From a virus, in IMG/VR virus record IMGVR_UViG_3300025120_000303, positions 1-31,230 of that record: a stretch of DNA of 31,230 nt, one strand, 5' to 3'. Numbering within the stretch: position 1 is the first letter of the stretch; every line of letters begins with the position of its first letter. The translations under genes and the position numbers were made by a program. Under the pieces are notes generated by a model. The model did not search any database and was not told the DNA's origin. It was given only the letters and a program-made list of their open reading frames with translations. Below are positions 1 to 31,230 of the stretch, piece by piece.

Positions 1-6
1 TCATAA

Positions 7-258
7 TTAACTTCTTGGTGATCCAACAGCGTGAGCTTTAGATGTTGCGCAAGTAATTTTTTCAGCTGGGTGTTTTTCTATGATAACAGTTTCGCCAGCT
101 GCTAAATAGAATTGTCCAATACCTGTACTACCATTTGATTCTTCAAGTACACCAGTAGCAGCACTAGTAGCTGTAATTCTAACATACTGCGCTCTACCAA
201 AATCATTATCAGAGGCATTAGTGACAACATCACCTTTAACTATAAATGTTTGTGCCAT
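7..258 (-). CDS. Small phage structural-type protein (83 aa), function unknown
   Basis: An 83-residue beta-rich protein without cysteine-rich, membrane or signal features. It begins MAQTFIVKGDVV and ends AHAVGSPRS, a style I associate with small virion-associated proteins of marine T4-like phages; that is recollection, not a search result. The start is supported by an AGGAG about 11 bases upstream of the ATG. It lies just after the prohead core genes and ends two bases before a new minus-strand ATG at bases 4-2, so it sits inside the head-assembly operon (portal, prohead core, this gene, next gene). A small capsid decoration or head-associated role is plausible from position, but no motif proves it. 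Confidence 0.75.
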   Translation of the reverse strand: MAQTFIVKGDVVTNASDNDFGRAQYVRITATSAATGVLEESNGSTGIGQFYLAAGETVIIEKHPAEKITCATSKAHAVGSPRS

Positions 259-259
259 T

Positions 260-502
260 TTATTTTTCTCCTAATTGTTCTATTAATTCTTTATCAAAAT
301 AATCATAAAATTTTTGTTTGTTAATATTATGAAATTCTGATACTTTATTTACAGAATTTTCAAACTTCTCAATAATACTTCCAGTTTCTTTTTCAATCAA
401 CTTTATTATATCACCAATTGCTTCTTTCATCAACGGTGATAAGTCATTGAAACTTTTTGAATCTATAATTAGATTCTCTTTCACTATCTTACTGACCAGC
501 AT
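260..502 (-). CDS. Small lysine/glutamate-rich protein in the gp68 position (80 aa)
   Basis: An 80-residue charged, mostly helical protein rich in Lys, Glu and Ile, with a central amphipathic stretch (about residues 22-60) that could form a coiled coil. I do not recognise a family by sequence. In T4 the genes after portal gp20 are the small prohead core genes 67 and 68, and this ORF follows the gp67-like gene, overlapping its end by 14 bases. A gp68-like prohead core role is therefore inferred from position only. A GAGG just before the ATG gives a weak ribosome binding site. An alternative start slightly inside the ORF cannot be excluded because the overlap with the upstream gene is modest. 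Confidence 0.65.
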   Translation of the reverse strand: MLVSKIVKENLIIDSKSFNDLSPLMKEAIGDIIKLIEKETGSIIEKFENSVNKVSEFHNINKQKFYDYFDKELIEQLGEK

Positions 503-788
503 CCTCAGTTTCCTTTGGAGTTAAGTCTATTTGTGCTTCACCATCTTCGTTTGGATTAGAAACACTACCATCTTGGTTAAAAGTTCCTGGATCAGCTATT
601 ACTGGTTTTGGGTCGCTATGTGGTTCTACTTCAAGTTCTCCATTAAACAAATTACCAGCAACTTCTTTTCTTTGACCATCTAACGAATCACCTACTTTAA
701 CTCTTAACGCATCTTTGAATGCATCTCCAGCCGCAGCGTTATCGCCATTCGCTATTTGATCTATAAAACTTTTTACTTCTTCACTCAT
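489..788 (-). CDS. gp67: Prohead core protein, gp67-like
   Basis: A 99-residue protein whose first half carries the pattern seen in T4 gp67 and its marine relatives: a small-residue helix with NAAAGDAFKDAL, then a KVGDSL segment and RKEVAGNLF. The second half is acidic and proline/asparagine-rich, like the acidic tail of T4 gp67 (about 80 aa). In T4 the protein is an internal component of the prohead scaffold core and is cleaved by the gp21 protease during maturation. It lies directly downstream of the portal gene, the same order as T4 genes 20 and 67. A clear AGGAG ribosome binding site precedes the ATG. The family assignment rests on the N-terminal pattern, acidic tail, size and synteny. 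Confidence 0.75.
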   Translation of the reverse strand: MSEEVKSFIDQIANGDNAAAGDAFKDALRVKVGDSLDGQRKEVAGNLFNGELEVEPHSDPKPVIADPGTFNQDGSVSNPNEDGEAQIDLTPKETEDAGQ

Positions 789-798
789 TTTTTTTCTC

Positions 799-2328
799 CT
801 ATACTATGTCGTCATCAGTGATGACTTGAGCCATTGGGTCTTGGATAACTTTAGCTTTAATTTCTTTTCTAATTTGTTTATCCATATCTTCAATTTCTCT
901 TTCATTTTGTTTTAATACATTCTTTCTAACATATTCAACTGAGAAGAATTTACCTATATGGTCTCTCATCTCATTTGCTAATGCTAGTCTTTCTCTCATC
1001 AGTTCAGTTTGTTTTAACTCAGCAAAATGACCATCTTGTAAAAAGTCATACTGTAAACAATCTCTAACTGTATACCAATCTCCTTCAGCAATAACACCTT
1101 TTAAAACTAATTGTGTTCTTAAAATATCATTGAAAAGTTCAGTAAATTTCTTTCTTAATCTTTGAACAAACTTAGTAAATTTTAATTCATCTCTAGTAAT
1201 TTCACTAGCTCTACCTAAATTAAAACCTTGACTTGCTTCCAATCTACTAGTTGGTACATTCAAAGAACGATATAACTTAGCTCTAAAATATTCTATATCA
1301 GATATTTCGCCTAAATTTTGACCGCCAGGCAAAGTAGTAATATCAGTACCTCTTCCACCCTCTCTACTTGGTAGCCAGAAGTCTTCCAACATTGACATAT
1401 AATTTCTGTCATCTTTTATTTCTCCTGTGTTAGCGTCATAGACAAGTTTGTTTCTATATCTTGCCATTACATCTCTAAGGTATTGTTCTGCTTTTATTTT
1501 TGGTAAATTACCTACATCAATCTTAAATATTCTTCTTTCAGGTGCTCTAGCTATACGATAGATTACTGCTGAATCTTCAATCATTCTTAATTGATTAACA
1601 GGTTTAATCGCCTTATGTAAATAAGACAATACCATATTTTTGTTTTGATCAATTAAACCAGACGCACAAAAAGCAATTGTATCTGGCGCTATCTTAATAC
1701 CAGATTGACCAGTTGTACCTGATAAACCTCTTTCATTGTATAAAAAGTATTCAATATATTCATCAACAACAGCTAAACTGTTTAGTGATGATGGCATTGG
1801 AGTGTCAGGTCTTTTCTTCCTAACTTCTCTAATTTTTTTAATCTTTCTAGGATCAATATATTTTAATTCTGTTATACCTTTTTTAGAATTTTCTCTATCA
1901 ATTATCTTTTGAAAAAAGATTCTTCCATCTACATACCATCGTCTAAAAAGGTCATGTCCTTTTGTATTGAAATTCATTAACTTCAACACTTCTCTAAACT
2001 CGTCTTCTATCTTACCTCTAACTTCTTTTCCATAAGGTAAGTCAGTTAAATTCACTCTTACTGCATCTTTCAATTCATTAGCAACAATAGCTTCATTGAC
2101 AATATCTTCTATCGCCATGTCACATTCAGGGTGTAAAGCTATTTCTCTATATCTACGAACAAGGTCCTGCTCAGTTTTGGCAGTTCCTTCCATGTCAAGG
2201 TATGATCCAAAGTGTCCTCCAGCATTGACCGTTTGTGTTCCGTCATCTGCTTGAGCTGTTGTAAACGCTTGTTTTGGATCAGCTTGTTTCTTTAGTTTTG
2301 TTATTGAAAAGCCGAATAATTCTGCCAT
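799..2328 (-). CDS. gp20: Portal vertex protein, gp20-like
   Basis: A 509-residue protein (T4 gp20 is 524). The dodecameric portal forms the unique head vertex through which DNA is packaged and ejected and to which the neck attaches. Recognisable segments include RYREIALHPECDMAIEDIVNEA (about residues 59-80), the aromatic FRRWYVDGRIFFQKI (about 127-141), the LKYIDPRKIKKIREV segment, and VPTSRLEASQGFNLGRASEITRDELKF in the C-terminal half, all characteristic of T4-like portals. The start is supported by an AAGGAG seven bases before the ATG. The gene follows a terminator at 2361-2386 and a candidate late promoter variant at 2347-2354, so it may begin its own transcription unit with the prohead core genes downstream. 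Confidence 0.96.
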   Translation of the reverse strand: MAELFGFSITKLKKQADPKQAFTTAQADDGTQTVNAGGHFGSYLDMEGTAKTEQDLVRRYREIALHPECDMAIEDIVNEAIVANELKDAVRVNLTDLPYGKEVRGKIEDEFREVLKLMNFNTKGHDLFRRWYVDGRIFFQKIIDRENSKKGITELKYIDPRKIKKIREVRKKRPDTPMPSSLNSLAVVDEYIEYFLYNERGLSGTTGQSGIKIAPDTIAFCASGLIDQNKNMVLSYLHKAIKPVNQLRMIEDSAVIYRIARAPERRIFKIDVGNLPKIKAEQYLRDVMARYRNKLVYDANTGEIKDDRNYMSMLEDFWLPSREGGRGTDITTLPGGQNLGEISDIEYFRAKLYRSLNVPTSRLEASQGFNLGRASEITRDELKFTKFVQRLRKKFTELFNDILRTQLVLKGVIAEGDWYTVRDCLQYDFLQDGHFAELKQTELMRERLALANEMRDHIGKFFSVEYVRKNVLKQNEREIEDMDKQIRKEIKAKVIQDPMAQVITDDDIV

Positions 2329-2346
2329 AATATCTCCTTGTACTAC

Positions 2347-2354
2347 TACTTATA
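2347..2354 (-). promoter_or_regulatory. Candidate variant late promoter before gp20
   Basis: Read on the minus strand this is TATAAGTA, one mismatch from the T4 late promoter TATAAATA. It lies between the terminator after gp19 and the portal start, leaving a leader of roughly 12-14 bases. The position is persuasive, but the sequence is not the exact consensus. Confidence 0.4.
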
Positions 2355-2360
2355 AGGGAT

Positions 2361-2386
2361 TTAAAAGAGGGGCCGAAGCCCCTCTA
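2361..2386 (-). terminator. Intrinsic terminator after gp19
   Basis: Read on the minus strand there is an 8-bp perfect stem, AGAGGGGC with GCCCCTCT, closed by a TTCG tetraloop and followed by TTT. It begins 14 bases after the tail tube stop codon. The GC-rich stem stands out in this AT-rich genome, and the loop is the very stable UUCG type. It should end the sheath/tube transcript before the portal gene. Confidence 0.85.
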
Positions 2387-2399
2387 GTATATCTAATTA

Positions 2400-2927
2400 T
2401 TAAGTTGTAGTATTTGTTTCAAAATACTGGTACGCAAACTCAACAGAAAATGTTTCTATTTCAGTTTTTTGGTCAAAATCTAAGCCAATTTCGGCTAAAG
2501 ATACTGGGTACGCACCTCTTAAAGTATAAGACTTAATTGTATTACCGTTTCTATCTAAATGATCAACGAATGCATCAACTTGATAGTCAACAGGATTTGT
2601 TAATCCTTCATTGTCAGTCATGTTGTTGATTCCGTTTTGCCATCTTTCAAATGCGTTTCTTAATTTGAAATCTGTATCATTTAATACTGTGATAGACCAA
2701 TTTGCTATTGTTCTATCGCCAGCGATTTTAACTGCTCTTCCTCTAAAGTTAACATCTATATTGTCAACTGTCATAGCAGGAATTGCTGTTGCTCTACATA
2801 AAAACGCTAGGTCTTCTATTTCTCCACCAACTTGGGCATAACCAGGAAAAGGCATTGTCACCTTAAACTGATTGGCACGAGCGCCACCGCCTGCAAGTTT
2901 AGCTTTGAAGTCATTAATGTTTGCCAT
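2400..2927 (-). CDS. gp19: Tail tube protein, gp19-like
   Basis: A 175-residue protein (T4 gp19 is 163). Stacked hexamers form the inner tail tube through which DNA passes. The segment FLCRATAIPAMTVDNIDVNF followed by RAVKIAGDRTIANWSITVLND (about residues 42-83) matches the core of the T4 tube protein, where CKATALPA and INVAGDRTFDDWTVTVMND occupy the same places. The C-terminal part, with ETFSVEFAYQYFE, matches the closing strands of the T4 protein. The gene directly follows the sheath gene (gap of 21 bases), the conserved gp18-gp19 order, and is followed by a strong terminator. Confidence 0.95.
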   Translation of the reverse strand: MANINDFKAKLAGGGARANQFKVTMPFPGYAQVGGEIEDLAFLCRATAIPAMTVDNIDVNFRGRAVKIAGDRTIANWSITVLNDTDFKLRNAFERWQNGINNMTDNEGLTNPVDYQVDAFVDHLDRNGNTIKSYTLRGAYPVSLAEIGLDFDQKTEIETFSVEFAYQYFETNTTT

Positions 2928-2948
2928 TTTTTATTTCTCCTCTACTAA

Positions 2949-4892
2949 TTAACCGCCAGCGACTTCTTCAAAAGCCACGCCAGTTCTTGTTGCGATGAAT
3001 TGTAATGTAATAAAGTTGATTGATCTTGTCGGTTTAACAAAAATCTCAGCGATAAATTCATTTCTATCAATTACTTCACCTGTGTTGTTAGTTTCATCAC
3101 ACACTACTAAAAAGTCTGTGATACCTCTTCTGCCCTGTACTTCTCTTAGGAAAGGCTCAACGATATTTCTAAAGTTTGCTCTTGTAAATTCATCATTGAA
3201 CTCAAAAAGTTGAAACTTAGAAGCTGTTGAGATAGCCTTTTCCAATGTAATGAATAATCTTCTTACATTGATTCTATCAAAAGCACTTGGAGAGCTTAAT
3301 CCAGTTTTATCACCAAATAAGACTGTACCTTGTCCAGGGAAAGTAGCAACTGGGTTGACTCTCTTAGGATATAGTTGATCTCTTTGGGCTTTAGTTGGAT
3401 TGTAAGCTAGTTTGACTGCGCCTCTTATGATACCTCTGTTGAAACCAGCAGGTGAGTACCAAGCGTCTGCAACCAAATCAGTTCTTGCTGCGAGACCAGC
3501 AACATCACCGTTTAATGGAACAAATCTGTAAACATCATTGTATCTGTCATAACAATATTTGTATCCACTATCAAATACAACATATGAACTTGATCTAACA
3601 GAATCAAAAAATCCTGTCACATTAGTTGTTTGTGTATTTGCGTTTGTGATATTAACTACATCTGCTCTTTGTGGTGAAGCAAAAACGATTGCGTCTTTTC
3701 TATTCTCTGCAATAGTGATTAGATTGTCAACATGCGTTGCTGTTCCACTTGGACCTGTAATGATTAATCCTACATCAACTGTTTCAGCGTCTGCAAACTT
3801 TTCATAAGCTGTTTTTAGTTGACCAGCAGTCACAGCAGAGCCATTAGCTCCAGCTGTCATACTTTCAGAAGTTGGAGTATTTACTGCAGTGAAAGTCACT
3901 CCAGTAGCGTTTGATCCCCAATTTGTTCCTGATGAGTTGTGGTCAGTCCAGTAAATGTAATTAGATTTGTTTTTAATTACAGTTGGATAGTAGTTTGTGT
4001 CTCCTTGTGGAGTTTTTGCGTCAGCGGCTTTAGATACTTTAGAAAAAGTTTCAATAACTGCTCCTGGTGTACCTGAGATACCACCGTCTTCATCAATGAC
4101 TACTACATGGATTTCATCGCCTGAACCGCTTCTGTCTGCTGTCCATGCTGATGTTCCTGGAGCGCCATCTACTGATTCGTAAAATCTCCATCTTCTTTTT
4201 ACTCTTGTATTATCTGCTATTGCCGTTTGAACACCACCTGATCCTCTAGGGTGTTGTACTAGACTTATTGAAGTTGCTGCGACTGCAGTCAATCTATACT
4301 TTTCGCCAGTTGTAAAATCTGTTCCAGCGGCAGTTGTACTGAACTCAACAATGTCACCTACATTTAAATATGTAGTTGCATCTGAATCCATAGTGATTGA
4401 TGTATCGCCAACAGCGACATCAGCTTGATTAACTTGCTGTGCAGTTGTTGTTGTTGCTTCAAAAGCAGTTGCTGATGGACAAGTTGCAACAAGTAGGTTA
4501 TTACCCCACGCTCCAGCAGTTTTTGCTGTGAAAGTTATTGCGTTTGCTTGACCAGTAGCATAGTTTTGTTCGTAATCGTCTATATTTTTGACTAAAATAC
4601 TTGAACCTGAAGTATTTGCATTAGTCAAACCTGTATTTTGGGCTCGTACTACTCTTAATGCGTTAGAGTATTGTAAGAAGTTAGAAGCTGAGAAAAAATA
4701 CTCAAAATTTGTTGAGTCTGGTTTCCCAAATGTATCTACTAATTCTTGTTCACTAGAAATTGCTACGATCTCATCTACTGGACCTTGTCTAAATTCACCA
4801 GCAAAAGCGCCGATAGATGTAGATACCGCAGGTATAATTCTACTTAAATCTTTTTCTTGTACGAGAACGCCCGGTGATACTTGAAATGCCAT
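2949..4892 (-). CDS. gp18: Tail sheath protein, gp18-like
   Basis: A 647-residue protein (T4 gp18 is 659). It polymerises around the tube and contracts to drive it through the host envelope. The N-terminus runs SPGVLVQEKDLS..., then GAFAGEFRQGPVDEI, VDTFGKP and FLQYSNALRVVRA, which align with the T4 N-terminal domain (GKFQWGP, VNTFGQP, FLQYGNDLRVVRA). The middle (about residues 125-330) is a less conserved, threonine/serine-rich protruding region. The C-terminus, with the FNDEFTRANFRNIVEPFLREVQGRRG segment and LQFIATRTG, is the conserved sheath-polymerisation domain. A late promoter at 4988-4995 lies upstream with a leader of about 90 bases that contains a small hairpin. An AGAGGAGAA ribosome binding site precedes the ATG. 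Confidence 0.96.
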   Translation of the reverse strand: MAFQVSPGVLVQEKDLSRIIPAVSTSIGAFAGEFRQGPVDEIVAISSEQELVDTFGKPDSTNFEYFFSASNFLQYSNALRVVRAQNTGLTNANTSGSSILVKNIDDYEQNYATGQANAITFTAKTAGAWGNNLLVATCPSATAFEATTTTAQQVNQADVAVGDTSITMDSDATTYLNVGDIVEFSTTAAGTDFTTGEKYRLTAVAATSISLVQHPRGSGGVQTAIADNTRVKRRWRFYESVDGAPGTSAWTADRSGSGDEIHVVVIDEDGGISGTPGAVIETFSKVSKAADAKTPQGDTNYYPTVIKNKSNYIYWTDHNSSGTNWGSNATGVTFTAVNTPTSESMTAGANGSAVTAGQLKTAYEKFADAETVDVGLIITGPSGTATHVDNLITIAENRKDAIVFASPQRADVVNITNANTQTTNVTGFFDSVRSSSYVVFDSGYKYCYDRYNDVYRFVPLNGDVAGLAARTDLVADAWYSPAGFNRGIIRGAVKLAYNPTKAQRDQLYPKRVNPVATFPGQGTVLFGDKTGLSSPSAFDRINVRRLFITLEKAISTASKFQLFEFNDEFTRANFRNIVEPFLREVQGRRGITDFLVVCDETNNTGEVIDRNEFIAEIFVKPTRSINFITLQFIATRTGVAFEEVAGG

Positions 4893-4944
4893 AGGTTATT
4901 CTCCTCTTTAATTAGCTAATTATCATTTTTAATTTGTCAAAATC

Positions 4945-4960
4945 CGTAAGTTTTCTTACG
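4945..4960 (-). other. Short hairpin in the gp18 mRNA leader
   Basis: A perfect 6-bp inverted repeat (CGTAAG, loop AAAA on the minus strand, CTTACG) lies between the late promoter at 4988-4995 and the sheath start. It is followed by GATTTTG, too few T bases for a convincing terminator. It could be a leader structure that stabilises the message or tunes translation, or a weak terminator for the gp17 transcript. Confidence 0.4.
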
Positions 4961-4987
4961 ACCATATTCAAACTTTATCAGTATAGG

Positions 4988-4995
4988 TATTTATA
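4988..4995 (-). promoter_or_regulatory. T4-type late promoter before gp18
   Basis: Exact TATAAATA on the minus strand in the 121-base gap between gp17 and gp18. It is the T4 late consensus recognised by the gp55 sigma factor with gp33/gp45 in T4. Predicted transcripts would carry an unusually long leader of about 90 bases before the sheath ATG, fitting strong late expression of sheath and tube. Confidence 0.75.
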
Positions 4996-5013
4996 ATAAC
5001 CAAAAAGTAGAGA

Positions 5014-6666
5014 TTATTGTCCTTTTCTGACTACAGGATACCAACGAGTACCATATTCATCTATCGTTTCTTCATTCATTGGGTCACTATTGATACCGTC
5101 ATCTACAAACCCAAATGGTGCCATATCTTGTTCTATCAAATTTTGTTGTTCCATATACATCTGATTTCTAATATTAGAATCAGATAACTCTTTAAAGTAA
5201 GGTTGATTAGATAACCACCCAAATATAACTAAACACATAACTAAGTCATCATTTGTACCTTCTTCAGCCATCCAACTATTACCTCTACGAGAAAAAGTTG
5301 ATATTTCTTCTATTATAGAGAAGTCATTGACTTGTATCTTATCACCCTCCATAAGCGTCTTAAAATTCGCACAACCAACCTTTTTTATCTGTTTTGTCAT
5401 ACGAACTCCTAATGATGTACCTCTACCTGAGAACATTGCTCCAAGTATTTGACCAGCTCTACCCCTTTGAGTTGTCATCAATATATTAGGATATTCTAAC
5501 TCATAGTGCATTGCTTCAGCGATAGATTGTCCTAAATCATTTACTTCAATTAAAGTATGAGCTTCTTCATACGCCTTTGCTGTTTGAGCAACTATGTTTG
5601 GAAATACAAATGGTTTGACTTCATTGTTTTTGTAAGTACAAACTACTTCATATGGAATTTTTTTACTTTCGTCTTTTGTGACATCTATTATTATAAACGC
5701 AGAGTAATCTTTGTTTGTACCTCTGGCGACATCAACACAACAGACATACATACGACCCTTTTCTGGTTTCTTAAACATCTTCAATCCATTCTTAGATTGT
5801 ATTGCGTCTATGTAAACTGTGTTCTTAATTTTTGCTGGTGAGATTAGAGTATCTACTGAACCTAAAAACTCACACTCAAATTCTTGTTGGAATTGTTCTT
5901 CACTAGTATTCCTAATGGTCATTTCTTTCCATTTAGCATCTCTACCAGGAACTTCACTCCAATGTACTTCTATTGGTACATAATCATTTTTTTTGTTTAT
6001 AGCATCAATCCATAATTTGTAATATTGATTCATTCCGTGAGGTGTAGATACAATAATCATCTTTGTTTTTTTACCAGATGAAATTGTAGGATAAACTGAA
6101 CTAAAAAACATCTCTGCGATATTCGCTGGTACGAAAGCAAACTCATCAAGGAATATTATATTATAAGAACCACCCCGAATTGCTGAAGATGAAGTTGCCG
6201 CTGCGACAATGGTTGATTTGTTTTCTAATTCTATATTACCTTTGTTCCAATTGATTACACCTTGTTGCATCCACTTAGGTAAATTTTCATAGGCAAGTTG
6301 TAGTCTACCAAGTATATCTCTTGCTGTAGAACTCTTATTGGCTAGTATCGCTATATTTGAATTAGGATTAAATAAAGCATAGTGTAATAGATAAGAAATA
6401 GTTGTTGTTGATTTACCAGATTGTCTAGGTAGTTTACAAATTGTAAATCTGTTATCGTGTATTGTTTGTACAATCTTCTTTTGAAAGCCATACATATGAA
6501 AAGGCACAAGACCTTCATCAAGTGATACAATTTTTACATAAGTTTCCATAAAGTAAACAGGATTACCAGCACACTTTTGATATTCTAATATTTGTTCTTT
6601 AGTAAACTCTTGTGGTGTGTTTACTTTTTTTAGATTTGGATTACCTAAATATTGATCTTGGCTCAT
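5014..6666 (-). CDS. gp17: Terminase large subunit, gp17-like
   Basis: A 550-residue packaging motor (T4 gp17 is 610) with an N-terminal ATPase and a C-terminal nuclease that pumps DNA into the prohead through the portal and cuts the concatemer. The Walker A motif is RQSGKST (residues 81-87), Walker B is IIFLDE (170-175) with the catalytic Glu, and the coupling motif STPHG is at 207-211. The nuclease domain begins near 305 with acidic D312 in VDVARG, a second acidic cluster at E374-D377 (IEVND), and D473-D474 (TNDDLV), consistent with the RNase H-fold metal site. The gene overlaps no neighbour; it follows an oxygenase gene by two bases rather than gp16 directly, a departure from T4 order. Confidence 0.97.
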   Translation of the reverse strand: MSQDQYLGNPNLKKVNTPQEFTKEQILEYQKCAGNPVYFMETYVKIVSLDEGLVPFHMYGFQKKIVQTIHDNRFTICKLPRQSGKSTTTISYLLHYALFNPNSNIAILANKSSTARDILGRLQLAYENLPKWMQQGVINWNKGNIELENKSTIVAAATSSSAIRGGSYNIIFLDEFAFVPANIAEMFFSSVYPTISSGKKTKMIIVSTPHGMNQYYKLWIDAINKKNDYVPIEVHWSEVPGRDAKWKEMTIRNTSEEQFQQEFECEFLGSVDTLISPAKIKNTVYIDAIQSKNGLKMFKKPEKGRMYVCCVDVARGTNKDYSAFIIIDVTKDESKKIPYEVVCTYKNNEVKPFVFPNIVAQTAKAYEEAHTLIEVNDLGQSIAEAMHYELEYPNILMTTQRGRAGQILGAMFSGRGTSLGVRMTKQIKKVGCANFKTLMEGDKIQVNDFSIIEEISTFSRRGNSWMAEEGTNDDLVMCLVIFGWLSNQPYFKELSDSNIRNQMYMEQQNLIEQDMAPFGFVDDGINSDPMNEETIDEYGTRWYPVVRKGQ

Positions 6667-6668
6667 TG

Positions 6669-7271
6669 TTATATCCCACCCATTACAGGTACCTCGTTAA
6701 ATCCTATCCAACCAGTGACAATATATTTTTCACTAGTCTGACTTACTTGTCCTTTGTGTGTATGTGTCCAATCTGCTGGCCATATTAATGTCATACCCTT
6801 TTTCGCTTTAGTATTTATCTTTTGATGTAAAAATTCTGTACCACCGTCTTCAACATCATTTAGATAAGTCATAAAAACTAAAACTCTATTACTACTTAAC
6901 TTGTTCATTCTTTCATAGTGCCATTTCTTAATACCACCACCAATAGGATAATATTGCATATTGTAGTCTTCGTAAAAATCAATATTTTCTATGTCTTCTA
7001 AACAAGGATATAGTTTTTTATATTCTTCTAAAATTTTATGTAAATACATTTCATAAGTTTCAATAGGCTCCAATGAGCCAAATGGTTTGATAATGTAATC
7101 AGTTGATTCTTTAAAATCTACATCTTCTATATGTTTATTATCTTTAATAACCATTCCCGCTTTATGTTGGTCTTTATGATTGTTGAAATATGTAATTAAA
7201 TCATCACAAACATTTTCAGGTATATCCCAACCACCAATAAAACTTTCATATGGAAAATTATGCTTTATCAT
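6669..7271 (-). CDS. 2OG-Fe(II) oxygenase (gp16/gp17-region copy 1)
   Basis: A 200-residue protein of the prolyl-4-hydroxylase-like 2-oxoglutarate/Fe(II) dioxygenase superfamily. The double-stranded beta-helix core starts at MQYYPIGGG (about 105-113). The metal site is H118-x-E120 (HYE) with a distal His in WTHTHKG (H170 or H172), and K182 is placed about ten residues later to bind 2-oxoglutarate. The use of H-x-E instead of the commoner H-x-D is retained in its paralogue at 7992-8564, so it is probably functional. It starts 14 bases inside the end of the ParB-like gene and ends two bases before gp17. The substrate is unknown; peptide hydroxylation is the usual role of this fold. Confidence 0.85.
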   Translation of the reverse strand: MIKHNFPYESFIGGWDIPENVCDDLITYFNNHKDQHKAGMVIKDNKHIEDVDFKESTDYIIKPFGSLEPIETYEMYLHKILEEYKKLYPCLEDIENIDFYEDYNMQYYPIGGGIKKWHYERMNKLSSNRVLVFMTYLNDVEDGGTEFLHQKINTKAKKGMTLIWPADWTHTHKGQVSQTSEKYIVTGWIGFNEVPVMGGI

Positions 7272-7566
7272 TTTTTACAATAACCTCTATATGAGTATAT
7301 CCAAGTTTGTTTGCTTGTGTCACTCTTTGACTACCTTTTAAAACACTATACTCTTTTTCTATATATGTTTGACCAGTAGCACCAAATCTATTTTTTTGTT
7401 TTGTATGTCTAAAGACTTCAATGGGACTTTCCATTATATTTGTAATGTTCTCAACGCCATCGGTTAACTTAGGATTATACTTTTCGTAATAAGTATTATA
7501 AGTTAAATCACTTATCGCTAGTGTCGTCTTTTTTGGGTGTGATGTTCTTGCTTTCAATATTTTCAT
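7258..7566 (-). CDS. ParB/sulfiredoxin-like domain protein (102 aa)
   Basis: A 102-residue basic protein lying between the terminase subunits. Its second half looks like a ParB/Srx-type N-terminal domain: MESPIEVF (about 45-52) as the strand with a Pro-Ile-Val pattern, then YSVLKGSQRVTQANKLGYTHIEVIV (about 73-97), which follows the ParB pattern of a strand, G-S/H-x-R, a helix, and a final strand. Members bind nucleotides (CTP in ParB) and some act as nucleases or DNA-binding clamps. The protein is too short to include a helix-turn-helix domain. It overlaps the end of gp16 by 59 bases; no ATG occurs further in before residue 45, so the long overlap is probably real. A packaging-related role is inferred from position only. 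Confidence 0.6.
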   Translation of the reverse strand: MKILKARTSHPKKTTLAISDLTYNTYYEKYNPKLTDGVENITNIMESPIEVFRHTKQKNRFGATGQTYIEKEYSVLKGSQRVTQANKLGYTHIEVIVKNDKA

Positions 7567-7987
7567 CTTCTTGTTTCCTATTTAACATCTTTTGTAATTC
7601 ATTTGTAGAACCTACAAATAGAGCATTTTTAATTTGAGGATTTGCTGACTTAGGTAATTCTTTTAAGTCTTTTAGTTTTTTTTGTAAGTCTTGTAGTTTA
7701 TCTACTGTTTGTCCTACTTGTCCTATAAGTTGACCAGCAACTTCGTATGCTCTTGGGTGTTGTCCTTCTTTGGCTATATCTAATATACCTTGAATGGCCT
7801 CATTACCTTTGTCAATTAAATTGTAATAATTATCTCTACTATAACTGTAATCGTTATCTATGTCTTCTTTATTTTCATCTTCTTTACGAACAACAGGAGA
7901 TTTAAATTCTTGCTGTACTATTTCTTTTTTTGGCTCAGGTGTATCTATACCTAATATTTCATTTACCTTATCTTCTAGTTTACTCAT
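7508..7987 (-). CDS. gp16: Terminase small subunit, gp16-like
   Basis: A 159-residue protein (T4 gp16 is 164). In T4 it forms a ring that recognises concatemeric DNA and stimulates gp17 ATPase activity. The central core NLIDKGNEAIQGILDIAKEG, then HPRAYEVAGQLI and a coiled-coil helix VDKLQDLQKKLKDLK (about 57-110), match the conserved centre of T4-like small terminases, followed by the family-typical NALFVGSTNELQKML (about 121-135). Both termini are charged and low in complexity. The start lies about six bases from an AATAAATA late-promoter-like sequence at 7993-8000, leaving almost no leader. Unusually it is separated from gp17 by a ParB-like gene and an oxygenase. Confidence 0.9.
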   Translation of the reverse strand: MSKLEDKVNEILGIDTPEPKKEIVQQEFKSPVVRKEDENKEDIDNDYSYSRDNYYNLIDKGNEAIQGILDIAKEGQHPRAYEVAGQLIGQVGQTVDKLQDLQKKLKDLKELPKSANPQIKNALFVGSTNELQKMLNRKQEDENIESKNITPKKDDTSDK

Positions 7988-7991
7988 AATA

Positions 7992-8564
7992 CTATTTATT
8001 AACTGTCATATTCAACCAGCCAGTTGCTATGTACTTCTCTTTGTTAGTTGATATTATACCTCTATGAGTATGTGTCCACTCTGCTGGCCACATAACTGTT
8101 AAACCTTTTTTAGCTTTAGTTTTAAAATTTTGATATAACCATTCTGTTCCGGCATCATCTACATCATTTAAGTATGTCATATAAACTATAACTCTACTTA
8201 ACTCATCAAACATATAAGAGTTTCTTTCATAATGCCAACTTTTATATCCACCACCAATTGGATAATATTGTATGTTCATTGGTAATTTTAATTGTAAAGG
8301 CATATTACAGAACTCATATTTTTTTCTATATTGCTCTACACCTATTGTTATAACTTCGTCATGGTATCTTAATACAGATGGATCTTTAGAATATGTTGGA
8401 ACAACAACATCAATAGAATCTTTTATAGACTTATCAATTCTAGTATGTTTACCAGAACCTGTATAACCTAAATCTTTTGTTTCTGTATTGTTTTTATGAT
8501 ACTCTATTAATGCGTCACAAATAGAGTCATCTTGGACTTGAAATGTATGTATAAAATTTTCCAT
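7992..8564 (-). CDS. 2OG-Fe(II) oxygenase (gp16/gp17-region copy 2)
   Basis: A 190-residue paralogue of the oxygenase at 6669-7271. The shared blocks include QYYPIGGG, SWHYERN, VYMTYLNDV, GTEWLY, KAKKGLTVMWPAEWTHTHRG and EKYIATGW. The metal site reads H111-x-E113 with a distal His at H165 or H167, and K177 is the likely 2-oxoglutarate ligand. The N-terminal third is much less similar to copy 1, so target recognition may differ. It lies between gp15 and gp16, and the two copies bracket gp16 and the ParB-like gene. No Shine-Dalgarno sequence is visible; the start follows closely after an AATAAATA element. The substrate is unknown. Confidence 0.85.
   Translation of the reverse strand: MENFIHTFQVQDDSICDALIEYHKNNTETKDLGYTGSGKHTRIDKSIKDSIDVVVPTYSKDPSVLRYHDEVITIGVEQYRKKYEFCNMPLQLKLPMNIQYYPIGGGYKSWHYERNSYMFDELSRVIVYMTYLNDVDDAGTEWLYQNFKTKAKKGLTVMWPAEWTHTHRGIISTNKEKYIATGWLNMTVNK
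7993..8000 (-). promoter_or_regulatory. Late-promoter-like element before gp16
   Basis: AATAAATA on the minus strand, one mismatch from TATAAATA, overlapping the stop of the upstream oxygenase gene. Only about five bases separate it from the gp16 ATG, so any transcript starting here would be nearly leaderless. Confidence 0.3.
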
Positions 8565-8578
8565 AATATAATATAATC

Positions 8579-8586
8579 TATTTATT
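8579..8586 (-). promoter_or_regulatory. Late-promoter-like element before oxygenase copy 2
   Basis: AATAAATA on the minus strand, overlapping the end of gp15 and 14 bases upstream of the oxygenase ATG. It has one mismatch from the late consensus and, like the element before gp16, leaves a very short leader without a Shine-Dalgarno sequence. Confidence 0.3.
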
Positions 8587-9388
8587 CGTCAGTATCTGTC
8601 TCAGGATTGTATTTCTTACCGTCTGTGTGAGCTGTTATTGTTGTTGTAAATCCAAAATCATCATCAGCATCAGCGCTAGTTGGATTTGGTATTGTTATAA
8701 TTCTAGTTTCTCTTGCCTTAGCATTTACATCTGTGTCAGAGTACATATCAGCTTGTGTTTGTTTAATAACTCTTTGAGTATTCGCCGGACCAAATAAGTA
8801 TGTCTTTGCTGTAAACCCTAAAGTATATACTACGGCTCTTCTTTGTGAGAAGTCACCACTATAACTATCTTCGTAATTAACACTATTTAAAACTATAGGA
8901 ACATCTCTTTTGATATTTAATTCTGGTATCGCATTTACAGTCACAGTATAATCAGGTTGAAAGAAAGGTAAGATTTGTTCTATAATTTGTAATCCACCTT
9001 CAGCTGTTGCTGTGAAAGAATATAAGTTGTAAGATATATTATATGGTACAGGTGTATAATTAAAATTCATTATCTTTCCATCTGCGCCAGTCTTAACTGT
9101 TTTATATTTTTGTACTCTTGTTAATTTACGACTACCATCATATTGAATACCTGTAATCTCAAAACCCATACGAGGTAAAGTAATCGCAAACTCTCTACTT
9201 TCTAAATCAGGTTGTTGATCTAATCTAGCTAAAAACTTTTCTTTTGGAGCATATGCTAAAGGAACTCTTATTGTTTGAACAGTAGAGCCACTAGAGTCTT
9301 TTCTTTTAATTTGTATGTTATTGAATATTTGACCAAAGGCAATGGTCATTCTTCTCATACTTTCGTTGTAAAAATATCTTCCAAACAT
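8582..9388 (-). CDS. gp15: Tail sheath stabiliser / tail completion protein, gp15-like
   Basis: A 268-residue protein (T4 gp15 is 272). The hexamer caps the top of the tail and joins it to the neck. The N-terminus MFGRYFYNESMRRMTIAFGQIFNNIQIKR aligns directly with T4 gp15 (MFGYFYNSSFRRY...LFSNIQIKR), followed by IRVPLAYAPKEKFLARL (T4: IRVPITYASKEHFMMKL) and a TLPRM-type segment. The C-terminal 30 residues are acidic and unlike T4. The gene abuts the neck gene gp14 exactly (the stop of gp14 is the base after this ATG), and the gp13-gp14-gp15 order matches T4. Confidence 0.95.
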   Translation of the reverse strand: MFGRYFYNESMRRMTIAFGQIFNNIQIKRKDSSGSTVQTIRVPLAYAPKEKFLARLDQQPDLESREFAITLPRMGFEITGIQYDGSRKLTRVQKYKTVKTGADGKIMNFNYTPVPYNISYNLYSFTATAEGGLQIIEQILPFFQPDYTVTVNAIPELNIKRDVPIVLNSVNYEDSYSGDFSQRRAVVYTLGFTAKTYLFGPANTQRVIKQTQADMYSDTDVNAKARETRIITIPNPTSADADDDFGFTTTITAHTDGKKYNPETDTDE

Positions 9389-10186
9389 CTAAAAATCCAC
9401 ATCTCCGAACGGGTTTCGTTCTGTAAAGTCTAATATATCATCTGCAGTTGACGCTGTATCAAAACCAGCAGCACTATCTAAATCTAAATTATCAGCATAA
9501 GGTGATTGAGTTTGTATGTTATAACTCTCTAATAAGAAGTAATTATTTTCACCATCTATATTTTCATTCTCTAATAACAACGCACCTGTTCCACCGTCTG
9601 TTCCTATTTCTAAAGATACTTGGTGTGCTAATTGGTCTAAAGTGTATTTGTCTTCAGCTGCATCTATTCCTTCAACACCTGTTTCTAATTTTTCTGAACT
9701 GTATTCCCATCTAGTACATACTAGTTTGTAAACTGGTAATTGTCCTAACTGAAAGAATGGTTGTTGGTCTTGTACGAATTGTATTTCAAAAAAACTATTC
9801 ATTAAAGGCATATAAATTATATCGCCTTCGTTTGGTCTTCCTTCAGCAATCAATGTAGCTTTTTCATCAACAGCTTCGTTGAATCTTCTTTTAGAAATCA
9901 TAAAAGTTGTATCTTCTCTAATCTCTAAACCAAACTTATTAATAATCTCTTGTTCGCCAGCGAAGCCTTCAGTTGTTTCCATATACGCTTCAATTAATAG
10001 CGCAGATGAAAATTTAGACAGCATATCTTCGCCTAAAATTAAATCTCTATTGACTAATGATCTTGGTAAGTAATAAACATCTTGGCCATATATCTTTAGG
10101 CCTTCTATAATTAAATCTTCGTGTAATCTTTTTTCGGATTGATTGCCGATACCTTTACCATCTTGGAAATAGTGATTAACTGGCAT
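9389..10186 (-). CDS. gp14: Neck protein, gp14-like
   Basis: A 265-residue protein (T4 gp14 is 256). With gp13 it forms the neck that completes the filled head and receives the tail. The segment LIIEGLKIYGQDVYYLPRSLVNRDLILGEDMLSKF (about residues 26-60) aligns with T4 gp14 (ESIQMRGVECYYVPRE...DLIFGEDLKNKF), and FAGEQEIINKFGLEIRED-type residues follow in the same place. The C-terminal third is acidic and rich in Asp, Glu and Asn. It lies five bases after gp13 and touches gp15 with no gap, so the three neck genes are very probably cotranscribed from the promoter at 11023-11030. Confidence 0.93.
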   Translation of the reverse strand: MPVNHYFQDGKGIGNQSEKRLHEDLIIEGLKIYGQDVYYLPRSLVNRDLILGEDMLSKFSSALLIEAYMETTEGFAGEQEIINKFGLEIREDTTFMISKRRFNEAVDEKATLIAEGRPNEGDIIYMPLMNSFFEIQFVQDQQPFFQLGQLPVYKLVCTRWEYSSEKLETGVEGIDAAEDKYTLDQLAHQVSLEIGTDGGTGALLLENENIDGENNYFLLESYNIQTQSPYADNLDLDSAAGFDTASTADDILDFTERNPFGDVDF

Positions 10187-10190
10187 GGCA

Positions 10191-11000
10191 CTATCCTATC
10201 ATCATCGCTGGATTTAACTCGTATGAACTTCTTATTTCTTGTTCTAACTTTTCTAAATCAGATAAAGCTTCTGAATATATTTGACCACCATTTAAAGATA
10301 CTCCACCTAACATAGCAACACCATTGAACTTAGATAAGTTTGCGCCCCATTGTTTTTTGAACAAAGCAGTCACATATCTTTTTAAATATAAGTCGTTATA
10401 TACATCTGTAAAAGTATCAGGATCTAATTTTCTATAACATTCAATAACAAGATATTCACCAACCACCAAATCATTCTTCCAATCTTGGTCAATGTATAGT
10501 CTGTTATCGTGTTGATTAAATCTTAATGGTTTTTCACCTACTAAAATATGATCTAAAAAATCTAACTGTCTCATAACCACATCATAGTTAATTATAGAAG
10601 TAGAAGAAAAATCATAAAGATCATTTAATCTTAATTGGTATCTTACATCAAATAAGTTTAAATTACCTTTACTAGAATATGGGAATAAATTAATTACTGA
10701 AATAACACTTTCAGGTACAACAATAAATCCTTGTGCTTCTTTCCAATTAGTAGTGACTGAGTTTTTAGTCACAGCTTCATCTACATCTGTATTAATTCTA
10801 TCGTAATCTGCTTGTGTGTATTGATATTTTAGATATGTTCGTCTAATAGAGTCATAGTGATATTGTGCGAAATATTGTAATGCTTCATCAATTCTATCTT
10901 CTAATTGGTCGTCATCAGCATTAATTTCTATGACTGGTTTTCCGAGTGCTCTTAAAGCATATTGTTTTAATGTTTCTCTAGTGCTTGGCGTTGCCATCAC
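10191..11000 (-). CDS. gp13: Neck protein, gp13-like
   Basis: A 269-residue protein (T4 gp13 is 309). It works with gp14 to close the DNA-filled head and form the tail-attachment site. The N-terminus TRETLKQYALRALGKPVIEINADDDQLEDRIDEALQYFAQYHYD (about 6-49) is characteristic of gp13 in marine T4-like phages, with an acidic helix then an aromatic segment. The central part contains LRLNDLYDF and the C-terminal part LYLKRYVTALFKKQWGANLSKF. The gene order gp13, gp14, gp15 supports the identification. An exact late promoter lies 23 bases upstream and a run of AAAGGGGAT provides the ribosome binding site. Confidence 0.92.
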   Translation of the reverse strand: MMATPSTRETLKQYALRALGKPVIEINADDDQLEDRIDEALQYFAQYHYDSIRRTYLKYQYTQADYDRINTDVDEAVTKNSVTTNWKEAQGFIVVPESVISVINLFPYSSKGNLNLFDVRYQLRLNDLYDFSSTSIINYDVVMRQLDFLDHILVGEKPLRFNQHDNRLYIDQDWKNDLVVGEYLVIECYRKLDPDTFTDVYNDLYLKRYVTALFKKQWGANLSKFNGVAMLGGVSLNGGQIYSEALSDLEKLEQEIRSSYELNPAMMIG

Positions 11001-11022
11001 AATCCCCTTTATTTTACTGGAA

Positions 11023-11030
11023 TATTTATA
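11023..11030 (-). promoter_or_regulatory. T4-type late promoter before gp13
   Basis: Exact TATAAATA on the minus strand between the fibre gene at 11034 and gp13. It leaves a leader of about 16 bases that includes the AAAGGGG ribosome binding site. It probably drives the neck operon gp13-gp14-gp15. Confidence 0.75.
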
Positions 11031-11033
11031 ATA

Positions 11034-12152
11034 CTATCCTAATGCAATAGCTTGCGCTATAGCGAAAGATTGTACAGCTAATGTACCTGTCGCAGTCGGT
11101 AAAGTTAATGTAATATTACCTGAGTAAGATGCGTGAGGAGCTGATTTTACTGCTGTGTAGTGAGCGTTTGAACTCTCACAATAAAATCTTTGTTCAGCTA
11201 CACTACCAGAAGCTGTTTTAACTTCTATTAATCCATCTGATACTAATACACCACCATCAGTTCCATTACCGTCCATGACTATTTTACCAGAACCGTGAGG
11301 TAATAAATCAATATTACCATTTGCTAGTGTGACAATATTCTGACCATTTATATCTAAATCACCACCTAACTGAGGTGTCGTATCTTCTGAAACATTTGAT
11401 ATTGCTGAAGATGTTGCTAAACCTGCTACTAATGCTGATCTACTAATCTTTTTAAGACCACCACCTGAAGTATCTATTGCCATTAATACATCATCAGTCG
11501 CTACTGAAGTAATTTCTGCTAATGCACTTACAGCTTTAGAACTAAATTTACTACCATCAGCTACCATGATATTACCAGATGTGTTTGTTCCTAGTACAAT
11601 ATCATTGCTTGATTGAGTTAGTCCACCTGTAATACTTAAACTCTCACCCATTTGAATAACTGTTGAGTCTGCTGATGTAATAGTATTTCCAGTTATAGTA
11701 ATACCACCAGCTGTTAAACTTGTTATACCTGTAATTGAAGAACTAGCAAAAGTAATTGCGCTTGTAGGTATATTTGAAATAGTATTAGCAGAACCACTTA
11801 TAGTTTTATTTGTAAGTGTGGCAGTTGTATCTTTGATAGCAGTCTGTATTTGAGCTAATGTTGCTCTTCCCTCACTACCACCATCTGAAACCATAAATTG
11901 GTCACCTGATGCTAATGTCACTCCGGTTAAATTTGTTGCTGTATCAATATTAATGATTGCTTCAACTGCGCCAAATTCTAACGCACTAGCACCACTATTT
12001 ACTTTTAATACTTGCCCTGCTGTTCCTATAGATAAGGCAGCACCTATACCACCATGTGATAAAGGTATAAATTCTCCTGTTTGATATTCTGCTAGACCAG
12101 TGGCATTACCACCGTCATCAAACACTGTTCTTACTGGTACTTTTGACGACAT
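11034..12152 (-). CDS. Tail-fibre-like structural protein (372 aa)
   Basis: A 372-residue, serine/threonine/glycine-rich, beta-rich protein. Near the N-terminus IPLSHGGIGAALSIGTAGQVLKVNSGASALEFG (about 27-59) is a module widespread in marine phage fibre proteins, followed by repeated strands such as SGDQFMVSDGG, TLTNKTISGSANTISN and a QLGGDLDINGQNIV segment. The LPTATGTLA motif precedes the C-terminus. The last ten residues, FAIAQAIALG, are identical to those of the 137-residue protein at 19583-19996 although the codons differ. No enzymatic motif is visible. It is probably a tail fibre or whisker-like appendage subunit, and it lies between a late promoter (12171-12178) and the neck operon. 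Confidence 0.75.
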   Translation of the reverse strand: MSSKVPVRTVFDDGGNATGLAEYQTGEFIPLSHGGIGAALSIGTAGQVLKVNSGASALEFGAVEAIINIDTATNLTGVTLASGDQFMVSDGGSEGRATLAQIQTAIKDTTATLTNKTISGSANTISNIPTSAITFASSSITGITSLTAGGITITGNTITSADSTVIQMGESLSITGGLTQSSNDIVLGTNTSGNIMVADGSKFSSKAVSALAEITSVATDDVLMAIDTSGGGLKKISRSALVAGLATSSAISNVSEDTTPQLGGDLDINGQNIVTLANGNIDLLPHGSGKIVMDGNGTDGGVLVSDGLIEVKTASGSVAEQRFYCESSNAHYTAVKSAPHASYSGNITLTLPTATGTLAVQSFAIAQAIALG

Positions 12153-12170
12153 TTCGTTCTCCTATTAATC

Positions 12171-12178
12171 TATTTATA
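12171..12178 (-). promoter_or_regulatory. T4-type late promoter before the 372-aa fibre gene
   Basis: Exact TATAAATA on the minus strand, 18 bases upstream of the ATG at 12152. AGGAGAACGAAATG follows, so the short leader still carries a good ribosome binding site. Confidence 0.7.
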
Positions 12179-12189
12179 TGTCTTTTTTA

Positions 12190-13662
12190 TTAGAAACTAA
12201 ACAATTCAAATTTCGCTTGTGTCGTTCCGTTTGCCTTTTTAAATTGTGTAAATACTGATGCATTTGAAGACCCTGCTGCCATTGTAAATGTAGTGGCTGC
12301 TGTACCCAAACCTCCAGTTTTTGTAAATAAAGGAACATCTTTTGTAGCTACACCTGCAGCGTTTGCTTTAGAAATTAAATCAGAACCTAATTTTGAACCA
12401 GCAGGTAAGGTCACTCCTGTTGAAGAAATCAATATCTGTCCTGTTCCATCACCTTTAATTGTTGCTCCAGCCAAGTCAATCGTATTACCTGACAAGTAAA
12501 TATCACGCCATCTTCTGTTGGGTGATCCTAAATCATAAGTTAATGTTGTTAATGGTTCTAAATTTGAAATAAATCTTGCTGTGACATTGATTGTATCTTC
12601 TGTTGAATCTCCAGTATTGACACCAATAACTGTATCACCTTTTAGTGTAGTGTCATTTGAAACTTCTAATGTTGAACCAGCAACATATACATTTTGAAAA
12701 TAACCATTTCTAAAATTCTTAGCTGATGAACCAATATCTCTACTATTGTTTGTATCAGGTATAATATTTTGATCTACTGCTGATAGGTCACTAGCAACTT
12801 CACCAAAGTCATATTGTTTTGTTGACGCATTGTATTTTAAAGCGAAACCATCTGCTTGACTTGAAATATCCACATCGTCCATGTTAGATATTTTGGTACT
12901 ACCACCACCACCTAGAGATTGTAATTGTAAAGTTGTTAGTTGTTTAAATCTACTAAACTCTTGCGTTAGTTTATCTAAAGTAGTATCGCCTGATACAATA
13001 TCCTCTTTGATTGACTGTGCGTGTTTAGTTAATTGTTTTACAACATCATCTTTGTTTGAAATCTCTGGACTAGCAGTATCAACAATTCTATCTTGTTGTA
13101 AACTTCTTATAGGTGTTGTTTCAGTATTGATAACTTGTTTAACATTGTTTATTAAATCTTCAGATACTAGACTTGTTGTAGATTTTGATTTAATAAATTT
13201 AGTAAAGTCATTTTCAGTAATATTAGTTTTAACAATTTCTTCTGTTTGATATTTGTTAACAGCACTTGTTAAATCTTTTAGTGTATCTAATAGTTTGTCT
13301 TCATCAATAGTAGTTTTAGTTTTATCTTTAACAACTTTATCAAACTTAGGTAAATCAAATAATGCTTTAAGTTTTTCTTGTTTTTGTTGTTCTGATAGTA
13401 TTGCTACTTCTAGTGATTTTTTCTCTTTAGCTAATTCTTGTAGTTGATTATCTTGTTCTTTACTTACAGCTAATTCTAATTCTTTTTTTTCTGCTAAGAG
13501 AGTTGTATATTCTGTATCTTGTTGAGCTTTTACTTCTTCTTGTAATCTATTTTTTTCTTTGATTAACTCTAATATCTCATTATCTTGTTCTTCAGATTTG
13601 ATAGTTTTTAAAACATCTTTGCCTGCTAGTTGATTAAAAAATTTCTCTAAATCTTTTGACAT
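12190..13662 (-). CDS. Coiled-coil fibre-like structural protein (490 aa)
   Basis: A 490-residue protein in two parts. The N-terminal quarter is a Lys/Glu/Gln-rich coiled coil with an exact 22-residue period (residues about 25-100), and charged helical sequence continues to about 240. The C-terminal half is beta-rich with fibre motifs: NSRDIGSSAKNFRNGYFQNVYV (about 308-330) and YDLGSPNRRWRDIYLSGNTIDLAGATI (about 378-404), two versions of the LGS...RWRDIYLSGNTI element common in marine phage fibre proteins. This architecture suggests a trimeric fibre shaft with a beta-structured tip. It overlaps the stop of the upstream gene by one base and has no visible catalytic residues. Confidence 0.78.
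   Translation of the reverse strand: MSKDLEKFFNQLAGKDVLKTIKSEEQDNEILELIKEKNRLQEEVKAQQDTEYTTLLAEKKELELAVSKEQDNQLQELAKEKKSLEVAILSEQQKQEKLKALFDLPKFDKVVKDKTKTTIDEDKLLDTLKDLTSAVNKYQTEEIVKTNITENDFTKFIKSKSTTSLVSEDLINNVKQVINTETTPIRSLQQDRIVDTASPEISNKDDVVKQLTKHAQSIKEDIVSGDTTLDKLTQEFSRFKQLTTLQLQSLGGGGSTKISNMDDVDISSQADGFALKYNASTKQYDFGEVASDLSAVDQNIIPDTNNSRDIGSSAKNFRNGYFQNVYVAGSTLEVSNDTTLKGDTVIGVNTGDSTEDTINVTARFISNLEPLTTLTYDLGSPNRRWRDIYLSGNTIDLAGATIKGDGTGQILISSTGVTLPAGSKLGSDLISKANAAGVATKDVPLFTKTGGLGTAATTFTMAAGSSNASVFTQFKKANGTTQAKFELFSF
13325..13590 (-). repeat. Four-unit, 22-residue coiled-coil repeat (protein level)
   Basis: Within the 490-residue protein, units start at residues 25 (EQDN), 47 (QQDT), 69 (EQDN) and 91 (EQQK), exactly 22 residues or 66 bases apart. 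Each carries a following LxELxxEKxxLExxV pattern. A 22-residue period equals two hendecads, not three heptads, so the helix bundle should be close to straight rather than left-handed. Confidence 0.75.
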
Positions 13663-14012
13663 TAGAATTTTGTCACCTCTGGATTGACAGTAATTATACC
13701 ACTATGTACTTTCTCAATAGTAGAGTCTGCCAATATTAATTCTACATCATATACATAACGACCTGCGTCTATCGCAGCAGTTATTGTATCTGTAAGTGCT
13801 AATTTGTAAGTACCAGCAGTACCTGAAACTATTGTACAAGTAAATGTGGCAGTTCTTGTAGTTGAAGAATAACCTTTTCTCATTTGAGCTTGTATAGTTA
13901 AACCACTAATATCGTATGCTGTTGATCCATCGGTTGTGATAGTTAGTGTTCTACTAAAATCTGCCCCTTGATCTATTACAAAATTATCTGTTGTTTTTTG
14001 TGTGACTGCCAT
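13662..14012 (-). CDS. Small beta-sandwich structural protein (116 aa)
   Basis: A 116-residue beta-rich protein. The pattern FVIDQGADFSRTLTI, then YDISGLTIQAQMRKGY and a closing GRYVYDVELILADSTIEKVHSGIITVNPEVT is like the N-terminal domain of phage baseplate upper proteins and similar Ig-like modules that attach fibres. I recognise the fold pattern rather than a named gene. The stop overlaps the start of the downstream 490-residue fibre gene by one base, so the two are translationally coupled, suggesting it helps attach or cap that fibre. Upstream are two overlapping late-promoter-like elements (14031-14046) and GAGAGAACATG. Confidence 0.7.
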   Translation of the reverse strand: MAVTQKTTDNFVIDQGADFSRTLTITTDGSTAYDISGLTIQAQMRKGYSSTTRTATFTCTIVSGTAGTYKLALTDTITAAIDAGRYVYDVELILADSTIEKVHSGIITVNPEVTKF

Positions 14013-14030
14013 GTTCTCTCTCGTTTGTTA

Positions 14031-14046
14031 TATTTATCTATTTATT
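14031..14046 (-). promoter_or_regulatory. Two adjacent late-promoter-like elements
   Basis: On the minus strand AATAAATA (14046-14039) is followed immediately by GATAAATA (14038-14031). Both have a single mismatch, at the first base of TATAAATA. They lie just upstream of the 116-residue gene starting at 14012. One or both may start late transcripts. Confidence 0.4.
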
Positions 14047-14657
14047 CATCTTAATTTAAGGGAATATTCTAACTTTCCCAAATCACCACGAACAAAACAG
14101 TTGAAAGCTAAAGAGTATCTATGGTTGTTTGTAATATTCTCTGTGACAGAGTGTTGTAAACTAGAAGGAAATATTAAAATGTCGCCAGGTTTTACTTTAA
14201 AACATACCACCTCACTATTTACAAAGTTGTCTTCTGTGTAGTCTAATTTTATAACATCAGGCATGACAGATTTATGAAAATGATTATGAAATTTAATGTC
14301 GCCAGAATCCTCAGGAATATCTATATAATATACACCACTAACAAGTGAATTAGTATGATAGTGCATACCTGACCAATCTTTTTTATTATGTCTTACCATC
14401 CAAGAGTTAGTAAAATAAAATTCTGCTTTCTTATCTATTCTTAACCAATCTCTTACATAATTATTTACATGATCTTGTATATCATTTTTCAAGTCCATAG
14501 AATTTAAAATATATCTATCTTTAGATATATCACCATTATCAGTTTCCATTCTTTCGTACTCGCAAGTTTTACTAAACTCTAACCATTTGTCTTGCAATTC
14601 AATCCTAGACTGATACACAGGTGTTGGCCATAAGTTATGTTGAGTATAGTCTATCAT
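14046..14657 (-). CDS. 2OG-Fe(II) oxygenase, His-x-His type (PF13759-like)
   Basis: A 203-residue protein of the phage 2OG-Fe(II) oxygenase group found in many marine T4-like phages. It begins with HNLWPTPVYQSRI, the usual 'W-P-T-P-V' start. The metal region is SGMHYHTNSLVSGVYYID (about 96-113) with H99 and H101, where the classical motif would be H-x-D/E; LIFPSSLQHSV supplies distal H169, and R180 (RYSLAFN) is the likely 2-oxoglutarate ligand. The H-x-H variation is a feature of this family as I know it. Its start overlaps the end of the preceding oxygenase gene (ATGA). It is the last of four consecutive oxygenase genes. The substrate is unknown. Confidence 0.85.
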   Translation of the reverse strand: MIDYTQHNLWPTPVYQSRIELQDKWLEFSKTCEYERMETDNGDISKDRYILNSMDLKNDIQDHVNNYVRDWLRIDKKAEFYFTNSWMVRHNKKDWSGMHYHTNSLVSGVYYIDIPEDSGDIKFHNHFHKSVMPDVIKLDYTEDNFVNSEVVCFKVKPGDILIFPSSLQHSVTENITNNHRYSLAFNCFVRGDLGKLEYSLKLR

Positions 14658-15322
14658 CTTGTAGGTTGTCCATAATAGAAATGAGTTATAGTAAATTTAC
14701 CATCACTTCCACTATCAGGTTGTTTAAATTTTATTGGAGTTGATTTATGTAAAAACATTGACGGAAACAAAACTGCTCTATTGTGTTTTAGTTTAATTTT
14801 TGTATTTGATTCTTCAAACTCTAAATCGCCACCTTCAAATGATTTTGGTTCTTTTACAAACCAAATTAAATTTGTCCAATGATAAGAGTCATAATGAGAA
14901 TTATAAAAATCTTCATTGTTATAATATGATACAAAAGAAGTCATAGCGTTTGATGAAAAAAATGACCTACCATAATGACCACAATCATTTATTTTGTGAT
15001 GTAATTCTAATATTTTTTGTTTGTATGTACAAAATAATATATTTGATTGATCTCTACTTTCATCTCTATAAAGTTTATCTAAGTAATATCTATTATGTTT
15101 TCCTTTAGGTTTATCTTCAGCATCTTTAGCCACTATACCATCTTGTGCTGTTTCAATAGGATTACTTGCATAATATTCTAATTCTTTCCAAACACCCTTT
15201 TCTTCTTCAGGCGTATACCAGTTGTCTACCAAAACAAATGGAAACATTGGATTATCTTTTATTGTTCTTATTTTCCAAACTTGTTTTAAATCTCGTCTAT
15301 CTTCAAAATCAACACTAATCAT
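14654..15322 (-). CDS. 2OG-Fe(II) oxygenase, prolyl-hydroxylase-like (222 aa)
   Basis: A 222-residue member of the 2OG-Fe(II) superfamily. The core includes FVSYYNNEDFYNSHYDSYHWTNLIWFV (about 130-156), giving H143-x-D145, then GGDLEFEES, and AVLFPSMFLHKSTPI with distal H192. A basic residue near K209 in GKFTITHFYYG would bind 2-oxoglutarate. The N-terminal half (about 1-125) is an all-helical region with no recognised motif. The start overlaps the end of the previous gene by eight bases and its own stop overlaps the next start, so the cluster is translationally coupled. The substrate cannot be deduced. Confidence 0.85.
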   Translation of the reverse strand: MISVDFEDRRDLKQVWKIRTIKDNPMFPFVLVDNWYTPEEEKGVWKELEYYASNPIETAQDGIVAKDAEDKPKGKHNRYYLDKLYRDESRDQSNILFCTYKQKILELHHKINDCGHYGRSFFSSNAMTSFVSYYNNEDFYNSHYDSYHWTNLIWFVKEPKSFEGGDLEFEESNTKIKLKHNRAVLFPSMFLHKSTPIKFKQPDSGSDGKFTITHFYYGQPTR

Positions 15323-16052
15323 AAACTATTTGATCTTTGTCTTTATCTTTTTTTTCTTCTAATGTGTAGTTTTTCTTTATACTAAAAATATCTTTTGGTA
15401 ATCCTATGAATGGTCTTTTATCATAAGTAATATTATTCTTACCATCTTTCTCATTGTAATGTAAAAAGACTTGTGCGTGATTATTTCCTATCAAAGGTTC
15501 TCGCCAATGCTCTACTTCACAACCTTTATATATTATCATATCGCCTGGATTTAAATAAACAGGTATACCTGTATCACCTATCTCACCATTTTTAGGACCT
15601 ATAAACATAGGCCAATTCCAATTCTTATCTTTTAAATTTTCTGTATCATATCCCAAACACATTGTAGTTGAAATTTCGCAACTAGGTCTATCTTTATGTC
15701 TAGTTAATTCTGTTCCCTTTGTGTAAAGTCTATGATAAGAATAAGTAGGAATTAATTTTAAACCAGAACCTTCTTCTACTTTTGCTGTAATTAAAGTCAT
15801 TAATGTATCAAAAAACAAATCACCATATCTACTAAAATCACCTGGTGCTTGGTCATCAGTAAATGTACCCCATTGCTCTATATCATAATTACCATAACCT
15901 AAATGTTCATCTAATAAATTTAATCTAGTGACTGCAAACTTAATATAGTTATAGCAAAAGAATGCCATATCTTTATCAATTACTTTTTCTATTTTTACCC
16001 AACCATTATCATTAAAAAATTGAGCTGCTGGACTTATATTTTTTGTATTCAT
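15315..16052 (-). CDS. 2OG-Fe(II) oxygenase-like protein (245 aa)
   Basis: A 245-residue protein with a dioxygenase core: YSYHRLYTKGTELTRHKDRPSCEISTTM (about 104-131) supplies H119-x-D121, YLNPGDMIIYKGCEVEHWREPL (about 166-187) supplies distal H182, and NNHAQVFLHYNEKDG completes the final strands. The usual Arg or Lys for 2-oxoglutarate binding is not obvious in that last strand, where His192 and Gln194 stand instead. Related proteins with EHWREP and QVFLHY are frequent in marine phages. The first 95 residues are helical. It follows the next oxygenase gene upstream by three bases without a clear Shine-Dalgarno sequence. Confidence 0.82.
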   Translation of the reverse strand: MNTKNISPAAQFFNDNGWVKIEKVIDKDMAFFCYNYIKFAVTRLNLLDEHLGYGNYDIEQWGTFTDDQAPGDFSRYGDLFFDTLMTLITAKVEEGSGLKLIPTYSYHRLYTKGTELTRHKDRPSCEISTTMCLGYDTENLKDKNWNWPMFIGPKNGEIGDTGIPVYLNPGDMIIYKGCEVEHWREPLIGNNHAQVFLHYNEKDGKNNITYDKRPFIGLPKDIFSIKKNYTLEEKKDKDKDQIVYD

Positions 16053-16055
16053 AAT

Positions 16056-16808
16056 TTATCTAAATGGTTTACCACATATCCATAATACTAATGAATATCT
16101 AGTACCTCTTGTTATAGGTGTGACTTGATGATATGTATAAGACGGAAAAAATATTATAGAACCTTGTGGTCTTATTTCTTCGCATTCGTGGAATCTATCT
16201 CCACCTGAGTGGGGACCAAAATCAAATTTTAAATTACCACCATCATAAGCTCCTGGCTCATTTAAGTTAAGTGTCATAGATATTTTTCTAACTTTACCAA
16301 TTAGATTTTTATTTTCAGTATATTGATGACCTTCTTCTTTTTTTGTCACTCCAGGTGTAAATCTTTTATATGCTCTATTATGACACCCACCACCATCAGT
16401 ATGCCAGCCATAAAATTGTTTTACTCCATATTTTGTAAATTGTATATCTTCACCAAAGTCAATATCATACTTCCAACCAGATAAATTATTTGCCATTTTT
16501 AAAAAAGGCCATATTAAATCATAGACCCATTGATCATTAAACCAACAAGTTTCACTATCTCTTACATAAGAGTTTTTTTCAGTATCTTCAATACCCTCTT
16601 TTTTAAGTTGTTCGTGTGTTTTATCGTTTAATGGCTGTACTTCTTTAGTAAAATCTTGTTTGGCATTATTACCAAGTGTGGTAGCAGCTGTAGGTATACC
16701 TTGTTCTTTATTTTTTTTAAATATGGATTCACCATAATCAATGATGTCTTTACATTGTTTAGGCGATAAGGCACTTTTAAAAAAGTAATATGAATTACTA
16801 GGTTGCAT
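16056..16808 (-). CDS. 2OG-Fe(II) oxygenase, P4Hc type (250 aa)
   Basis: A 250-residue prolyl-4-hydroxylase-type dioxygenase with a complete canonical active site. Sequence FYGWHTDGGGCHN (about 132-144) gives H136-x-D138, SIIFFPSYTYHQVTPI gives distal H227, and RGTRYSLVLWICG gives R237 for the 2-oxoglutarate carboxylate. LNLNEPGAYDGGNLKFDFG (about 180-198) is the conserved strand between them. It resembles PKHD-type hydroxylases. It is the first of four consecutive oxygenase genes. An exact late promoter ends only about ten bases upstream of the ATG with no Shine-Dalgarno sequence, so its transcript could be nearly leaderless. Confidence 0.9.
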   Translation of the reverse strand: MQPSNSYYFFKSALSPKQCKDIIDYGESIFKKNKEQGIPTAATTLGNNAKQDFTKEVQPLNDKTHEQLKKEGIEDTEKNSYVRDSETCWFNDQWVYDLIWPFLKMANNLSGWKYDIDFGEDIQFTKYGVKQFYGWHTDGGGCHNRAYKRFTPGVTKKEEGHQYTENKNLIGKVRKISMTLNLNEPGAYDGGNLKFDFGPHSGGDRFHECEEIRPQGSIIFFPSYTYHQVTPITRGTRYSLVLWICGKPFR

Positions 16809-16817
16809 AATATAGAT

Positions 16818-16825
16818 TATTTATA
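16818..16825 (-). promoter_or_regulatory. T4-type late promoter before the oxygenase cluster
   Basis: Exact TATAAATA on the minus strand, only about ten bases from the ATG of the first oxygenase gene (16808). The predicted leader is a few bases long, unlike other late promoters in this window. It would drive the four-gene oxygenase cluster. Confidence 0.65.
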
Positions 16826-16838
16826 GTAGTTTAAAAAA

Positions 16839-17249
16839 TTACTTTTTTTGTACTTTGTTAAAATTTTCTACTATTCTTTTTATAAAAACCTCACCATGTT
16901 CAACATCAACAGTATAACCGTATAATGGTATTCTTACTTTACCCTCTGGTTTAGTAGCCAATCTATGACCTTGTAAACTTGGTTGAAAATTTGGTATATC
17001 TTTTGTACATTTTACCCATAGATTTTTTTCTAGGTCTATTTCAGGATAATCCGTTATCTTGTATTTTACTTTTAGTTGTTCAACAAACATATCTAAAGGA
17101 ATACCTGATTCAGCATTACCTTTAATATCTCTAATTATTTCTGTTATGATTCTTTTGAACTTTTCGTTGTTCATATCGTCCTGATTAAAAACTTTATCCA
17201 TTTCAGGCTCAGGACTTGGTATTTCTTTATCAAAATCTTCACTTGACAT
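16839..17249 (-). CDS. Unknown protein (136 aa)
   Basis: A 136-residue charged protein that I cannot assign. It has an acidic N-terminus (SSEDFDKEIPSPEPEMD), a helical middle with FKRIITEIIRDIKG, then a compact region with SGIPLDMFVEQLKVKY, LWVKC and a closing beta-rich stretch including RIPLYGYTVDVEHGEVFIKRIV. The start is set at the ATG at 17249: an AGGAG lies eight bases upstream of it, whereas the alternative GTG three codons earlier (17258) overlaps that AGGAG. It is preceded by a strong terminator (17291-17313) and an exact late promoter (17277-17284), so it heads its own unit ahead of the oxygenase cluster. No membrane segment is visible. Confidence 0.7.
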   Translation of the reverse strand: MSSEDFDKEIPSPEPEMDKVFNQDDMNNEKFKRIITEIIRDIKGNAESGIPLDMFVEQLKVKYKITDYPEIDLEKNLWVKCTKDIPNFQPSLQGHRLATKPEGKVRIPLYGYTVDVEHGEVFIKRIVENFNKVQKK

Positions 17250-17276
17250 TGTTATCACTCCTTATAGTTATCAAAG

Positions 17277-17284
17277 TATTTATA
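17277..17284 (-). promoter_or_regulatory. T4-type late promoter before the 136-aa gene
   Basis: Exact TATAAATA on the minus strand, 28 bases upstream of the ATG at 17249, with AAGGAG in the leader. It lies immediately downstream of the terminator at 17291-17313, marking a clean boundary between transcription units. Confidence 0.75.
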
Positions 17285-17290
17285 TAATAT

Positions 17291-17313
17291 AAAAAAGGCG
17301 TCCTAAGACGCCT
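17291..17313 (-). terminator. Intrinsic terminator after the glycine-rich fibre gene
   Basis: On the minus strand a perfect 7-bp stem (AGGCGTC with GACGCCT) with a TTAG loop is followed by a run of T bases (TTTTTT including the stem end). It starts 16 bases after the stop of the 505-residue gene. A GC-rich stem plus T-run is a textbook intrinsic terminator. Confidence 0.88.
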
Positions 17314-17328
17314 CTTTCTAAAATTGTA

Positions 17329-18846
17329 TTATGCTTTAACGATTATTATACCAGTACCACCTGTTGATCTAGGGTTGTCAGCAGGACCAGTTGCTTGTGG
17401 TCTTCCAGCACCACCAGATCCTCTACCATCTAAACCATCAGCAGGGAAAGTCACAGTTGGCGCAGGGTTTGGACCACCGCCTCCTGTACCACCAGCACCG
17501 TTTGCTCCAGCACCACCACCGGCGTAAACTACTGAAGTTGTTCCGTCTGCTATTGTATAAGCTTTTCCGTCACCACCATTTCCACCTGAACCTGGTTGTC
17601 CTGCAGTACCAGCGCCACCGCCGCCTCCTCCACTTGATCCACCATTGTTTCCGAAGCCATAAGCTCCTGATTGACCTGATTGAGTAGGTTGATTTGCTAT
17701 ACCAGCTGGTCCTTGTAGACCTCTACCTGATTGTCCACCACCACTTCCGGAACCTCCGGCTGTACCTGGTTGATAACCGATAATGTAAAATCCTTGTTTA
17801 CCAACACCACCACCTTTAGCAGTTAATGTTCCAAATACTGAATCTTGTCCATTTGAATATTCACCACCACCACCGACTGTGACTGATACTTGCGTACCTG
17901 GTGATACAGTAAATCCTGGAACAAATATTAATCCACCAGCTCCACCGCCACCATTATTTCCGTGTACTGCTGGGTCTGCACCTGTTGGACGAGAACCAGG
18001 ATAACCTCTTGATCCACCTCCACCAGCAATTACTAGTACATCTACTGCAGATGTTCCTGATGGAACAGCGTATTGACCAGATGCTGTTATTGTTGTAAAA
18101 CTTGGACCAACGACTGTGATTGAAAAATCTCTAAATGCAATGTTTGAGTTTGCGTCTGTTGCTTTTAGTCTAAAATTATAAACTGTATCACTTGTAGGTA
18201 AAGTACCTGAGACAGAACCAGTAATAGTTGCTCTTCCACTATCACTTGTCATTGCCAATCCTGGTGGGAAAGCACCTGATTCTAATTCAAATACTGGGTC
18301 ACTTCCTGATTCTGGGTCAGCAGCTTCTACAAGGAAAGTTCCTGATGCTCTACAACTACCTAGTGAACCAGCGTTTGTTGTAAAAGTTGGAGCGCCATCA
18401 ACATTAAGTTGATTTTCTAATACCACTGTTAAACCTGTACCATTTGTGACTGATACATCATAAGGTTCGTTAGCGTTTAAAAAGTTTGATCTAGCAGCAA
18501 CACAAGTTAATTGTGTTAAACTATCAATCGTCACAGAGTTAAATGCTACATTAGCACCACCGTTAGTAATTAATTTTGCTGTTGTACCTGAGTTAAATCC
18601 TGTACCTGTAATAACAAAACTCTTTGTTCCCGAACCATCTAATCTTTTTACAGATGTAGGAGCTATACCTGTCACTGTGGGTGGTTGAATACCTATATTG
18701 CTTGTGTTAGTTTTTCTTAATTGGTTAAGAGATGTATCATAAATTAAAACCTTATCATCATTAGCTACCTGAGATGAAGTAGGGTTTTCTGTTAGACCAC
18801 TAACCACACTTTGTTGTAAATTTGTATTTCTAATTTTTCCTGCCAT
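17329..18846 (-). CDS. Ig-like and glycine-rich adhesin / tail fibre protein (505 aa)
   Basis: A 505-residue modular protein with a short N-terminal segment (1-50), an IPT/TIG-like domain (about 54-148; PPTVTGIAPTSVKR, FVITGTGFNSGT), a cadherin or putative-Ig-like domain (about 150-247; PVFELESGAFPPGLAM, YNFRLKATDANSNIAFRDFSI), and a long glycine-rich C-terminal domain (about 250-505) with VDVLVIAGGGG, GGGGAGGLIFVPGF, VSVTVGGGG and GGGG-rich loops, ending TGIIIVKA. Glycine-rich domains of this type occur in receptor-binding adhesins such as T-even gp38 and in marine phage fibres. It is a strong candidate for a host-recognition protein. The gene ends in a terminator. AAGGAGAAAAATTATG gives a good ribosome binding site. 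Confidence 0.82.
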   Translation of the reverse strand: MAGKIRNTNLQQSVVSGLTENPTSSQVANDDKVLIYDTSLNQLRKTNTSNIGIQPPTVTGIAPTSVKRLDGSGTKSFVITGTGFNSGTTAKLITNGGANVAFNSVTIDSLTQLTCVAARSNFLNANEPYDVSVTNGTGLTVVLENQLNVDGAPTFTTNAGSLGSCRASGTFLVEAADPESGSDPVFELESGAFPPGLAMTSDSGRATITGSVSGTLPTSDTVYNFRLKATDANSNIAFRDFSITVVGPSFTTITASGQYAVPSGTSAVDVLVIAGGGGSRGYPGSRPTGADPAVHGNNGGGGAGGLIFVPGFTVSPGTQVSVTVGGGGEYSNGQDSVFGTLTAKGGGVGKQGFYIIGYQPGTAGGSGSGGGQSGRGLQGPAGIANQPTQSGQSGAYGFGNNGGSSGGGGGGAGTAGQPGSGGNGGDGKAYTIADGTTSVVYAGGGAGANGAGGTGGGGPNPAPTVTFPADGLDGRGSGGAGRPQATGPADNPRSTGGTGIIIVKA

Positions 18847-18857
18847 AATTTTTCTCC

Positions 18858-19100
18858 TTAACCTGGAAACTCTTTAACGACTAAATCGTCAGCAGCTTCT
18901 GGTGCTACTACCATTGTTAATGCTGTACCTGATATTGAAAAATCAGCTGATTTTGATTGAACAACACCATTCAAAGTCACCATTACTTTATCTTCAGTCA
19001 TACCTTGAGTCACTACAAAAGCAACTGTTGACCCATCGGTAGTCATAGCTCTTACTTTAATCTCTGTAGGTCTATCTTTTCCATTTATATATCTTACCAT
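18858..19100 (-). CDS. Single-module fibre-repeat protein (80 aa)
   Basis: An 80-residue protein that consists almost entirely of one copy of an Ig-like module: TDGSTVAFVVTQGMTEDKVMVTLNGVVQ, DFSISGTALTMVVAPEA. The same module occurs twice in the partial gene at 30320-31230 and once near the C-terminus of the 2093-residue protein. As a free-standing domain it may decorate or extend a fibre. It lies 11 bases before the 505-residue adhesin gene and likely shares its transcript. No enzymatic motif is present. Confidence 0.7.
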   Translation of the reverse strand: MVRYINGKDRPTEIKVRAMTTDGSTVAFVVTQGMTEDKVMVTLNGVVQSKSADFSISGTALTMVVAPEAADDLVVKEFPG

Positions 19101-19129
19101 TGTATTACCTTTAAACTCTTATTGTGTTA

Positions 19130-19498
19130 TTACACATCTTCTAAAACTGAACATACAACATCAATAGATGAAGTTGCAGAGGCTTCAGCTCTTAAAACAT
19201 CGGCATTAGTACCGTCATTTTGTAAAACTATCTTATTACCTTGCATTATTTCAACTGTTGTATTACCTGGAACTTTTAAACCGTTAACGATATAAGCATC
19301 GTTAGTACCATCTTCATTATCTAAAAATAGTCCTACTGTTCTCTCTGCTGCGTTTTTATTACAAACAGATATACCTATAACGATACTTTCTAAAGCTGAT
19401 GAACCAGCACCTGCTGGTACTGTATATATTACAGCTCCTGAAGCACCTGTTCCTGTTCCGACATTCGGTTTTGCGAATCTTTTAAAATCGTTAGCCAT
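19130..19498 (-). CDS. Small virion structural-type protein (122 aa)
   Basis: A 122-residue, Ala/Gly/Thr-rich beta protein: VIYTVPAGAGSSALESIVIGISVCNK, TVGLFLDNEDG, and GNKIVLQNDGTNADVLRAEASA. This pattern is familiar from small structural proteins of T4-like cyanophages, where a jelly-roll-like domain is likely; I cannot give a gene number. An exact late promoter lies upstream (19526-19533), with AAAGGAAAATAACAATG as ribosome binding site. It heads the unit running to the terminator at 17291-17313. A fibre or capsid accessory role is inferred from context. Confidence 0.7.
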   Translation of the reverse strand: MANDFKRFAKPNVGTGTGASGAVIYTVPAGAGSSALESIVIGISVCNKNAAERTVGLFLDNEDGTNDAYIVNGLKVPGNTTVEIMQGNKIVLQNDGTNADVLRAEASATSSIDVVCSVLEDV

Positions 19499-19525
19499 TG
19501 TTATTTTCCTTTATTCTCTTATATT

Positions 19526-19533
19526 TATTTATA
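19526..19533 (-). promoter_or_regulatory. T4-type late promoter before the 122-aa gene
   Basis: Exact TATAAATA on the minus strand, 27 bases upstream of the ATG at 19498. It lies just downstream of the hairpin at 19550-19569 and would drive the 122-, 80- and 505-residue genes. Confidence 0.72.
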
Positions 19534-19549
19534 TCACCATTAATCTTAA

Positions 19550-19569
19550 CACTAAAATTATTTTTAGTG
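19550..19569 (-). terminator. Possible terminator hairpin after the 137-aa gene
   Basis: A perfect 8-bp inverted repeat (CACTAAAA, loop ATAA on the minus strand, TTTTAGTG) lies 13 bases after the stop at 19583. The stem is AT-rich and followed only by TTAAGATT, so termination strength is doubtful. Its position just ahead of a late promoter mirrors the stronger terminators in this window. Confidence 0.45.
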
Positions 19570-19582
19570 AAAAAACAATAAT

Positions 19583-19996
19583 TTATCCTAATGCTATCGC
19601 TTGAGCGATGGCAAAGGGTTGAGTTGCAACAGTTTTTCCACCCATAGTCATAGTACCTGCCGCTATTGTACCACTAGCAGTCACACTAGTTATACCACTT
19701 ACAGTATTGTCTAATGATACCGTCAAAGTATCAGTAGCACTTACTACTGCGTTAATATTGTTAGACCCTACTACATTTAAAGTGTCACCACCTGATATAG
19801 CTTGAGTTGTTGAAGTCGAATCTCTTAAAGTAAATGAAGAAGTAGCTCCAAAAGCCTCATTAATAGCACCCACTAGACTAGACTTATGACTAGTGCTCAA
19901 TGTAGTTAAATCACCAATATCTGTACCCGCAGTTAAATTGTATGTGGTACGAAAAGTATTTAGTGTATCTGTTGTTGCTACTGATCTTATTGCCAT
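19583..19996 (-). CDS. Small fibre-like protein with conserved C-terminal tag (137 aa)
   Basis: A 137-residue Thr/Ser-rich protein. The segment NLTAGTDIGDLTTLSTSHKSSLVGAINEAFG (about 20-50) is a module seen in phage fibre and tail proteins, followed by beta repeats ending in TASGTIAAGTMTMGGK. The last ten residues, FAIAQAIALG, are identical to those of the 372-residue fibre protein at 11034-12152, with different codons. The shared tail suggests both proteins dock to or are handled by the same partner. A GATAAATA late-promoter-like element lies seven bases before the ATG at 19996. Confidence 0.7.
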   Translation of the reverse strand: MAIRSVATTDTLNTFRTTYNLTAGTDIGDLTTLSTSHKSSLVGAINEAFGATSSFTLRDSTSTTQAISGGDTLNVVGSNNINAVVSATDTLTVSLDNTVSGITSVTASGTIAAGTMTMGGKTVATQPFAIAQAIALG

Positions 19997-19997
19997 C

Positions 19998-20216
19998 TTA
20001 CTTATTTATCCCTTTAATCAATTCTTTGATTTCTCTTAACTCTGCCTTTAGATTATTTATCTCTTTTACAGCACTTCTTATTTCGTCACCACTTTTCTCT
20101 CTCGCTCTTGCTCTTGCCATATACAAAGAATATTCTGAAGTATTAGTATTAATAATACCATTTGTCTTAATATCTCTTACTAAACTTTCAAATCCTTGTA
20201 CTCTTACTCTGCTCAT
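19998..20216 (-). CDS. Small coiled-coil protein (72 aa)
   Basis: A 72-residue highly charged protein: RVQGFESLVRDIKTNGIINTNTSEYSLYMARARAREKSGDE, then a Lys/Glu/Leu heptad-like helix (EINNLKAELREIKELIKGI, about 50-70). Similar small proteins occur near the baseplate and fibre genes of T4-like marine phages, in my recollection, but no function is known to me. It overlaps the stop of the 2093-residue gene by one base (TAATG), so translation is coupled. It could be a small connector or chaperone for the giant protein, by position only. Confidence 0.7.
   Translation of the reverse strand: MSRVRVQGFESLVRDIKTNGIINTNTSEYSLYMARARAREKSGDEIRSAVKEINNLKAELREIKELIKGINK
20003..20010 (-). promoter_or_regulatory. 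Late-promoter-like element before the 137-aa gene
   Basis: GATAAATA on the minus strand, one mismatch from TATAAATA, located at the end of the 72-residue gene and seven bases before the ATG at 19996. The leader would be very short; weak support. Confidence 0.3.
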
Positions 20217-23200
20217 TATACTGCCAATGCTATTGCTCTAAAGTCTTTTAATCTTGCTGGTAAAGCTGATACTGTACCATTAAATATTACTTTAATTTGG
20301 AAAGATGTAAATTCAGGTAAATCTTTTTTACTAAATTTGTGATCTTTAAAATCTAAGTCTAATACTACATCGCCTGTTGATGGATCAACCGATACATCTG
20401 AAGTACCATCTGAATTAAATGGTGTAAATGGAATATCTTCAATTCTTCTAGTTTCTTCACCACCTGATAATCTAAAGAAGCATTTGATAGATGAAGTTGA
20501 TCTTACACTAGCAGCCAATCTAATATCTAATGCTGTTGAAGTATTAGATAAGTTAATTGGTTTAGTTATATAAGACCCTGCTGAAGATCCACCTTCAGTT
20601 GCTGTGTCTTCTTCAAAATCAACTGTGTTTGTAATTTTTGCTATAATTTTTGAACCACTTGCTGGTGCAACACCCATAGTTAGAGTTGTACCTGAAACTG
20701 TAAAGTCATCAATAGGTTGTAATTTTTTTCCATCTTTTTTAACAGATAGTATGTGAACACTACTTGGTGTTCCACTTATTGTGAATGCTACTGTAGAGCC
20801 ATCACCTGTCAATGTACTTGTAGATGATACTGTAGGATTGTTTAATCTATTTGAAATCGCAAAAGAGTTAATTCTTTTTAAATCAATTACTGGCGATAAA
20901 TTAGAGTTTGATGAACTCATCACTAAATTTATAACCAAAGATTTAGATCCTGACATTTCATTTGTTTGGTTAATGTCACTTGCTACCAATCTTGGATTGT
21001 CAAAGTAATAGTTATCTCCTAATACTATATTTTCTGTGTCTGCCGTAGATTGTAAACTAAATGCTGTTTCTGAACCATGTACAGATTTACCACTTGTTGT
21101 TCTCATTGTACCTGACAAAGCTGTATCAGGGTGTACTACTGAACCAATTTGTGGTTGTAATACATCAAATAATCTATTTTGTGTAGCTGTCACAACTGAA
21201 CCACCAACATCGCCTGTTGCATTTGCTGTTCCGGCAGTTGTAATATCATAACTGTCTAAAGTTATATTTGAAATACTTGTATATGTTCCATTAATCGCAG
21301 AGTGTGCGATACCGTTATATGTACCTGCGGCAACACCAGCAATTGTGACATTATCAGTTAAAGAATGCATACCATGGTTTTTATGGAATATTCTTATAAG
21401 ACCAGTGCCGTTAAATGTTCTAATAGGATTACTGTTTAAAGTTTTTACAGGTAAAGAAGCATTTGCTAATGAAAGTGTTCCTGAAGCTGATGTATCAAAT
21501 ACTGCTTTTTTCAAAACAAATTTCATATCTTCCATTTGTTCAGGTGTCCAAGTACGATAGTTAGCAGATTTAAATAACACACCACTTGATGGTTGTTTAG
21601 ATACTGTTCTATCTGAATCTAATGCTTTCTCGCCTAGTCTAGCAATGTAAGCAGTATAGTCAGTTGAGTCTGAATATAATACCATACAATACTCAACACC
21701 CTCTTGTAAATAAACAGGAGAATCAAAAGTAAATGTAGTTGCTGTAGAACCATCTGTACTTGTATTTACAGAACCTGGATTTAAATATTTTTGTGCGAAC
21801 GGTATAACTTTTTGTCCAGGATAACCATTGACCATATTTCTTATTTCTGCTCTTACTGGAATAGTAGATGATTTAGTAGCAAAATAAGCGTTCATACTTG
21901 TTATAAAAATACCATCTGCATCATCAACTATAAATGATTGTGCTAATGGATCTCCTCCACCATCACGCCCTCCACCGCCATCCTGCCTTGCAGGTTGTCT
22001 AATAGCAACAACTCTACTTGCTGTTCTAGTTGTTGATTGTGTTGATGTCACAGTTGTTCTAACTGTTCTAGCTTCTCTTGTAGAAATAATCGCTTCTTGC
22101 GTTGTTTCTAATAAACCTTTTGCGTCATAATCAGCTTCTGCTGATGTAGCAACATTTGTTCTATCTTGGTTGTTTGTAGATGAAGCTGTTAATCTGAATA
22201 CTCTTTTACCTGTTCGCCATTTAGGATTAGATGTATTATTTGGATCAGGTATAGCAAATGTACCTTTTACATAACCATTAACATCTGTCACTATACTACC
22301 ACCTAATGATCCACCGTCTGGAGTAATATATGCAGCAATTGCTATGTTATCAAAAAAACCAAAAACTTTAGTGTTAGGTCTCATTCCATAAGCTTGAAAT
22401 TCTATTGTTCTACTTCTTATGAAAGGAATAAAGTTTACTGACATAACTCTAGCACCTAAACTTTGTCTTACTGATTGAGGCACTATTGTTGTTCTAACAC
22501 CAGCTCTTGTTTGTACAACATCTGTACTAGTTGATTGTACTAAAGCATTTCCTTGCCATCTTTGTGATGATCTTGGATTACCTGACCATTGATCTTGCCA
22601 TTCATTCCATTCTGTACCAACTGGTATTTCCTGTGAATTATTAGATAATCCTAATTCTTCTCTTAAATTATCAAATGTTCCATTCACATTTAAAACTAAT
22701 TCAGGAGCAACTCTAGTTTCTTTCCATTCATCAACAGGTGGGTCTAAAGCTATATCTCCTATCCAATCAAATACTAAGAAAGGATTTAAATTTTCTGTTT
22801 TAGTTGCATATGGTTGTTCTATGTAAGTTGCTTCTGTGTATGGTAAAGTCACCAAGTCACCTGTCTTAGCGTAATTAGCTGCTGTTCTATCTGCTGCTAA
22901 TATAGCAGTTAAATCATCATCAACTTCCTCTAATTCTACAACATCTTCATTGAAAGGTGTTCTTGCCTCACCTCTTGCTCTATCTATTGAAAGTTTGTAA
23001 TCATTATTTCCAACATCACCAACATTGTGACCTGAAAAATTATCTACAACAAAACCATTTTTAAATCTATCTAAACCATCATCATCTTGTATTTGTAGTG
23101 ATTGTGCATCAGCTTCTAATAAAGATAACTGAGTATAATATTCTACATTTTTAATTCTATTTTCTAGTGAGCCAATATCTCTCATTGTATATCTACTATT

Positions 23201-26200
23201 ATCTTCTTTATCTACAATAACATCAGAAGTTTTTAAAGTATAACTTGGTATTGTTAAAGTTGCTAATAATAAATGACCATCTAAATTACCTGGCTCTAAA
23301 GGACTAATAGCACTAGCGCCTTTTAATACTTTTATTACACCATTTCTAGTAATAAAAATTTTATCTATTCTATTTAAAAAGAACTCAAAGTCTGTTGTTA
23401 TGTCTGAATTAAATTGTGGTATATCAATAGTTGAAGCACCTGTACCATCAAAACTTCTATCTGAAGTACCTGAATTAATAGTTGAAGCATCATCTACTCT
23501 AGGTCTGAAATCTAAACTATCTCTTAATTCTACTTTATCACCAGTTGTATCTGAAGTATAACTTGGAATATCTTCATAGTCAATTACACCTGCATAAGAA
23601 TCTACATCAAAATAATCACCTGAACCATGAGAGAAGAAATCAAAATTTACTAATAGTTGACCAGTTGGTTTTAATGCACCTGGTTTTAATTTTAATCTAC
23701 CAATGTCATAGAAATTATCTCTTTGACCATTATCTAAATCAAATCTACTTGTTATATCTGTATGTGAACTTGTAGCTGTTGTTCCAAACGCAGGCGACAT
23801 ATACACATTATTAATTTTGAAAATATCTGCTTTAGCTAGACCAATAACACCACTTTCAATAATAGTTTGTGATGATATGTTTACAGTTGAAGCACTACTT
23901 AAAGTTTTTGTTTTTGAACCAGCAACTGTTCTAACAACCGTTGCTAAAATTTTTACTTTATGACCAGCAAAGTTAGCACCAAAATCTAGTGTTAAAGTTT
24001 TACCAGTTGGAGACCCACCTAAAACAAATAATGCATCACCTTCGTGGTTATTACCAGATAAATTTAATACATCACCAACAGCGCCTGTTCCACCAGAACC
24101 AGTTGTCATAACAGTGACAGTAAAGTCATCACTTGCGTTTGAAGCAAAAGTTTCATTTGTACCAGCTGTAATAGTGACATCACCGTTTGATGATAATGTA
24201 CCTGTAAAGTTTCTTCTTACATTAAAGTTTGTATCTGTTGCACCACTATTAGCTGTAGTTTTTAAAGTCTTAATAGTAATATGTGGTAGATTAAATATTG
24301 AAGTATTGTTTTCAGGATTTGTAAGTTTTGATCTTTTTCTTGTCAATACTGAAGCTGTTGATACATCACTTCCACCAACATTTGCTGATAATTCTAATTC
24401 TGTTTGAGATACAATATACTTAACTGTACCACTTACTGTACCACCAGCGTTATTTTTAAATTCAACTGAATCACCTATCTTTAAATCTGTTGTAAAGTTT
24501 GTACCTTTACCAAATACGGTTGCATCACTATTTGCTACTGTGACATTACCTGTAATTGTAGTATTTGTTCCATAAGTAGATGTTGTATCTGCGTCTGATG
24601 TATATGCAGGAGAACCTGCCATACCAATTTGTTTAACTGCAGTTATATCTCTTGTACTAACTCCTTTTAATCCTAAAGTATCAGCTTGAATTGTTGCTGA
24701 CGCAGAAGAAGTAGCACCTGTGATTATTTCACCAGCACTAAAAGTACCTTCTACATTAGATACTACACAAACTGTGTGAGCCATTGTAGGACCAGTTGTA
24801 TGCGCAGTGACATTCTGTGATGTTGTTCCATCTGCACCAAATAAAGCAAAAGTATTAGTAGTTGCATTTCTTACTGTGAAAACACCTGGTGTATATGCGC
24901 CACTAGCTATTTGAAAATTACCACCAGAAATAGTTATTTGTTGTCCATCATTAAAACCATGAGCATTCAAAGTCACAATACCTGGATCTGCTACTGAGAT
25001 AGATGTTGCTGCCGCTGATTTAGTAGCAGTAATACTTTGTACTATACCTGTTGCGCCAGAAGTTGCACCTGATATTACTTCACCTGTTGTAAATGAAGCA
25101 GATGTTGTTAAATTTAAGTGTGTAAACATCTCAATGTCAAATAAGAAATGTCTATAAATTGAAGATGTTGCGTTTATATCACTTGCTTCAGTTGCAGATA
25201 CAGTTTCAAAACCACGAGATTTAGCACGACCAATTTGTGGTACAGTTGTACCTACTGTTGATTGTTGCGTTCCTCTAACTGCTGTTGCAGTATCAAATAA
25301 GTTAACTGTTTTAAATGCCTCTACATCACCAGAAACAAATCCTATATCTGGTTGACCATAAACATTGTTTACAGAAATAAAGTTTTTTATATTAAATCTT
25401 GTTTTGTGATTATTTGCTGTTTCAAAATCTCTTGCCTTTTCAACATCAACAAAAGTTGTTCCAATTCTTTCAGATTCATAACCTTTTACATAAGCTTTAA
25501 ATGGTGATACACCAAGAGCTAATTTAGTAGCCAATCCACCATTACCACTTGTATAGATACCTCTATTATTACCTGATATTAAATGTTCCCTAACATCAAA
25601 GTCTGGATTAGTTAAAACATAATCACCTGATTCGTCAAATGTTCTACGAGCTAATGTATCTTCTAATACAGCATATTCTGTATTTCTAACAATAGATTTT
25701 GTTATTCCTTCTTCTACTCTAGCAATTTCATAAAAATTTTCATCTTCAGTTGAAGATAATGTTTTTTTAGCAAGTGCTAGTAATATTTTAAATCTGTGTG
25801 CGCCTGGAGCATTAGAATTTGATGAACCAGCTGCGTTATCATTCAAACTATTATCATCATTAGGCGTCACAAAACTTTCTGTGACTGAAAAACCTACTCT
25901 ATATGATGGTGCGTTTGTATATTTGTCTAATATTAAAGTTGATGTATCTATTTGAACAAAGAAACCATTGATATAATATACACCTGATTGAATTTTTGCG
26001 GCAGAACCTGTATGAGTAGTTGCTACAACTGCTGATAAAGAAACACTATCACTATTTGTTCCTGTAATTGTTTCGCCATCTGAGAATACGAAACTTGTAT
26101 TGTTTGTTCCTGTCTTATTATATTTTACATATAAAGTATTAGGGTCAGTTCCGTCTGTTGCATCTGTTCCAGTAATCTCTGCGATTACCCCTGAAGTACC

Positions 26201-26497
26201 ACCAGTTAAAACTGTGCCTGTTGTAAATTGTGCTAAAGTATTTGAACTTGAAATACTTGTTAATTTAATTGAATAGTAATCTGTGTCAATAGATACTTGA
26301 CCAGGAATAATCATTGCTCCTTTTTTGAACAGATGATCGCCAACTCTTTCAATTTGGTTTTGTAATATTGTTTGTGACTGTGTTAATTCTCTCGCTTGAA
26401 CTGCAAATGACGGTCTGAAAAGTATTCTATGAAACTTTTTTGACTCTGTAAAGTCATCATAATAAGGCGAGAGGTTAAAGTCTGTTGGACTTGGCAT
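20216..26497 (-). CDS. Giant DUF4815-type baseplate/fibre structural protein (2093 aa)
   Basis: A 2093-residue protein, by far the largest here. The N-terminus (about 1-75), DFNLSPYYDDF, KKFHRILFRPSFAVQARELTQSQTILQNQIERVG, is the DUF4815 signature common in marine T4-like phages. Beta-rich modules follow, including three copies of an F-T/S-x-G-x-x-I/L-T/S-G-x-T/S-S-G/S-x unit (about residues 90-105, and again near genomic 25080 and 24740). About residue 1495 there is a QDGGGGRDGGGDPLAQSF hinge, then a domain with FITSMNAYFATKS and VRAEIRNMVNGYPGQKV. Near the C-terminus is one copy of the DGST/SGTTLT Ig-like module. It lies just after gp8, so a baseplate-attached fibre or spike is likely. Exact T4 counterpart uncertain. 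Confidence 0.85.
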   Translation of the reverse strand: MPSPTDFNLSPYYDDFTESKKFHRILFRPSFAVQARELTQSQTILQNQIERVGDHLFKKGAMIIPGQVSIDTDYYSIKLTSISSSNTLAQFTTGTVLTGGTSGVIAEITGTDATDGTDPNTLYVKYNKTGTNNTSFVFSDGETITGTNSDSVSLSAVVATTHTGSAAKIQSGVYYINGFFVQIDTSTLILDKYTNAPSYRVGFSVTESFVTPNDDNSLNDNAAGSSNSNAPGAHRFKILLALAKKTLSSTEDENFYEIARVEEGITKSIVRNTEYAVLEDTLARRTFDESGDYVLTNPDFDVREHLISGNNRGIYTSGNGGLATKLALGVSPFKAYVKGYESERIGTTFVDVEKARDFETANNHKTRFNIKNFISVNNVYGQPDIGFVSGDVEAFKTVNLFDTATAVRGTQQSTVGTTVPQIGRAKSRGFETVSATEASDINATSSIYRHFLFDIEMFTHLNLTTSASFTTGEVISGATSGATGIVQSITATKSAAATSISVADPGIVTLNAHGFNDGQQITISGGNFQIASGAYTPGVFTVRNATTNTFALFGADGTTSQNVTAHTTGPTMAHTVCVVSNVEGTFSAGEIITGATSSASATIQADTLGLKGVSTRDITAVKQIGMAGSPAYTSDADTTSTYGTNTTITGNVTVANSDATVFGKGTNFTTDLKIGDSVEFKNNAGGTVSGTVKYIVSQTELELSANVGGSDVSTASVLTRKRSKLTNPENNTSIFNLPHITIKTLKTTANSGATDTNFNVRRNFTGTLSSNGDVTITAGTNETFASNASDDFTVTVMTTGSGGTGAVGDVLNLSGNNHEGDALFVLGGSPTGKTLTLDFGANFAGHKVKILATVVRTVAGSKTKTLSSASTVNISSQTIIESGVIGLAKADIFKINNVYMSPAFGTTATSSHTDITSRFDLDNGQRDNFYDIGRLKLKPGALKPTGQLLVNFDFFSHGSGDYFDVDSYAGVIDYEDIPSYTSDTTGDKVELRDSLDFRPRVDDASTINSGTSDRSFDGTGASTIDIPQFNSDITTDFEFFLNRIDKIFITRNGVIKVLKGASAISPLEPGNLDGHLLLATLTIPSYTLKTSDVIVDKEDNSRYTMRDIGSLENRIKNVEYYTQLSLLEADAQSLQIQDDDGLDRFKNGFVVDNFSGHNVGDVGNNDYKLSIDRARGEARTPFNEDVVELEEVDDDLTAILAADRTAANYAKTGDLVTLPYTEATYIEQPYATKTENLNPFLVFDWIGDIALDPPVDEWKETRVAPELVLNVNGTFDNLREELGLSNNSQEIPVGTEWNEWQDQWSGNPRSSQRWQGNALVQSTSTDVVQTRAGVRTTIVPQSVRQSLGARVMSVNFIPFIRSRTIEFQAYGMRPNTKVFGFFDNIAIAAYITPDGGSLGGSIVTDVNGYVKGTFAIPDPNNTSNPKWRTGKRVFRLTASSTNNQDRTNVATSAEADYDAKGLLETTQEAIISTREARTVRTTVTSTQSTTRTASRVVAIRQPARQDGGGGRDGGGDPLAQSFIVDDADGIFITSMNAYFATKSSTIPVRAEIRNMVNGYPGQKVIPFAQKYLNPGSVNTSTDGSTATTFTFDSPVYLQEGVEYCMVLYSDSTDYTAYIARLGEKALDSDRTVSKQPSSGVLFKSANYRTWTPEQMEDMKFVLKKAVFDTSASGTLSLANASLPVKTLNSNPIRTFNGTGLIRIFHKNHGMHSLTDNVTIAGVAAGTYNGIAHSAINGTYTSISNITLDSYDITTAGTANATGDVGGSVVTATQNRLFDVLQPQIGSVVHPDTALSGTMRTTSGKSVHGSETAFSLQSTADTENIVLGDNYYFDNPRLVASDINQTNEMSGSKSLVINLVMSSSNSNLSPVIDLKRINSFAISNRLNNPTVSSTSTLTGDGSTVAFTISGTPSSVHILSVKKDGKKLQPIDDFTVSGTTLTMGVAPASGSKIIAKITNTVDFEEDTATEGGSSAGSYITKPINLSNTSTALDIRLAASVRSTSSIKCFFRLSGGEETRRIEDIPFTPFNSDGTSDVSVDPSTGDVVLDLDFKDHKFSKKDLPEFTSFQIKVIFNGTVSALPARLKDFRAIALAV

Positions 26498-26508
26498 TTA
26501 TATTCCCT

Positions 26509-27969
26509 CTAAAATTCAATTATTAATTTAACATTCTCGGTTTGGTCTGAAGCTCTTGTAATAGGTGCTCTATTTTCTACATAAAGAACATCACCTGTAT
26601 CAGCATCTAACTCACCAGCATTATAACCACTAGTGAATGCAATACTATCAACTGTTGTTGAAGAAGATGATGGAGTTGAAGTGACACTAGAGCCTTGACC
26701 TGTGATTACATTCGCACCTGAAAACGCTGTGGCATTACCATTAACATCTACACCAGCATCGTTGAATCTTGTTTGTATGTAATAAAGAATATTATTTGAA
26801 CTATCCCATTCTACAACTTTACCGACTGCGCCAGTTGTTGCTTGATTAATTTCTTCATCTACAGTATAATTACCTGATGGACCACTTACTAATACAGCTT
26901 TTGTAGCTCTTACAGTAGCTGCTGTAGCGGCAGAACCACCTGACTTAGGATCTCTCATTAGTGCAACTCGTCTAAAATCATTTGCTGTTGTAAAGTCACC
27001 AGAGTTTGCTGCTTCACTAGCTTCAAAGTTAGTGTTTAACATTACATAATGTCCACCTAATTCTATAACTGCGTTTTTACCGTGTCCACCTTTTGGCTCA
27101 ATAATAACATCTAACTCAGCGCCTGATAAACTTGATGCGCCAGCTGCTATTATATCAGCAAGTCTAATAGAAGCAAAAGTATAACCTGTACCTGGAGTTG
27201 TCACAGTCACTGCTGTCACTGCGCCACCTGCTACTGTCACAGATGCAACACCACTTGCGCCATCACCTCTGATTGCAACGCCTGTATGTGTACCATTAGT
27301 ACCACCAGAACCAGCTGTTTTAATTTTAACTACATTTACAGCACCATCTACTGCTGCGGCAGCAACTGTAGAATTTGTTGCAACTGCCATGAAATCTGTT
27401 GATAGAAAGTTTGCTGCTTGAGCTGCTGATAGAGAATACATAAATTTCCATTTGTATCCATCTCCAGTTGATAGAATAGATGTTGATGTTCCAGTAGGTT
27501 CTACTGTTGAAGCAGCATTACCATTGTTATCTAAACATTTGTAAATATGATTTGCACTTGATAGTACATAAAAAGTAGCGTCAAATAAAGTAGTCGCACC
27601 ACTATTTGCTGCTTGTATTGAAGTACCACCTGTTATTCTATTTCCATAATCGTGTCTATAATAATCATAGACTGTACCTGTTGCCCAATTTCTTCTTGGT
27701 ATAACAAATGAAATATCTGAACTAGTAATTTTCTTAGCAGCCAACATATCGTCAAAATAAAAGAACTCATCTTGTATAGAATCAACTGGTGTTAAAGGAG
27801 TTGTATCAGTTCCTTCATTAGTTGTTCTTAAATCACCTCTTGTTAAAGTAGCAAAAGGTTGAGGTCTTCCTATACCCATGTAATACACATTTGCTCCAGA
27901 TTCAGTAAAAGATTCTGAAAACTGTTCTGCGTTATGTATTCTAAATTTATTTGTTATTATTGCTGGCAT
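26509..27969 (-). CDS. gp8: Baseplate wedge protein, gp8-like
   Basis: A 486-residue homologue of T4 gp8 (334). The N-terminus AIITNKFRIHNAEQF, then MGIGRPQPF and PVDSIQDEFFYFDDMLAAKKITSSDISFVIPRRNW, aligns with T4 (AIVTSKFR, ITFGRSEPW, TDSV...VIPRRDW). The C-terminus GDVLYVENRAPITRASDQTENVKLIIEF aligns with T4 GEMIYMENRPPIIMAMDQTEEINILFTF. Between them lies extra sequence, including an inserted beta module (about residues 218-300; VTVAGGAVTAVTVTTPGTGYTF). gp8 is a core component of the six baseplate wedges. A late promoter at 27986-27993 and AAGGAAAGAAAATG precede it, and the giant DUF4815 gene follows. Confidence 0.92.
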   Translation of the reverse strand: MPAIITNKFRIHNAEQFSESFTESGANVYYMGIGRPQPFATLTRGDLRTTNEGTDTTPLTPVDSIQDEFFYFDDMLAAKKITSSDISFVIPRRNWATGTVYDYYRHDYGNRITGGTSIQAANSGATTLFDATFYVLSSANHIYKCLDNNGNAASTVEPTGTSTSILSTGDGYKWKFMYSLSAAQAANFLSTDFMAVATNSTVAAAAVDGAVNVVKIKTAGSGGTNGTHTGVAIRGDGASGVASVTVAGGAVTAVTVTTPGTGYTFASIRLADIIAAGASSLSGAELDVIIEPKGGHGKNAVIELGGHYVMLNTNFEASEAANSGDFTTANDFRRVALMRDPKSGGSAATAATVRATKAVLVSGPSGNYTVDEEINQATTGAVGKVVEWDSSNNILYYIQTRFNDAGVDVNGNATAFSGANVITGQGSSVTSTPSSSSTTVDSIAFTSGYNAGELDADTGDVLYVENRAPITRASDQTENVKLIIEF

Positions 27970-27985
27970 TTTCTTTCCTTATCAA

Positions 27986-27993
27986 TATTTATA
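27986..27993 (-). promoter_or_regulatory. T4-type late promoter before gp8
   Basis: Exact TATAAATA on the minus strand in the short gap between the chaperone-like gene and gp8, 16 bases upstream of the gp8 ATG, with AAGGA in the leader. It probably drives gp8 and the giant gene after it. Confidence 0.72.
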
Positions 27994-28002
27994 ATCGTTT
28001 TT

Positions 28003-28308
28003 TTATGGTTTCGTAGGCCATACTAAATTACTTAAATTTTCTGCTAAAGCCGAACTATCAGAAGTATCATGTTCAGCAGGTAAATTTCTAAGTTTTTCTC
28101 TATAAGCTGTCATTTCAGCAGACATTGTAAAGTCAGATAGACCCCAAATATCAGTTTCTGCTAATTTAATATTTCTTTGTTCTCTTAAATTTGCCAGAGC
28201 TCTAGTACCTGCAGCAGCAGCGTATGCCGCTTCTTCATTATCTCTAGCCGTTTCTTCGTCAGCAGTAAATTGGATTCTTACTCCATCTACTAGTTTAAAT
28301 CTTGGCAT
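28003..28308 (-). CDS. Tail fibre/tail assembly chaperone-like protein (101 aa)
   Basis: A 101-residue protein. The C-terminal half carries LREQRNIKLAETDIWGLSDFTMSAEMTAYREKLRNLPAE (about 42-80), which fits the PF16778-type pattern of phage tail assembly chaperones: R-N-x-x-L-x-x-T/S-D, a W, then an M-x-x-Y-R-x-x-L-R-x-L/I-P. In many phages such proteins are encoded next to fibre genes and help fold or assemble the fibres. Here it follows three tandem fibre-type genes and precedes gp8. Its own late promoter lies 25 bases upstream. The first 30 residues form the short strand-rich N-terminus typical of this group. Confidence 0.75.
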   Translation of the reverse strand: MPRFKLVDGVRIQFTADEETARDNEEAAYAAAAGTRALANLREQRNIKLAETDIWGLSDFTMSAEMTAYREKLRNLPAEHDTSDSSALAENLSNLVWPTKP

Positions 28309-28333
28309 TGTTAATTTTCTCCTTATTCTCTTT

Positions 28334-28341
28334 TATTTATA
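28334..28341 (-). promoter_or_regulatory. T4-type late promoter before the chaperone-like gene
   Basis: Exact TATAAATA on the minus strand in the gap between the last triplicated fibre gene and the chaperone-like gene, leaving a leader of about 20 bases with AAGGAGAAAATT upstream of the ATG. Confidence 0.72.
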
Positions 28342-28346
28342 ATAGA

Positions 28347-29000
28347 TTACGAAAGACCATACATAGTAATAAAGCCGTCTGTATAGTTTCCTGTATCTCT
28401 AAAAAATCTTATTTTTGTTATAGCTGCCGTAGTTTCAAAATAACCACCTTGTCTATAATGGTCAGCTCTTACTGCATCGTGTACTGCAGATGATTCAAAC
28501 ATAAAATATGTTGCCATTCCTACTGTATGTGGGTCAAAAAGATGAAGTGTCATACTACCAGCAGTACTGTCTTGGTTAGCCCCCTCCATGTCAAACCCCC
28601 AAAATGTACCAGTTGTTCCACCAGAAGCACCAGCAGGAGTATAAATTTGGTGTAATTGTTGAGATGAACTTGACCCTGTTCTATTAACACCACTTTGCAT
28701 TGCTAAATTAAAGTTTGTTCCATCAGAAGAACCATTCCATTTGAAATCTGGTTCTGATGTAGCATTAGGTCTACAATTAGAAGCAACAAACATATATTCT
28801 TTGTATCCACCACTGAGAGTAAAATCTGCCTGCGTAGTGCTACTTAAAACAGCGTGAGTTATTTTAGTAAAACTACCAGGAGATGCTACTCCTGATGGTA
28901 GACTTGTAAAATTAGTCATGTTTGTATTGCTTACAACCGAAGGTAATAGTTTACCTCCACTTGATAATCCGTTAGCAAATCCTCTAGCTCTAGCTCCCAT
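28347..29000 (-). CDS. Tandem fibre-type paralogue A (217 aa)
   Basis: A 217-residue member of a local three-gene family. It shares the start MGA-x-x-R-x-x-A-N, a G-L/V motif, a T/S-S-L/I-P motif (about 33-36), a central F-K/Q-x-N/S-G/S-S unit and the ending G-N-Y-T-D-G-F-I-T-M-Y-G-L. Central residues (about 95-180) diverge strongly from the other two copies. The protein is beta-rich, with no catalytic motif, and the end pattern (G-x-I-x-L-Y-G) is familiar from marine phage fibre tips. It overlaps the upstream paralogue by one base (TAATG). Likely a receptor-binding or fibre-tip subunit. Confidence 0.75.
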   Translation of the reverse strand: MGARARGFANGLSSGGKLLPSVVSNTNMTNFTSLPSGVASPGSFTKITHAVLSSTTQADFTLSGGYKEYMFVASNCRPNATSEPDFKWNGSSDGTNFNLAMQSGVNRTGSSSSQQLHQIYTPAGASGGTTGTFWGFDMEGANQDSTAGSMTLHLFDPHTVGMATYFMFESSAVHDAVRADHYRQGGYFETTAAITKIRFFRDTGNYTDGFITMYGLS

Positions 29001-29653
29001 TATGCGTCCTGAAATCCGTAAAGTTTTATTATGCCACTAGCTATATCTCCTGAACTAGCATTAATTCTTACTGCGTTTACAGCACTTGTTGTATTAATCA
29101 TACCGTGACAATGATAGTAAAAGTTTGCTTTATCTGTTTGAAAATGTACTCCATCTACTTGAAACCCTTTATTAAATGTTGTACTTGATGGATTGTATAA
29201 CCACATATATGCGCACAGACCACTATCAGAGTCATTACCTTGAGAGTGTGAAAGTCTTTGTGGACTTGTACTGTTATGTAAATCTTTATCTGTTTCATAA
29301 CTGTATGCACTTTGTCCTGCTGTTCTACTATAAGTAGATGTTGTTGCTATCCCATAACCTGATCCACCATTGATTGATGAATTAAATTGAACATTAGCAC
29401 CATCAGTTTCAACTTTTATATTAATAAATCTTAATTGATAAGTTGGATAAGTTGCAGTTATATTAGCAGTAATATCCACATTTGTTGTATTACTTGAAAC
29501 AGTAGTTGTTGAAAGTAATTTTAGAGTACCTGATTGAATACCTGCTGGTAAAGATGATATATTTCCAAAAGATTTAGTATTATTAAAAGCACTAGCTGCC
29601 AATACGCCGCTTGCGCCTATATTATTTGCCAATGCTCTAGTGACTGCTCCCAT
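29000..29653 (-). CDS. Tandem fibre-type paralogue B (217 aa)
   Basis: A 217-residue second member of the family. It begins MGAVTRALANNIGASGVL, with a SSLPAGIQSG motif near residue 33-42, a VQFNSSINGGSGY unit near 90, and ends with TSAVNAVRINASSGDIASGIIKLYGF. The middle, with GLCAYMWLYNPSS and FYYHCHGMINTT, differs from copy A but resembles copy C in the W-L-x-x-N/M-N-P motif. It overlaps both neighbours by one base, so all three are translated as a coupled set. Fibre-tip or receptor-binding role inferred; no search done. Confidence 0.75.
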   Translation of the reverse strand: MGAVTRALANNIGASGVLAASAFNNTKSFGNISSLPAGIQSGTLKLLSTTTVSSNTTNVDITANITATYPTYQLRFINIKVETDGANVQFNSSINGGSGYGIATTSTYSRTAGQSAYSYETDKDLHNSTSPQRLSHSQGNDSDSGLCAYMWLYNPSSTTFNKGFQVDGVHFQTDKANFYYHCHGMINTTSAVNAVRINASSGDIASGIIKLYGFQDA

Positions 29654-30318
29654 TAGCTTTGATCCAATCCGTAAAGCGTTATTACGCCTGTTTGTAAATT
29701 ACCTGAGTTAGGACTTATTCTAAATCCTGTGACAGCAGAAGTTTGATTCATAAAACCATTAAACATATGTGCTATTGTTCCATCAGTTGATCCAGCAATA
29801 TCATTTATACTTCCCCAAAATCTTCCATGATAAGTTTTATATGAAGTTGTCATATGTGGATTCATAATCCATAACCAACCATTCATACATTCCTCATTAG
29901 CATTTCCTGCATCTCTAAAAAATTTATGATTTCCAGTATCGTTAGTTGCTTGATGATCTGTTCTATATTGATGTTGTCCATAAGACCCATTTTTTGAACT
30001 TAAAAATTCATTACCACCACCATACTTTGGAACATTCCAATCTGACCCATTTGATGTAGCAGAAAATTGTATGTCTGCGCCATCAGCAGATGGGTGTACT
30101 TGATTAAATGTCATTAAGTAAGCTTTGTGGGTTCCTATTGAAGTAAACTCTATTGTTGAACTATCACTACAAGTTTGTTTTTGTACTATTGTAAATGACC
30201 CACCACCAGCTCCTGGTATTGATGTGACATTGGCTAGAGAAGCATTTTCTAATACTGATCTATGTAAAACACCACCTGTTAAAACATTGAAAGCTAAATT
30301 TCTAGTTATCGCACCCAT
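29653..30318 (-). CDS. Tandem fibre-type paralogue C (221 aa)
   Basis: A 221-residue third member of the family. It begins MGAITRNLAFNVLTGGVLHRSV, with TSIPGAGGG near residue 32-40 and ADIQFSATSNGSDWNV near 86-101, and ends with TSAVTGFRISPNSGNLQTGVITLYGLDQS. It shares WLWIMNPHMTT with the corresponding motif of copy B. It starts one base after the stop of the cupredoxin-like fibre gene, so all four fibre genes are contiguous. No enzyme motif. A likely surface-exposed fibre component. Confidence 0.75.
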   Translation of the reverse strand: MGAITRNLAFNVLTGGVLHRSVLENASLANVTSIPGAGGGSFTIVQKQTCSDSSTIEFTSIGTHKAYLMTFNQVHPSADGADIQFSATSNGSDWNVPKYGGGNEFLSSKNGSYGQHQYRTDHQATNDTGNHKFFRDAGNANEECMNGWLWIMNPHMTTSYKTYHGRFWGSINDIAGSTDGTIAHMFNGFMNQTSAVTGFRISPNSGNLQTGVITLYGLDQS

Positions 30319-30319
30319 A

Positions 30320-31230
30320 TTAGTTTAACCTTAGTAATCTTATGCTAATCTCAGCAGATGCTGCTGGAGCAGTCACAAATGTTAGAGTTGTACCTGAAAC
30401 TGAATAGTCATCAGCAGGTGTCATTAATACACCATTGACTGTCACAATTAAATCGGCTGCTGTTCTTCCAGCTGCGATTGTGACTGCTACTGTTGACCCA
30501 TCACCTACTGCTGTTGTATTAGTATATGTAGCAGAACCTGATAACGGTAAATATCTAATTGAAATTTCATTACCTGCGCCTGGCGCAGCAGCAAATGTTA
30601 ATGTAGTACCTGAAATTGTATAGTCAGTAGTAGGAACGAATAATAATCCGTTTACTGTCACAATTACATCATTAACTGATCTACCAGCTGAAATAGTTGT
30701 TGTAGTTGTAGAACCATCTCCTGTAGCAGTACCATTTGAATATGTTAAGTCACCATTTGAAAATCCACCAACGACTTGTATAACATGACCCATGTATGCG
30801 TGGCTAGAACATTGATAGTATAATGTTAAAGGTGTATCTTTATCAATAACTATTTGAGTATAAGCACCACTACTTCCTGGTGTACCATTTGTAGTGACAC
30901 CTGTTGTATATGCTTCAGCTTTAGCTGGGTCTTGGTAAAATCTTAAAGGGTGTGTTGCGTTTGTATTGTTTGCTTGGTCAAATCTATATATACCTGGTGA
31001 TAATTGTAAAGCTGGACCTTGGTCACCATCTAAAACAAATTTGTTTGATGAACCTGTACCATTATAATAATGTTCTGCTGCTTGAGCGGCAACTGTCACT
31101 ACTATGGTTTTTGTAGGTGTAGCTGAAGATGATCTATGAGATATATAACCTACATCTCTAACCACTGCGTTTGCTTGGTCTAAATCTGTACCACCAGAAA
31201 ATCCTGTTAATGTAATTGTATTACCAGAAA
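30320..31230 (-). CDS. Partial fibre-like protein with cupredoxin-like domain and two Ig-like repeats
   Basis: The reading frame is open to the right edge, so the true start lies outside the window. A GTG at 31165 is only internal; in-frame codons upstream read TLTGFSGGTDLDQANAV, a normal continuation. The first domain (about 31090-30770) has a cupredoxin-like pattern: His at 30950-30952 (HPLRF), then 47 residues later Cys at 30809-30811, His at 30800-30802 and Met at 30791-30793 (CSSHAYMG), the ligand order of type-1 copper proteins. Two tandem 60-residue Ig-like modules (DGST...VNG...DY-S/T-x-SGTTLTF) follow. No signal peptide can be judged. The copper function is inferred from motif only. 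Confidence 0.72.
   Translation of the reverse strand, partial: SGNTITLTGFSGGTDLDQANAVVRDVGYISHRSSSATPTKTIVVTVAAQAAEHYYNGTGSSNKFVLDGDQGPALQLSPGIYRFDQANNTNATHPLRFYQDPAKAEAYTTGVTTNGTPGSSGAYTQIVIDKDTPLTLYYQCSSHAYMGHVIQVVGGFSNGDLTYSNGTATGDGSTTTTTISAGRSVNDVIVTVNGLLFVPTTDYTISGTTLTFAAAPGAGNEISIRYLPLSGSATYTNTTAVGDGSTVAVTIAAGRTAADLIVTVNGVLMTPADDYSVSGTTLTFVTAPAASAEISIRLLRLN
30323..30730 (-). repeat. Two tandem Ig-like modules (protein level)
   Basis: Two copies of about 62 residues at 30545-30730 and 30323-30517. Each reads G-D-G-S-T, then I-S/A-A-G-R, I-V-T-V-N-G, D-Y-S/T-x-S-G-T-T-L-T-F and E-I-S-I-R. Single relatives occur in the 80-residue protein (18858-19100) and the 2093-residue protein (about 20640-20815). 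Confidence 0.85.

Follow-up and report, generated by a model that had tools for sequence, protein, structure and literature searches.

A predicted cupredoxin domain with a type-1 copper ligand set in a gp9-like baseplate–tail fibre connector of marine phages

The protein encoded at the end of a 31,230-base virus record (IMG/VR record IMGVR_UViG_3300025120_000303, positions 1–31,230; hereafter the window) carries a domain that is predicted to fold as a cupredoxin and holds the complete His-Cys-His-Met ligand set of a type-1 copper site within a gp9-like baseplate wedge–tail fibre connector. We put a probability of about 0.7 on the overall reading that this domain binds copper, with a docking or stability role as its weaker part. 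It belongs to a marine family whose members occur in tail, fibre and baseplate proteins of phages and in bacterial proteins that are exported; the fold is known, while its location and gene context are new.

The connector protein

The gene is an ORF on the minus strand (positions 30,320–31,228) that encodes the C-terminal 302 residues of the connector and is open at the contig end, where its 5′ end is lost. Overlapping or near-identical contigs (L004 and L005) supply the missing N-terminus, MAKQ-INIGTTANDGTGSTIRAGGDL-NDNF-EIYTALGDG, which resembles that of cyanophage gp9, and give a full length of about 505–514 residues. L004 matches PHROG_677, the family of baseplate wedge tail fibre connectors, at an E-value of 1.1e-28 and PF07880, the Pfam family of the T4 gp9/10 N-terminus, at 7.6e-5 with 23.3 bits, just below the cut-off of 25. 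The gp9 of cyanophage S-CAM22 matches PF07880 at 9.8e-12 with 45.7 bits and, in the PDB, T4 gp10 (6.8e-8) and T4 gp9 (7.1e-5), the latter two over its first ~60 residues only. The gp9/10-type N-terminal domain, present in L004, lies outside the fragment in the window, where the contig ends first. Because the full-length relatives start with an N-terminus like that of T4 gp9/gp10, the window protein is classed, as judged by sequence, as a gp9-like baseplate wedge–tail fibre connector. The original prediction had spoken of a fibre protein; PHROG_677 and PF07880 make its kind more precise.

The cupredoxin-like domain comprises residues 41–153 of the fragment (30,770–31,108, minus strand). Behind it stand two short repeat modules on the same strand, one of the DYTISGTTLTF type (30,542–30,763) and one of the DYSVSGTTLTF type (30,323–30,541), both recognised by sequence and by PHROG tail-fibre families.

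The ligand residues

The putative ligands are the His of NATHPLRF (codon CAC, 30,950–30,952), the Cys (TGT, 30,809–30,811), which is the sole Cys of the domain, a second His (CAC, 30,800–30,802) and the Met as axial ligand (ATG, 30,791–30,793), all on the minus strand. They are assigned from the sequence, from the constraint in the family and from a profile alignment. They read directly as first proposed: a His, a Cys exactly 47 codons on, and from there C-x2-H-x2-M. The window domain hence features the general type-1 motif, His...Cys-(x2–4)-His-(x2–4)-Met, placed where the penultimate strand ends and in the loop behind it. A chance origin of the pattern was rejected: in a protein of the same composition (1 Cys, 2 Met and 5 His), it is expected ~1.5e-6 times per protein with the exact spacing and ~4.6e-5 times with any His–Cys spacing of 35–65, and homologues were found by tblastn. 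The spacing of 47, which had been likened to that of plastocyanin, is exact here and the commonest in the phage clade (75 of 82), but it ranges over 41–63 in relatives; it is no signature and was discarded as evidence. The invariant part of the motif is C-x2-H-x2-M together with N-x-x-H upstream.

The predicted fold

An AlphaFold2 model of the window domain, calculated from an alignment of 50 sequences—the domain itself and 49 from viral contigs—reaches a pLDDT of 93.7 and a pTM of 0.87 and features nine strands, in keeping with the strand-rich context pointed out at the start. In the model, the first His stands just before the strand 64–67, the Cys closes the strand 104–109, and the loop preceding the strand 117–121 holds the second His and the Met. 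Such a placement of the four residues relative to the strands is the canonical cupredoxin arrangement. In a Foldseek search of the PDB, all eight matches with E < 0.001 are rusticyanin, and the lower matches are mostly multicopper oxidases, copper nitrite reductases, plastocyanin and nitrosocyanin. A second AlphaFold2 model (A4), made from cellular members only with a sequence from a Flavobacteriaceae contig of 871 kb as the first, has a pLDDT of 91.9 and matches rusticyanin, nitrite reductase, laccases, AcoP and amicyanin. The mark of the cupredoxin superfamily is a Greek-key β-sandwich of seven to nine strands that matches solved cupredoxins, and as judged by both models the domain almost certainly has this fold, as had been proposed. 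The TM-scores to known cupredoxins are modest (0.45–0.57), and the rmsd is high; values of about 0.4–0.54 for the matches of the first model place the domain in a distinct branch. In BFVD, "beta-sandwich proteins" of giant viruses (Pithovirus LCPAC302/304 and Marseillevirus LCMAC201/202) match the model with a TM-score of about 0.74.

Relation to known blue copper proteins

The family profile of 181 copies was compared by hhalign with real plastocyanin and pseudoazurin family members taken from the searched bacterial genomes. The match has a probability of 95.5 and an E-value of 1.5e-8 (for a single template), and its score of 45.8 stands against a mean of 9.6 and a maximum of 21.3 in 200 column shuffles and against 14.2 for the reversed profile. 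All four residues align with the plastocyanin/pseudoazurin ligands, in agreement with the type-1 order His-Cys-His-Met of the original prediction. Masking of the ligands lowers the score to 19.3, still more than the 15.0 reached at most in 100 masked shuffles; what remains of the match comes from the strand around L-x-x-G-x-TY-x-F. It is thus mainly the ligands that carry the sequence argument, while the fold argument is largely separate. A single-sequence search of the PDB gave no match, and profile searches placed cupredoxins among the top hits, none of them significant (pseudoazurin with E-values of 0.18 and 0.11, plastocyanin with 0.24). Pfam assigned no cupredoxin family to the window protein: PF00127 (plastocyanin/azurin) did not match it, and one cellular relative reached an E-value of 0.11 and 13.4 bits against a cut-off of 21.2. 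Among the Pfam families, only PF25489 (At5g54830-like domain; E-value of 8.6e-5) gave a partial match of note, below its cut-off and with few members matching; NCBIfam gave nothing useful. In view of the drop upon masking, the nonsignificant PDB sequence searches and the lack of a Pfam cupredoxin assignment, common descent as opposed to convergence is not proven by sequence.

Rusticyanin, plastocyanin, pseudoazurin and amicyanin have the fold predicted for the window domain, the same ligand order and the same places of the ligands in strands and loop; amicyanin also has the C-x2-H-x2-M spacing. In contrast to these small blue copper proteins, the phage domain is a module of virion structural proteins and not a soluble electron carrier, its sequence lies below Pfam recognition, its copper site is predicted, and its first His is followed by Pro, not by Asn. 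A His-Pro at the first ligand is shared with multicopper oxidases and copper nitrite reductases (alignment with 6vox), which have the cupredoxin fold as well. Unlike these enzymes, the phage domain is single, with no type-2 or type-3 copper ligands seen and no catalytic site predicted.

Constraint on the ligands

The four residues are kept in 82 of 83 copies from viral contigs (the other copy is truncated), in 76 of 77 cellular copies and in 17 of 21 copies from phage records, 181 copies in total. The contig scans had partly searched for the motif itself, and three less biased samples were therefore examined. All 57 viral copies picked by the first-His motif carry C-x2-H-x2-M. Among 33 cellular copies picked by a ligand-free motif, Cys and His are present in every one and the exact set in 31; of the other two, one has Gln for Met and one a loop extended by a single residue. 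In a profile-based census of 15 complete phage genomes, 30 distinct readable copies were counted by eye: 23 with all four residues (one of them with C-x2-H-x3-M), six with none and one with the first His only. The joint presence of the ligands has a Fisher p of 1.2e-5, a value that ignores shared descent. The four residues are thus kept or lost nearly as a block. For the gp9-type domains, all four are present in 15 of 15 sampled phages of mostly different genera, with a single C-x4-H-x2-M loop. An exchange of Met for Gln and longer ligand loops are known from stellacyanin and azurin; the rare variants of the family are those that known blue copper sites tolerate. The SAR86 protein L141 (ORF residues 816–917) reads CQAHANQ, with Gln in place of the axial Met.

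In an alignment of 53 representatives with a mean identity of 36%, the ligands rank 1, 2, 3 and 5 among about 100 columns; as this ranking and the 23 complete copies of the census show, homologues do not vary freely at the Cys, His and Met. In 176 of 181 copies the domain has a single Cys, for which reason a disulfide role of this residue was rejected. Copies that lack the Cys-His-Met set occur in the same genomes, and the family profile still picks them up, an argument for a metal rather than folding as the reason why the residues are retained. In cyanophage gp7-like and neighbouring baseplate or virion proteins (L023, L022, L024, L019 and L021), ligand-less second copies adjoin intact ones—a pairing that looks like one metal site beside one bare structural module.

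Distribution

As judged by tblastn with E-values up to 1e-3, the domain occurs in 145 of 50,697 phage records, which comprise phages of Synechococcus, Prochlorococcus, Pelagibacter and Methylophilales as well as virus records from seawater. Searched by itself with tblastn, the C-terminal version of gp9 was found in 329 records, all of them cyanobacterial phages or marine virus records. A scan of viral contigs for the domain confirmed at least 563 stretches, out of 600. The N-termini ahead of the domain are diverse: gp9, gp7, the proximal long tail fibre and several fibre families. In marine bacterial and archaeal assemblies, 75 loci carry the domain; some are certainly chromosomal (contigs of 0.87–1.19 Mb), some lie in SAR86 and Actinomarina genes for proteins that are lipoprotein-like or secreted, and several others are probably phage contigs inside single-cell or metagenome assemblies. 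As a lead only, the tree speaks against a single origin in phages: it needs about 18 switches between phage and cell, at least 11 of them on well-supported branches, but some of the contigs counted as "cell", taken from single-cell and metagenome assemblies, probably belong to phages. Cellular members (L150, L131, L157, L159, L129 and L142) include lipoprotein-like proteins of SAR86, secreted proteins of Actinomarina and large repeat proteins of Bacteroidota, a widespread family of marine bacterial cupredoxins whose members no Pfam model recognised.

Proposed metal site and its possible role

On the modelled fold and the constraint on its ligands, the site is likely able to bind copper, and the mature virion probably contains copper. 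The domain would bind one copper ion. Because the particles are made in the host cytoplasm, where there is hardly any free copper, loading is likeliest mostly after lysis, from seawater or from periplasmic copper, and coordination would protect the Cys from oxidation. More speculatively, the metal may lock the loop joining the last two strands, and the locked loop would keep the outward face of the small β-sandwich rigid. This rigid face could then serve as a docking or adhesion module at the junction of fibre and baseplate or of fibre and host surface, and the ligand-free copies in the same phages would be a purely structural version of the module. We offer such a docking or stability role of the metal-bound domain tentatively, at somewhat less than even odds. 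The N-terminal domain of T4 gp9 and gp10 is homologous to that of the marine connectors (PF07880; PHROG_677), but the homology found stops after ~60 residues: the C-terminal domain of the T4 protein gave no match, and marine phages have the cupredoxin there, in the C-terminal position of gp9. This part of gp9 is what holds the long tail fibre in T4.

Virion assembly in a copper-poor cytoplasm would also suit a cupredoxin fold that is without metal in nature and keeps its ligands for structural hydrogen bonds, as would a sequence link to blue copper proteins that rests mainly on the ligands themselves. This is unlikely, however, since copies without Cys-His-Met still fit the family profile, so that the residues seem not to be needed for the fold, since ligand loss is nearly all-or-none, since the lone and nearly invariant Cys has no disulfide partner, and since the Met-to-Gln exchange and the longer ligand loops recur in known type-1 sites. 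Assembly in the cytoplasm could favour a soft metal other than copper in the virion, above all structural Zn(II) loaded at that stage. Apo azurin made in the cytoplasm of Escherichia coli can take up zinc, a precedent for such loading. Structural metals are also known in phage fibres, namely iron at the tip of T4 gp37 (cited in PMC11705849). Some cellular members of the family, on the other hand, have the look of exported proteins and would take up their metal outside the cytoplasm. Moreover, His-Cys-His-Met with a conserved Met is a copper-adapted set, and structural zinc sites rarely keep a Met; we regard zinc as quite improbable.

Copper may also be bound to a different end, as a bait for docking to copper-uptake or copper-binding proteins on the host surface, in parallel to the "Ferrojan" proposal for iron. 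The domain sits in fibre and fibre-connector proteins, several marine host groups are involved, and iron sets a precedent in marine phage fibres (PMC11705849). Against such a Trojan horse, which we rate no higher than zinc, the site is not confined to one receptor-binding tip but occurs in baseplate gp7, in gp9 and in several fibre types, and no receptor is known. T4 gp9 is not known to be a receptor-binding protein. Still less credible is an electron-transfer or redox trigger, in which reduction of the copper or oxidation of the Cys at the host surface would switch the conformation of the tail: type-1 sites are built for electron transfer and rusticyanin is the best fold match, but among the ORFs of the window there is no redox partner, domain or enzyme, fused to it or obviously next to it.

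The preferred reading, a copper-binding module for docking or stability, has its nearest published idea in the HxH motifs that bind iron in tail fibres of phages, described for T4 gp37 and Alteromonas phage R22Y in PMC11705849. There, likewise, metal-binding residues in marine phage fibres are proposed for host binding and in connection with trace metals (PMC11705849). Those sites are octahedral, consist of His only and lie in fibre shafts, whereas here a His2-Cys-Met copper site is predicted in a globular domain. In the open-access literature, the search turned up no paper that describes a cupredoxin or a type-1 copper site in phage tails, cyanophages or virions. The domain occurs in hundreds of sequenced ocean phages, and on the predicted site many marine phage particles may carry bound copper. 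If so, the tails of ocean phages that infect Synechococcus, Prochlorococcus, SAR11 and methylotrophs hold blue-copper modules, which would tie trace-metal chemistry to infection, extend the discussion of iron in phage tails to copper and open a new way to the function of gp9, gp7 and many fibre proteins that so far bear no label but "structural" or "hypothetical". More doubtful is the wider proposal that marine phage tails, including gp9 of T4-like cyanophages in general, carry functional type-1 copper centres, that copper or redox state controls fibre docking, stability or adsorption, and that the particles form a copper-binding pool in the ocean.

Neighbouring genes in the window

All further genes described here lie on the minus strand. 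A tail fibre assembly/chaperone-like protein (28,003–28,308; PHROG_4912, E-value of 4e-8), a gp8-like baseplate wedge subunit (26,509–27,969; PHROG_438, E-value of 1.1e-145) and a protein of 2,093 residues match the gene order of Pelagibacter phage Mosig. Directly downstream of the connector, three adjacent ORFs of 217–221 residues (28,347–30,318) each match PHROG_14820, a family with no assigned function, and form a tandem array of paralogues. The protein encoded at 17,329–18,846 is of virion type and has 505 residues, the C-terminal half being long and glycine-rich with GGGGAGG repeats. Amid the 31 kb of structural genes, six ORFs (6,669–7,271, 7,992–8,564, 14,046–14,657, 14,654–15,322, 15,315–16,052 and 16,056–16,808) encode putative 2OG-Fe(II) oxygenases, called by eye from patterns such as HYERMNKLSSNR and WPADWTHTHKG.
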